From assembly GCA_020637165.1 (NCBI GenBank), contig JACJWN010000003.1, positions 434,001 to 498,000 on the forward strand: a stretch of DNA of 64,000 nucleotides, written 5' to 3'. Numbering within the stretch: the first letter of the stretch is position 1; every line of letters starts with the position of its first letter. A program made the position numbers and the translations under genes. The notes beneath the pieces were generated by a model, which saw only the letters and a program-made list of their open reading frames with translations, made no database searches and was not told the origin of the DNA. This DNA is from Mycolicibacterium sp. GTDB taxonomy: Bacteria; Actinomycetota; Actinomycetes; Mycobacteriales; Mycobacteriaceae. This document shows positions 1 through 64,000 of this stretch, piece after piece.

Positions 1-461
1 GAGCTCATGGCTAGCGTCTGGCCAGCCGTCGCGGTGGCGATGATGTCCTCCGGGGTGCGCGCCATCACCAGTGAGGCCGAGGGCCCGTTGACGTAGGTCG
101 CGGCGGCGAAGACGTCGAAGCGCTTCTGGGCCTCGGCGATCGCGTCATTGGCCTGGGCGACCGCATGACGGCTGGCGTCGATCTCCTGCTGGGCCGCCTG
201 GGCGGCATCCCGGGCGTCCTGGACCTCGAGGATCGCCTTGTTGACACTCTCCTGCTGGGCCTGCACCTGCGCGCCGATGTCCTGCAGCTGCTGATTGGCC
301 TCGGCGACGTCGGCCACCAGGGAGGCCACGCTGTTGGGCGCGGAGTCGGTGTCGGCCTCGGCCAGGCCGGGCACGGTCAGCGTCATGGCCACGGTGAGAG
401 TCAGGGGGCACACCGCACGGGTTGCCCGGACGGTACGAGGACCGCGAGGGAAAGGTCTCAT
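1..461 (-). CDS. ripA: RipA-like peptidoglycan endopeptidase, 5' part (cut by window edge)
   Basis: Only the first 153 codons lie in the window; the gene runs off the left edge. The ATG at 461 is preceded by AGGAG at 476-472. The translation opens with Arg-rich residues and a hydrophobic stretch ending in a plausible signal cleavage site after TVPGLA. A long Gln/Ala/Glu-rich coiled coil follows (EANQQLQDIGAQVQ, then NKAILEVQDAR), then FAAATYVNGPSAS and RTPEDIIATATA. These match the N-terminal segment of mycobacterial RipA, the NlpC/P60 hydrolase that cleaves peptidoglycan at the septum. The catalytic domain is outside the window. In M. tuberculosis ripA also follows Rv1476, as it does here. 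Confidence 0.9.
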   Translation of the reverse strand, partial: MRPFPRGPRTVRATRAVCPLTLTVAMTLTVPGLAEADTDSAPNSVASLVADVAEANQQLQDIGAQVQAQQESVNKAILEVQDARDAAQAAQQEIDASRHAVAQANDAIAEAQKRFDVFAAATYVNGPSASLVMARTPEDIIATATAGQTLAMS

Positions 462-555
462 TGGACTCCGACTCCTAATTTGCTCCGCGAACGCCACGCC
501 AGTAACACACGTCCCATATGCCACTTCAATAACAATGGCGACAGTTGAACCGTAC

Positions 556-570
556 GTCACGTTTGTCGCA
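556..570. promoter_or_regulatory. possible MtrA-type direct repeat upstream of ripA
   Basis: Two GTCRCR-like hexamers, GTCACG (556-561) and GTCGCA (565-570), repeat with a 9-bp period in the AT-richer gap between ripA and its upstream neighbour. MtrA of mycobacteria is reported to bind GTCACA-like direct repeats of about this period and to control ripA. The match is imperfect and on the strand opposite ripA, so this is only suggestive. Confidence 0.25.
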
Positions 571-682
571 GAAGAAACGGGCGGAGAAAATTACATGTTT
601 GTATTTCCGCAGGTGTGACCGAATAGTAATCTTATGAAATTGCCATAAAAGGGCCGTTACGCAGCGGAAGTCGCCGCGTCGC

Positions 683-4203
<3,521 letters not shown>

Positions 4204-4206
4204 TGC

Positions 4207-4255
4207 AATTTCGGCGCGGTTTTCGTCGCTCATCGGCGAAAACCGCGCCGAAATT
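4207..4255. terminator. long perfect inverted repeat between convergent acn and ABC-F genes
   Basis: Arm 4207-4225 (AATTTCGGCGCGGTTTTCG) is exactly complementary to 4237-4255 around an 11-nt loop. It starts three bases after the acn stop and ends six bases before the ABC-F stop, so it can serve as a terminator for both convergent transcripts. The arms are symmetric, with an A/T run at the outer end, so both strands have a hairpin followed by a few U residues. Confidence 0.85.
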
Positions 4256-4261
4256 CTGGGG

Positions 4262-5890
<1,629 letters not shown>

Positions 5891-5900
5891 GCGGAGAACC

Positions 5901-6719
5901 TCACTTATCGTCGGGAAAGACCGGGGCGCGCCGCTCGGCACGCGCGGCGACCGCTTCTTCGAAGTTAGCGGTGAGCAGGCGCACATAGAGTTGCCCGAGG
6001 CCCTCGGCCTGCATATGCCCCTCCAGGGTACCGGCGTCCAGTCCGGTCCACAGCGTGCGCTTGGTCAGTTCGACACCGGGACGGGAGAACGCCGCGATCT
6101 GCGAGGCCATCTCGTAGCAGGCGGGCAGCAGCTCGCCGTCGGGCACCCGGCGGGAAACCAAGCCGATGCGTTCGGCCTCCTCGGCGTCCACGTCTCGGCC
6201 GGTCAGCATGATCTCGAAGGCCCGGGAACTACCGATAGCCCTCGGGAGCAGATAGGAAAGTCCCAGTTCCGATGCCGTCAGTCCGTTGTTGATGCCGGCG
6301 GCGCGGAAGTAGGCACTCTCGGCCGCAACCCGGATATCGGCCGCCAGGGCCAGACAGAGGCCGCCGCCGATGGCCGCACCGTTGACCGCCGCGATGATCG
6401 GCTGGTGCAACCGGCGCATCGACAGGATCACCTCGTCGAGCACTTCCATAGACCGCAACCCGTAGGACGGCCGGGTGAGCCCTTCGACGTGCGGAACCGC
6501 GCCGGCCGACTTGTGGTCGGCCCCCGAGGAGAACCCGTGGCCCGCGCCGGTGAGCACGACCACCCGCACGTCGTTGTCGTGGTTCAACTCCGCGAAGGCC
6601 TCCCGCAACGGGAGCATCACGTCGAAGGCCATCGAATTCATCCGCTCGGGGCGGTTCAGGACGACGAGTGCGACGTGCGGTCGGGGACGCTCGACGAGGA
6701 CCAAACCGGACTGACTCAC
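5901..6719 (-). CDS. echA12: enoyl-CoA hydratase/isomerase family protein
   Basis: A 272-aa crotonase-fold protein. The oxyanion-hole motifs are visible as GFSSGADHKSAG and AAVNGAAIGGGLCLALAADIRVAA, followed by the trimerisation region and LTGRDVDAEEAERIGLVSR. Family members hydrate or isomerise enoyl-CoA esters; the actual substrate cannot be read from sequence. The symbol is assigned from position: in M. tuberculosis echA12 (Rv1472) lies between trxB1 and the ABC-F gene, the same order as here. The gene starts 27 bp downstream of the thioredoxin gene and may share its transcript. Confidence 0.88.
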   Translation of the reverse strand: MSQSGLVLVERPRPHVALVVLNRPERMNSMAFDVMLPLREAFAELNHDNDVRVVVLTGAGHGFSSGADHKSAGAVPHVEGLTRPSYGLRSMEVLDEVILSMRRLHQPIIAAVNGAAIGGGLCLALAADIRVAAESAYFRAAGINNGLTASELGLSYLLPRAIGSSRAFEIMLTGRDVDAEEAERIGLVSRRVPDGELLPACYEMASQIAAFSRPGVELTKRTLWTGLDAGTLEGHMQAEGLGQLYVRLLTANFEEAVAARAERRAPVFPDDK

Positions 6720-6746
6720 CGTTGCACGCTATCGCGTGCCCGCCGG

Positions 6747-7112
6747 TCAGACCTCGGTGCCGGGCTGCTGCTTGGCGATCTCGGCGTCGATGTCCAGGGC
6801 GCGTACCTGCGAGATGAGGTCCTCCAAGGCGGCCGGGGGAATCATCCCCGGGTTGTTGAACACCAGATGCCCCTTCTTGAACGCCATCAGCGTCGGAATC
6901 GCCTGGATACCGGCAGCCGAGGCGAGTTGCTCCTCGGCCTCGGTGTCGACCTTGCCGAAGACGATGTCGGGATGCTGTTCGGAGGAGTTGGTGAAGGTCG
7001 GCGCGAACGCGCGGCACGGACCGCACCACGAGGCCCAGAAGTCGACCAGCACGATCTCGTTGCCGGCGATGGTGTCGTTGAAATCCTTCTCGGTGAGGTC
7101 ACGGGTAGCCAT
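6747..7112 (-). CDS. trxB1: thioredoxin
   Basis: A 121-aa thioredoxin with the canonical active site in DFWASWCGPCRAFAPTF and the cis-Pro loop IQAIPTLMAFKKG. The protein lacks a signal peptide, so it should act as a cytoplasmic disulfide reductant. The ATG start is followed by TRDLTEKDF, as expected for the family. The symbol is positional (Rv1471 equivalent). Here it lies 66 bp downstream of sufT. In M. tuberculosis these two genes are separated by trxA, ctpD, a PE_PGRS gene and fadE15, all absent here. That proximity raises the possibility of co-transcription with the SUF operon. Confidence 0.9.
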   Translation of the reverse strand: MATRDLTEKDFNDTIAGNEIVLVDFWASWCGPCRAFAPTFTNSSEQHPDIVFGKVDTEAEEQLASAAGIQAIPTLMAFKKGHLVFNNPGMIPPAALEDLISQVRALDIDAEIAKQQPGTEV

Positions 7113-7178
7113 AACCGGGGCAACGCTCCGCGGTCCGATTGTGTTCCCGGGGGTCCCTTTAAGACGATGCGCCCGGAC

Positions 7179-7532
7179 TCAGACCGTGAAACCCAGTGCT
7201 CTCAATTGCTCTCGGCCGTCTTCGGTGATCTTGTCCGGGCCCCACGGCGGGTTCCACACCCAATTGATCTTCACGCCCTTGACCAGTCCGGAACCGACCA
7301 GGGCGGCCAGCGTCTGATCCTCGATGACGTCGGTCAGCGGGCAGGCCGGCGAGGTGAGCGTCATGTCGACCAGCGCCGTGGTGCCCGCGCCGTCGCCTTC
7401 AGAGGCCTCCTCGACACTGAGGCCGTAGACCAGCCCCAGGTCCACGACGTTGATGCCCAGTTCCGGGTCGACAACGTCGCGCATGGCCTCCTCCAGGTCC
7501 GCCAGAAATTCCTCGGATGCCGTGTCGGTCAT
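7179..7532 (-). CDS. sufT: SufT/MIP18 (DUF59) iron-sulfur assembly protein
   Basis: A 117-aa protein starting at the ATG at 7532, which overlaps the sufU stop by four bases. It has the DUF59 signature: EAMRDVVDPELGINVVDLGLVYG, LTSPACPLTD with the conserved Cys, and VKINWVWNPPWGPDKI. Proteins of this family (SufT, CIA MIP18, Rv1466) help deliver or mature Fe-S clusters. It is the last gene of the tightly overlapping suf cluster, which supports that role. An in-frame extension of 27 codons upstream is Gly/Arg-rich shadow of sufU and was discarded. Confidence 0.9.
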   Translation of the reverse strand: MTDTASEEFLADLEEAMRDVVDPELGINVVDLGLVYGLSVEEASEGDGAGTTALVDMTLTSPACPLTDVIEDQTLAALVGSGLVKGVKINWVWNPPWGPDKITEDGREQLRALGFTV

Positions 7533-7995
7533 TTCTCCTCCAGGTCTCTCGCCGTGCCCGCCCCCGCCTCGGCGAGGGCCGCCTTGAACGCCAGCCACCC
7601 CAGCAGGGCGCACTTCACCCGCGCGGGATACTTCGCCACCCCGGCGAAGGCGATGCCGTCGCCCAGGACGTCCTCGTCACCCTCGATCGTGCCCCGCGAC
7701 GACACCATCTCGGTGAACGCCGTGACGGTCTTCAGCGCGTCACCGACCGACTGCCCGATCACCTGATCGGCCAGCACCGAGGTGGCGGCCTGGCTGATCG
7801 AGCAGCCCTGTCCGTCATAGGAGACGTCGAGGACCTGCTCGCCGTCATCGGAGAGGGCCACCCGCAAGGTGACCTCGTCGCCGCAGGTCGGGTTGACGTG
7901 ATGCACCTCGGCGCCGAAGGGTTCGCGCAATCCGCGATGGTGCGGGTGTTTGTAGTGGTCCAGGATCACGTCCTGGTACATCTGCTCGAGTCGCA

Positions 7996-7996
<1 letters not shown>
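7529..7996 (-). CDS. sufU: SufU-type iron-sulfur scaffold / sulfur transfer protein
   Basis: A 155-aa IscU-fold protein. The three Zn/Fe-S-binding cysteines are in NPTCGDEV, GQGCSISQA and RVKCALLGW, the SufU pattern. SufU receives persulfide sulfur from SufS and hands it to the SufBCD scaffold. The ATG at 7996 shares one base with the sufS stop (TGATG), indicating translational coupling; a TTG one codon further upstream is less likely. It sits between sufS and sufT. Confidence 0.93.
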
Positions 7997-10039
<2,043 letters not shown>

Positions 10040-10043
<4 letters not shown>

Positions 10044-11227
10044 GCGTCAGTTCTCGATTCGGTGAAGGCCAATTCTTTTTCGATGGCGTCGGTCAATCGG
10101 TCGCGGACCGCCGGAACGGCGATCTTGGAGATGATCTCCCCGAAGAAACCGCGAACCACCAGTCGGCGGGCCTGATCCTCGGGGATACCCCTGGCCTGCA
10201 GGTAGAACAGCTGCTCGTCATCGAAACGGCCGGTGGCACTGGCATGCCCGGCCCCGACGATCTCGCCGGTCTCGATCTCGAGGTTGGGCACCGAATCGGC
10301 GCGGGCGCCGTCGGTCAGCACCAGATTGCGGTTGACCTCGAAGGTGTCGGTACCGGTGGCTTCGGCGCGGATCAGTACGTCGCCCACCCAGACGGTGTGG
10401 GCGTCGGGGCCGGTGGCCGCCGGGTCGCCTTGCAACGCGCCCTTGTAGAGGACGTTGGAGCGGCAGTTGGGCTGGGCGTGGTCCACCAGCAACCGCGACT
10501 CAAGATGCTGGCCGGTGTCGGCGAAATACAGGCCGAGCAGCTCGGCGTCGCCGCCGGGGGCGTCGAACCGCACCGTGGCGGCCATCCGCACCACCTCTCC
10601 GCCCAGGGTCACCGCGACGTGACGCAGCACGGCGTCGCGGCCCAACCGAGCGTGCTGCGCGCTGACATGCACCATGTCGTCGGCCCAGTCGGCGATCCAC
10701 ACGACGGTGACGCGCGCACCGTCGTCGAGGACGAACTCAACGTTGTCCGCGTAGGTCCCGCTGCCGCGAAGGTCGATGACGAAGACCGCCTCGGCCAGGC
10801 GCCCGGCCCTGATCTGCAGGTGGCCGTAGGCAGTCCTGCCCGATCCGGGACCACTGACCGAGATATCCACCGGGTCACCGATCGCGGTTGCGTCGGCGAC
10901 GGTGACGATCGTGGCCTGCTCGAACGCCGAGAACGCCTGGGCGGCAACGCGATCGGCGGGAACGCCGGCTTCCCCGAGGCGCCGGTCGCCACGGCCGACG
11001 GTCTCGACGCTCACACCGGGCCGCTCAGCGACGGTGACCGTCGCGTTTCCGGTCGCCGGCGCCGACCCGTCGTGCAGGCCGCGCAACCGCTTCAGCGGGG
11101 TGAACCGCCACAGCTCGTCGCGGCCGCCCGGCACCTCGAAGGCGTCGACGTCGAAGGAACTGAACTGCTCGCCTTTGTTAACGGAGATGGCGGACGAACC
11201 CTCCACCGCCTCGGTCAGATTCGTCAT
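10040..11227 (-). CDS. sufD: SufD, scaffold subunit
   Basis: A 395-aa protein with the right-handed beta-helix SufBD core (HARLGRDAVLRHVAVTLGGEVVR) and the C-terminal helices (QLFYLQARGIPEDQARRLVVRGFFGEI). It forms a heterodimer with SufB, on which clusters are built. Its ATG at 11227 shares one base with the sufB stop. The N-terminal part (FDVDAFEVPGGRDELWRFTPLKRL) is the usual SufD cap. Confidence 0.94.
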
Positions 11228-12660
11228 CAGCCGACCGCCCCTTCCATCTGCAGTTCGATCAGCCGGTTGAGTTCGAGGGCATATTCCATCGGCAACTCCT
11301 TGGCGATCGGCTCGACGAACCCGCGGACCACCATCGCCATCGCCTCGTCCTCGGTGAGCCCGCGGCTCATCAGGTAGAACATCTGGTCCTCGCTGACCTT
11401 CGAGACGGTGGCCTCGTGACCCATGGTGACGTCGTCCTCACGGATGTCGACGTAGGGATAGGTGTCGCTGCGGCTGACGGTGTCGACCAGCAGCGCATCG
11501 CATTTGACGCTGGACCGCGAGCCGTGGGCGCCCTTGTTGACCTGGACCAGGCCGCGGTAGGAGGCCCGGCCTCCGCCCCGGGCGACCGACTTGGACACGA
11601 TATTGCTCGAGGTGTTCGGGGCCAGGTGCAGCATCTTGGCGCCGGTGTCCTGGTGCTGACCCTCGCCGGCGAAGGCGATCGAGAGCACCTCCCCCTTGGC
11701 GTGCTCGCCGGTCATCCACACCGCCGGATACTTCATGGTGACCTTGGAGCCGATGTTGCCGTCGATCCACTCCATCGTTGCGCCGGCCTCGGCACGGGCC
11801 CGCTTCGTGACCAGGTTGTAGACGTTGTTGGACCAGTTCTGGATGGTCGTGTACCGCACCCGCGCATGGGGTTTGACGATGATCTCGACCACCGCCGAAT
11901 GCAGCGAGTCGCTCTTGTAGATGGGCGCGGTGCAGCCCTCGACGTAGTGCACGTAGGACCCCTCGTCGGCGATGATCAGGGTCCGCTCGAACTGGCCCAT
12001 GTTCTCGGTGTTGATCCGGAAGTAGGCCTGCAACGGGATGTCGACATGCACGCCCGGCGGCACGTAGATGAACGAACCGCCGGACCACACCGCGGTGTTG
12101 AGCGCTGAGAACTTGTTGTCCCCGGCCGGGATCACGGTGCCGAAGTACTGCTTGAAGATCTCCGGGTGCTCTTTCAGTCCGGTATCGGTGTCGAGGAAGA
12201 TAACCCCTTGTGCCTCAAGGTCTTCCCGAATCTGGTGGTACACAACTTCGCTCTCGTACTGGGCCGCTACACCCGCCACCAGCCGCTGCTTCTCGGCCTC
12301 TGGGATGCCCAGGCGGTCATACGTCCGCTTGATGTCCTCGGGCAGTTCCTCCCACGAGGTCGCCTGCTTCTCGGTGGACCGTACGAAATACTTGATGTTG
12401 TCGAAGTCGATGCCCGACAGCTCCGAGCCCCACCGGGGCATCGGCTTCTTGTCGAAGGTGCGGAGCGCCCGCAGGCGGACGTCGAGCATCCACTCCGGCT
12501 CGTCCTTCTTCGCCGAGATGTCGCGCACCACCGCCTCGGAAAGCCCGCGCTGCGCACTGGCCCCGGCGGTGTCGGAGTCGGCCCAGCCGTAGCCGTACCG
12601 GCCGAGCGAGGCGATGGTCTCCTCTTGGCTGAGCGGCTGGGCTTCTGGTGCGGTCGTCAT
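11227..12660 (-). CDS. sufB: SufB, scaffold subunit (no intein)
   Basis: A 477-aa SufB. It has the family blocks [34 protein letters not shown], the core around [19 protein letters not shown] and the C-terminal [20 protein letters not shown]. SufB holds the nascent cluster with SufD and SufC. The length equals that of a plain SufB. M. tuberculosis SufB is interrupted by an intein, whereas this copy runs straight through the usual insertion region. The start overlaps the sufR stop by four bases, so regulator and scaffold share one mRNA. Confidence 0.96.
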
Positions 12661-13415
12661 GACGGCGCTCCTTGCTCGTTGTGGGTTGGCTCGTTGACGG
12701 GTGCGGGGTTCTTGGTGAGCGGGACATGGGTGGTGCAGGCACAGTCACCGTTGACGATCGATGCCAGCCGCTGCACGTGGGTGCCCAGGATGTCCGAGAT
12801 GGCTTGCTTCTCGGCCTCACACAGCTCCGGGAACTCCTCGGCCACATGGGAAACCGGGCAGTGATGCTGGCAGATCTCGATCCCGCCCCGCGGCGCGCCC
12901 ACCCGGGTCGCCGTGGTGGCGTAACCGGCCCGGGTCAGGGCGTCGGAGACCTGACCGGCGGCATCCTCGACCGCGCCCGGATCGGCAGAGTCGGCAGGCT
13001 CGACCACCTCCAGGATGCTGTCGATACGACGCCGGGCGAAGGCCCGGACCGCCTCATCACCGCCGATCTCGCGCAGCTGGCGCATGGCAGCCGAGGCAAG
13101 ATCGTCATAGGCGTGCTCGAGTTTGGCCCGGCCGGCCGGGGTGAGCCGGTAACGCTTGGCAGGCCGCCCCCGGCCGGCCTGCTGCCAGGCCGCGGCCGGA
13201 TTTGCCTCCGCGTCGCCGCCGTCGACCAGGGCGTCGAGGTGGCGGCGAACGCCGGCAGCGGAGATTCCCAGCCTGCGGCCGATCTCGGCGGCAGTGATCG
13301 AACCCGATTCCAGCAGCAATCTCACGATGGCGCGACGGGTGCGGCCCTCCTGCACCGAGACCGCCGAAGGCACCGGCGAGACCGGCGTCGGCGAGTCGTC
13401 CGGCAGGATTTTCAC
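12657..13415 (-). CDS. sufR: SufR, Fe-S-sensing repressor of the suf operon
   Basis: About 252 aa. A winged-helix N-terminus ([38 protein letters not shown]) is followed by a sensor domain with the cysteines expected to bind a [4Fe-4S] cluster: [21 protein letters not shown] and GDCACTTH. As in other mycobacteria it is the first gene of the suf operon and should repress it when the cluster is loaded. I chose the GTG at 13415 because it follows a plausible extended -10 and lies inside a palindrome; a TTG at 13433 is the alternative. If transcription starts at this GTG the mRNA would be leaderless, which is common in mycobacteria (inference). Confidence 0.88.
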
Positions 13416-13428
13416 AACACTAGTGTGA
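13412..13428. promoter_or_regulatory. palindromic candidate SufR operator
   Basis: TCACA (13412-13416) and TGTGA (13424-13428) flank a 7-bp spacer. Nested inside is the perfect decamer ACACTAGTGT (13417-13426). The site overlaps the GTG start of sufR and the probable core promoter. A palindrome with ACACT and TGTGA halves has been reported as the SufR site upstream of the M. tuberculosis suf operon, and this location suits autorepression. Confidence 0.6.
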
Positions 13429-13474
13429 CGCAATTAAGAATCCGGGTCCAGTAAGGGTAGCCTCACCCGGTTCG

Positions 13475-13515
13475 GCTCCCGCCCTCGGCCGGATTGCTCC
13501 CGCCCTCGGCCGGAT
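13475..13515. repeat. two copies of a 20-bp direct repeat upstream of mptB
   Basis: The sequence GCTCCCGCCCTCGGCCGGAT occurs at 13475-13494 and again, identical, at 13496-13515 (period 21 bp). It lies in the sufR-mptB divergent gap and ends 11 bp before the mptB start codon, so it probably falls in the mptB 5' leader or promoter. Confidence 0.9.
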
Positions 13516-13526
13516 AGAGTGCTCTG

Positions 13527-15251
13527 GTGGCAGCCCGCCAACACTCCCTCAGCTTCTCAATCGCAAGCTGGCACGGCGACGAGCGGGCCGTGGGATCCCC
13601 GCTCAACGGCCTCGAGCTGCGTGCCATGCACCGCACCCGGCTCTTTGGGGCGACCGGAACCGTCCTGATGGCCATCGGAGCGCTGGGCGCCGGGGCCCGC
13701 CCGGTGGTGCAGGACCCCACCTTCGGGGTGCGCCTGCTCAACCTGCCGTCCAGAATTCAGACCGTCTCGCTGACGATGACGACGACCGGGGCGGTGATGA
13801 TGGCGCTGGCCTGGCTGATGCTGGGCCGCTTCGCGCTCGGCCCGCGGCGGATGTCGCGCAGTCAGCTGGACCGCACCCTGCTGCTGTGGATGCTGCCTCT
13901 GCTGATCGCACCGCCGATGTACAGCAAGGACGTCTACTCCTATCTGGCGCAGAGCCAGATCACCCGGGTCGGTCTGGACCCCTACAAGGTGGGCCCCGCA
14001 CCCGGACTCGGGCTCGACCACGTGTTCACCTCCTCGGTGCCCAGCCTGTGGCGCGAGACGCCGGCGCCCTACGGTCCGTTGTTCCTATGGATCGGCCGGG
14101 GCATCTCGGCCCTGACCGGAGAGAACGTCGTCGCCGCGGTGCTGGCCCACCGGCTGGTCGTGCTGATCGGGGTGGGCCTGATCGTCTGGGCCACCCCCCG
14201 CTTGGCGCGTCGCTGCGGCGTCGCCGAGGTCACCGCGCTGTGGCTGGGCGCGGCCAACCCGCTGCTGCTGATGCACCTGGTGGCCGGCATCCACAACGAG
14301 GCCCTGATGCTCGGGCTGATGCTGACCGGCACCGAAATGGCGCTGCGCGGCATCGACGACGCCCGGCCGATTCTCCCTCGGCCGCCGGCGTGGCCCCGAT
14401 CGGCGGCCGAATGGCAGCAGTGGGCTCCGCTCGCGCTTGTGTTGAGCGGCACCGTATTGATCACGCTGTCCTCGCAGGTAAAACTTCCGGGCCTGCTGGC
14501 CCTCGGGTTCACGGCGATGGCCCTGGCCCATCGGTGGGGCGGCACGCTCAAGGCCTTCCTCGCGGCCGGCACCCTGATGGCATCGGTCTCGGTGGCGGTG
14601 ATGGCCCTGGTCGGCTGGGCGAGTGGACTGGGCTTCGGCTGGTTGTTCACCCTGGGCACGGCGAATGTGGTGCGCAGCTGGATGTCGCCGCCGACGCTGC
14701 TGGCGCTGGCCACCGGGCAGGTGGGCATCCTGCTCGGCCTGGGCGACCACACCACCGCGGTGCTCTCGCTGACCCGCGCGATGGGCGTGCTCATCATCGC
14801 GGTCGTGGTGAGCTGGCTGCTGCTTTCGGTGCTGCGTGGGCGGCTGCACCCGGTCGGCGGGCTGGGGGTGGCCCTGGGCGCGACGGTGCTGCTGTTCCCG
14901 GTGGTCCAGCCGTGGTACCTGCTGTGGGCCATCATCCCGCTGGCGGCCTGGGCGACCCGTCCGAGATTCCGCATCGCGGCGATCGCGGGCACCCTGATCG
15001 TCGGGATCTTCGGGCCGACCGCCAACGGCGACCGCTTCACGCTGTTCCAGATCCTGGATGCGACGCTGGCCAGCGCCGTGATCGTGGTGCTGCTGATCGG
15101 GTTGACCTTCAACCGGTTGCCGTGGCGCCGCGTACCGGGAACCGACGAGCGCTATAGCGGCGAGGATGTCGACGCGCGCCCCGGCGACGGCCCATCACGG
15201 CAACCACCGGCGAGCGGCCCCGCACGCGACGCTTACGCTGAGTCCCCGTGA
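13527..15251 (+). CDS. mptB: MptB-like alpha-(1->6)-mannopyranosyltransferase
   Basis: A 574-aa polytopic membrane protein with about 12-13 hydrophobic segments, of the GT-C fold mannosyltransferase group. The acidic motif of the first periplasmic loop is visible in MYSKDVYSYLAQSQI. Downstream blocks include TPAPYGPLFLWIGRGI and LGAANPLLLMHLVAGIHNEALMLGLML. In mycobacteria MptB (Rv1459c) starts the mannan core of lipomannan and LAM using polyprenyl-phosphomannose. The GTG start at 13527 follows the divergent promoter region shared with sufR. The stop overlaps the start of the ABC ATPase by four bases. Confidence 0.88.
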   Translation: MAARQHSLSFSIASWHGDERAVGSPLNGLELRAMHRTRLFGATGTVLMAIGALGAGARPVVQDPTFGVRLLNLPSRIQTVSLTMTTTGAVMMALAWLMLGRFALGPRRMSRSQLDRTLLLWMLPLLIAPPMYSKDVYSYLAQSQITRVGLDPYKVGPAPGLGLDHVFTSSVPSLWRETPAPYGPLFLWIGRGISALTGENVVAAVLAHRLVVLIGVGLIVWATPRLARRCGVAEVTALWLGAANPLLLMHLVAGIHNEALMLGLMLTGTEMALRGIDDARPILPRPPAWPRSAAEWQQWAPLALVLSGTVLITLSSQVKLPGLLALGFTAMALAHRWGGTLKAFLAAGTLMASVSVAVMALVGWASGLGFGWLFTLGTANVVRSWMSPPTLLALATGQVGILLGLGDHTTAVLSLTRAMGVLIIAVVVSWLLLSVLRGRLHPVGGLGVALGATVLLFPVVQPWYLLWAIIPLAAWATRPRFRIAAIAGTLIVGIFGPTANGDRFTLFQILDATLASAVIVVLLIGLTFNRLPWRRVPGTDERYSGEDVDARPGDGPSRQPPASGPARDAYAESP

Positions 15252-16180
15252 GTCCTGGCTCCCCCACCCCGGTGCGCTTGCGCGGGGTTTCGAAGCGGTA
15301 CGGGTCAACCCTGGCGGTGTCCGACCTCGACCTCGACGTCGCGCGCAGCGAAGTGCTGGCCCTGCTCGGGCCGAACGGCGCCGGCAAGACGACGACGGTG
15401 GAGATGTGCGAGGGGTTCGTCCGGCCCGACGCGGGCACGATCGAGGTGCTCGGACTGGACCCGATCGCCGACAACGCCCGGGTCCGGGAGCGGATCGGCG
15501 TCATGCTCCAGGGCGGCGGCGGCTACCCCGCCGCCCGCGCCGGGGAGATGCTCAACCTGGTGGCCTCCTATGCGGCGCGGCCGCTGGATCCGGACTGGCT
15601 GTTGACCACGCTCGGCCTGCGTGAGGCGGCCCGCACCACCTACCGGCGGCTCTCCGGAGGCCAGCAGCAGCGGCTCGCGCTGGCCTGCGCGATCGTCGGC
15701 CGCCCGGAACTGGTGTTCCTCGATGAACCGACGGCGGGGATGGACGCCCACGCCAGGTTGGTGGTGTGGGAACTCATCGACGCGCTGCGCCGCGACGGCG
15801 TCACCGTGGTGCTGACCACCCATCAACTCCGGGAGGCCGAGGAACTGGCCGATCGGATCGTCATCATCGACCACGGCTCCCCGGTCGCCTCGGGAACCCC
15901 GGCCGAATTGATGCGCAACGGCTCCGAGGACCAGCTGCGGTTCACCGCACCCCGGAAACTGGACCTCTCGCTGCTGGTCTCGGCGCTGCCGGAGGGCTAC
16001 CGGGCCGCTGAGCGGACCCCGGGTGAGTACCTGGTCGAAGGCAAGATCGACCCGCAGGTGCTGGCCACCGTGACCGCGTGGTGCGCGCGGCTGGACATCC
16101 TGGCCACCGACCTTCGGGTGGAGCAGCGCAGCCTGGAGGACGTGTTTCTGGAGCTGACCGGCAAGGAGCTGCGGTCGTGA
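15248..16180 (+). CDS. ABC transporter ATP-binding protein (Rv1458c-like)
   Basis: A 310-aa DrrA-type ATPase: Walker A LLGPNGAGKTTTVEM, signature RRLSGGQQQRLALA, Walker B LVFLDEPTAGMD, H-loop LTTHQLREAEEL. A C-terminal regulatory segment (about residues 225-310) ends in LEDVFLELTGKELRS, usual for exporters of drugs or lipids. GTG start at 15248 overlaps the mptB stop (GTGA). Partner permease lies just downstream. The substrate is unknown; position between mptB and ctaA suggests a cell-envelope or heme-related role, but this is inference. Confidence 0.9.
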   Translation: MSPGSPTPVRLRGVSKRYGSTLAVSDLDLDVARSEVLALLGPNGAGKTTTVEMCEGFVRPDAGTIEVLGLDPIADNARVRERIGVMLQGGGGYPAARAGEMLNLVASYAARPLDPDWLLTTLGLREAARTTYRRLSGGQQQRLALACAIVGRPELVFLDEPTAGMDAHARLVVWELIDALRRDGVTVVLTTHQLREAEELADRIVIIDHGSPVASGTPAELMRNGSEDQLRFTAPRKLDLSLLVSALPEGYRAAERTPGEYLVEGKIDPQVLATVTAWCARLDILATDLRVEQRSLEDVFLELTGKELRS

Positions 16181-16281
16181 GCGAAGACCAGAGCGGGACC
16201 CACTCATCGAGCGCGCGCTCAGCGCGCGAAATCGCGCGGAATACCGCAGTGACGGTATGCTCGGCGGGGAGGCCGGTATGA
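16177..16281 (+). CDS. candidate 34-aa bridging mini-ORF
   Basis: A GTG at 16177 overlaps the ATPase stop (GTGA), and the mini-ORF's own TGA at 16279-16281 overlaps the permease ATG at 16278 (ATGA). The encoded peptide is Ser/Arg-rich with no domain or membrane segment. It may be translated mainly to carry ribosomes across the 97-bp gap. A 17-bp palindrome (16212-16228) lies inside. It could equally be chance. Confidence 0.35.
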   Translation: MSEDQSGTHSSSARSAREIARNTAVTVCSAGRPV

Positions 16282-17069
16282 CCGGTCAACTGTTCCCCGC
16301 CGGAACCTTCACTCCCGATCCGCGGCCTAGCAGCGTGTCGCGGATGCTGGCCGCGCAGTACGGACTCGAGCTGAAGCTGTTGCTGCGCAACGGCGAGCAG
16401 TTGCTGCTGACCATGTTCATCCCGATCACCCTGCTGATCGGGCTCAGCCTGCTCCCGCTCGGCTCGTTCGGCGAGAACCGGGTGGCGGTGTTCGTGCCGG
16501 CGATCATGGCGCTGGCGGTGATCTCCACGGCGTTCACCGGACAGGCCATCGCGGTCGCGTTCGACCGCCGCTACGGCGCCCTGAAGCGACTCGGCGCCAC
16601 CGCCCTACCGGTGTGGGGCATCATTACGGGCAAGGCGCTGGCCGTGGTCTCGGTGGTGTTCCTCCAGGCACTGCTGCTCGGGGGGATCGGAATGTCGCTG
16701 GGCTGGCGGCCGCACCCGGGTGGCCTGCTGCTGGGCGCGGCGATCATCGCGCTGGGCACCGCGACGTTCGCCGCGATGGGCCTGTTGCTCGGGGGGACGC
16801 TGCGCGCCGAGATCGTCCTCGCCGTGGCCAACCTTTTGTGGTTCGTCTTCGCCGGGTTCGGGGCGCTGACCCTGGACACCGCCACCGTCCCCGAGGCGCT
16901 GGCCTGGGTGGCCCGCTTGACGCCGTCGGGGGCGTTGACCGAGGCGTTGTCCCAGGCGACCGCTTCCCACGCCATGACACTGTCGGTCGACTGGTTCGGC
17001 ATTGCCGTGCTGGCGGTCTGGGGCGCGGTATCCGCGGCCGCCGCGCTGCGCTGGTTCCGGTTCACCTGA
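16278..17069 (+). CDS. ABC-2 type transporter permease (Rv1457c-like)
   Basis: A 263-aa integral membrane protein with about six spans, beginning after a cytoplasmic N-terminus (MTGQLFPAGTFTPDPRPSS). It has the ABC-2 family features LKLLLRNGEQLLLTMFIP, FDRRYGALKRLGATALPVW, and an NxLWFVFAGFGAL-type segment. It pairs with the ATPase just upstream to form an exporter. The ATG at 16278 gives a length close to the 261 aa I recall for Rv1457c. An ATG at 16257 would add seven unlikely residues. Confidence 0.88.
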   Translation: MTGQLFPAGTFTPDPRPSSVSRMLAAQYGLELKLLLRNGEQLLLTMFIPITLLIGLSLLPLGSFGENRVAVFVPAIMALAVISTAFTGQAIAVAFDRRYGALKRLGATALPVWGIITGKALAVVSVVFLQALLLGGIGMSLGWRPHPGGLLLGAAIIALGTATFAAMGLLLGGTLRAEIVLAVANLLWFVFAGFGALTLDTATVPEALAWVARLTPSGALTEALSQATASHAMTLSVDWFGIAVLAVWGAVSAAAALRWFRFT

Positions 17070-17097
17070 TGCGGCGGGCACTCTCTAGGATCGGGCG

Positions 17098-18045
17098 GTG
17101 ACGTTCATCCGGCGGCTGGTGAATCTGCTTCCGCTGCCCAGCGTTCGGACCCAGCGCCTCATCGCCGCTGCCGTCGTCCTGAGCCAGGCGCTGATCTCGG
17201 TCACCGGGTCGGTCGTGCGGGTCACCGCCTCCGGCCTGGGCTGTCCCACGTGGCCGCAGTGCTTCCCCGGCAGCTTCGTCCCGGTGCCGCACGCCGAGGT
17301 GCCGGGTATCCATCAGGCCGTCGAGTTCGGCAACCGCCTGATCACCTTCGTGGTGGTGCTCACCGCCCTGCTGGCGGTGCTGGCCGTCACCCGGGCCGGG
17401 CGTCGGCGGGAGGTGCTGGTGTACGCGTGGCTGATGCCCGCCTCCACCGTCCTGCAGGCGGTCATCGGCGGTATCACGGTGCGCACCGGCCTGCTGTGGT
17501 GGACGGTGGCGATCCACCTGCTGGTGTCGATGGCCATGGTGTGGGTGGCCACGTTGCTCTACGTCAAGATCGGGCAACCCGATGACGGCGTCCCCGTCGC
17601 CGTGGTCCCGAAGCCGTTGCGGCTGTTGACGGTTCTGAGCGCGGTCATGCTCAGCGCAACCCTGGTGAGCGGCACCCTGGTCACCGGCGCGGGACCGCAT
17701 GCGGGCGACAAGAGCCCGGAGCGCACGGTCCCCCGCCTCGAGGTGGAGATCGTCACCCTGGCCCACGCCCACGCCACACTGCTGGTGAGCTACCTCAGCC
17801 TGCTGATCGGCCTCGGGGCCGGACTGCTGGCCCTCGGGGCTCCGCAGCAGGTGAGACGCCGACTGGCAGTGCTGGTGGGCCTGGTCGCGGCCCAGTCGCT
17901 GGTTGGCCTTGTCCAGTACCACACCGGGGTGCCGGCCGCCCTGGTCGCAACCCACGTCGCCGGCGCTGCCGCCTGCACCGTCGGGACCGCGGCGTTATGG
18001 GCGTCGATGAGAGAGCGGACCGAGCCCCAGACGCTCGCAGGCTGA
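17098..18045 (+). CDS. ctaA: heme A synthase (CtaA/COX15 family)
   Basis: A 315-aa membrane protein with eight predicted spans, which oxidises the C8 methyl of heme O to give heme A for the aa3 oxidase. Visible marks are the Cys pair in ASGLGCPTWPQCFPG and the heme-ligating histidines in GIHQAVEFGNR, VAIHLLVSM, LAHAHATLLV and ATHVAGAAACT. GTG start at 17098, 28 bp after the permease. The 3' end overlaps the convergent ATP-grasp gene by 51 bp. Heme O synthase (ctaB) is 2 kb away. Confidence 0.9.
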   Translation: MTFIRRLVNLLPLPSVRTQRLIAAAVVLSQALISVTGSVVRVTASGLGCPTWPQCFPGSFVPVPHAEVPGIHQAVEFGNRLITFVVVLTALLAVLAVTRAGRRREVLVYAWLMPASTVLQAVIGGITVRTGLLWWTVAIHLLVSMAMVWVATLLYVKIGQPDDGVPVAVVPKPLRLLTVLSAVMLSATLVSGTLVTGAGPHAGDKSPERTVPRLEVEIVTLAHAHATLLVSYLSLLIGLGAGLLALGAPQQVRRRLAVLVGLVAAQSLVGLVQYHTGVPAALVATHVAGAAACTVGTAALWASMRERTEPQTLAG

Positions 18046-18933
18046 TTCCACCGCGATCGCGAACCGGCGCTGCCGGCGGCCGCGAGCGCCGTCGTCGAGT
18101 TGGCGCCACCCCAGTGCCGGTTCGATGAGTTCCAACTCCAGGAGCACCGCGTCACCCCCGTCACCGATCACGTCAACGCGGGCGTAGAGCACCTCCTCCG
18201 GCGTTATCCCGACATGGGCACAGCCGGCCGCCAGAGCAGCCCGGCCGAGGTCCCAGACCTCGAAGTCGGGATCGGCGAGGGCAAGATTCTCGGCCGCAAA
18301 CACCCCGGAGTCGTCCAGTTCCGGCGCCCGGCCGTCCGGCGGCAGGATCGGACCTTTGGTGAACGCGTGCGACTGCTTGCCGCCGATGAACACCAGCGCG
18401 GTCTCACCCGCCTCCACCCTCGGATCGTAGGACTGGACCAGCACGGCTCGGCCCCGGTCCAGAATCGACGCGGCGTGAGCGGTGGCCGGCGAACGATCGG
18501 TGAACCGCAGGGTGTCGATCGAGCCCGCACCGACGGCGGGCTTGACCACCAGCTCGCCGTCCGGCAGGGTCGGGCGATCGCCGGGTTCGAAGAACCACGA
18601 GGGGACGGTGGGCACCCCGGCGGCGGCCAGATCCCGCAGGTAGTGCTTGTCGCTGTTCCATTCCACCAGCGCCGGCGGGTTGAGCAGGTTGCGCACCCGC
18701 CTGCTCCAGGCCAGGAATTCCTCGCGGCGCTCCGCGTAGTCCCATGTGGCACGCAGGATCACCAGGTCGGCGGTCTCGGTTCGAGGATCGTCCCAGGACA
18801 TCCAACGCGCGTACAGGCCGCGGCGCCGCAGGGCCGCCACCAGACCGTCGTCGTCCCCGTCGCCGGAGTCCAGCTGCGAACAGGAGGCCAGCACGATCTT
18901 CGGGTGGAACAGATCCGGCCGGGCCAGCTTCAT
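17995..18933 (-). CDS. ATP-grasp domain protein
   Basis: A 312-aa protein resembling RimK/DcsG-type ATP-grasp ligases: GELVVKPAVGAGSIDTLRF, RAVLVQSYDPRVEAGETALVFIGG and YARVDVIGDGGDAVLLELELIEPALG, the last giving the Mg-binding acidic residues. Such enzymes join a carboxylate to an amine or thiol using ATP; the substrate is unknown. The ATG at 18933 follows GGAGGGG at a good distance, so the upstream 24 codons are left out. It diverges from qor, and its 3' end overlaps that of ctaA. Confidence 0.85.
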   Translation of the reverse strand: MKLARPDLFHPKIVLASCSQLDSGDGDDDGLVAALRRRGLYARWMSWDDPRTETADLVILRATWDYAERREEFLAWSRRVRNLLNPPALVEWNSDKHYLRDLAAAGVPTVPSWFFEPGDRPTLPDGELVVKPAVGAGSIDTLRFTDRSPATAHAASILDRGRAVLVQSYDPRVEAGETALVFIGGKQSHAFTKGPILPPDGRAPELDDSGVFAAENLALADPDFEVWDLGRAALAAGCAHVGITPEEVLYARVDVIGDGGDAVLLELELIEPALGWRQLDDGARGRRQRRFAIAVESACERLGLGPLSHRRP

Positions 18934-19003
18934 CGCAACCCCTCCGGGCCGGTGATTGCCGTGGTGTGCCATATGGGGAAGCGCATGGGGGGATGATAGT
19001 GAC

Positions 19004-19978
19004 ATGCATGCGGTGGAAGTCGCCGAGACGGGCGGCCCGGAGGTTCTGCGCTACGTCGAGCGGCCCCGGCCCTCCCCCGGCCCGGGCGAGGTGCTCATCG
19101 AGGCCGAGGCCATCGGGGTCAACTACATCGACACCTACTTCCGCTCCGGCCTGTACCCGCGGGAGTTGCCGTTCGTCGCCGGCCAGGAGGTGTGCGGCCG
19201 GGTGGCGGAGGTCGGCGAAGACGTCGCCGCCATCAACGTCGGCGATCGCGTGGTCACCGCCAACGCGGTCGGCGCCTACGCCGAGTACACCACGGCGTCA
19301 GCGGATTTCGTGGCCTACGTCCCCGACGCCGTTCGCTCCGATGCCATCGCGTCGGCCCTTCTGAAGGGGATGACGGCGCACTACCTGATCAAGTCGGTCC
19401 ATCAGGTCCAGCCCCAGGATTTCCTGCTGGTTCACGCCGGCGCCGGCGGCGTCGGCCTGCTGCTGACGCAGTGGGCGACCAGTATCGGCGCGCGGGTGAT
19501 CACCACCGCCTCGACGCCGGAGAAGGCCGAACTGTCGCGGCAGGCCGGAGCGATCGAGGTTCTGGACTACCCCGAAGACCCGGCCGAGTTCGGCCAGCGG
19601 GTGCGGGCGCTGACCGCCGGGCGCGGGGTGGCCGCCGCGTACGACGGCGTGGGCCGGACGACCTTCGACGCCAGCCTGGCCAGCCTGGCGATCCGCGGCA
19701 CGCTGGCGCTGTTCGGCGCGTCCAGCGGGCCGGTGCCCCCAGTCGATCCGCAGCGGCTCAACACCGCCGGTTCGGTGTACCTGACCCGGCCGAACCTCGG
19801 CCACTTCATCCGCACGCCCGACGAGTTCGCCTGGCGGGCCGGTGAGCTGTTGGACGCGATCGCCGACGGTTCGGTCACCGTGACGGTGGGCGGTCACTAT
19901 CCGCTGGCCGAAGCCCAACGCGCGCACGAGGACCTGCAGGGCCGCCGGACGACGGGTTCCGTGGTTCTGCTGCCCTGA
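19004..19978 (+). CDS. qor: NADPH:quinone oxidoreductase (zinc-free MDR family)
   Basis: A 324-aa medium-chain reductase. It has the GroES-like N-terminal domain (EAIGVNYIDTYFRSGLYP, the typical QOR motif), GMTAHYLIKS, and the Rossmann motif HAGAGGVGLLLTQWA. There are no zinc-binding cysteines. Family members reduce quinones with NADPH by one-electron transfer. The ATG at 19004 is chosen because MHAVEVAETGGPEVL is the standard start. It corresponds to Rv1454c and is followed by a long inverted repeat. Confidence 0.9.
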   Translation: MHAVEVAETGGPEVLRYVERPRPSPGPGEVLIEAEAIGVNYIDTYFRSGLYPRELPFVAGQEVCGRVAEVGEDVAAINVGDRVVTANAVGAYAEYTTASADFVAYVPDAVRSDAIASALLKGMTAHYLIKSVHQVQPQDFLLVHAGAGGVGLLLTQWATSIGARVITTASTPEKAELSRQAGAIEVLDYPEDPAEFGQRVRALTAGRGVAAAYDGVGRTTFDASLASLAIRGTLALFGASSGPVPPVDPQRLNTAGSVYLTRPNLGHFIRTPDEFAWRAGELLDAIADGSVTVTVGGHYPLAEAQRAHEDLQGRRTTGSVVLLP

Positions 19979-20006
19979 AACCCCAGCGCGCAGACCCGCC
20001 TCACCC

Positions 20007-20072
20007 GGCGCGAGCAGACGCAAATGACCCCGAAACCCGGCGTGTCGCGGACGTTTTGCGTCTGCTCGCGCC
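20007..20072. terminator. 18-bp inverted repeat between convergent qor and ctaB
   Basis: GGCGCGAGCAGACGCAAA (20007-20024) is exactly complementary to 20055-20072 with a 30-nt loop. It starts 28 bp after the qor stop and ends 11 bp before the ctaB stop, so it probably ends both transcripts. The A/T run faces the loop and not the outside, unlike a textbook intrinsic terminator. Confidence 0.65.
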
Positions 20073-20083
20073 AGAAGCGGGCT

Positions 20084-21034
20084 TTAGAACAGGGTCGGCA
20101 GCGGGATGACCGAGTCGACGGCCAGCGCGACGAACACCGCGGCCAGGTAGTTGTTCGACTGCAGGAACAGCCGCAGCGGCTTGACCGGGTCGCCACGCAG
20201 CACCCCGGCATGGAGCCGGTGCGCCAGGGTGAGGAACCAGGCACCGGCCAGTGCCGCCACCGAGGCATAGAGCCAGCCCGCGGCCGGGACCAGGGCCAGG
20301 GTGGCCGCCACGGTCAGCCAGGTGTAGATGACGACCTGCTTGGTGACCTGACGCTCGGTGGCCACCACGGGCAGCATCGGCACACCCGCGGCGCGGTAGT
20401 CCTCCTTGTACTTCATGGCCAGCGCCCAGGTGTGCGGCGGAGTCCAGAAGAAGATGATGGCGAACATCGCCAGCGCCTGCCAGCCGATGGTGCCGGTGAC
20501 CGCCGACCAGCCGATCATCACCGGCATGCACCCGGCGGCGCCGCCCCACACCACGTTCTGCGAGGTGCGCCGCTTCAGCAGCAGGGTGTAGACCAGCACG
20601 TAGAAGGCGATGGTCGCGGCGGCCAGATGCGCCGAGAGCAGGTTGGTGGTCCACCACAGCCAGAAGAACGATCCGACCGACAGGGCCAGGCCGAACACCA
20701 GCGCGTGGCTGCGGGGGACAGTCGAGCGGGCCAGCGGCCGGCGGGCGGTGCGCTTCATCACCTTGTCGATGTCTGCGTCGGCGACGCAGTTCAAGGCGTT
20801 CGCCCCGCCGGCGGCGAGCATCCCGCCGAACAGCGTGTTGAGGATCAGCACCAGATCGACTTGGCCGCGGTCGGCCAGCAGCATGGCAGGGATCGTGGTG
20901 ACCAGGAGCAACTCGACGACCCGGGGCTTGGTCAGCGCCAGATAGCCAAGAACGGCGCTGCGAACCCGACCGGGTGCCCGCCCAGCCTCGGAGGCGCCGA
21001 CATCGTCGGCGAGACGTGTTTCGCGCATCCTCAC
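20084..21034 (-). CDS. ctaB: protoheme IX farnesyltransferase (heme O synthase)
   Basis: A 316-aa UbiA-type prenyltransferase with nine hydrophobic spans. It adds a farnesyl group to heme B to make heme O, the substrate of CtaA. The two Asp-rich loops are present: [23 protein letters not shown], and the second loop [41 protein letters not shown] is also conserved. The GTG at 21034 follows AAGGAG at eight bases. It diverges from tkt across a 195-bp region holding a palindrome. Confidence 0.93.
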
Positions 21035-21087
21035 GCAGTCAACTCCTTACGGACGGCCACCCGCCGTACCAGCACCCACAACTACAG

Positions 21088-21112
21088 GGTCTACTACACA
21101 GGATGGTAGACC
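21088..21112. promoter_or_regulatory. inverted repeat in the ctaB-tkt divergent promoter region
   Basis: GGTCTAC (21088-21094) and GTAGACC (21106-21112) are perfect arms around 11 bp. The site lies 54 bp upstream of the ctaB start and 117 bp upstream of tkt. The left half (CTACTACA) recalls BlaI/MecI-type operators, but the regulator is unknown. Confidence 0.4.
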
Positions 21113-21198
21113 GCCACGCAGCCGATTCGATACTGCAGGGCCGATTCCCGGCACTAGGGTGTGGGTCTGTACCGGGTTGCCAGCCGATTCGACCTCTT

Positions 21199-21232
21199 CA
21201 GGAGTGACTCAGTGACAGGAGTGTCTCAGTGA
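21199..21232 (+). repeat. 17-bp tandem duplication of the tkt ribosome-binding site and start
   Basis: Two copies of CAGGAGTGNCTCAGTGA lie end to end at 21199-21215 and 21216-21232, differing by one base. Each copy carries an AGGAG followed seven bases later by a GTG. The downstream GTG begins tkt; the upstream one begins a six-codon ORF. Confidence 0.9.
21212..21232 (+). CDS. candidate six-codon leader ORF coupled to tkt
   Basis: GTG at 21212, with AGGAG seven bases upstream, reads VTGVSQ and stops at TGA 21230-21232, which overlaps the tkt GTG (GTGA). It is in a different frame from tkt. The arrangement would let ribosomes that stop here restart on tkt. It arises directly from the tandem duplication. 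Confidence 0.4.
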   Translation: MTGVSQ

Positions 21233-23319
21233 CCGCGCTCGACGAGATTTCCGCGTTGACCCAGGCCCACCACCCCGATGACTGGACCGAACTGGACTCC
21301 CGCGCGGTCGACACCGCGCGGGTGCTGGCCGCCGACGCGGTCCAGAAGGTCGGCAATGGACATCCCGGCACCGCCATGAGCCTGGCCCCGGTGGCCTACA
21401 CGCTGTTCCAACGGGTCATGCGGCACGACCCCAGCGATACGGAGTGGCTGGGCCGCGACCGCTTCGTACTGTCCTGCGGGCACTCCAGCCTCACGCTGTA
21501 CCTACAGCTCTACCTCGGCGGGTTCGGACTGGAGCTCTCCGACATCGAGTCATTGCGTACCTGGGGCTCCAAGACCCCGGGGCACCCGGAGTACCGGCAC
21601 ACCCGCGGGGTGGAGATCACCACCGGACCGCTGGGCCAGGGCTTGGCCTCGGCGGTGGGGATGGCGATGGCATCGCGCTACGAGCGCGGTCTGTTCGACC
21701 CCGACGCCGCGGCCGGCACCAGCCCGTTCGACCACTTCATCTACGTGATCGCCTCCGACGGCGACATCGAGGAGGGCGTGACCAGCGAGGCCTCCTCGCT
21801 GGCCGGCACTCAGCAGCTGGGCAATCTGATCGTGATCTGGGACGACAACAAGATCTCCATCGAGCACGACACCAACATCGCGCTGACTGAGGACACCCCG
21901 GCCCGCTACCGGGCCTACGGCTGGCACGTCCAGGAGGTCGAGGGCGGGGAGAACGTCATCGGCATAGAAGAAGCAGTGGAGGCGGCGAAGAAGGTGACCG
22001 ACAAACCGTCGTTCATCGCGCTGCGGACCATCATCGGCTACCCGGCGCCGACCAAGATGAACACCGGCGGGGTGCACGGCTCGGCGCTGGGCGCCGAAGA
22101 GGTCGCCGCCACCAAGAAGGTCCTCGGCTTCGACCCGGACAAGAGCTTCGAGGTCGGCGACGACGTCATCGCCCATACCCGCCGGCTGGTCGAGCGCGGT
22201 CGGGAGGCCCACCAGAGCTGGCAGGCCGACTTCGACGCGTGGGCAGAGCGCGAGCCGGAGCGCAAGGCGCTGCTGGACCGGCTGATGGAGGGCCGGCTGC
22301 CCGAGGGCTGGGACGCCGACCTGCCGCACTGGGAGCCGGGCTCCAAGCCGCTGGCCACCCGGGCCGCCTCCGGGGCGATCCTCTCCGCGATCGGCCCGAA
22401 CCTGCCCGAACTGTGGGGCGGGTCGGCCGATCTGGCGGGCAGTAACAACACCACCATCAAGGGCGCCAAGTCCTTCGGGCCGCCGTCGATCTCCACCGAT
22501 GACTGGGACGCCACCTGGTACGGCCGCACCCTGCACTTCGGCATCCGCGAGCACGCTATGGCCTCGATCCTGTCCGGGATCGTCCTGCACGGCCCGACCC
22601 GCCCCTACGGTGGGACGTTCCTGCAGTTCGCCGACTATATGCGCCCGGCCGTGCGGTTGGCCGCCCTGATGGACATCGACCCCATCTACGTCTGGACCCA
22701 CGACTCGATCGGTCTCGGCGAGGACGGCCCCACCCATCAGCCGGTCGAGCACCTCGCCGCCCTGCGTGCGATCCCGCGGCTGTCGGTGGTGCGCCCGGCC
22801 GATCCCAACGAGACGGCCTACGCCTGGCGGACGGTCCTGGAGCGCGGCGCCACCACCGGACCGACCGGGCTGATCCTGACCCGCCAGGGCGTGCCGGTGC
22901 TCGAGGGCACCAGCAGCGAGGGCGTGGCGCGGGGCGGCTACGTGCTCGGCGGTGCGGACCCGAGCGACGCCGACGTCATCATCATCGCCACCGGCTCGGA
23001 GGTGCAGCTCGCCGTGGAGGCCACCAAGATGCTGGCGGCCAAGGACATCCGCGCTTACACGGTCTCGATGCCCTGTGTCGAGTGGTTCGAGTCCCAGCCG
23101 CAGGAGTACCGGGACAGCGTTCTGCCCCCGGAGGTGCCGGCCCGGGTGGCGGTGGAGGCCGGTATCGCGCAGAGTTGGTACAAGTACGTCGGCGACACCG
23201 GCGAGATCGTCTCGATCGAGCGCTTCGGCGAGTCCGCCGACGACAAGACCCTGTTCCGCGAATTCGGCTTCACCCCCGAGGCCGTCGTGGCCGCCGCGGA
23301 GCGGGCAATCGACAACTGA
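21229..23319 (+). CDS. tkt: transketolase
   Basis: A 696-aa transketolase of the non-oxidative pentose phosphate pathway, moving two-carbon units between sugar phosphates. Thiamine diphosphate binding is seen in [21 protein letters not shown] followed by [28 protein letters not shown] is the N-terminal motif. The pyrimidine domain has [15 protein letters not shown] and the [20 protein letters not shown] motif. The GTG at 21229 is the only start giving a full-length protein after the duplicated leader. First gene of the operon tkt-tal-zwf-opcA-pgl. Confidence 0.97.
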
Positions 23320-23365
23320 ACCGATCGCAGAACCAAAGCCCGAGAGGCACTCGAAGGAGAAGCGC

Positions 23366-24481
23366 ATGGCCCAGAACAAGAACCTTGCGGACCTGTCCGC
23401 GGCGGGCGTGTCCGTCTGGCTCGACGACCTGTCCAGGGACCGGCTGACATCGGGGAACCTGCAGGAGCTGATCGACACCAAGAGCGTCGTCGGGGTGACC
23501 ACCAACCCGTCGATCTTCCAGGCGGCGCTGTCCAAGGGCACCGCCTATGACGCCCAGGTGGCCGAACTGGCCGCACGGGGGGCCGACGTCGATGCCACCA
23601 TCCGCACCGCGACCACCGATGACGTGCGGGCCGCCTGCGACGTGCTGCGCCCGCAGTGGGAGGCCTCCGACGGTATCGACGGCCGGGTGTCGATCGAGGT
23701 CGACCCGCGGCTGGCCCACGACACCGACAAGACCATCCTGCAGGCGATCGAACTGTGGAAGATCGTCGACCGGCCCAACCTGCTGATCAAGATCCCCGCC
23801 ACGCTGGCCGGCCTGCCGGCGATCACCGCCGTGCTCGCCGAGGGCGTCTCGGTAAACGTCACGCTGATCTTCTCCGTCGAACGCCACCAGTTGGTGATGG
23901 ACGCCTACCTGGCCGGCCTGGAGGCCGCCAAACAAGCCGGGCACGACCTGTCCAGGATCCACTCGGTCGCGTCGTTCTTCGTCTCCCGGGTGGACACCGA
24001 GATCGACAAGCGACTCGAGGAGATCGGTACCGAGAAGGCCCTCTCTCTGCGCGGTAAGGCCGGGGTCGCCAACGCCCGGATGGCCTACGGCGCGTTCGAG
24101 GACAAGTTCATCTCGCCGCGCTTCGCCGCGCTGGTCGACTTCGGCGCCCGGGTCCAGCGCCCGCTGTGGGCCTCGACCGGGGTGAAGAACCCCGACTACT
24201 CCGACACGCTCTACGTCACCGAACTGGTCGCCGCGCACACCGTCAACACCATGCCGGAGAAGACCATGGACGCCGTGGCCGACCACGGTGTGGTCAGAGG
24301 CGACACCATCACCGGGACGATCTCCTCCTCCCAGGAGGTTTTCAACGAACTCGAGGAGGTCGGCATCGACCTCGATGACGTCTTCCGGCACCTCGAGGAG
24401 GACGGCGTGAAGAAGTTCGAGAAGTCCTGGGAAGAATTGCTGGAAGCCACCCAGAGCCAGTTGGACGCCCACAAGAAGTAA
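23366..24481 (+). CDS. tal: transaldolase
   Basis: A 371-aa transaldolase (long actinobacterial type), transferring dihydroxyacetone units from sedoheptulose 7-phosphate. The Schiff-base lysine is K142 in [12 protein letters not shown]. The motif [15 protein letters not shown] marks the first strand. AAGGAGA precedes the ATG at 23366. It lies 46 bp after tkt and 29 bp before zwf in the same direction. Confidence 0.96.
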
Positions 24482-24510
24482 GCGCCGCGGAAGAACGGAG
24501 CTTCGCACCG

Positions 24511-26094
24511 ATGAGTTCGGCAGCACGGCCGCACGTCGCGGTCTCCACCCCCGTCCCGCCCGGCTGGCACAACCCGTTGCGGGACAAACGCGACAAACGG
24601 ATGCCGCGTATCGCCGGGCCCTGCGGTGTGGTGATCTTCGGCGTCACCGGCGACCTGTCCCGCAAGAAGCTGATGCCGGCGATCTACGACCTGGCCAACC
24701 GGGGTCTGCTGCCGCCGACGTTCGCACTCGTCGGGTTCGCCCGGCGGGACTGGGCCGACGAGGACTTCGGCAAGATCGTCTACGACGCGGTCAAACAGCA
24801 CGCCCGGACGCCGTTCCGCCAGGAGGTGTGGGACCGGCTGTCCGAGGGTTTCCGTTTCGTTCAGGGCAGTTTCGACGACGACGCCTCGTTCGCCAAGTTG
24901 TCCGAAACCCTCAACAAGCTCGGCATCGAACGCGGCACCGGCGGCAACCACGCCTTCTACCTGTCCATCCCGCCGAAGGCCTTCCCGGTGGTCTGCGAAC
25001 AGCTGAAGCGTTCCGGGCTGGCCGACCCCGAGGACGGCCGGTGGAGCCGGGTGGTCATCGAGAAGCCGTTCGGGCACGACCTGGCCAGCGCCAAGGAGCT
25101 GAACCGGGTGGTCAACAGCGTCTTCCCCGAGGATTCGGTGTTCCGCATCGACCACTACCTCGGTAAGGAGACGGTGCAGAACATCCTGGCGCTGCGATTC
25201 GCCAACGAGCTCTACGAGCCGATCTGGAACAGCCACTATGTGGACAGCGTGCAGATCACCATGGCCGAGGACATCGGCCTGGGCGGGCGGGCCGGCTACT
25301 ACGACGGTATCGGCGCCGCGCGTGACGTCATCCAGAACCACCTGCTGCAACTGCTGGCGCTGACCGCGATGGAGGAGCCGGTCAGCTTCCACCCCGAGCA
25401 GGTCAAGGCCGAGAAGATCAAGGTGCTGGCCGCCACCAGGCTGGCCCAGCCGCTGGACCTGACCACCTCCCGCGGGCAGTACACAGCGGGCTGGCAGGGC
25501 GGGGAGCACGTGGTCGGCCTGCTCGACGAGGACGGGTTCTCGCACACCTCCACCACCGAGACGTTCGCCGCCATCACCCTCGACGTCGACACCCGACGCT
25601 GGGCGGGCGTGCCGTTCTATCTGCGGACCGGAAAACGCCTGGGGCGCAGGGTGACCGAGATCGCGCTGATGTTCAAGCGCGCGCCGCATCTTCCCTTCGA
25701 CGCCACCATGACCGAGGAACTCGGCCAGAACGCGCTGGTGATCCGGGTGCAACCGGACGAGGGCATCACATTGCGCTTCGGATCCAAGGTGCCGGGCAGC
25801 ACCATGGAGGTGCGCGACGTCAACATGGACTTCTCCTACGGCTCAGCCTTCGCCGAGGACTCCCCCGAGGCCTATGAGCGGCTGATCCTCGACGTGCTGC
25901 TGGGTGAACCGTCGCTGTTCCCGGTCAACGCCGAGGTCGAACTGGCCTGGGAGATCCTCGATCCCGCCCTGGAGTACTGGGCCGACGAGGACAAGACGGG
26001 CGGGCGGCCCGAACCCTACGAGTCGGGCACCTGGGGGCCGGACTCGGCGTTCGAGATGCTGGAGCGGTCCGGCCGGGAATGGAGACGGCCCTAA
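24511..26094 (+). CDS. zwf: glucose-6-phosphate 1-dehydrogenase
   Basis: A 527-aa enzyme that makes 6-phosphogluconolactone and NADPH, the first step of the oxidative pentose phosphate pathway. The nucleotide-binding site is VVIFGVTGDLSRKKLMPA, and the catalytic motif is RIDHYLGKETVQN. EKPFGHDL and PFYLRTGKRL are conserved substrate residues. The ATG at 24511 begins an N-terminal extension of about 35 residues before the Rossmann fold, common in mycobacteria (zwf2 of M. tuberculosis). Its stop codon overlaps a mini-ORF that leads into opcA. Confidence 0.96.
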   Translation: MSSAARPHVAVSTPVPPGWHNPLRDKRDKRMPRIAGPCGVVIFGVTGDLSRKKLMPAIYDLANRGLLPPTFALVGFARRDWADEDFGKIVYDAVKQHARTPFRQEVWDRLSEGFRFVQGSFDDDASFAKLSETLNKLGIERGTGGNHAFYLSIPPKAFPVVCEQLKRSGLADPEDGRWSRVVIEKPFGHDLASAKELNRVVNSVFPEDSVFRIDHYLGKETVQNILALRFANELYEPIWNSHYVDSVQITMAEDIGLGGRAGYYDGIGAARDVIQNHLLQLLALTAMEEPVSFHPEQVKAEKIKVLAATRLAQPLDLTTSRGQYTAGWQGGEHVVGLLDEDGFSHTSTTETFAAITLDVDTRRWAGVPFYLRTGKRLGRRVTEIALMFKRAPHLPFDATMTEELGQNALVIRVQPDEGITLRFGSKVPGSTMEVRDVNMDFSYGSAFAEDSPEAYERLILDVLLGEPSLFPVNAEVELAWEILDPALEYWADEDKTGGRPEPYESGTWGPDSAFEMLERSGREWRRP

Positions 26095-26132
26095 TGATCA
26101 GCGCCAACCGAGATCGGAGTCGGGACCTGTGA
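26094..26132 (+). CDS. candidate 12-aa mini-ORF joining zwf to opcA
   Basis: The ATG at 26094 shares a base with the zwf stop (TAATG) and reads [12 protein letters not shown]. Its TGA (26130-26132) overlaps the opcA GTG at 26129 (GTGA). No ribosome-binding site is needed if ribosomes restart. This could carry translation across the 34-bp gap; chance is the alternative. Confidence 0.4.
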   Translation: MISANRDRSRDL

Positions 26133-27040
26133 TCGTCGATCTGCCGGACACCACGACCAACGACCTCAACAAGCGGATCACCACGCTGCGCGAGGAGGGC
26201 GGCGCGATCACCTTGGGCCGGGTGCTCACCCTGGTCATCGCCCCCGACACCGAGGACATCGTGGAGGACGCCATCGAGGCGGCGGTCGGGGCGAGCCGCG
26301 AGCACCCCTGCCGCATCATCGTGGTCGTCCCGCACGACCGATTGGCGTCCGAGCCACGGCTGGACGGCCAGCTGCGGGTCGGCGGCGACGCCGGCGCCGG
26401 CGAGGTGGTGGTGTTGCGGACCTCCGGGCCGCTGGCGGCGCACGCCAGCAGCGTGGTGCTGCCCTTCCTGCTCCCCGACACCCCGGTGGTGGCGTGGTGG
26501 CCGGGCGCGGCTCCGGCGATCCCGGCCAAGGATGCGTTGGGCCGCTTGGCGATCCGCCGCATCACCGATGCCACCTTCGCCGCCGATCCGCTGGCAGCGC
26601 TGCGCAGCCGCCTGCAGGGTTACGCCCAGGGTGACACCGACCTGGCCTGGAGCCGGATCACCTACTGGCGGGCGCTGCTGGCCTCGTCGCTGGATCAGCC
26701 GCCCTACGAGAAGGTCACCGGCGCGGTGGTGTCCGGTCTGGCCGATGAGCCGGCGCTGGACATCCTGGCCGGCTGGCTTGCCGCGCGGATCGACGGCACG
26801 GTGCGCCGCGAGGTCGGTGAGCTCAAGGTCGAGCTCCTCCAACCAGACCAGAAGATCACGCTGAGCCGCCCACAGAACGGCTCCACCGCCACCCTGACCC
26901 GCACCGGACGGCCCGACGCTCAACTTCCGCTGGCGCGGCGGGAAACCCGCGACTGCCTCGCCGAGGACCTACGCCGGCTCGACGCCGACGAGGTCTACCA
27001 CGAGGCGCTGGCGGGCCTGGAAAAAGTTCAGTACGGCTGA
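26129..27040 (+). CDS. opcA: OpcA, glucose-6-phosphate dehydrogenase assembly protein
   Basis: A 303-aa protein, the same length as I recall for the M. tuberculosis OpcA, starting from the GTG at 26129. Recognisable segments are [32 protein letters not shown] and [20 protein letters not shown]. OpcA activates or assembles the G6PDH enzyme in cyanobacteria and actinobacteria. It is placed directly after zwf and two bases before pgl. Confidence 0.95.
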
Positions 27041-27041
27041 G

Positions 27042-27782
27042 ATGGGCGTCACCGTCGAGGTTTTTCCCGACACCGATGCGCTGGTGGCGGCGGCCGGCGA
27101 CCGTCTGGCCGAGGCGATCCGCGCCGCGGTGAGCGCCCGCGGCAGCGCGTGGATCGTGCTCACCGGCGGCGGGACCGGTATCGGGCTGCTCAAACACCTG
27201 GGGTCCAACCACCGGTTGGACTGGTCGCGGGTGCACCTGTTTTGGGGCGATGAGCGTTTTGTGCCCCATGCCGACGACGAACGCAACGAGAAGCAGGCCC
27301 GCGAGGCCCTGTTGGACCACGTCGACATCCCCGCGGGCAATGTCCACCCGATGCCGGCCAGTGACGGCGCCTACGGCGATGATCTCGAGGCCGCCGCCGA
27401 CGCCTACCGGGACGTGCTGGTCGAGCAGGCCGAGAATGGCTCCCCCACACCGGTTTTCGACGTCCACCTGCTCGGAATGGGCGGTGAGGGCCACATCAAC
27501 TCACTGTTCCCGCACACCCCGGCCGTGCGGGAGGCGGATCGGATGGTGGTCGGCGTGGCGGACTCCCCCAAACCACCGCCACGACGCATCACCCTGACCC
27601 TGCCCGCGGTGCGCCGCGCCCGGCAGGTGTGGCTGGTGGTCTCCGGCGCGGCCAAGGCCGACGCGGTGGCCGCCGCGATCGGCGGGGCATCCCCGGACGA
27701 CGTTCCGGCCGCCGGGGCGGTGGGTTGGCAAGAGACGATCTGGCTTCTCGACTCCGCCGCGGCCGGCGCGCTGTCACACTGA
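27042..27782 (+). CDS. pgl: 6-phosphogluconolactonase
   Basis: A 246-aa sugar lactonase that opens 6-phosphogluconolactone. It shows [33 protein letters not shown] and the catalytic region [21 protein letters not shown]. The gene is called devB in M. tuberculosis. Its ATG begins one base after the opcA stop, and it closes the pentose phosphate operon, although a small gene follows at five bases. Confidence 0.95.
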
Positions 27783-27787
27783 CTGCC

Positions 27788-28123
27788 ATGGACCAGAAAC
27801 CACGGCCCCGCACACCCGCCGAGCGGATCCGGACGCTGGCGCAGGCCGCATTGAACGCCGACGAGACCGTCGACCAGATGGACCACATCCTCGACGATCT
27901 CGAACACAACCTCCAGGGCCTCAACAAGGCGGTGGCCACCATGGAGGAGTCGCTGGATTACTTCAACAAGACGCTGCACCGACTCAACGACAACCTGGGC
28001 CAACTGGAAGGGATGATGGTCCGGGTGATGCGCCTGGTCGACGTCGCCGAGTCGGCCATGTCACCGGTGGTGGCCACCGAGTCAGTGGTGCGCGGAGTGT
28101 TGAAAACGATCCGGGGGAAGTGA
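27788..28123 (+). CDS. small coiled-coil protein of unknown function (Rv1444c-like)
   Basis: A 111-aa soluble protein. Almost the whole length from residue 10 to 85 is amphipathic helix with heptad spacing (DQMDHILDDLEHNLQGLNK, then FNKTLHRLNDNLGQLEGMM), suggesting a coiled-coil oligomer. There is no membrane segment and no known catalytic motif. It follows pgl by five bases, as Rv1444c follows devB in M. tuberculosis, so co-transcription with the pentose phosphate operon is likely. Its role is not known to me. Confidence 0.75.
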   Translation: MDQKPRPRTPAERIRTLAQAALNADETVDQMDHILDDLEHNLQGLNKAVATMEESLDYFNKTLHRLNDNLGQLEGMMVRVMRLVDVAESAMSPVVATESVVRGVLKTIRGK

Positions 28124-28188
28124 GGGACTGCCGGAGCCGCGGCGCCAATCTGTGAGCACCGCAACGACACCGCAATCGAGCGGTTCGT

Positions 28189-29379
28189 TCACAGTGGCGA
28201 CGGAAGTCCGGCGGCCGCGCAGCTACCGCGACCATGCGAGTCGACGTCGCCGGCGAACGTGAGCAGCGCGCTGCGGATCATCCGCGCCGTTCCGTCCGGG
28301 TGCCGGCAGGAACCTCGCCCGGCGACCAGGCCGGTCACTCGGCGGATCTCGCCCACCACCGCGTCAGAGGCTCGTCCGAAGGCGAGTTCGTCGAGCAGCG
28401 CTGCCAGCCGTGGCAGCCCGTTCAGACACGGCCCGCATTGCCGGGCGCTCTGCTCGGCCAGATACCCGGTGATCTCTGCGGTCCGTCCCAACCCGCATTC
28501 GCTGCTGCCCAGCCCGTGAACGACCCCGGCCCCGGGCGCGGCTCCCAGCGGCTGAAGGGCCGATCGCGACAACCGCGCTCCCCCGAGTTCATCGGCGGCA
28601 ACCCACGTACCGTGGTAGCCGCCTAGCAGAACAGCCCGAAGTGGCTCGCACCCGACCTCGGACACAAGGTCGGCCAGCGGTATGCCGGTGGGCACTTCCA
28701 CCACCCGCCAATCGAGCACACCGGAGAGTGTGAGGAGCATTGTGCCCGGGTCGGATGGTTCGCCGACGGAGCGAAACCAACCGGATCCGAACCGGGCAAT
28801 GAGCGCGATATGAGCCAGTGTCTCGACGTTGCTGACCAAGGTGGGCCGACCGCGGACACCGCAGACCGCCGGCCGAACGGCCCGGTCACGCGGCAGTGCG
28901 GGGCCGCCCTCGACACATCGGATCGCAGCGGATTCCTCACCGGCTACGAACCGGTCGGGCGCGACGACCACCCGCACCCGTCGGGAGTCCAGCCCGGCCG
29001 AACGCCGTTCGGTCAGCGCGGCGTTCACCGCCCCGGAGGCCCGGTGGTTGACGTAGAGAAAGACGGTGTCGACTCTCAGGGCCGAAGCCGCTGCATCGAG
29101 ACCGTCGAGCACCAGATGCGGGGCACGGGTCAGCAGGGTGACGTCCTTGTGGCTGAGCGGTTCTCCTTCCGCACCGTTACCCACCACCGTGGGCTTTGCG
29201 CCGCTGACCGCCGCCATCTTTCGGCCTGCCGGAAACCCGGCGCCGCCCCGCCCCGACAGCCCGGCGGACTCGACTTCCCGGATCAGTCCTTCTGTGACGG
29301 AGGGCAATTCGCCGAACCGGTCGAGATGGTCGGCAAGGCCGGGTCCGTCCGCGGCGAACAGCCGCGACTCGCCTAACAC
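28189..29379 (-). CDS. NuoF-like flavoprotein with SLBB domain
   Basis: About 396 aa from the GTG at 29379, which overlaps the upstream gene's stop by seven bases. It resembles complex I NuoF: the FMN/NAD loop LSGRGGAGFPAGRKM (residues 41-55), NGAEGEPLSHKD (about 68-79), a GEESAAIRCVEGG segment and GVRGRPTLVSNVETLAHI. An SLBB-type domain follows (about 215-290), then a C-terminal Fe-S region. Only three cluster cysteines are evident, C315 and C318 (SARQCGPC) and C358 (RGSCRHPDG); the first position of the usual four-Cys motif is A312. It is probably an electron-transfer flavoprotein working with the di-heme membrane protein encoded just before it. The electron donor is unknown. Confidence 0.82.
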   Translation of the reverse strand: MLGESRLFAADGPGLADHLDRFGELPSVTEGLIREVESAGLSGRGGAGFPAGRKMAAVSGAKPTVVGNGAEGEPLSHKDVTLLTRAPHLVLDGLDAAASALRVDTVFLYVNHRASGAVNAALTERRSAGLDSRRVRVVVAPDRFVAGEESAAIRCVEGGPALPRDRAVRPAVCGVRGRPTLVSNVETLAHIALIARFGSGWFRSVGEPSDPGTMLLTLSGVLDWRVVEVPTGIPLADLVSEVGCEPLRAVLLGGYHGTWVAADELGGARLSRSALQPLGAAPGAGVVHGLGSSECGLGRTAEITGYLAEQSARQCGPCLNGLPRLAALLDELAFGRASDAVVGEIRRVTGLVAGRGSCRHPDGTARMIRSALLTFAGDVDSHGRGSCAAAGLPSPL

Positions 29380-29918
29380 GCCACGGAATATTCTGTGAAT
29401 CCGGCGCGTAGCCGCCACGCAAGGACCACGGCCACCGCTAGCGCACAACAGCCGGCGAAGACCTGGAACCAGATCCGTCCGGCGTCGGTACCGTTGCCGA
29501 GGGCATGGGCGAGGGCGACCGGCCACAGGAGATAGGTGCTCCAGTGCACTACCCGGAAAACCCTGATCCCCAGGCGGTTCCGTAGCAGGCTGCTGACGAG
29601 GACGATCAGGATCACGTCGATGGCCACAGTGCCCAACCCTTGCCAGAACGGTCGGTAGTCGCCCAGGAACGGGATCACGACGTCGACGATCCGCAACTTG
29701 GCGTAGGGATCCAACAGCAGCATCCCCACGTGGAGGATCACCAGAGACGTCGCCGCCAGCGCGGTGAACCGGTGTACGGCGGCGACTCCGAAGCGGGGCA
29801 GGCCGAACATCGGGCGTCCGGACCGGGAGGCCACACCCAAGACGATCGACATTGTCAGAAAGCCGAGGGCAATTATCCCGTTGCCCCTGCCCAGAGCCCA
29901 CAGCACCTCGTCGCTCAC
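29373..29918 (-). CDS. ferric-reductase-like di-heme transmembrane protein
   Basis: A 181-aa protein with about six membrane spans, matching the ferric reductase-like transmembrane domain. Two histidine pairs suit two b hemes: H49 and H63 (VHRFTALAATSLVILHVG), H125 and H138 (VHWSTYLLWPVALAHALG). The N-terminus DEVLWALGRGNGIIALGFL is typical of the actinobacterial branch. No flavin or NAD domain is fused; that function is presumably supplied by the NuoF-like protein. GTG start at 29918, three bases after the Pro-rich gene. Confidence 0.85.
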   Translation of the reverse strand: MSDEVLWALGRGNGIIALGFLTMSIVLGVASRSGRPMFGLPRFGVAAVHRFTALAATSLVILHVGMLLLDPYAKLRIVDVVIPFLGDYRPFWQGLGTVAIDVILIVLVSSLLRNRLGIRVFRVVHWSTYLLWPVALAHALGNGTDAGRIWFQVFAGCCALAVAVVLAWRLRAGFTEYSVAC

Positions 29919-29921
29919 CGG

Positions 29922-30503
29922 TCAGGAACCTCGAGATGCGGTGTGCGACGGCGTGAACTTGTTACCCGAGGAGACCAGACCTCCACCGGGCCGCGCGTTG
30001 TTGCGGCGGCTTGAGAAGCTTCCCTTGGACGGCGCCTGCGCCGAGGCGGCGGGCGCCTGCTGCACCGGCGCAGGCACATTAGTCGGGGCGGGCGGCGCCA
30101 CATACGTCGGGGCCACATATGTCGGGGCCACATATGTCGGGGCCACGTATGTCGGGGGGTGGACCGGCTGCGGGGCGTAGGCGGGGGGCGGCGGGCTCTG
30201 CGGCAGAGGTTCGACGGTGGGCGGCGGCGGGGCTGCGACGACCGGCCGCGGCGGTGCGGCCGGGGCGGCCTGGGCGGTTGGTGCGGGCTGCGGGGCCGGT
30301 GCGGGCTCGCTGCGGCTGGCAATCGGAGGGATTGCGGCGACCGGGGCCGGAATGGACGGCTCAGCTGGCTGTTGCTCGCCGGCGGTCTTGAGGGTGCCGG
30401 CGTACGCCAGCGCGGACGCACCGGCAACCCCGGCGGATCCGATGCCGACCAAGGCCCATGAGGCGATGGCAACGCGGCGGAATCCGGAACGCGGTGAACC
30501 CAT
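29922..30503 (-). CDS. single-span proline/alanine-rich protein of the redox cluster
   Basis: About 193 aa from the ATG at 30503 (a GTG at 30536 would add 11 residues). A short basic start (MGSPRSGFRR) precedes one hydrophobic span, about residues 11-33. The rest is low-complexity, rich in Pro, Ala and Val, with four PTYVA repeats, ending in a Ser/Arg/Asn-rich tail. It has no cysteine and no FMN-binding fold that I can see. It lies three bases before the di-heme membrane protein and 63 bp after the kinase, so it likely belongs to the complex as a periplasmic stalk or spacer; this is inference. Confidence 0.7.
   Translation of the reverse strand: MGSPRSGFRRVAIASWALVGIGSAGVAGASALAYAGTLKTAGEQQPAEPSIPAPVAAIPPIASRSEPAPAPQPAPTAQAAPAAPPRPVVAAPPPPTVEPLPQSPPPPAYAPQPVHPPTYVAPTYVAPTYVAPTYVAPPAPTNVPAPVQQAPAASAQAPSKGSFSSRRNNARPGGGLVSSGNKFTPSHTASRGS
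30097..30156. repeat. four 15-bp tandem repeats encoding PTYVA units
   Basis: Units of GCCACATAYGTCGGG (plus strand) at 30097, 30112, 30127 and 30142, near-identical and in frame. They encode Pro-Thr-Tyr-Val-Ala on the minus strand in the Pro-rich protein. Unit number could vary between strains. Confidence 0.9.
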
Positions 30504-30566
30504 GACGCTGATGGTGGCAGGCGATTCTTGGAGCACTCAAAGACGAGCCGGCACACACGGCAGCGG

Positions 30567-31787
30567 TCAGGCGACCGGAAGCGCGATGGTGAACGTCGCG
30601 CCACGGTCCGGTGCCGACGACACGGTGATCCGCCCACCGTGCGCGTGGACTATCTCGCGGACGAGGGAAAGCCCGATCCCGTAGGACTTCCGGCCACCCC
30701 GCTTGGGATGCGTTGTGCCGTGCGCGAATCTGTTGAACATCGTGGCCATGGTGGCTCGGTCGATGCCGGGACCGTCGTCGACGACCCGAACGATGATCTG
30801 CCGGCCGGCACGCCGGACGTCCACAGTGACCGTGCCGCCGTGGTGCTCGCATGCGTTGTCGACCAACGCGGTCAACGCACGTCTCAGCGCTGCCTCCGAG
30901 CCGGTGACCTCCAGGGCGCCACTGCCCGTCGTGCACGTCAGCCTGACGCCGATGGATTGAGCGTGTGGCTCCATGCCGGAGCACACTGACTGCCCGAGTC
31001 GGCCGACGTCGATTCGGTCGGCGCCGCGGACGGGTGACATCGTGGCCGAGGCCAGCAGGTCGTCGATGATGGCGCCGAGGTTGCGGGTATCGGCGACCAG
31101 CGCATCGGCATCGCGTTTCGCCGAGCTCAGATCGTCCGTGTGGAGCCGCCGGGCCAGCAGTTGCACCCGGGTGTGCAGAACGGTCAACGGCGTGCGCAGT
31201 TCATGTGATGCGTCGGCGACAAAGCGCCGTTGCAGCGCCAGGGCCTCCGCCAAGGGCCGCACCGATCGGCGGGTGAACAGCGCCACGACCGCGATCGAGG
31301 CCACGATCCCGGTCAGCTCGGCCAGTGCCAGCGCGCCGAGAAGCCGCCCGCGGCTCGCCCGGTATGGCGTCAGATCCATCAGGGCGGCCATTCTGCCGTC
31401 GGGCCGGTCGGCCACCAGTACGCGGTAGCTGCGGTTCGAATCGTGGATGGAGGTGAAGCCGGCCGGCCCGGAAAGGACCGGTATGCCGACATTTCCACCG
31501 CCGCTGGTCGACACCGCTCCTGTCGTGTCACGGAAAGCCAATTCCATTCCCGGCGGCGGGTCGATCACGTCATCGGCTATCGCCGCCACGTTTGTCAGCT
31601 CGTCATCGATCTGGCGGTTCTCGGAGCGTACGTACGCGGCGGCGAGAACCAGGCCGACCAGCACCAGCACCGCTGCCAGCGCTGCCGAGGTCTGAATCGC
31701 CACGATCCGACCCACGCGCCGAACCTCGGCCAGATCCCCGTGTGGTAGCTCCAGCCAGTGCGGCAACTCAGGCCCATCTGCCGTCAT
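30567..31787 (-). CDS. sensor histidine kinase
   Basis: A 406-aa class I kinase. Two spans (about residues 27-52 and 149-171) enclose a roughly 95-residue extracytoplasmic sensor. The phosphoacceptor is H195 in ADASHELRTPLTVLHTR. The catalytic domain has the N box LTALVDNACEHHGG, VRVVDDGPGID and YGIGLSLVREIVHAHGG. Its start overlaps the response regulator stop by four bases (ATGA), so the pair is coupled. The genes that follow on the same strand encode the membrane redox proteins, suggesting it senses a redox or envelope signal that controls them. The ligand is unknown. Confidence 0.92.
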   Translation of the reverse strand: MTADGPELPHWLELPHGDLAEVRRVGRIVAIQTSAALAAVLVLVGLVLAAAYVRSENRQIDDELTNVAAIADDVIDPPPGMELAFRDTTGAVSTSGGGNVGIPVLSGPAGFTSIHDSNRSYRVLVADRPDGRMAALMDLTPYRASRGRLLGALALAELTGIVASIAVVALFTRRSVRPLAEALALQRRFVADASHELRTPLTVLHTRVQLLARRLHTDDLSSAKRDADALVADTRNLGAIIDDLLASATMSPVRGADRIDVGRLGQSVCSGMEPHAQSIGVRLTCTTGSGALEVTGSEAALRRALTALVDNACEHHGGTVTVDVRRAGRQIIVRVVDDGPGIDRATMATMFNRFAHGTTHPKRGGRKSYGIGLSLVREIVHAHGGRITVSSAPDRGATFTIALPVA

Positions 31788-32446
31788 TCCAGACCGAACC
31801 GATAGCCCAGTCCGTGCATCGTGCGAATGACCTTCTTGCCCAGCTTGCGCCGGAGGTAGTGCACATAAAGATCCACGGCCGCTTCGGATTCCACTCCGTC
31901 GAACGCCCGGACAAGCAGTTGCGCCCGGTTGAAGACGTGGTGCGGGGACCGCATCAGCGTCGCCAGCAGGGCACTCTCCCGGTCGGTCAGTTCGACGTCG
32001 TCGACGTCGGGTCCGCTGATGCGCCGGGTCATCAGATCCAGGCGGAGCCCGCCGGCCACCACGACGGTCGACGCGTCGTCGTGGCGGCGCAGAAGAGCCC
32101 GAACCCGCGCCAGCAATTCGGGCAGCTCGAACGGCTTGACCAGGTAGTCCTGCGCGCCGGCGTCCAGACCCTCGACCCGGTCCACGACCGAACCCCGAGC
32201 GGTCAGGATCAGTGCGGGGGTCCTGATTCCCCGCGCGCGCAGCAACGCGATCAGGTCCGCACCGTCCATCACCGCCGGACCGCGATCGACGATAAGCGCA
32301 TCGTGGTTCCCGGTGAGTCCGAGGTGCATGCCCTGCTGTCCATCGTAGGCAGTGTCCACCCGGTATCCCTCAGCGACGAAGATTTCCTCGAGCAGGGCGC
32401 TGAGCTCGCGGTCATCCTCGACGATCAGCAGCAGTGGCGGCGACAC
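31784..32446 (-). CDS. OmpR-family response regulator
   Basis: A 220-aa regulator. The receiver has the acidic pair ED-D near residues 10-12, the phosphorylation site D54 (DALIVDRG), and the T/K pair in ALILTARGS and DYLVKPFELPEL. The C-terminal winged helix is OmpR-like (LTDRESALLATLMRSPHHVFNRAQLL, then VDLYVHYLRRKLG). GTG start at 32446. It is the first gene of the minus-strand cluster, and diverges from apbE over 64 bp that contain a palindrome. Confidence 0.93.
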   Translation of the reverse strand: MSPPLLLIVEDDRELSALLEEIFVAEGYRVDTAYDGQQGMHLGLTGNHDALIVDRGPAVMDGADLIALLRARGIRTPALILTARGSVVDRVEGLDAGAQDYLVKPFELPELLARVRALLRRHDDASTVVVAGGLRLDLMTRRISGPDVDDVELTDRESALLATLMRSPHHVFNRAQLLVRAFDGVESEAAVDLYVHYLRRKLGKKVIRTMHGLGYRFGLE

Positions 32447-32466
32447 GTCTGGAAGCGTGCCATGGG

Positions 32467-32490
32467 GGTTCTTTCAAGGCTCAAAGAACC
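32467..32490. promoter_or_regulatory. palindrome between the response regulator and apbE
   Basis: GGTTCTTT (32467-32474) and AAAGAACC (32483-32490) are perfect arms with an 8-bp spacer. The site lies in the middle of the 64-bp divergent gap, so one bound protein could control both the kinase/redox operon and apbE-ferredoxin. The obvious candidate ligand is the adjacent response regulator. Confidence 0.5.
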
Positions 32491-32510
32491 TCCCGGCAGG
32501 CTCCGAAGCC

Positions 32511-33422
32511 GTGGGCGCATCCGGCTCGGCGTTGGAACCCGCCGGCACGTACTGGAGCCGGTGGAGCACCGAAATGCACCTCCTGGTCACCGATGCCGCG
32601 AGTCTGCCGGACGCCCGTGCGCTCGTCGATGCCGAACTGGACGCCGTCGAGATGGCCGCATCGCGGTTCCGGAGCGACTCGGAGATCTGCGCCCTGGCTG
32701 GCGCGAAAGGGGCTCCCCAACCGGTCAGCGAGGTTCTGGCCGACCTTATCGGGGCAGCTCTCGAAGCGGCGCGGGTGAGTGACGGCGACGTCGACCCCAC
32801 CGTCGGTCACGCGATCGTACAGTTGGGCTATGACCGCAACTTGGAGGAAGGGCCCGCCGCCCCGCGACTGACCTCGGTCGCCGTGCCCGTCGACTGGACC
32901 GCCGTGGAGTTCGACGGCCGCCACGTGCGCCTGCCGCCGGGCACGCTGCTGGACCTCGGCGCAACGGCCAAGGCCGTGGCCGCCGACCGATGCGCGCGAC
33001 TGGTCCACCGCGAGACCGGCACCGGCGTACTGGTGAATCTCGGCGGGGACATGTCGACGGGCGGTCCGGTTCCCGCTGGTGGATGGCGGGTCCTGGTCCA
33101 CGACCGTGACGACGACCCGGCCAGCCACGTCACCATCGGCTCCGAGACCGGCCTTGCGACGTCGAGCACCCAGCGGCGTAGATGGTGGCGCGCCGGTGCG
33201 GCGCACCACCACATCCTCGATCCGCGCACCGGCGCATCGGCCGAGCCGGTGTGGCGCAGCGTGAGCGTCGCCGCGGACAGCTGTCTGGCCGCCAACACCG
33301 TCAGCACCGCTGCGATCGTCCGCGGGCGCCGCGCTCCGGCATGGATCTCCTCGCTGGGCGTTGCCGCGAGGTTGGTCGACGCCGCGGGCCGTGTACACCT
33401 CGTCGGGGGCTGGCCATCGTGA
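32511..33422 (+). CDS. apbE: ApbE family FAD:protein FMN transferase
   Basis: About 303 aa from the GTG at 32511; the frame stays open further upstream but overlaps the response regulator. Family blocks: AASRFRSDSEIC, VDPTVGHAIVQLGYDR, LDLGATAKAVAADRCARLV, GVLVNLGGDMSTGG and HHHILDPRTGASAEP, which include the FAD/Mg-binding residues. ApbE attaches FMN through a phosphoester to Thr/Ser of partner proteins. It lacks a lipobox or signal peptide, so it would act in the cytoplasm. The stop overlaps the ferredoxin GTG (GTGA). Its acceptor protein is not obvious in this cluster. Confidence 0.88.
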   Translation: MGASGSALEPAGTYWSRWSTEMHLLVTDAASLPDARALVDAELDAVEMAASRFRSDSEICALAGAKGAPQPVSEVLADLIGAALEAARVSDGDVDPTVGHAIVQLGYDRNLEEGPAAPRLTSVAVPVDWTAVEFDGRHVRLPPGTLLDLGATAKAVAADRCARLVHRETGTGVLVNLGGDMSTGGPVPAGGWRVLVHDRDDDPASHVTIGSETGLATSSTQRRRWWRAGAAHHHILDPRTGASAEPVWRSVSVAADSCLAANTVSTAAIVRGRRAPAWISSLGVAARLVDAAGRVHLVGGWPS

Positions 33423-33640
33423 CGCGCATGCACATCGACTGGACCCGCTGCGATGGCCGGGGGCTGTGCACCGAATTACTTCCCGGTCAGCTCGCCCGCG
33501 ACGACTGGGGATACCCGTTGCCGCGGGACCGATCCCGGGAGCCGGAGATTCCCGAGGAAGTCCGGCGGTTCGCCAAGGAGGCGGTGAACCGCTGCCCCCG
33601 CCTGGCGTTACGCCTGGTCGACGATCGGCCGTCCGGGTGA
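33419..33640 (+). CDS. small three-Cys ferredoxin
   Basis: A 73-aa protein starting at the GTG at 33419, which overlaps the apbE stop (an ATG at 33428 is possible). The pattern CDGRGLC near the start and NRCPRLAL near the end gives CX5C...CP. This is the spacing of [3Fe-4S] (or three-Cys [4Fe-4S]) ferredoxins that serve cytochromes P450 and similar acceptors. It is probably the soluble electron carrier of the redox cluster, as no P450 is nearby. Confidence 0.85.
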   Translation: MTRMHIDWTRCDGRGLCTELLPGQLARDDWGYPLPRDRSREPEIPEEVRRFAKEAVNRCPRLALRLVDDRPSG

Positions 33641-33659
33641 CCCGGCGAGAGCCACTTAC

Positions 33660-36452
33660 TCAGCCGCTGTTGCGCAGCGCCGAGGCCAGCCCGCTCATGG
33701 TCAGCAGGATCCCGCGCTTGACCAGTTCGTCGTCCTCTCCCCCGCGGTAACGGCGCAGCAACTCCACCTGCAGGTGGTTGAGCGGCTCCAGATAGGGGAA
33801 CCGGTTGAACACCGAGCGCGCCAGCGCCGGGTTGTCGGCGAGCAGGTCCTCATGGCCGGTTACCAGCTTGTGCATGGCGATGGTGCGCTGGTGCTCGGCC
33901 CGGATCATGCCGAACACCCGCGAGCGCAGTTCGGCGTCGGGGACCAGCTCGGCGTAGCGGGCCGCCAGTCCCATATCGGACTTCGACAGGACCTGGGCCA
34001 TATTGGACAACACGGTGCGGAAGAACGGCCAGCGCAGGTAGAGCTCACGCAGCGTCTCCACCCGCGCGTCGTCCCCGCCGATCCACTCCTCGATGGCCGT
34101 GCCGGTCCCGTACCACCCGGGCAGCATCACCCGCGACTGGCTCCAGGCGAGCACCCACGGAATGGCCCGCAAATCGGAGATCGAGGTGGTCTGTTTGCGG
34201 CTGGTCGGCCTGCTGCCGATGTTGAGCGAACCGATCTCGCTGACCGGCGTCGACTGCTCGAAGTAGTCGACGAATCCCGGTGTGCGGTGGACGAGTTCGG
34301 CGTAAGACCGCTGGGCCAGCTCAGCCAGCTCGTCGAGCACCCGGTAGGCGGGCTCGGCGGCATCGCCGAGCCCTTCGACGTCGAGCAGGGTCGACTCCAG
34401 GGTGGCTGACACGAGGCTTTCCAGGTTCCGGTGGGCGATCCGCGGCTCGGCGTACTTGGCGGCGATCACCTCCCCCTGCTCGGTGAGCCGCAGTGAGCCG
34501 TTGACCGCGCCGGGCGGCTGGGCCAGGATCGCGTCGTAGCTGGGACCGCCGCCGCGGCCCACCGTGCCGCCGCGGCCGTGGAAGAGCCGCAACCGGATTC
34601 CGGTCTTCTGCGCGGATTCCACCAGATCCAGTTCGGCCCGGTAGAGCGCCCAATTGGCGGCAAGGTACCCGCCGTCCTTGTTGGAGTCGGAGTACCCCAG
34701 CATCACCTCCTGGGTTCCGCCCCGGGCGTCGACCATCGCCCGGTACAGCGGAACCTGAAGCGCCGCCTCGAGGATCGAGGACCCGCTCTGCAGATCGCCG
34801 ATGGTCTCGAACAGCGGCACGATGCCCACCGGCGCATAGGGAACCTCACCGGATAGGTCCAGCAGCCCCGCCTCTTTGAGCAGCAGCGCGGCCTCCAGCA
34901 TGTCCGAGACCGACTGACACATCGAGATGATGTAGGTGGGCACCGCCGCGGCCCCGAGGTCGGCGACCGCGCCCGCGGCGGCGGAGACGATGTCCAGTTC
35001 CTTGCGGGCCAGTTCGGAGAGTTCGGCGCCGTCGCGGACCAGCGGGCGCCGGGTCGCCAACTCTGCGGCCAGCAGTTCTACGCGACGCTCCTCGGGCAGC
35101 GACGCGTAGTCGGGGTGCACGCCGGCCCACGCGAGCAGTTCGGCCACCACCTGTTCGTGAGTCTCGGAGTTCTGCCGCATATCCAGGCCGCACAGGTGGA
35201 ATCCGAACGCGTCGACCGATCCCCGCAGCCGGGCCAACCGGTCGTCGGCCAGCAGCGCACTTCCGTGTTCGCGCAGCGAGGCGTCGACCACGTCGAGGTC
35301 GGCGAGCAGTTCGGCGGCGCTGCGGTACGGCGGCAGCCCGAGGTCCAGGACATGTTCGGGCGTCCGGTCCAGGACGGCCGCGGCAGTGGCGGTCAGCCGG
35401 CCCCGCACTACCCGGAGCGCGCGCCGGTAGGGCTCGTCGGCACGCGCCGGTTCCGAGCAGGCGGCAGCCAGTTCGGCCAGCGCGGCGTCGGTCGGGACCA
35501 GCCGAGCCGACATCGAAAGCTCCTGCTCGAGCGCCACCAACTCGTCGAAGTAGTGCGTCAGCGCCGTGTACGCCGCGCTGCCGGTGGCCAGCCGGACCAC
35601 CTCGGCGGTGACGTTCGGGTTGCCGTCGCGGTCCCCGCCGATCCAGGAACCGGGACGCACGATCGGGCGCTCCAGCAGATCGGCACCCGGCCAGCGGCTG
35701 CGCAGGGCGTCGCGCACCGCAGCATTCACCTTGGGGATCACCTCGAAGAACGCCGCCGGGTAGTACCGCAGCCCCGACTCGATCTCGTCGGCCACCTTCA
35801 GCCGGGACAGACGAATGAGCGCCGTCTGCCACAGAGTGAGGATCTGGCGGCGCAGTTCGGTCTCGACCGACATGCCGTCCTCGGTCTCGGCCTGCCCGTG
35901 CAGACGCAGCCGCATCAGCCGGGTGATGTGGTTCTGGGTATCGAAGATGGTGCGTCGGCGGGTCTCGGTGGGGTGCGCGGTGATGACCGGCGAGACCAGG
36001 GCGCCGGACAGGCCGGCGGCGACGGTGTCGGCGCTCAGACCCGCGGCGTCGAGCTTGCGGTAGGTCGCTGCCAGCGTGCTGTCCTGCGGCGGCTCGCCAG
36101 CTGCCACATGGACGGCGCGACGACGCTCCCGGTGGATGTCCTCGGCCACATTGGCCAGCAGCGCGAAGTGGCTGAAGGCCCGGATCACCGGGATCGCCTG
36201 ATGGATGTCCAGACCGTCGAACATCTCGGCCAGCTGCGCTCGGTCGATCTCCGATCGCCGCACCCGGAAGGACTCCACCCGGGCCCGTTCGACGAGGTCG
36301 AACACCTCCTCGCCGCTCTGTTCGCGAACGGTGTCGCCGAGGATCGCACCGAGCAGCCGGATGTCCTCCCGCATCGGCTCAGTGGCCTCGCGGCCAACCT
36401 TGGTCCGGTAAACATCGCCAATCGGATCGAGGGAGCCCACCGGTGCCGCCAT
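33660..36452 (-). CDS. ppc: phosphoenolpyruvate carboxylase
   Basis: A 930-aa enzyme that carboxylates PEP to oxaloacetate, refilling the TCA cycle. Catalytic motifs: [45 protein letters not shown] and [10 protein letters not shown]. The C-terminus ([16 protein letters not shown]) is complete. I chose the ATG at 36452 ([16 protein letters not shown]); 12 more in-frame codons upstream look non-coding. It converges with the ferredoxin gene at 19 bp. From memory, M. smegmatis has ppc near secG, whereas M. tuberculosis lacks it. Confidence 0.95.
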
Positions 36453-36535
36453 GGGAACCAGTATCGGTGCAGGGGCCGCGGCACGCACGGCGAGGGGCTG
36501 GCCACCGCCCGCCGGAACCGGCAGGATCGGATTAT

Positions 36536-38206
36536 GTGACGCGCATCTATACCGCCCGCCGGGTGATCACCATGGACACGGACCACCCGGAAGCGACGGC
36601 GGTCGCGGTTGACGACGGCCGGATCACCGCCGTCGGTAACGTCGAGGAGTTGCACGCCGCCGGGGACCTCGACGACACCTTCGCCGACGCGGTCATCGTT
36701 CCCGGCCTCATCGACCAGCACCTGCACCCGATCCTCGGCGCGACCACGCTGGCGACCGAGGTCATCGCGATCGAGGACTGGGTACTGCCGGAGCGAACCT
36801 TCCCGGCCGCGCGTTCCGCCGAGGACTACCGCCGCCGGCTGACCGAGGCCGAGCAGCGCACGAAAGACCCCGGCGAGTGGCTGTTCTCCTGGGGCTACCA
36901 CAAGCTGTGGCACGGGCCGCTGGACCGGTCCGCCCTCGACGCGGTGAGCACCACCCGCCCTATCGCGGTGTGGCAGCGCTCCTGTCACGAGTGGTATCTG
37001 AACAGCGCGGCGATCGACACCCTCGGCCTGACCGAGGAAGCGATGGCCGGCCAGGGACCCGCCAGCGACATGGTGGACCTCGCGGCCGGGCACTGGTGGG
37101 AGTCCGGGATGAACCTGCTGCTGCCCACCCTCGCCCCGGTGTTCATGTCGCCGCAGCGGGTCGCCGACGGACTGCGCCAGCTGGTGGCCTACCTGCACGC
37201 CAACGGCGTCACCGCGATCAACGAACCGGGGATCATGTGGGCGGTCGAACCGTGGGAGCTCTATCAGCAGATCCTGGGTGCCGACGACACGCCCTTTCTG
37301 TCGACGTTCCTGGTCGACGCCCGCAGCCAGGCCGATTCCGGGATGGCTGCGGCCGACGCGGTGGCCGACGCCGAGGCCCAGATCGCCCGGACAGCCTCAG
37401 GCGGCGGACCGGACAAAGTGCGGCTGCTGCCCAAACAGGTGAAACTGTTCGCCGACGGCGCGATCATCAGCCAGTTGATGCAGATGCGCGAGCCCTACCT
37501 CGACGACGACGGCGCTCCCGATCCCTGCCACCACGGCGAGTGGATGATGCAGCCGGACACCTTCCGGGCCTTCGCCCGCGCGTACTGGAACGCGGACTGG
37601 CAGTTGCACGTCCACGTCAATGGCGACGCCGGGCTGGACCTGGTGCTCGACACCGTCGAGGAATGCCAGGCCGAACATCCGCGTACCGACCACCGCACGG
37701 TGATCGTGCACTTCGCCAACTCCAGCGAGGAGCAGGTGGACCGGATCGCCCGGCTGGGCTGCATCGTCTCGGCCAATTCCTACTACCCGGTGGGCTTCGC
37801 CGACGCCTACTCCGAGCACGGGCTGGGAGCCGGCCGCGCCGACGCCATGGTCCGGGCCGCATCGGTGCTGGCACGCGGCATTCCGCTGTCGCTGCACTCC
37901 GACCTGCCGATGGGCCCGGCCGCCCCGCTGGCCCTGGCCTCGTTCGCGGTCAACCGCCGCACGCCCAGCGGCCGGGTGGCCGGCGCAGACCAACGAATCT
38001 CGGTGCACGACGCGCTACGCGCGGTGACCATCGAGGCCGCCTACTCGTGGCGGATGGAGCACGAACTGGGCAGCGTCACCCCGGGCAAGGCTGCCAACTT
38101 CACGGTCCTGGCGGAGGATCCCTACGCGGCGCCCCCGAGCCGACTCGGCGACATCGGCATCCTCGGCACGATGTTCGGGGGCCGGTGGTTCCCGGCCGAC
38201 GGCTGA
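36536..38206 (+). CDS. amidohydrolase family 3 (YtcJ-like) metal-dependent hydrolase
   Basis: A 556-aa TIM-barrel hydrolase from the GTG at 36536. Metal ligands are likely H62/H64 in [32 protein letters not shown] and LHSDLPMG. The N-terminal beta-sandwich ([31 protein letters not shown]) and the C-terminal [15 protein letters not shown] are standard. YtcJ-like enzymes act on amides, formamides or ring amides; the substrate is not predictable. It diverges from ppc across 83 bp and no pathway partners are adjacent. Confidence 0.88.
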
Positions 38207-38497
38207 GGGCCCCAGCGGGGCTTTGTCGCGAAACGATCGTTGGATTTTGTTTTGTCCGTTCTCTGGCGACCTGGCGATGCTCAACTCCGCAATACGTAAT
38301 CACAAGTTCTTATGCGCGGATTCATCGGGTTTTTCATTTGCCTTTAATGACGTAATAAAATTATGTTGAGGTGCGTCATTTCAGAGGGTTTGCAGATATT
38401 TTTCCCGCGTGCTGCAGGAGCCTGAACTGGTGGTATGTTCCGGAATTGAGGAACTCTCGGATTAATTGCAGATCTGATTCACCCCTGGGAGGCACCA
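38207..38497 (+). promoter_or_regulatory. AT-rich leader region before the 83-aa ORF
   Basis: From about 38222 to 38470 the sequence is clearly more AT-rich than its surroundings and holds no plausible gene on either strand. AATGACG (38346-38352) and CGTCATT (38374-38380) form inverted arms around a 21-bp AT-rich spacer. GGGAGG at 38487-38492 is a good ribosome-binding site for the ATG at 38498. It is probably a promoter with a long leader, or a horizontally acquired insert. Confidence 0.5.
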
Positions 38498-38749
38498 ATG
38501 GTCGAAACACCGAGAAAGCAAGGCGGGCTGGTCCGCAACGACAACGGAGGCGCGGTGGAACCGGCGGACAATGTCACTGCCGACAGGCTGCCCAGAGTCG
38601 AACTGGTCGAGAACATGGTGTCCGGTGTCGCGGTGAAGCCGACCTGCCAGCCTCCGTCGGCGCCCACGGCGGATCTGACCGCCGCCGACACCCGTCCTGC
38701 GCTGGAACCACCGGCCCCGTCGCTGCCGCCATTGCCGCCGTTGCCGTAA
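38498..38749 (+). CDS. orphan 83-aa Pro-rich small protein
   Basis: Not recognised. The ATG follows GGGAGG at an ideal distance. The peptide has a polar N-terminal half (MVETPRKQGGLVRNDNGG), one Cys near residue 50, and a Pro-rich tail ending PPAPSLPPLPPLP. It has no membrane span or signal peptide. The third codon positions are less GC-biased than in neighbouring genes. The strong ribosome-binding site and isolated position with its own AT-rich leader argue for translation, but composition does not exclude a chance ORF. Confidence 0.45.
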   Translation: MVETPRKQGGLVRNDNGGAVEPADNVTADRLPRVELVENMVSGVAVKPTCQPPSAPTADLTAADTRPALEPPAPSLPPLPPLP

Positions 38750-38822
38750 GTGTGCCGCTCTTGCCGCCGACACCGACCGAGTTGTCAGAATGCCGGAATG
38801 CTCTGTACCGCGGGGCATAGAC

Positions 38823-38841
38823 GGCACCGCTATTCGGTGCC
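38823..38841. terminator. short perfect hairpin downstream of the 83-aa ORF
   Basis: GGCACCG (38823-38829) pairs with CGGTGCC (38835-38841) around a CTATT loop, 74 bp after the ORF stop. There is no U-tract, so it is a weak terminator candidate or an RNA structural element. Confidence 0.35.
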
Positions 38842-39195
38842 CATGTTCTACGCCGCGGCGTTTGCCACCGCAACACCTGCGGGAGCTCACCGCGGAGGTT
38901 CGCCCAGCTGTTGAGCTAAACGAAATCAGCTGTGATGGCGCACAGCCGTCAGCGCGATTCCGGGGTCGCGCGAACGGCGCCGGAACATGTCCTCGACGTG
39001 GCGATTGGACAGCTGCGCTCAAGCACGGTCTTCGTGGACGCTGTCCAAGTCCGGTGGGGCGGGTACGCCGTGATTTTGCAGCAGAGGTGCAAGAGCGACG
39101 AGAGCGAGCAGTTGAGTTGCGCCGACGACCGGCGCGCCGAACCGGCCGTAGTGGAAACAAATCTTCCGTTCAGAGCTTCTTTTCATAGTAATTCT

Positions 39196-39211
39196 AGGTT
39201 TTCCCAAACCT
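39196..39211. promoter_or_regulatory. palindrome upstream of the TetR gene, likely autoregulatory operator
   Basis: AGGTTT (39196-39201) and AAACCT (39206-39211) are perfect arms around TCCC, 48 bp upstream of the regulator's ATG. The place and symmetry suit binding of a TetR dimer to its own promoter. Confidence 0.5.
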
Positions 39212-39258
39212 GTTCAAGCAGTTGATTTCAATGGCGACCGAACTCTAAAGTCGCGTCC

Positions 39259-39933
39259 ATGACCGTTCAGCAGAATGGCCGCGTCGCACGCCAACCCCGG
39301 GCCATCGCCACCCGCAAGAAGATCATCGACGCCGGAGTGGACCTGTTCGCCGACCATGGTTATGGGGAGACCAGCCTCGGCGACATCACCGTGCGAGCAG
39401 GGGTCACCACCGGCGCCTTCTATCACCACTTCGACTCCAAGGAAGCCTTGGCGTGGGCGATCATCGAACAGGGTTGGCCCAAGGCCGTCGAGGTCCTCGA
39501 TGCGGTTCTCGGCGCGCCCAACCCGGGCTTGGAGAGAGTCATCGAGATGACCTTCTCTTTGAGCGCTCTGATGAAACGGGACCGGTCGGTCTGGATCGCG
39601 AATCATCTCAACCAGGCCTTCGGCCAACTCAGCGAGCGCGGCCGACGGGAATTCAAGGACCACGCACAGGAGTTCATCCGAAGGATCGCCCAGGCCATCG
39701 AACCCGGTGACCTAAAATCAGAGATCACCCCGGAAGACGTCGGTAATCAGGTCTGGATCGTCCTGCACGGCTGCCATCTGCTGTCGGACGCGCTGATGGA
39801 CGACGTCATCGAAAGGCTGGCGCGCAGTTGGTCGACGCTGCTACCGGCGTTGGTCCCGGCCGAGTCGTTGCCGTACTTCCTGACCTTCGCCGACCGCGCC
39901 GCTGGCCGGCATGGCCAGGCAGTGGGCTTCTAA
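39259..39933 (+). CDS. TetR family transcriptional regulator
   Basis: A 224-aa regulator. The N-terminal helix-turn-helix reads TRKKIIDAGVDLFADHGYGETSLGDITVRAGVTTGAFYHHFDSKEALAWA. This pattern, and the length, resemble the gamma-butyrolactone receptor (ScbR/ArpA-like) branch, though ligand class cannot be fixed from sequence. The C-terminal ligand domain has about six helices. It converges with secG at 33 bp. No structural gene lies next to it in the same direction, so its targets may be its own promoter, the 83-aa ORF region or remote genes. Confidence 0.88.
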   Translation: MTVQQNGRVARQPRAIATRKKIIDAGVDLFADHGYGETSLGDITVRAGVTTGAFYHHFDSKEALAWAIIEQGWPKAVEVLDAVLGAPNPGLERVIEMTFSLSALMKRDRSVWIANHLNQAFGQLSERGRREFKDHAQEFIRRIAQAIEPGDLKSEITPEDVGNQVWIVLHGCHLLSDALMDDVIERLARSWSTLLPALVPAESLPYFLTFADRAAGRHGQAVGF

Positions 39934-39966
39934 CGGGGGCCTTCTGACGGGGTTTCCAGCGCCCGA

Positions 39967-40200
39967 TCAGGAGTACTTGATCTGCAGCGCGATGCCGATG
40001 ATCGACACCAGCCAGATACCGGTCACGAACAGCGTCAGCCGGTCGAGGTTCTTCTCGACCACCGTGGAACCGGACAGGCTGGACTGAACCCCGCCACCGA
40101 ACAGCGTCGACAGGCCACCGCCCTTGGCGCGGTGCAGCAGCACCAGCAGCACCACCAGCACACTGGTGACCACCAGCACGATCTGCAGGGTAAAGATCAT
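39967..40200 (-). CDS. secG: SecG, preprotein translocase subunit
   Basis: A 77-aa protein with two membrane spans and the family motif LLHRAKGGGLSTLFGGG between them. It is part of the SecYEG export channel. The length equals that of M. tuberculosis SecG as I recall it. It ends the gap-pgk-tpiA-secG series, 30 bp after tpiA, an arrangement conserved in actinobacteria. Confidence 0.95.
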   Translation of the reverse strand: MIFTLQIVLVVTSVLVVLLVLLHRAKGGGLSTLFGGGVQSSLSGSTVVEKNLDRLTLFVTGIWLVSIIGIALQIKYS

Positions 40201-40230
40201 GGCGTGGATTCTACCGGCTCGGCGCGGCGT

Positions 40231-41016
40231 TTACGGAAGCGGCCCGCCCGCGGCGATCGCTGACAGCGTCGCGAACTGCTCGCCGTCCAAGGATGCACCA
40301 CCCACCAGGCCGCCGTCGACGTCTTCCTGGGCGACGAGTTCGCCGACGTTCTTGGCGTTCATCGAACCGCCGTAAAGCACCCGAACACCCTCGGCGATCT
40401 GCGGGGAGGCCAGTTCGCCCAGTCTCGACCGAATCGCCCCGCACACCTCCTGGGCGTCGGCCGCGCTGGCCACCCGGCCGGTGCCGATCGCCCACACCGG
40501 CTCGTAGGCGATCACCACCTGAGCCAATTGCTCCTCGGTGAGACCGGCCAGTGAGCCCTCCAACTGGGCCAGGTTGTAGTCCACGTGCCCGCCCGCTTCT
40601 CGCACCTCGAGGTGCTCGCCGATGCACACGATCGGGATCAACCCGTTACGGAACGCGGCGGCGGCCTTGGCTGCGACCAGGGCGTCGTCCTCGTTGTGGT
40701 AAGTGCGACGCTCGGAGTGGCCGACCACGACGAAGGTGCAGCCCAATTTCTTCAGAAACGCCCCGCTGATGTCGCCGGTGTAGGCGCCGGAGTCGTGCTG
40801 GGACAGATCCTGGGCGCCGTAGGTCAGCTTCAGCTTGTCGCCGTCGACGAGGGTCTGGACGCTGCGAATGTCGGTGAACGGCGGGATCACGGTGACGTCG
40901 ACCTTGTCGAAGTACTTCTCCGGCAGCGAGAACGCGATCTTCTGAACCAGAGCAATGGACTCGAAGTGGTTGAGGTTCATCTTCCAATTGCCCGCGATCA
41001 GCGGCTTTCGTGACAT
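40231..41016 (-). CDS. tpiA: triosephosphate isomerase
   Basis: A 261-aa TIM barrel interconverting glyceraldehyde 3-phosphate and DHAP. The catalytic residues appear in [10 protein letters not shown] (Lys), VVGHSERR (His) and [12 protein letters not shown] (Glu), with [10 protein letters not shown] as phosphate-binding loop. The ATG at 41016 lies nine bases after the pgk stop, in the glycolytic operon. Confidence 0.97.
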
Positions 41017-41025
41017 GTCCGGGTC

Positions 41026-42237
41026 CTAACTGAGGATGTCGATACCGGGAAGGGCTTTGCCCTCAAGGTATTCCAGCGACGCGCCGCCGCCGGTGGAGAT
41101 ATGGGAGAAACCGTTCTCCGGCAGACCCAGCAGGCGGACCGCCGCGGCCGAGTCGCCGCCGCCGACGACGCTGAACGCGCCCTTGGCGGTGGCGGCGATG
41201 ATCGCCTCGGCGACGCCCTTGGTTCCGGCCGCGAAAGCCGGGAACTCGAACACGCCCATCGGGCCGTTCCAGAAGATGGTCCGCGCGTTGGACAGCAGCG
41301 TGGTGAAACGTTTGACCGACTCCGGGCCGATGTCCAGGCCCATCCTGTCGGCCGGGATATTCTGCGCCGCAACGGTTTCCGGCTCGGAGTGGGCAGAGAA
41401 CTCGGAAGCGACCACGACGTCGACGGGTAGGTGGATGACGTCGCCGTACTCCTCGAGCAGCCGCTTGCAGGTGTCGATCATCTCTTCCTGCAGCAGCGAC
41501 GTGCCCACCGAGGCACCCTGGGCGGCGAGGAAGGTGAAGCACATGCCGCCGCCGATGATCAGGCTGTCCGCCTTGCCGGCAAGGTTCTCGATCACCGCGA
41601 GTTTGTCGGACACTTTCGAGCCGCCGAGCACCACCGCGTAGGGCCGCTCACCCGCATGTGCCAGCTGTTCGAGGACCTTGACCTCCGCGGCGACCAGGGT
41701 GCCGGCGTAATGCGGCAGCAGCGCCGCGACGTCGTAGACGGAGGCCTGCTTGCGGTGCACCACACCGAACCCGTCGGAGACGAACGCGCCGTCATCGCCG
41801 ACGAGTTCGACCAGCTCCCTGGCCAGCGCCTGGCGCTGGGCATCGTCCTTGCTGGTCTCCCGGGGCTCGAAGCGGATGTTCTCCAGCAGCAGGACATCGC
41901 CGTCGGTGAGCCCCTCGGCGCGGGCCAGCGCGTCGGTGCCCACTACGTCACCGGCCAACTGGACGTGCCGGCCCAGTTTCTCGCCGAGCACCTTGGCGAC
42001 CGGAGCCAGCGAGAACTTCGGATCCGGCCCGTTCTTCGGCCGGCCGAGGTGCGCGGTCACCACCACCTTCGCGCCGGCATCCGCGAGCGCTTTCAGGGTG
42101 GGAACCGAGGCGTCGATGCGACCGGTGTCGGTGACGTTTCCAGCGTCGTCCAAAGGGACGTTGAGGTCGCAGCGCACCAGTACGCCGCGACCTTCCACGC
42201 CCTCGGCGAGCAGGTCGGCGAGATTCTTGACAGCCAT
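41026..42237 (-). CDS. pgk: phosphoglycerate kinase
   Basis: A 403-aa two-domain kinase. It has [15 protein letters not shown] at the N-terminus, [32 protein letters not shown], and the nucleotide-binding [13 protein letters not shown]. It makes ATP from 1,3-bisphosphoglycerate. It lies 19 bp downstream of gap and nine bases before tpiA. Confidence 0.97.
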
Positions 42238-42256
42238 ATCGTTCGCGGTGCGGGAG

Positions 42257-43321
<1,065 letters not shown>

Positions 43322-43385
43322 TCAGCCTAGTGGCGCGCTCAGCACGTCGTGTGGGGAACCACGGCGAACGGCGTAACGTCGCGGT

Positions 43386-44297
43386 ATGGCCCGTCCCCCC
43401 ACGCTGCCGCTACCCGTTGACCTCGATGTCGGCCTGGCATTGAGCCGGCTGCGGGGACGCCTCGGCCAGGGCCTGTTCGCCATGGTCGCCGGACCGGACG
43501 GGCCGGAGAAGCGGGCCCGGATCCACGACACCCCGGGAGCCCGCTGGTTCGCCGAGGACCGCCCGATCCGCCGGGTGCACGCCGACGCGTCGATGTTCGT
43601 GGGTGGGCTGCGGGCCCTGCTGTTGCAGTCCCTGCACCCGCTGGCGATGGCCGGGGTGGCCCAGCACTCCGACTACCGCGGCGATCCGTGGGGCCGGCTG
43701 CAGCGCACCAGCACATTCCTGGCGGTCACCACCTTCGGGACCGCCACCGACGCCCAGCGGGCGGTGGATCGGGTGCGCGGCATCCACCGCCGCGTGCACG
43801 GCGTGGCGCCCGACGGTCGGACCTACCGCGCCGACGATCCGCACCTGCTCGAGTGGGTGCACATCGCCGAAGTGGACAGCTTCTTGCTGGCCCATCGGCT
43901 CTACGGCGCCCAGCCCCTCGATCAGGCCGGCCGCGACGACTACGTCGCCGACACCGCACTGGTGGCCACCGCCCTGGGTGTGCCGGACCCGCCACGTACC
44001 GAAGCCCAGCTGAGGGATCGGATCGAGGCCTACCGCGGTGAACTGCGCAGCACCGAAGCGGCGCGGGAGGCCGCCCGCTTCCTGCTGGTCACTCCCCCGC
44101 TGCCGCTGCTGGCCCGGGCCCCGTACGGGGTGATCGCCGCGACCTCGGTGTCGATGCTGCCCGCCTGGGCCCGGCTGCCACTCCGGCTTCCCTACCTACC
44201 GCCGGTGGAGGCGACGGCGATCCGGCTCGCCGGACAGGTCATGGTCGGAGGCATCCGCTGGGCGCTGTCGGCGAACCGTCCCCCCGAGGGGCCGTAA
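43386..44297 (+). CDS. oxygenase MpaB family (DUF2236) protein
   Basis: A 303-aa protein with the DUF2236 hallmark blocks RRVHADASMFVGGLRALLLQSLHPLAMAGV and HSDYRGDPWGRLQRTSTFLAVTTFGT, where the His and Arg/Lys residues are thought to bind heme as in latex-clearing protein. WVHIAEVDSFLLAH contains another conserved His. These proteins are called oxygenases, but substrates in mycobacteria are mostly undefined. It ends 11 bp before the convergent whiA. Confidence 0.85.
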   Translation: MARPPTLPLPVDLDVGLALSRLRGRLGQGLFAMVAGPDGPEKRARIHDTPGARWFAEDRPIRRVHADASMFVGGLRALLLQSLHPLAMAGVAQHSDYRGDPWGRLQRTSTFLAVTTFGTATDAQRAVDRVRGIHRRVHGVAPDGRTYRADDPHLLEWVHIAEVDSFLLAHRLYGAQPLDQAGRDDYVADTALVATALGVPDPPRTEAQLRDRIEAYRGELRSTEAAREAARFLLVTPPLPLLARAPYGVIAATSVSMLPAWARLPLRLPYLPPVEATAIRLAGQVMVGGIRWALSANRPPEGP

Positions 44298-44308
44298 GGG
44301 TCCCGGTT

Positions 44309-45292
44309 TCAGGTGTCCTCGAGCAGATCCGGCGTCACCGCCGACTCGGTGTCGGGGATGCCGTCCTGCTTGGCCTTGCGGTCGGCCATCGACAGCAGCC
44401 GACGGATACGTCCGGCGACGGCGTCCTTGGTCATCGGCGGATCGGCCAGCCGGCCGAGTTCCTCGAGGGACGCCTGGCGGTGCGCCACCCGCAGTTGTCC
44501 CGCGGCGGAGAGATGATCGGGCACCGTGTCGCCGAGGATTTCCAACGCACGCTCGACCCGGGCCGCGGCGGCCACTGCCGCTCGCGCGGACCGACGCAAG
44601 TTGGCGTCGTCGAAGTTCGCCAGCCGGTTGGCGGTGGCCCGGACCTCGCGCCGCATCCGGCGCTCCTCCCAGACCAGCCGGGTGTCCTGGGCACCCATCC
44701 GGGTGAGCAAGGTGCCGATGGCTTCCCCGTCACGCACCACCACCCGGTCGATCCCCCGGACTTCCCGGGCTTTCGCGCTCACGCCCAGCCGACGGGCCGC
44801 GCCGACCAGAGCGAGCGCGGCCTCCGGGCCGGGGCAGCTCACCTCCAGCGCCGAGGAGCGACCCGGTTCGGTCAGCGAACCGTGGGCCAGGAAAGCGCCG
44901 CGCCACGCCGCCTCGGCATCAGCAACACTGCCTCCGACCACCTGGGCGGGCAACCCTCGCACCGGACGGCCCCGCATGTCCAGCAGACCGGTCTGGCGGG
45001 CCAGGGACTCGCCGTCCTTGGCGACCCGAACCACATACCGGGTGCTCTTGCGGATGCCGCCAGCCGAGATCACATGGATCACCGCGGTGTAGCCGTAGAG
45101 ATCGTGGATGTCCTTGCGCAGACGACGGGCAATGCTGCCCATGTCCACCTCGGCTTCGACCACGGCGCGACCGGAGACGATGTGCAGGCCCCCGGCAAAC
45201 CGGAGCAGGGCCGCCAGCTCGGCCCGGCGCGCGGTGACCGAGCTGACGATGAGACGGCTCAGTTCGTCCTTGACCTCAGCTGTCATCGCCAC
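44309..45292 (-). CDS. whiA: WhiA, DNA-binding regulator
   Basis: A 327-aa protein with an N-terminal LAGLIDADG-like domain ([34 protein letters not shown]) and a C-terminal helix-turn-helix ([12 protein letters not shown]-like region, then [24 protein letters not shown]). WhiA controls division and sporulation genes in actinobacteria. A GTG at 45292 has the better-spaced Shine-Dalgarno (AAGGTG); the ATG at 45286 is an alternative. It closes the uvrC-rapZ-yvcK-whiA operon. Confidence 0.95.
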
Positions 45293-45298
45293 AGGGCG

Positions 45299-46300
45299 TC
45301 ACCTTTCGGATCGTCTCGGCGCGGCCGCGGGCACGGCGGTCGTCGGGGACTCCATCCCCGCCGAGCGCACGGCGGCCAGCGCGGCGGCCAGCTTTGCCGG
45401 GTCGTGCAGCGCTGTGCCCGGTCGCGACACGTCAGCAAACGATACCGAAGCCTCCAGGAAGCCCGCGGTCCGGCGCAGTTGATCGCGCTCACGCTGTGAC
45501 GGCACACAACCCGCGTCCACGATGATGTCATGCACGCTAAAGCCCGGGGCATGCTGGGCCAGCACGTGCAGGTGCCGTTCCGCGGAGAACCCCGCGGTCT
45601 CGCCGGGTTCGGCGGCCAGGTTCAGCACCAGGGCCCTCCGGGCGGTGGTGGACCGCAGGGCGGCGGCCAGACCCGGCACCAGCACATGCGGGATGACGCT
45701 GGTGAACCACGACCCCGGGCCCAAAACCACCAGATCCGCTCCCATCACCGCGTCGACGGCCTGCCGGGTCGCCGGCGGATCGCCGGGCAGCAGTCGCACC
45801 CGCCGAACCTTGCCCGGCGTGGTGGCCACCGCCACCTGCCCGCGGATCACCCGGCTCATTCGCGGGTCGCTCTCCAGACCCGCGACATCGGCCTCGATCT
45901 GCAACGCGATCGGGCACATCGGCAGAACCCTGCCCTTCAGACCCAGGATCCGGCCTAGTTCGTCGAGTGCGGCGACCGGGTCGGCGAGCACCTCGTCGAG
46001 CCCGGCCAGCAGCAGATTGCCGATGGGGTGACCGGCCAGTGCCCCGCTGCCGCCGAAGCGGTGCTGGATGATGGTGGCCCACAACCGGCCGTGCGGGCTG
46101 TCCGATGCCAAGGCCGCCAACGCCATCCGCAGATCCCCCGGTGGCACGATGTCGAGCTCGGACCGCAGCCGACCCGAGGATCCGCCGTCGTCGGCGACGG
46201 TCACCACGGCGGTGACATGGGGTGTGAGCCGGCGAGCGGCCGACAACGTCGCATAGAGGCCGTGTCCGCCGCCGAGGGCGACGATCCTGGGACTGGTCAT
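45299..46300 (-). CDS. yvcK: YvcK/CofD-like protein (GlmR type)
   Basis: A 333-aa Rossmann-type protein: VALGGGHGLYATLSAARRL, VTVADDGGSSGRLRSEL and PGDLRMALAALAS. Homologues (B. subtilis YvcK/GlmR, M. tuberculosis CuvA/Rv1422) bind UDP-sugars and support cell-wall synthesis. It overlaps rapZ by four bases and stops seven bases before whiA. Confidence 0.94.
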   Translation of the reverse strand: MTSPRIVALGGGHGLYATLSAARRLTPHVTAVVTVADDGGSSGRLRSELDIVPPGDLRMALAALASDSPHGRLWATIIQHRFGGSGALAGHPIGNLLLAGLDEVLADPVAALDELGRILGLKGRVLPMCPIALQIEADVAGLESDPRMSRVIRGQVAVATTPGKVRRVRLLPGDPPATRQAVDAVMGADLVVLGPGSWFTSVIPHVLVPGLAAALRSTTARRALVLNLAAEPGETAGFSAERHLHVLAQHAPGFSVHDIIVDAGCVPSQRERDQLRRTAGFLEASVSFADVSRPGTALHDPAKLAAALAAVRSAGMESPTTAVPAAAPRRSER

Positions 46301-47235
46301 TCCCGCCCCAGATCGCGGTGCAGGACCCGGACGGAGAGATGACGGTCGGCGCCCAGCAGTCCGGACAGCGCCTCGGCGATCGCGACGCTGCGGTGCTTAC
46401 CGCCGGTGCAGCCGATGGCCACAGTCATGTACCGCTTGCCCTCACGGATGTAGCCGTCGGCCACCAGCCGGAGCAGTTGGTGGTAGGTCTGCAGAAACTC
46501 CGTGGCGCCCGGCTGGGCCAATACGTAGTCGCGCACCGCCGGCGACTGGCCGGTATGCGGCCGCAATTCGTCCACCCAGTGCGGGTTGGGCAGGAACCGG
46601 ACATCCATCACCATGTCGGAGTCCATCGGCAGGCCGTACTTGAAGCCGAACGACTCGACCGTGACGGCGATCTGGGCGACACTCTCGCCGCCGAAAGCGT
46701 TCTCGATACTTGCCCTGAGCGCGGGTACTGGAAGCGATGAGGTGTCGATGATGAGGTCGGCGGAGGCCCGCACTGGCGCCAGCATCGCGCGTTCGGCGGC
46801 AATCCCCTCGGCAAGTGTCTGGTTGCCCTGCAGCGGATGGCTTCGGCGGTTGTTCTCGTAGCGGCGGATCAGGCTCTCGTCGGAAGCCTCCATGAACAGC
46901 ACCCTCGGGGTGATGTTGCGGGTGGCGAGATCCCTGCGGACCGCGTCGAGGTCGCCGGTGAATCCGCGGGATCGGACGTCCATCACGACCGCCAACTGCG
47001 TGATCCGCGACCCGGCCGCCAGTCCCAGGTCGACCATCCGGGCGATCAGTTCCGGCGGGAGGTTGTCGGCGACGTACCAGCCGAGGTCCTCGAGAACCTT
47101 GGCGGCGGTGCCACGGCCGGCACCGGACAGCCCGGTCACGAGCACCACCTCGATATCCGAGGCCGCGCCGAGACCCTGCCCGGCCGGGTCCTCGCCGAGT
47201 GCACCGGGTTCTGTCATTGCGCCGGGTTCTGTCAT
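46297..47235 (-). CDS. rapZ: RapZ-like nucleotide-binding protein
   Basis: A 312-aa P-loop protein: [78 protein letters not shown] and [16 protein letters not shown]. coli RapZ regulates glucosamine-6-phosphate synthase through sRNA; in actinobacteria the role is unclear. The first ATG (47235) overlaps the uvrC stop, and an 18-bp duplication supplies a second ATG (47217), so the protein begins [12 protein letters not shown]. Confidence 0.93.
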
Positions 47236-47238
47236 TGC
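47203..47238. repeat. 18-bp tandem duplication at the rapZ start
   Basis: RCCGGGTTCTGTCATTGC occurs at 47203-47220 and 47221-47238 with one mismatch. Each copy encodes ATG-Thr-Glu-Pro-Gly-Ala on the minus strand. A more diverged copy (CTGGGTTCTGCGAT) sits about 20 bp further, inside the uvrC 3' end. Confidence 0.9.
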
Positions 47239-49319
47239 GCTGTATCCGACCGTTGCGCTGGGTTCTGCGATGAGAGATCTGTCATGGGCGTCTGCACTGC
47301 ATCATCACCCACCTTGTCATCGGGTGCACGCGAACCGGCCCGATCGGTTCGGCACCCGAGGGCGTCCAGTACCGCCTCGGCGGTCGCTGTCCCGATTCCC
47401 GGGACGGCGGTGATCTCCTCGACGCTGGCCTGCCGGATGCGGGCCAGGGAGCCGAAGTGGGTGACCAGGGCCTTGCGCCGGGTCTCGCCGAGCCCCCGGA
47501 CGCTATCCAGCGCCGAGGCGGTCATCCGCTTGGAGCGCTTGCTGCGGTGATGGGCGATGGCGAAACGGTGGGCCTCGTCGCGCACCCGCTGCAGCAGGTA
47601 CAGCCCTTCACTGTTGCGCGGCAGGATCACCGGGTCGGGTTCGCCCGGCACCCACACCTCCTCCAGCCGCTTAGCCAAGCCGACCACGGCGACGTCGGTG
47701 ACACCGAGTTCGTCGAGCACGGACCTGGCTGCGTTCACCTGAGGGGCGCCCCCGTCCACGACATAGAGGTTGGGCGGGTAGGCGAAACGGCGCGGTCGGG
47801 CGCCGGCCGCGGCATCGCCTTCGGGCTGGACACTATCGGGCTGGGCGCTGTCGCGCTGGACACTATCGGGCTGGGCGCTGTCGCGGACGTGGCGCAGGAA
47901 ACGCCGTCGGGTCACCTCCGCAATGGAGGCGACATCGTCGGAATGCCCTTCGCCAGCCGCCTCCCGGATGCCGAAGTGCCGGTAGTCCGATTTGCGCGGC
48001 AGGCCGTCCTCGAACACCACCAGCGAGCCCACGACATCGGTGCCCTGGACATGGCTGATGTCGACGCATTCGATGCGCAGTGGGGCCTCGGCGAGCCCGA
48101 GGGACTCCTGGATGTTCTGCAGCGCAGCCGATCTCGCGGTGAAGTCACCGGCCCGCCGCAGCTTGTGCTGAGCCAGGGCCTCCTCGGCATTGCGATGGAC
48201 GGTTTCGGCCAGGGCCCGTTTGTCACCGCGCTGCGGTACCCGCACCACCACCCGGGAACCGCGCAACCCGGACAGCCACTCGGACAGTTCGTCGACGTCG
48301 GGTGGCAGGCACGGGACGAGGACCTCCCGCGGCACCGGGTTGACGGCTTCGTCGGCGGCGCCGTTCAGTTCCGCCTGCTCGCCGTAGAACTGGGTCAGGA
48401 ACTGTTCCACCAGCGCGCCGTCGGCCGACTCACCGGGTTCAGAAGGCTTTTCCACGACCCAGCCGCGTTGGCCCCGGACCCGACCGCCCCGGACGTGGAA
48501 GACCTGCACGGCGGCCTCGAGGTCGTCGCCGGCGAAGGCCACCACATCGGCGTCGGTGCCGTCGCCGAGCACCACCGCCTGCTTCTCAAGAGCCCGCTTG
48601 AGGGCACCGAGATCGTCACGCAACCGGGCGGCGCGCTCGAAGTCGAGTTGCTCAGCGGCGGAATTCATCTGACGTTCCAGGTCGCGGGCGAAACGGTCGG
48701 TCCGACCGGACAGGAAGTCGCAGAAGTTCGCCACGATGCGGCGGTGCTCCTCGGCGCTGACCCGGCCGACGCACGGGGCCGAGCATTTGTCGATGTAGCC
48801 GAGTAGGCACGGCCGCTCGATCTGACTGTGCCGCTTGAACACTCCGGCAGAGCAGGTTCGGGCCGGGAACACCCGGGTGAGCAGGTCGAGGGTCTCGCGG
48901 ATGGCCCAGGCGTGGGAGTAGGGGCCGAAGTAGCGGACCCCCTTGCGGCGCGGTCCCCGGTAGACCATCAGCCGGGGGTATTCCTCGTTGAGGGTGACGG
49001 CCAGCACCGGATAGGACTTGTCGTCGCGATAGCGGACGTTGAACCGCGGGTCGAACTCCTTGATCCAGTTGTATTCGAGTTGCAGGGCTTCCACCTCGGT
49101 GGTCACCACGGTCCACTCGACCTTGGCCGCGGTGGTGACCATCTGCCGGGTGCGGGGGTGCAGCCCGGCGATGTCGGCGAAGTAGGACGTCAGGCGGGAA
49201 CGCAGGCTCTTGGCTTTGCCCACGTAGATGACCCGACCATGCGGATCGGAGAAGCGGTAGACCCCGGGCTCGACGGGGATGGACCCGGGCGCCGGTCGGT
49301 ACGTGGCGGGATCGGGCAC
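47232..49319 (-). CDS. uvrC: UvrC, excinuclease ABC subunit C
   Basis: A 695-aa nuclease of nucleotide excision repair. The GTG at 49319 begins [23 protein letters not shown]. Domains: GIY-YIG ([24 protein letters not shown]), Cys-containing region ([11 protein letters not shown]), UVR motif ([22 protein letters not shown]), RNase-H-like nuclease ([35 protein letters not shown]) and C-terminal helix-hairpin-helix ([20 protein letters not shown]). It is about 50 aa longer than M. tuberculosis UvrC (646 aa as I recall), partly from a DSxQx repeat near residues 479-498 and a longer tail. First gene of the uvrC-rapZ-yvcK-whiA operon. Confidence 0.95.
47826..47885. repeat. exact 30-bp tandem duplication inside uvrC
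   Basis: The 30-bp unit at 47826-47855 is repeated exactly at 47856-47885. Each unit is itself two related 15-mers. In frame they encode four DS(A/V)Q(P/R) pentapeptides in the loop before the DGG nuclease motif. Confidence 0.92.
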
Positions 49320-49378
49320 GGTTCCAAGGCTAGTCACGCCGGGGTCGGCGAGACCACCGTGGTCGACGTCGTACGCGG

Positions 49379-50659
49379 CTAGTTGACCGAGGGCGGCGAC
49401 TGCGGCTGAAACGGTTCGTACCACCACCAGTCGGCCCGCTCGCCCGTCGGCCCCGGACAGGGCGGGACGGCGGGAGGCGGGCCGCTCGGTGGTCGGGCCA
49501 GCGAACCGGGATGCAGACGCCGGCCGTCGCTGTCGGTCACGACCAGCTTGTCGGCCGGCCCGGTGATGGTGATGCCGCCCCTATGGTGAAGGCGGTGGTG
49601 GAAGGGACACACGAGAACCAGGTTGTTCAGATCGGTGACACCGCCGTCTTCCCAGTGCCGGATGTGGTGGGCGTGCAGACCCCGGGTGGCCCCGCACCCG
49701 GGAACCGCGCAGGTGGGGTTTCGGTGTTCGAGCGCCCGGCGCAGCCGTCGGCTGATCGTGCGGGTCGACCGGCCGGAGCCGATGACCTCACCGGCACGCT
49801 CGAACCACACCTGGCAGGTGGCGTCACAGCTCAGATACTGCCGCTCGGACTCAGGTAGCAGCGGGCCGAGATGCAGCGAACCCACCTTCTGGTCCACGTC
49901 CACGTGCACCACCACCGTGGTGTGCTGCCCGTGCGGCCGACGCTGCGCCTCGGCGTCCCACCCGGTCGTCACGAGGCGAAGGAACGCATCGAGGGAGGTC
50001 GGCATTGGGGTATGCCGGCCGGAAGTTCCCTCATCGGGCGTTGGCCCGCTTCCGTTCCGGTCGCTTTTCCACTCCGCGATGAGCGCCTCGCGATGGGACT
50101 GCAGCGCCGCCTCGAACTTCGCCGAGTCGGCGTGGCCCAACCTGATCCGCCAGTGGTCGAAATCGGCATCGGAGGTCTTGCTGATCGCCGGGCGTGGGTC
50201 CGGCGCGGGATCCGGTTCGGGCCGCGGTTCCAACTTGATCGCCGTCCGCAGCTGACTGACCGTTGCCACGCCGGCCAACTCGGCGTAATGCTCGTCAGAT
50301 CCCTCGCCGGCCCGCGAAGCGATCACCCCGATCTGATCCAGCGATAACCGGCCCTCCCGCATCCCCTGGACACAGCGGGGAAAGGACTCCGACCGGTGGG
50401 CCACCGTCGCGATCGCCTCAGCATTACTGCGGGAGGAGCCGGTCTTCCAGGCCACCAATGCCGCCACCGAGCGCGCCCCGGTGTCACCCCAGAGCTCATC
50501 GCGGTCGATCTCGGCCACGAGGTCGACGATGCGCCCGTCGATCGCGTTGCGCTGACCGGTCAGCTCCGACAACTCCTCGAACAGGGCCGCCAAACGCTCC
50601 TTCGGAAGCGCCACACTGCCCTCTGGGGTCACGCCCTGTGAGGTTTCCGTCGCCGACAT
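49379..50659 (-). CDS. DUF222/HNH endonuclease domain protein (13E12 repeat family)
   Basis: A 426-aa protein. The N-terminal DUF222 helical region includes [25 protein letters not shown] and [21 protein letters not shown]. The C-terminal HNH nuclease has [46 protein letters not shown], with the zinc cysteines and catalytic His intact. A Pro-rich tail follows. Such genes are multicopy in mycobacteria and behave like mobile or defence-related elements. It sits between uvrC and the Rv1417-like gene, where M. tuberculosis has other genes. No terminal repeats or target duplications are visible. Confidence 0.9.
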
Positions 50660-50704
50660 GAGACCAGCATCACACCGGGCACCGACAAATTTCGGACCGG
50701 CCGA

Positions 50705-52898
<2,194 letters not shown>

Positions 52899-53054
52899 CT
52901 GTGTCGCCTGCCTCGAAGTCTGCACACAGTATGAACCACCGGCCGCCGCGGTTTCATCGGCGCTCCCTCAACAGCCGGCAGCGACCTTTCGTCGCCGCCA
53001 GGCCGCGCTACCCTTCGCAGCCCCCGGGGCAAGAGTTTTGCAACGCGGCACGCC

Positions 53055-53663
53055 CTAGCCGGAAAAACCACCGCGGGTCGAGAGCAGCCGTTCCACATAC
53101 TTCGCGATCACGTCCACCTCGAGGTTGACCCGGGCGCCCGGTTCGGCGGCACCCAGTGTGGTCAGGCCCAGCGTAGTCGGGATCAGCGATACCTCGAACC
53201 AGTCATCGCCGACGGCCGACACCGTCAGCGACACCCCGTCGACGGTGATCGAGCCCTTCTCGACCACATAGCGGGACAACTCCGGGGGCATCGAGATCCG
53301 CACCACCTCCCAGTGCTCCGACGGCGTTCGGGAGGTGACCTCGCCGGTGCCGTCGACGTGCCCTTGGACTATGTGCCCGCCCAACCGGCTGTTGAGAGCG
53401 GCCGCGCGCTCCAGGTTGACCGGGCCGCCGACCGCCAGCACCCCGAGGCTGGAGCGATTGAGCGTCTCTGCCATCACGTCGGCGCTGAACCGACCGTCGC
53501 CCAGGACGTCGACCACCGTGAGGCACACCCCGTTGACAGCGATCGAATCACCGTGGCGGGCGTCGGAGGTCACCGTCGGTCCGCGCAGGATCAGCCGCAC
53601 CGAATCCCCCAGGTCGTCGATGCCGACGACCTCGCCCAGTTCCTCCACGATGCCGGTGAACAC
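53055..53663 (-). CDS. ribC: riboflavin synthase alpha chain
   Basis: A 202-aa protein of two similar barrel halves, each with an MFTGIVEELG or GHIVQGHVDGTGEV type motif; SIAVNGVCLTV and SITVDGVSLTV are the paired repeats. It dismutates lumazine to riboflavin. The GTG at 53663 gives the invariant MFTGIVEE start. It lies five bases after the acetyltransferase stop, so the two share a transcript. Confidence 0.95.
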   Translation of the reverse strand: MFTGIVEELGEVVGIDDLGDSVRLILRGPTVTSDARHGDSIAVNGVCLTVVDVLGDGRFSADVMAETLNRSSLGVLAVGGPVNLERAAALNSRLGGHIVQGHVDGTGEVTSRTPSEHWEVVRISMPPELSRYVVEKGSITVDGVSLTVSAVGDDWFEVSLIPTTLGLTTLGAAEPGARVNLEVDVIAKYVERLLSTRGGFSG

Positions 53664-53668
53664 GGTGC

Positions 53669-54154
53669 CTAATCTAGCGACTTCTCGCCGTGGAACGCCG
53701 CGGCCGGATTGTCGTTGAAGTTCCCCACCCGCCGGTAGCCGGCGGCCTCGTAGAACGCAATGGCGTGCGGCTGACGCGAACCGGTGTCCAGGCGGACGAC
53801 CCGATAGCCCAGCGAGCGTGCGGCATCCTCCAGGGCCGACAGCAGTGCGCGGGCCACACCCATCCGACGCGCCGCCGGCACCACATACATGCGCTTGATC
53901 TCGCAGGTCCCGTCCGGCAGCCGTTTGAGGCCTCCCCCACACACCGGTGTCCCGCCCCGGTAACCCACCAGGTAGGTCCCACCCGGCGGCGCCAGCTCGG
54001 CCGGCCCGGCCTTGGGCATATCGGGGGCCTCGAGGTCCAGGCCGTCATACAGAACGGCCATCTCGGCGACCATGGACGCAACCATGTCGGCGGCATCGCC
54101 GGTGCCCGCCGGCACCGGCCGGAACTCCAGGTCGCCTTCCATGCCAACACTCAT
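53669..54154 (-). CDS. GNAT family N-acetyltransferase
   Basis: A 161-aa acetyltransferase. The acetyl-CoA-binding motif A appears as EIKRMYVVPAARRMGVARALLSALEDAARSLGYRVVRLDTG, followed by AIAFYEAAGYRRVGNF. The substrate is unknown. ATG at 54154 (an alternative at 54142). It is transcribed with ribC and diverges from lprG across 75 bp. Confidence 0.88.
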   Translation of the reverse strand: MSVGMEGDLEFRPVPAGTGDAADMVASMVAEMAVLYDGLDLEAPDMPKAGPAELAPPGGTYLVGYRGGTPVCGGGLKRLPDGTCEIKRMYVVPAARRMGVARALLSALEDAARSLGYRVVRLDTGSRQPHAIAFYEAAGYRRVGNFNDNPAAAFHGEKSLD

Positions 54155-54229
54155 ACCGACCCGTCGGCCACGACACAAGACCGGCCTCGCCACCGGAGTG
54201 CGCCCGCCGGCACCTACTACGATGCTGCT

Positions 54230-54934
54230 ATGCCGACGTTCCGCCGTCTCTTTGTCATGCTTGCTGCGCTGCTCGCCGCCGCTCTGCTCACCTCGGGGCT
54301 GGTCTCGGGCTGCTCGAAGAAGCCGTCCGAACCGCTGCCCGAGGCGGCCGGCCTGATCGAGCAGTCGATCGAGTCCACCAAGAATCTCAAGAGCGCCCAC
54401 CTGGAGATCGCCGTCAACGGCAAGATCGATGGTCTGCCGGTCAAGACGCTCTCCGGCGACCTGACCAACGTGCCGAGTGTCGCGATCAAGGGCAGCTCCA
54501 CGATCTCAATGGGCGGCTCGGACGTCGACATCGAACTGGTGGTGCTCGACGGAACGCTCTACGCCGCGCTCACCCCCAACAGCTGGCTGGATATGGGCCC
54601 GGCCGTCGAGGTGTACGACCCCTCGGTGATCCTCAACCCGGACACCGGGCTGGCCAACATGCTCGCCAGCGTCACCGACGCCAAGTCCGTGAGCTTCGAG
54701 ACGATCGGCGGGGTACAGACGGTGAAGATCACCGGCAAGGTCGCTGCCGACGCCGTCAACAAGCTGATCCCCCAGATCAAGGCCGGCGGCGAGTTGCCCG
54801 CCACGGTGTGGATCGAGAAGGACGCCCCCCATCAGCTGGTCCAGGCCCAGGTCGACCAGAGCGAGGGCAACAACGTGATGCTGACGCTGTCCGATTGGGA
54901 TAAGCCGGTCACCGTCACCAAGCCCGCGGTGTGA
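54230..54934 (+). CDS. lprG: LprG-like lipoprotein
   Basis: A 234-aa lipoprotein. The signal peptide ends in the lipobox LVSGC, giving lipid-modified C28. The mature domain ([24 protein letters not shown]...[23 protein letters not shown]) is the LprG/LppX fold, with a pocket for triacylated lipids. With P55 it exports triacylglycerols and supports surface lipoarabinomannan display in mycobacteria. Its stop overlaps the P55 start, confirming the pair. Confidence 0.94.
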
Positions 54935-56484
54935 TGCGGGGCGCGCCAGCCATCGAGGCGATGAGAAGCTCCGGGCGCAACCGGCGGATCGCGATCGGCG
55001 CCGGCAGCCTCGCTGTGCTGCTCGGGGCGCTGGACACCTATGTCGTCGTCACGATCATGGTCGACATCATGCGTGACATCGGCATCCCGATTAACAAGAT
55101 CCAGCAGGTCACGCCGATCATCACCTGGTATCTGCTGGGCTACATCGCGGCGATGCCCCTGCTGGGACGGTTGTCCGACCGGTTCGGCCGCAAGCTGGTG
55201 CTGCAGCTGAGCCTGGCTGGATTCGCGTTGGGCTCGGTGCTGACCGCGTTGTCCCACGACCTCACCACGATGGTGATCGGCCGGCTGGTCCAGGGCATGG
55301 CGAGCGGGGCGCTGTTGCCGGTGACGCTCGCGCTGGCCGCGGACCTGTGGTCGGCGCGCAACCGGGCCGCCGTTCTGGGTGGGATTGGTGCCGCCCAGGA
55401 ACTGGGCAGCGTGCTGGGGCCGCTGTACGGCATCGGCATCGTCTGGTTGCTCAGCAGTTGGCGGGACGTCTTCTGGATCAACGTCCCACTGACGGTGATC
55501 GCCATGGTGCTGATCCACTTCAGCCTGCCCTCCCACGAACGCAGCGCGGAACCCGAACGCGTCGACGTGGTCGGTGGGGTGCTCCTGGCGGTGGCGCTGG
55601 GGCTGGCGGTTCAGGGCCTGTACAACCCGGCACCCGACGGCAAACAGATCCTGCCGAGTTACGGACCGCCCCTGGTGATCGGCGCGGTGGTCGTCGCGAT
55701 CGCCTTCGTCGTCTGGGAGCGATTCGCCCGCACCCGGCTGATCGAACCGGAGGGAGTACGGGTCGTTCCGTTCCTGTCGTCGCTGGGCACCTCCATGTGC
55801 GCCGGAGCCGCGCTCATGGTGACCCTGGTCAACGTTGAACTGTTCGGCCAGGGAGTATTGGGCAAGGACCAGACCGGCGCGGCGTTCCTGCTGCTGCACT
55901 TCCTGGTAGCGCTGCCGATCGGGGCCCTGGCCGGCGGCTGGCTGGCCACCCGAGTCGGTGACCGGGCCGTCGCCGTGGCCGGAATGCTCGTCGCCGGTTT
56001 CGCCTATTGGCTGGTGTCCAAGTGGGGCCTGGACGTCATGTCGGCCCGGCACCACATCGGACCGGTCTCACTGCCGGCCTTCGACACCGACCTTGCGCTG
56101 GCCGGCATCGGCCTGGGCCTGGTGATCGGACCGTTGACCTCAGCCGCACTCCGGGTGGTACCGGCTGCCCAGCACGGCATCGCCTCCTCGCTGGTGGTGG
56201 TGGCCCGGATGACTGGCATGCTGATCGGTGTCGCGGCACTGACCGCGTGGGGCCTGTACCGGTTCAACCAGATATTGGCGACACTGCCCACCACCCAGGC
56301 CGACAGCCTGGCCGCCAAGGTCGCCGCCGAGGCCCAGCGATACCGCACCGCTTTCGCCATGCAGTACGGGTCCATCTTCTTCATCACCACGATCGTGTGC
56401 CTGGCAGGGGCGGTGATCGCCCTGTTCATCGGCGGCCGCAACGCCCGCGCCGAGGATGTCGAGGAGTTGGCGACCGCATCCTGA
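54931..56484 (+). CDS. p55: P55-like major facilitator superfamily transporter
   Basis: A 517-aa MFS exporter with about 14 spans. It has [18 protein letters not shown] in the first span, and motif [14 protein letters not shown] with the conserved Asp and Arg. A longer periplasmic stretch between late spans ([14 protein letters not shown]) is typical. It works with LprG in lipid and drug efflux. The GTG at 54931 overlaps the lprG stop (GTGA). Confidence 0.93.
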
Positions 56485-56590
56485 TCCCGACTCGCGTTAC
56501 CAGTCCAACGGCGCCGCTGCGCCAAATTGAGGGAAGCCTTCGCCGAGTGGACATACGGGTCGGTACCCTCTCCCCCATGCAGGTAACGAC

Positions 56591-57631
56591 GTGCTGACCG
56601 CCGCGCTTCGCGACCTGCAATGGCGCAAGCGCCGATTCGTCATCGCGATCGTCGGCACCGGACTGGTGTTCGCGATGACGCTGGTGCTGACCGGGCTGGC
56701 CAACGGGTTCCGGGTGGAGGCCACCCGAACGGTGGACTCCCTGGGTGTGGATGCCTTCCTGGTGAAGCCCGGCGCCACCGGGCCCTTCCTCGGCTCGTCG
56801 GCATTCCCGGCCACCAAGCTGCAGGTCCCGGGTGTGTCCATCGCGGTCCCGCTGGTCTACGGGAGCGCGACCATGCCTGAAGGTTCCTCCTCCGCACGCA
56901 GCGTGAATGTGTTCGGCGCCCCCGAACGCGGGCCCGGGATGCCCCCTCTGGAGGAGGGCCGTCCCCCGTCCGAGCCGCATGAAGCGGCGGTGTCGAGCAC
57001 CATGGACCGGCCGATCGGCGCCACCATTGAGGTGGGCTCGCGCAATCTGCAGGTTGTCGGGATCGTCGACGACTCGACCGCGCTGGCCGGGCAGCCCAAC
57101 ATCTTCCTCACCGTCGCCGGCGCCCAGACGCTGTTGTTCTCCGGCCAGTCGCTGATCTCCTCCATCGGGGTGATCGACCCGCCGGACCGTGCTCCCACCG
57201 GCTTCAAACTGGTCAACCGGGCCGGGGCCATCGACGACCTGCTCCGCGCGCTCAGCGGCGCCCGCAAGGCCATGAGCCTGATGGCCGGGCTGCTCTGGGT
57301 GGTCGCGGCGATGATCGTCGGGTCGATGATCTACATGTCGGCACTGGAGCGCACCCGGGATTTCGCGGTCTTCAAGGCGGTCGGTGTGCCCACCCGGTCC
57401 ATTCTGGCCGGGCTGGCCATGCAGGCCATCATCGTGGCGGTGCTGTCGGCGTTGCTCGGCGGTGTGCTCTCGGTGCTGTTGGGACCACTGTTCCCGATGC
57501 GGGTGGATATTCCGCACATCGCATTCATATTGCTTCCGGTCGTCGCGGTTACCATCGGAGTACTGGCTAGCCTCGCCGGATTGCGCCGAGCCGTCGTCGT
57601 CGATCCGGCAGTAGCGTTCGGAGGACCCTGA
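56591..57631 (+). CDS. FtsX/MacB-like ABC transporter permease
   Basis: A 346-aa protein with one N-terminal span (RRFVIAIVGTGLVFAMTLVLTGLANGF), a periplasmic domain of about 190 residues, and three C-terminal spans (LLWVVAAMIVGSMIYMSALERTRDFAVFKAVGVP is the FtsX motif). This MacB-type layout fits lipoprotein or peptide transfer rather than import. GTG start at 56591. It precedes its ATPase by three bases and lies between p55 and ribG, a place where M. tuberculosis has no such gene. Confidence 0.87.
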   Translation: MLTAALRDLQWRKRRFVIAIVGTGLVFAMTLVLTGLANGFRVEATRTVDSLGVDAFLVKPGATGPFLGSSAFPATKLQVPGVSIAVPLVYGSATMPEGSSSARSVNVFGAPERGPGMPPLEEGRPPSEPHEAAVSSTMDRPIGATIEVGSRNLQVVGIVDDSTALAGQPNIFLTVAGAQTLLFSGQSLISSIGVIDPPDRAPTGFKLVNRAGAIDDLLRALSGARKAMSLMAGLLWVVAAMIVGSMIYMSALERTRDFAVFKAVGVPTRSILAGLAMQAIIVAVLSALLGGVLSVLLGPLFPMRVDIPHIAFILLPVVAVTIGVLASLAGLRRAVVVDPAVAFGGP

Positions 57632-57634
57632 GAT

Positions 57635-58630
57635 ATGGCCGATCTGCGGATCAAGGACCTGGTGGTGGAATACGCCAGCGGTCAGGAGAAGGTCCGTCCG
57701 ATCAACGGGCTCAGCCTGGACGTCGCCGAGGGCTCGCTGGCGATCCTGCTGGGGCCCAGCGGCTGCGGTAAGACCACACTGCTGTCCTGCCTCGGCGGAA
57801 TCCTACGTCCGACGAAGGGCCGCATCGAGTTCGGCGACATCGACGTCGCTGCGCTGGATCCCAACGCGCTATCCGACTATCGGCGCAACACCGTCGGCAT
57901 CGTCTTCCAGGCCTTCAATCTGGTGCCAAGCCTCACCGCCATCGAGAACGTGATGGTTCCCATGCGGGCGGCGAAGATCCCCAAAAGAAAAGCGCACGAC
58001 CGCGCCGAGGAACTGCTGGCTCGGGTGGGGCTGGCCGAACGGATGCATCACCGTCCCGGTGACCTGTCCGGCGGACAACAGCAGCGGGTGGCGGTCGCGC
58101 GTGCCATCGCCCTCGACCCGCCGCTGCTGATCGCCGACGAGCCGACCGCCCACCTCGATTACATCCAGGTCGAGGAGGTGTTGCGACTGATCCGCGAGCT
58201 GGCCTCCGGGGAACGGGTTGTCGTCGTCGCTACGCATGACACCCGCATGCTGCCGCTGGCCGACCGCGTCGTCGAGCTGGTGCCGCATGTTTCCGCCGCC
58301 GACCACGAACCGGAGACCGTGGAACTGGCAGCCGGTGAGACGTTGTTCGAGCAGGGGACGATGGGCGAATCCATCTACCTGATCTCCGAGGGCGAGATCG
58401 AACTGATCCGCGAGCTCGAGACCGGCGACGAGGACCTACTCAAGGTGGCCGTGCCGGGCGAGTACTTCGGCGAGATAGGTCCGCTGTTCGCGCTCCCGCG
58501 CTCAGCGACCGCGCGCGCACGGACCGACGCCAGGCTGACCGGCTATACCGTGCAGGGGTTCCGGGAGTTGCTGGGCGCCAGCGGATCCCGCGAGATCATC
58601 GAGCACAAGACGCTCAACAGCCAGGGCTAG
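57635..58630 (+). CDS. ABC ATPase fused to a cyclic-nucleotide-binding domain
   Basis: 331 aa. Residues 1-220 are a MacB/LolD-type ATPase: Walker A GPSGCGKTT (40-48), signature DLSGGQQQRVAVARA (about 143-157), Walker B LLIADEPTAHLD. Residues 228-331 form a cNMP-binding domain: AAGETLFEQGTMGESIYLISEGEIELI and the phosphate-binding cassette FGEIGPLFALPRSATA (278-293), with E280 and R289 conserved as in cAMP binders. Transport may therefore be gated by cAMP or another nucleotide. The stop shares CTAG with the convergent ribG stop. Confidence 0.88.
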   Translation: MADLRIKDLVVEYASGQEKVRPINGLSLDVAEGSLAILLGPSGCGKTTLLSCLGGILRPTKGRIEFGDIDVAALDPNALSDYRRNTVGIVFQAFNLVPSLTAIENVMVPMRAAKIPKRKAHDRAEELLARVGLAERMHHRPGDLSGGQQQRVAVARAIALDPPLLIADEPTAHLDYIQVEEVLRLIRELASGERVVVVATHDTRMLPLADRVVELVPHVSAADHEPETVELAAGETLFEQGTMGESIYLISEGEIELIRELETGDEDLLKVAVPGEYFGEIGPLFALPRSATARARTDARLTGYTVQGFRELLGASGSREIIEHKTLNSQG

Positions 58631-59643
58631 CGGCCCGGAACCAGACTCAGCAGCACATCCGGCCCGATCCGCTGCACATCGTCGTAGTCCCACCGCAGCG
58701 CGCCGGCGATCGTCGCGACCCCGACGTCGTCGACCGCCGTCACCGGGCCGCCGAGCAGGATCGGCGCAACATAGGCCAGCACCCGGTGCACCACCCCGGC
58801 GCGCAGGAAAGCCCCGGCCAGGGTCGGGCCGCCTTCGAGCAGCACGTCGGTGTGCGCGCCCAGTGCCCGCACCACCTCCAGCGGATCGCGGGTGCGCAGC
58901 AGCAGGGTGTTCGCCTCGGGGCCGAGGACCTTGGATTCCGGTGGTATTTCGCGTTCGCCCACGACCACGCGCAGCGGCTGACGCCGGGCCGGCGACCCGT
59001 CGGGGAGTCGGGCGGTGAGACTGGGGTTGTCGACGAACACGGTGCCGGTGCCCACGATGATGGCGTCGGCCGCCGCGCGGCGACGGTGCACGTCCTCGCG
59101 GGCCGCCGGGCTGGTGATCCACTGTGAGGACCCGTCGGCGGCCGCACTGCGCCCGTCGATGCTGGTCGCGAACTTCCAGGTGACGTGCGGCAGCCCGGTG
59201 CGCTGTTTGTGCAGCCATTCGCGCAAGGTTCCGGCGGCGATCGTCTGGGCGCGCAGACCGCCGGTCACCGCCACACCGGCATCGCGCAACCGCTGCGCTC
59301 CACCGGCCGCCACCGGGTTCGGATCGTCGAGCGCGTAGACGACGGCCCCCACACCCGCCGCGATGAGGGCATCGACGCACGGGGGTGTGCGGCCGTGGTG
59401 ATTGCACGGCTCCAGCGTCACCACCGCGGTACCGCCGACGGCACGGCTCCCCGCTGCCCGGAGTGCCACTACCTCCGCGTGGGCTCCGCCGGCCGCCTCG
59501 GTGGCGCCCACCCCGGCGACATCACCGTCGGGGCCCAGGATCACCGCACCCACCGGGGGGTTGGGATAGGTGGAGCCTTTCACCGCCTGGGCCTGTTCGA
59601 CGGCCAGGAGCATCGCGGCCGAAATCCGCTCCGGGTCGGTCAC
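58627..59643 (-). CDS. ribG: bifunctional riboflavin deaminase/reductase
   Basis: A 338-aa RibD/RibG. The N-terminal deaminase has [10 protein letters not shown] and [14 protein letters not shown] (zinc site). The C-terminal reductase has [39 protein letters not shown] and [12 protein letters not shown]. It carries out the second and third steps of riboflavin synthesis. GTG start at 59643 overlaps the rpe stop. It ends the minus-strand series that begins beyond the right window edge. Confidence 0.95.
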
Positions 59644-60326
59644 AACCGCAGGTGCGGCGAGGCGGCACCGGCCTGACGCCGCAGTGCCTCGACCGCGAGG
59701 GCCGGATCCCCGGCGCCGTAGACCGCCGAGCCGGCCACGAAACAGTCGACACCGGCTTCGGCGGCCGCCTCGATGGTGTCGGCGTTGATACCGCCGTCGA
59801 TCTCGATCAGAATCGTCAACTCCCCGGAATCGACCAGATTGCGCACCCTCGCCACCTTGTCGAGCACCTCGGGAATGAAACTCTGCCCACCAAAGCCCGG
59901 TTCGACCGACATCACCAGCAGGGTGTCGAACTCGCGCAGCACCTCAAGATACGGATCCAGCGGGGTACCGGGTTTGATCGACAGACCCGCCTTGGCCCCG
60001 GCGGCCCGGATATCGCGGGCCACCGCCACGGGGTTGTCGGTGGCCTCGGCGTGGAAGGTGACGTTGTGGGCTCCTGCCTCGGCGTAACCCGGTGCCCACC
60101 GGTCGGGATCGGTGATCATCAGATGGCAGTCCATCGGGATGTCGGTGGCCCGCAGCAGGCTCTCCACCACCGGTAGGCCCAGCGTCAGGTTGGGCACGAA
60201 GTGGGCGTCCATCACGTCGACGTGCAGCCAATCCGCCCCCTCGACGGCGGCGGCCTCCTGGGCGAGCCGGGCGAAGTCGGCGGACAGGATCGACGGCGCG
60301 ATCATCGGCCGGGTCGGTGTTGCCAT
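59640..60326 (-). CDS. rpe: ribulose-phosphate 3-epimerase
   Basis: A 228-aa TIM barrel that interconverts ribulose 5-phosphate and xylulose 5-phosphate. Motifs: [50 protein letters not shown] and [12 protein letters not shown], providing the metal ligands and catalytic Asp pair. The ATG at 60326 is used; a GTG three codons upstream is possible. The start lies about 24 bp after rsmB. Confidence 0.95.
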
Positions 60327-60350
60327 GGCTGACACTGTAAGGCTTGCGGT

Positions 60351-61790
60351 TCAGCCGTCCTTGCGAAGGACCGCGGTGAACATCGCGTCGGTGCCGTGCC
60401 GGTGCGGCCAGAGTTGCACCGACGGCCCGGAGCCGAGGTTCTCGGCCGGGGCGAACAGTTCCCGCGCGTCGAGCACCGTCACCGGATGGCGCCGGGCGGC
60501 GTCGGCCACCACGCCGACGGTCTCGGCCAGGTGCGGGGAGCAGGTGGAGTAGAGCACCACGCCGCCGGGGCGTACCAGCCGGATCGCGGCGGCGAGCAGT
60601 TCGCGTTGCAGCTTGCCCAGCGCGGGTACGTCGGCCGGTGTGCGCCGCCAGCGCGCCTCCGGCCGGCGGCGCAGTGCACCCAGCCCGGTGCAGGGCGCGT
60701 CGACGAGCACGCGGTCGAAACCGCCTGCCGGCAAGGGAGGTTCGCGGCCGTCGGCCCGCACCACCTCGACCGGAAGTCCGCGGGTGTTCTCCTCGACCAT
60801 GTCGGCTCGGCGCTGGTTGGGTTCGACGGCGGTCACGGCCGCCCCCCGTTGCGCGGCGATCGCGGCGATCAACGCGGTTTTGCCGCCGGGGCCGGCGCAC
60901 AGGTCCAGCCAGCGCCCGCCGTCCTCACCCGCGCATGGGGCGAGCGTCAGCGCAAGTGCCACCAGCTGGCTGCCCTCGTCCTGGACCAGTGCCCGGGCGT
61001 CACGCACCGCGTCCAGCCGACCCGGGTCGCCGCCGCCGAGGTACACCGCATACGGCGAGTACTTTCCGGGCGTGCCGCCGACCTCGGCTGCCAGGTCGTC
61101 GGCGCTGAGCACCCCGGGCCGCGCTGCCAGATGCACAGCCGGTCGGGCGTCGTCGGCGGCCAGTGCGACGTCCAGTTCCCCCGCGTCGGCGCCGAGCGCG
61201 TCGGCGAAGGCCTGGGCGATCCAGCGCGGGTGGGAGTGCACGAAGGCGGCGCGCCCGACCGGGTCGGCGTCGGCGGACGGGGCGAGTTCGGCCACCCAGG
61301 AAGCCTCGTCCCGCTTGGCGATGGCCCGCAGCACCGCGTTGACGAATCCAGCGCGGGCGGAGTCGAATTCCACTCCGGCCTGTTCCACGGTGGTCGCCAC
61401 CGCGGCATGTTCGGCGACGTTGGTCCGCAGCAGTTGGTAGGCACCCAGCCGCAGCAGATCCAGCAGCACCGGGTCGATCTGGTCCACCGGGCGTCCGGCC
61501 GCCGCCGCAATGACCGCATCCAGCAGCCCGCGGGTGCGGCAAGTGCCGTAGGTCAGCTCAGTCGCAAAGGCCGCGTCCCGGCCGCTGATCCCACGCTCGG
61601 CCAGCAGCGCCGGAAGGGCCAGGTTGGCGTAGGCGTCGCGATCGGACACCGCGCGCAGCACGTCGAAGGCCGCGCGTCTGGCCGGGTCCAACTGGGTCCG
61701 ACGTGGCCGACGCGACCGGGGCCGGTCGGCGTCGGGACGGCGACCGGGGTTCGGCGGGCGGCCGCCGCCGGTCCGGGGACGCTGATTCAC
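60351..61790 (-). CDS. rsmB: RsmB/Fmu-like rRNA (cytosine-5) methyltransferase
   Basis: A 479-aa protein: a basic N-terminus, an NusB-like RNA-binding domain ([24 protein letters not shown]), then a SAM-dependent methyltransferase with [36 protein letters not shown] and [12 protein letters not shown]. The two catalytic cysteines are in DAPC and STCS. The family methylates C967 of 16S rRNA in E. coli. It overlaps fmt by four bases. Confidence 0.94.
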
Positions 61791-62716
61791 GACGCTCGGA
61801 CCTCTGGGTCCAGCCGGGCGCCGCGGGCCCAGTCCGGTGCGGCCATCGGCTTCTTGCCGGGAGGTTGAACCTGCCCGAGTAACACCGGCCGGCTCCCGGT
61901 ACCGACCCGCACCCGGGAACGCTCGACCTCGATGGCTCCCGGATCAAGCGCATCGCCGGTCGGATCGATGATGACCGGCCCGACCTTGGTCCGCTGTTCG
62001 CCGATCATCGTCCACGCACCTGGGCCCGGCGTGACCGAACGGATCCGGCGTTCGATGACATGAGCGGGCAGATCCCACCGGATTCGCGCCTGTTCCACCG
62101 ACACCTTGGGGGCGAGGCTGATTCCTTCGGCGGGTTGCGGTACCGCCGTCAACGACCCGTCGGCGATGCCGTCGAGGGTGGCCTCCAGCAGCGCCGCCCC
62201 CGAGTCCGCGAGCCGGCCCAGCAGGTCCCCGGCGGTGTCGCCGGGGCGAACGGTCTCGGTGACCACGCCGAACACCGGACCGGAGTCCAACGCGGGTTCG
62301 ATCTGGAAGGTGGTTGCGCCGGTGACGGTGTCGCCGGCGGCGATCGCGGCCTGGACCGGCGCGGCGCCCCGCCAGGCCGGCAGCAGCGAGAAGTGAAGAT
62401 TGACCCAGCCGTGCGCCGGCACGGTCAGCAACTCAGCGCTCAACAGGGCGCCGTAGGCGACGACCGCACAGCACTCGGGTCCCAGCGCGGCCAGTTCGGC
62501 GAGGAACTCCGGGCCGTTGGGCCGCGCCGGCTTCAGCACCGGGATGCCGTTGTCGGCGGCCATCTGCGCCACCGGCGAGGGCGCCGGTCTTCCCCGCCGG
62601 CCCGCCGCGGCATCCGGACGGGTAAGCACGGCGAGGACATCGTGGCGAGGGGAGTCGATCAGTCGTTGCAGCGACGGCAGCGCCGCGGTGGGCGTGCCCG
62701 CGAAAACGATGCGCAT
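61787..62716 (-). CDS. fmt: methionyl-tRNA formyltransferase
   Basis: A 309-aa enzyme that formylates initiator Met-tRNA. Motifs: [39 protein letters not shown] and a C-terminal OB-like tRNA-binding domain ([22 protein letters not shown]). The ATG at 62716 lies three bases after lemA. No peptide deformylase gene lies next to it in the window. Confidence 0.96.
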
Positions 62717-62719
62717 CGG

Positions 62720-63256
62720 CTACTTCGGCACCTGGTAGAACTCGCGCTCCCCTACCCCGGCCATGCCAGCGACGAACATCCACGGGATGGTGTTGCGCAA
62801 CCGGTTCACCGAGGCCGCGGCGTCGTTGTAATACTGCCGGGCGAAGGCGAGCTTGTCCTCGGTGTCGGCGAGGTTCTGCTGGAGGTTCAGGAAGTTATTC
62901 GACGACGCCAGCTGCGGATAGACCTGACCCAGCGCCAACACCTGACCGACCGCCGAGTCGAATTCATGCTCGGCGCTGGTCCGCTTCTGCACGGACTTGC
63001 CCGCGGTCGCGGCCATCAGGGCGTTCTGGGCGTCGGCGATGTGGCCGAGCACGGCCTTCTCGTGGCCGGCATACCCCTGGACGGTGCTGACCAGGCTGGG
63101 GATCAGCGAGGCGCGCCGGGTCAGCTGGACGTCGATGCCGCCGAGGGCCTCGTCGGCGCGAACGTCGGCCGTGCGCAGCTTGTTGTAGCCCATGACGAAA
63201 CCGATCAGCACCGCCACCGCGAGCGCCAACACCAGGATCAGAACAAGGGTCACCAT
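62720..63256 (-). CDS. lemA: LemA family membrane protein
   Basis: A 178-aa protein with one N-terminal membrane anchor (LVLILVLALAVAVLIGFVMGYNKL) and a helical bundle: RADEALGGIDVQLTRRASLIPSLVSTVQGYAGHE, then FLNLQQNLADTEDKLAFARQYYNDAAASVN. LemA proteins form membrane-anchored bundles of unknown role and often pair with DUF2207 or TPM proteins, as here. The start overlaps the DUF2207-like stop by seven bases. Confidence 0.93.
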   Translation of the reverse strand: MVTLVLILVLALAVAVLIGFVMGYNKLRTADVRADEALGGIDVQLTRRASLIPSLVSTVQGYAGHEKAVLGHIADAQNALMAATAGKSVQKRTSAEHEFDSAVGQVLALGQVYPQLASSNNFLNLQQNLADTEDKLAFARQYYNDAAASVNRLRNTIPWMFVAGMAGVGEREFYQVPK

Positions 63257-64000
63257 GATCCACCGCCTCCTCCTCCGCCGCCACCGCCGCCACCACCGCC
63301 GCCTCCCCCTCCGCCACTGCTGGACGAGGAGGACTGCGATGCGGTGTAGGCGCCGATGGATGACGACAGTGCCGACTCGAAGCTGTCGAAACTAGCACCC
63401 CCGGAGGACACCGAACTCCAACTGCTGCCCGACGAGGAGTGGTACCAACCCGGCTCGGGCGGGGGCTGCCCGGTGGCGGCCTGGTACTTGGCCGCCCACA
63501 TCGCGGCGGCGCCGCCGGCCACCGCGAACGGGATGTAGGCGGTGTAGAGATCCTTGCGGGCCGAGAAGTCGAACCGGGACTCCGCCGAATCGGTCGCCAG
63601 CATGCGGTGGAAGCCGCCCACCTCCGACCACAACCGGCGCCCGGCGGCCGTGCGGCGGGTGCCGACTCCCGCACCCCAGGACCGTGCCGAGAACAGGAAG
63701 AACACCGCGAACGGCAGACCCCACAGCGTGATCGGGAACAACCACCGGGTGAAAGCGGTGAAGGCCAGCACCAGGGAGACGAAATTGGCCAGCCTCGCCC
63801 ACAGCTCCACCCGGCGTTTGACCATCAGCCCGCCGCCGAACGCCCACGCCTTGACGGCGGTGCCCATATCGTCCTTCGCGCGGGTGAGCCTGCGGCCCGC
63901 GCTGACCGACCCGTTGGCGTGGAAAGTCCGCCCCGGACGGGTCAGATCGAGCGCGGAGCCGACCGCCACGCTGACCGGATCGACGTCGGCCCAGGCCCCG
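63250..64000 (-). CDS. DUF2207-like membrane protein, 3' part (cut by window edge)
   Basis: The frame is open to the right edge, so the N-terminal part is missing; the visible 249 residues begin GAWADVDPVSVAVGSALDL. Two adjacent membrane spans (LANFVSLVLAFTAFTRWLF, PITLWGLPFAVFFLFS) are followed by a cytoplasmic stretch and another hydrophobic segment (YTAYIPFAVAGGAAAMWAAKYQ). The C-terminus is Ser-rich and ends in a run of about 19 glycines then SW, a tail often seen in DUF2207/TPM proteins. It overlaps lemA and probably acts with it. Confidence 0.8.
   Translation of the reverse strand, partial: GAWADVDPVSVAVGSALDLTRPGRTFHANGSVSAGRRLTRAKDDMGTAVKAWAFGGGLMVKRRVELWARLANFVSLVLAFTAFTRWLFPITLWGLPFAVFFLFSARSWGAGVGTRRTAAGRRLWSEVGGFHRMLATDSAESRFDFSARKDLYTAYIPFAVAGGAAAMWAAKYQAATGQPPPEPGWYHSSSGSSWSSVSSGGASFDSFESALSSSIGAYTASQSSSSSSGGGGGGGGGGGGGGGGGGGSW

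Follow-up and report, generated by a model that had tools for sequence, protein, structure and literature searches.

Which protein carries the flavin in a mycobacterial redox cluster that has an apbE gene and no protein with an FMN-binding domain? The cluster lies in a stretch of 64,000 nucleotides from Mycolicibacterium sp. (assembly GCA_020637165.1, contig JACJWN010000003.1), which is called the window throughout. According to a survey of flavinylation systems, 670 genomes carry apbE without a known substrate, and these substrates remain unidentified (Méheust et al. 2021, eLife, PMC8238504). The same survey describes the combination of FRD, ApbE and NuoF as a known 'MsrQ-like' flavinylation system, broadly conserved in Actinobacteria, in which a PF01794 membrane protein is encoded with apbE and a NuoF-like protein occurs in 31 clusters; the window cluster is composed likewise. 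MsrQ-like systems typically have an FMN-binding-domain protein (PMC8238504), whereas the genome of the window has none and a stalk protein without a fold instead. In the survey, clusters were kept only when a signal peptide or lipidation site was present in the ApbE, FMN-binding, DUF2271 or DUF3570 genes, and through this filter the present type of cluster was probably left out.

In this study, the gene content, the conserved tail of the stalk protein, the co-occurrence of the genes and the absence of FMN_bind were established by computation. It is reasonably likely that the cluster is an MsrQ-like flavinylation system which sends electrons outward and uses a flavin carrier of a new type. The new part is the stalk gene, whose product is probably this carrier and would be a new kind of ApbE target.

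Loci and definitions

A total of 104 loci were surveyed, of which 77 gave a stalk and 15 had no ApbE match. The ApbE type of interest was defined by a score of at least 250 bits. Stalks were picked by position, anchor and composition, and the C-terminal end played no part in the selection. The window and four further loci (L021-L024) stand outside the 104-locus set, as their stalk precedes FRD.

Gene content and layout of the cluster

The seven genes claimed in the earlier note were recovered at 28189-33640, five on the reverse strand and two on the forward strand.

28189..29379, minus strand: NuoF-like flavoprotein, FMN/NADH domain and Fe-S region (Pfam, sequence)
29373..29918, minus strand: FRD/MsrQ-like di-heme membrane protein (Pfam, alignment of relatives)
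29922..30503, minus strand: small N-anchored Pro-rich stalk protein, C-terminus HTASRGS-COOH, proposed ApbE substrate (sequence, relatives)
29922..29945, minus strand: proposed flavinylation tag, codons for H-T-A-S-R-G-S and stop, with FMN placed on the final Ser (inference and sequence)
30567..31787, minus strand: sensor histidine kinase (HK), two predicted TM segments (Pfam, sequence)
31784..32446, minus strand: OmpR-type response regulator (RR) (Pfam)
32511..33422, plus strand: ApbE (FAD:protein FMN transferase family), Asn for the Asp of solved ApbEs (Pfam, alignment)
33419..33640, plus strand: 3-Cys Fer4_15 ferredoxin (Pfam, sequence)

Pfam searches identified the kinase (PF00512/PF02518), the regulator (PF00072/PF00486) and the ferredoxin (PF13459, 1e-10), whose three Cys were read from the sequence. 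ApbE was recognised in both fold and sequence as PF02424 (1.6e-49). The coding overlaps were also confirmed, with 4 bp between RR and HK (31784-31787), 7 bp between FRD and NuoF (29373-29379) and 4 bp, GTGA, between ApbE and ferredoxin (33419-33422). The GTG at 32511 is the more likely start of ApbE than the Met at 32574, because a W-S/G-T stretch upstream of that Met is common to relatives. The most likely extent of the Pro-rich gene is 29922-30503, because its predicted start, M[DG]SPRSGF, is common to relatives.

The grouping of these genes exceeds chance, because the same genes recur jointly in many Actinomycete loci. The proposed tie between the redox genes and the two-component pair was supported by nine mycobacteria in which RR and HK are neighbours of ApbE or at most ~3 kb from it (the window; L025, L129, L137, L139, L142, L203, L204 and L206). 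Both genes were present in 12/60 loci of the wider set, where many loci are just a few kb long. The scattering of genes in relatives, named as a refutation in the earlier note, was seen in part: in five genomes (G004, G009, G018, G024 and G176) the set is split into a stalk-FRD-NuoF block and a block of ApbE with RR-HK, but the parts remain in the genome.

The stalk protein and its C-terminal end

Exactly one ApbE and one PF01794 protein are encoded in the genome of the window. FMN_bind (PF04205), the typical cluster substrate of MsrQ-like systems, was absent from the whole genome, which is 94% complete, and from eight related mycobacteria with ApbE; it was co-present in 26/56 genomes carrying this ApbE type. 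The Pro-rich protein, passed over in the earlier note, is the probable ApbE substrate. It matches no Pfam family, and family searches gave nothing useful. The gene that precedes apbE (or FRD) in Actinomycete relatives usually encodes a small low-complexity stalk with an N-terminal anchor, and the end of this stalk is a relaxed version of the ApbE acceptor motif DxxTGAS.

An [ST]x[GA][ST] end was found in 64/77 stalks overall, in 58 of the 60 selected stalks with ApbE of at least 250 bits, and in only 6/17 stalks with lower-scoring ApbEs; after ApbEs were grouped at 65%, 50/61 stalks had the motif end. Chance composition as the source of the motif was ruled out by tail shuffles (2000 rounds), which gave means of 3.4 for the 77 stalks and 3.2 for the 60, with a maximum of 11 in each set. 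The other proteins of the same loci did not end in the motif (ApbE 0/60, FRD 0/57, NuoF 0/51, ferredoxin 0/50, RR 0/13, HK 0/11), and it was rare among the other called proteins of the loci (9/1127), proteins with a close downstream gene (3/415) and single-TM proteins shorter than 300 aa (6/95). All 58 motif tails end in Ser, and position -7 is H, Q or D in 37 and Val in 9. The exact terminal Dxx[ST]GAS occurs in three relatives (L046 of Streptomyces griseorubiginosus, L167 and L185), and in L187 it lies one residue short of the C-terminus. Most tails depart from the strict motif, without Asp and with a relaxed GA, and the window tail HTASRGS likewise fails strict D-x-x-[S/T]-G-A-[S/T]. In L208, a similar stalk that carries an FMN_bind domain occupies the equivalent position ahead of this type of ApbE.

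Among 27 mycobacteria, the stalk gene was present in 9/9 genomes with apbE and in 0/18 without it, the latter counted within the genus only. This genetic association with apbE, of the kind looked for in a substrate, holds even where the two genes are unlinked. In five loci whose ApbE reaches 250 bits, no stalk precedes apbE: in L137, L139 and L142 a stalk is found elsewhere in the genome, in L144 two stalks with SGGS ends are found elsewhere in the locus, and in L146 no stalk was found.

The main competing explanation is that ApbE flavinylates another protein (FRD, the NuoF-like protein or an unlinked one), and that the stalk tail serves docking or sorting, for example through contact with ApbE, FRD or a partner in the envelope. 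The usual departure of the tail from the strict motif speaks for it, as does the existence of substrate classes other than the FMN_bind proteins covered by the genome searches (DUF2271, DUF3570, Flavodoxin_4 and FMN_red). Nevertheless, Dxx[ST]GA[ST] was not found in the FRD (0/58), NuoF (0/54) or ferredoxin (0/51) proteins of the loci, FMN_bind is missing from all nine mycobacteria having ApbE, ApbE is accompanied by a stalk even where the two genes are not linked, and the exact acceptor motif terminates three stalks. We regard this explanation as rather unlikely.

The proposed substrate can be compared with two described arrangements. FMN_red substrates likewise bear their ApbE motif beyond the fold, on an unstructured C-terminal extension (Huang et al. 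2024, mSystems, PMC11334425). Unlike the stalk, which is without a fold and belongs to no family, these proteins, most of them from Firmicutes, contain a folded flavin-binding domain. Engineered flavin tags are similar in being a seven-residue terminal motif, but they are artificial and use the strict motif; according to a review (PMC12052999), seven residues suffice, protein ends are the best position and the Asp is dispensable. The same review also counts against the stalk, as it reports a preference of ApbE for Thr rather than Ser and a fall of flavinylation by half when Gly or Ala is changed.

Electron-transfer proteins

The FRD protein (PF01794, 1.4e-8, 181 aa) is a predicted di-heme ferric-reductase-like protein without its own flavin domain, as had been claimed, and Pfam found no flavin or NAD domain in it. 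Its four candidate heme-ligand His (49, 63, 125 and 138) are invariant in 12/12 aligned relatives. The NuoF-like protein (PF01512, 1.9e-31; PF10589, 9.1e-14) corresponds to the NAD(P)H donor module of MsrQ-like systems, which is either a C-terminal NAD domain or a NuoF-like PF10589 protein. NuoF/Nqo1 of complex I has an FMN/NADH domain and the N3 Cys, whereas the window protein keeps the domain and three of the four Cys, has Ala for the first and is partnered with a heme protein plus a small ferredoxin; it lacks the four-Cys N3 Fe-S site of NuoF. The first N3 Cys was absent in 78/78 NuoF-like ORFs in which the motif was located, with 7 further ORFs unmatched, and the window protein scores 180 bits against the NuoF cut-off of 559 bits.

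The earlier note proposed that electrons pass from ferredoxin to the NuoF-like protein and then to the hemes, which would leave the Pro-rich protein incidental, such as a wall spacer. The parts are adjacent, and some NuoF relatives pair with ferredoxin in other enzymes. However, ferredoxin as donor was not supported: in 9/85 ORFs the NuoF-like protein and ferredoxin form a single fusion protein, all nine from loci that lack this ApbE type, and a P450-containing cluster (L040) includes a paralogous NuoF-ferredoxin pair. Because both suggest ferredoxin as the acceptor, the direction from NADH to NuoF to ferredoxin is likelier. Moreover, the stalk is conserved in the genus as much as ApbE, and the earlier route is improbable.

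Divergence of ApbE

The window ApbE has Asn where solved ApbEs have Asp, a comparison that rests on alignments to two solved ApbEs; the replaced Asp is a metal ligand. Because of this replacement, the flavin-transferase activity of the Asn-type ApbE is not certain. All aligned ApbEs that reach 250 bits have Asn, and 16 loci with lower scores have Glu, as could be expected if ApbE were not a flavin transferase, the Asn form perhaps bound or hydrolysed FAD, and the cluster were a plain heme reductase. ApbE otherwise retains its fold as well as the HHxxDP stretch, and the association with tag-bearing stalks is strict, which makes this explanation improbable. Co-evolution of the Asn change with the relaxed motif was also considered and was weakened by L046 and L167, which pair the exact motif with an Asn-type ApbE.

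The tail motif could scarcely be a nucleotide artefact of an overlapping apbE start and ribosome-binding site (e.g. GGA GGT TCA TGA): many stalk stop codons do overlap or abut the apbE start and the window has CGA GGT TCC before the FRD start, but this was largely refuted by final Ser codons of both families (TCN 46, AGY 12) and by the remaining junctions between genes at these loci, which lack the motif, while the residue bias extends to -4 and -7 and the stalk tail of G246 lies on another contig, away from apbE.

Proposed mechanism and implications

From these features we infer a scheme for flavinylation and its site, the electron route, topology, control and the acceptor, in which the stalk is the flavin carrier. 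In the cytosol, NADH would reduce the FMN bound by the NuoF-like protein, and electrons would pass from its Fe-S site to the small ferredoxin and on to the two b hemes of FRD. The hemes would then carry them across the membrane to an FMN located outside and from there to an outside acceptor. ApbE would form the covalent bond between this FMN and the final Ser of the membrane-anchored Pro-rich protein, with the last seven stalk residues (here HTASRGS) as the tag, a relaxed terminal form of D-x-x-[S/T]-G-A-[S/T]. The carrier has no recognised flavin-binding fold and may act as a flavin on a string, swinging between heme and outside acceptor. Attachment probably takes place in the cytosol and export afterwards, because no signal peptide was seen in this ApbE; with ApbE in the cytosol and the tail outside, export has to follow modification, which counts against the scheme. 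The two-component pair probably sets expression of the cluster.

The chances appear evenly balanced for the fuller claim of a new natural class of flavin carrier, namely a disordered stalk that is anchored in the membrane and has no flavin-binding fold. Such a stalk would bear FMN in phosphoester linkage on its terminal residue, receive it in the cytosol from a divergent ApbE subfamily and, after export (perhaps by Tat), relay electrons from the FRD hemes.

The stalk is a concrete candidate ApbE substrate for an actinobacterial group, for which the likely modified residue can be named, and it suggests why a signal-peptide filter would miss such substrates. If the proposal is true, the stalk carrier would account for a share of actinobacterial orphan apbE genes. 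Natural flavinylation would then be possible without a flavin-binding domain, with a redox cofactor at the end of a disordered stalk, and the search strategy for ApbE substrates would change.

Gene set and relation to known flavinylation clusters

The redox cluster at 28189-33640 of the window was described in an earlier note as seven adjacent genes with coding overlaps, namely a response regulator (RR), a histidine kinase (HK), a Pro-rich protein, a di-heme membrane protein of the FRD/MsrQ-like family (PF01794, hereafter FRD), a NuoF-like protein, ApbE (FAD:protein FMN transferase family, PF02424) and a 3-Cys ferredoxin (Fd). The positions and overlaps agreed with that description, and Pfam returned the same families; the starts of the Pro-rich protein, hereafter the stalk, and of ApbE were re-set to ATG 30503 and GTG 32511, respectively. 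In the NuoF-like protein the FMN/NADH region is retained but the first of four N3 Cys is missing; this Cys was also absent from all 78 related ORFs with a locatable motif (85 ORFs were searched, and 7 did not match the pattern). The four His of FRD were kept in 12 of 12 aligned sequences. A 111-aa ORF between devB and the cluster (27788-28123) gave sub-threshold coiled-coil matches only in Pfam.

A survey of flavinylation systems (Méheust et al. 2021, PMC8238504) describes 1797 MsrQ-like clusters, with broad conservation across Actinobacteria and a NuoF-like protein in 31 of the clusters; thus, the cluster as first framed is of a known kind. According to its text, one of four target genes had to carry a signal peptide or lipidation site, and apbE was left without a known substrate in 670 genomes. 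The genome of the window (94% complete) encodes one ApbE and one PF01794 protein, and no FMN_bind domain (PF04205, a known flavin-carrying substrate domain) was found in it. Of 393 genomes sampled across the class, 56 carried this ApbE type at a cut of at least 198 bits, which was our choice. FRD was present in 52 of these 56 genomes versus 106 of the 337 others (Fisher p 6e-19), and FMN_bind was absent from 30 and present in 26 of the 56.

A candidate substrate and its C-terminal end

Neighbourhood inspection revealed that, in relatives, the gene directly before apbE encodes a small protein that is anchored at its N-terminus and continues as a stalk rich in Pro or in Ser/Thr/Gly. Candidates were picked by position, anchor and composition, using rules blind to the last residues; the 104 loci sampled comprised 15 without an ApbE match, 4 with apbE at a contig end, 8 without a candidate and 77 with one candidate. 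The end [ST]x[GA][ST] was found in 64 of the 77 candidates, where shuffling each tail 2000 times gave 3.4 expected and a maximum of 11. Where ApbE scored at least 250 bits, 58 of 60 stalks had this end (exceptions L161 and L162; 3.2 expected, maximum 11, 2000 shuffles); below 250 bits, 6 of 17 had it, and six more carried the motif within 3 residues of the end. Grouping the ApbEs at 65% identity left 50 of 61 versus 2.5 by shuffling (maximum 8). The end was found in none of the partner proteins of the same loci (ApbE 0/60, FRD 0/57, NuoF 0/51, Fd 0/50, RR 0/13, HK 0/11), and in 9 of 1127 called proteins overall, 3 of 415 with a close downstream gene and 6 of 95 single-TM proteins shorter than 300 aa.

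Five loci with ApbE of at least 250 bits had no candidate (L137, L139, L142, L144 and L146). The stalk was found elsewhere in the genome for the first three, and none was found for L146. L144 has two tandem stalk-like genes ending SGGS (737-1416), and a different small protein precedes its apbE.

By sequence, the tails are in register with the seven-residue ApbE acceptor motif D-x-x-[S/T]-G-A-[S/T], with the last motif position as the last residue. In the 58 motif tails, position -1 was always Ser, -2 was Gly (54) or Ala (4), -3 was Gly (30), Ser (15) or others, -4 was Ser (39) or Thr (19), and -7 was His (25), Gln (9), Val (9), Ala (4), Asp (3) or others. Exact Dxx[ST]GAS ends occur in L046, L167 and L185, and in L187 the match stops one residue short of the C-terminus. 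TCN codons encode the final Ser in 46 tails and AGY codons in 12, and the use of both codon families argues for selection on the residue. As stated in a review (PMC12052999), seven residues are enough for flavinylation, flavin tags perform best at protein ends, loss of the motif Asp has minor effects, Gly or Ala changes halve flavinylation, and Thr is favoured over Ser. In L208, the gene before the ApbE-FRD-NuoF-Fd set encodes a Pro/Thr-rich stalk with a terminal FMN_bind domain carrying VSGAT; this single case is a position swap, in which a known flavin domain replaces the bare tail on a like stalk. No fold-less C-terminal ApbE substrate was described in the accessible text of the open-licence papers searched; the nearest known system there, the FMN_red C-terminal extension (PMC11334425), differs in being borne by a folded flavin domain.

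Co-occurrence in mycobacteria

The stalk was searched in 27 genomes, namely 23 of 24 same-genus relatives (G003, 72% complete, was excluded), the genome of the window, and G176, G246 and G294, which were added because ApbE was already known there. The genus is called Mycobacterium here after named relatives and the earlier note. ApbE was present in 9 and absent from 18 genomes, and the stalk occurred in 9/9 with ApbE versus 0/18 without (Fisher p 2e-7), or 6/6 versus 0/18 leaving out the added genomes. In five genomes (G004, G009, G018, G024 and G176) apbE is found near RR-HK, away from the stalk and FRD-NuoF, which remain together; the stalk of G246 ends in SRGS and is on a different contig. 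None of the nine genomes with ApbE has FMN_bind. RR-HK go with ApbE in these nine, and both were present in 12 of 60 loci overall. At one mycobacterial locus (L205, in G018), an additional and more distantly related ApbE is encoded next to an FRD-like protein and RR/HK of its own.

ApbE divergence

An Asp of solved ApbEs, which we take to be a metal ligand, is Asn in 13 of 13 ApbEs of one alignment and in the aligned ApbEs of at least 250 bits, and Glu in 16 lower-scoring loci; this divergence is the main ground for caution on the putative flavinylation. A second ApbE branch (L181-L196, Glu for Asp, 80-190 bits) lies beside FRD, mostly without NuoF. Its stalks end in TKSS, TRGS, SKGSG, SQGSG or DATTGAS, apart from an unrelated end in L193-L195, and several loci have a small protein with a terminal acidic DDD run nearby.

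Related loci and proposed electron route

In many mycobacteria and one Nocardia (L036-L040, L061, L062, L064, L065 and L067), a NuoF-like protein (~38-41% identity) with an adjoining 3-Cys ferredoxin lies among catabolic genes in a conserved neighbourhood. In L040 it neighbours a cytochrome P450 and a thiolase-like/ChsH2-domain protein, and the pair looks like an NADH:ferredoxin reductase supplying a P450. In L051-L056, where the loci contain no ApbE, NuoF-Fd fusions adjoin FRD proteins of the Streptomyces type and related ones, whose C-terminal tails are long and either charged or repetitive. A Chloroflexi MAG carries FRD-NuoF-Fd together with RR-HK, and a Dormiibacterota MAG carries NuoF-Fd (L050, L057); going by the MAG assignments, the core gene set may extend past Actinomycetota.

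ApbE was placed in the cytosol because it has no signal peptide. Of 60 N-termini, 3 were flagged for a hydrophobic 17-mer, which in each case we read as part of the domain's first strand. Of the 60 stalks, 50 have an Arg pair ahead of the anchor, versus 11 of 65 single-TM controls, but only 22 of the 60 fit RRxx[LIVMFA]; the pair would suit Tat export as well as a plain N-in topology. Natural NuoF-Fd fusions (9 of 85 ORFs) and the paralogous pair in the P450 cluster argue for the direction NuoF to Fd. Electrons would pass from NADH to the FMN and Fe-S of the NuoF-like protein, from its Fe-S through ferredoxin to the FRD hemes, and from these to an FMN on the stalk and on to an acceptor.
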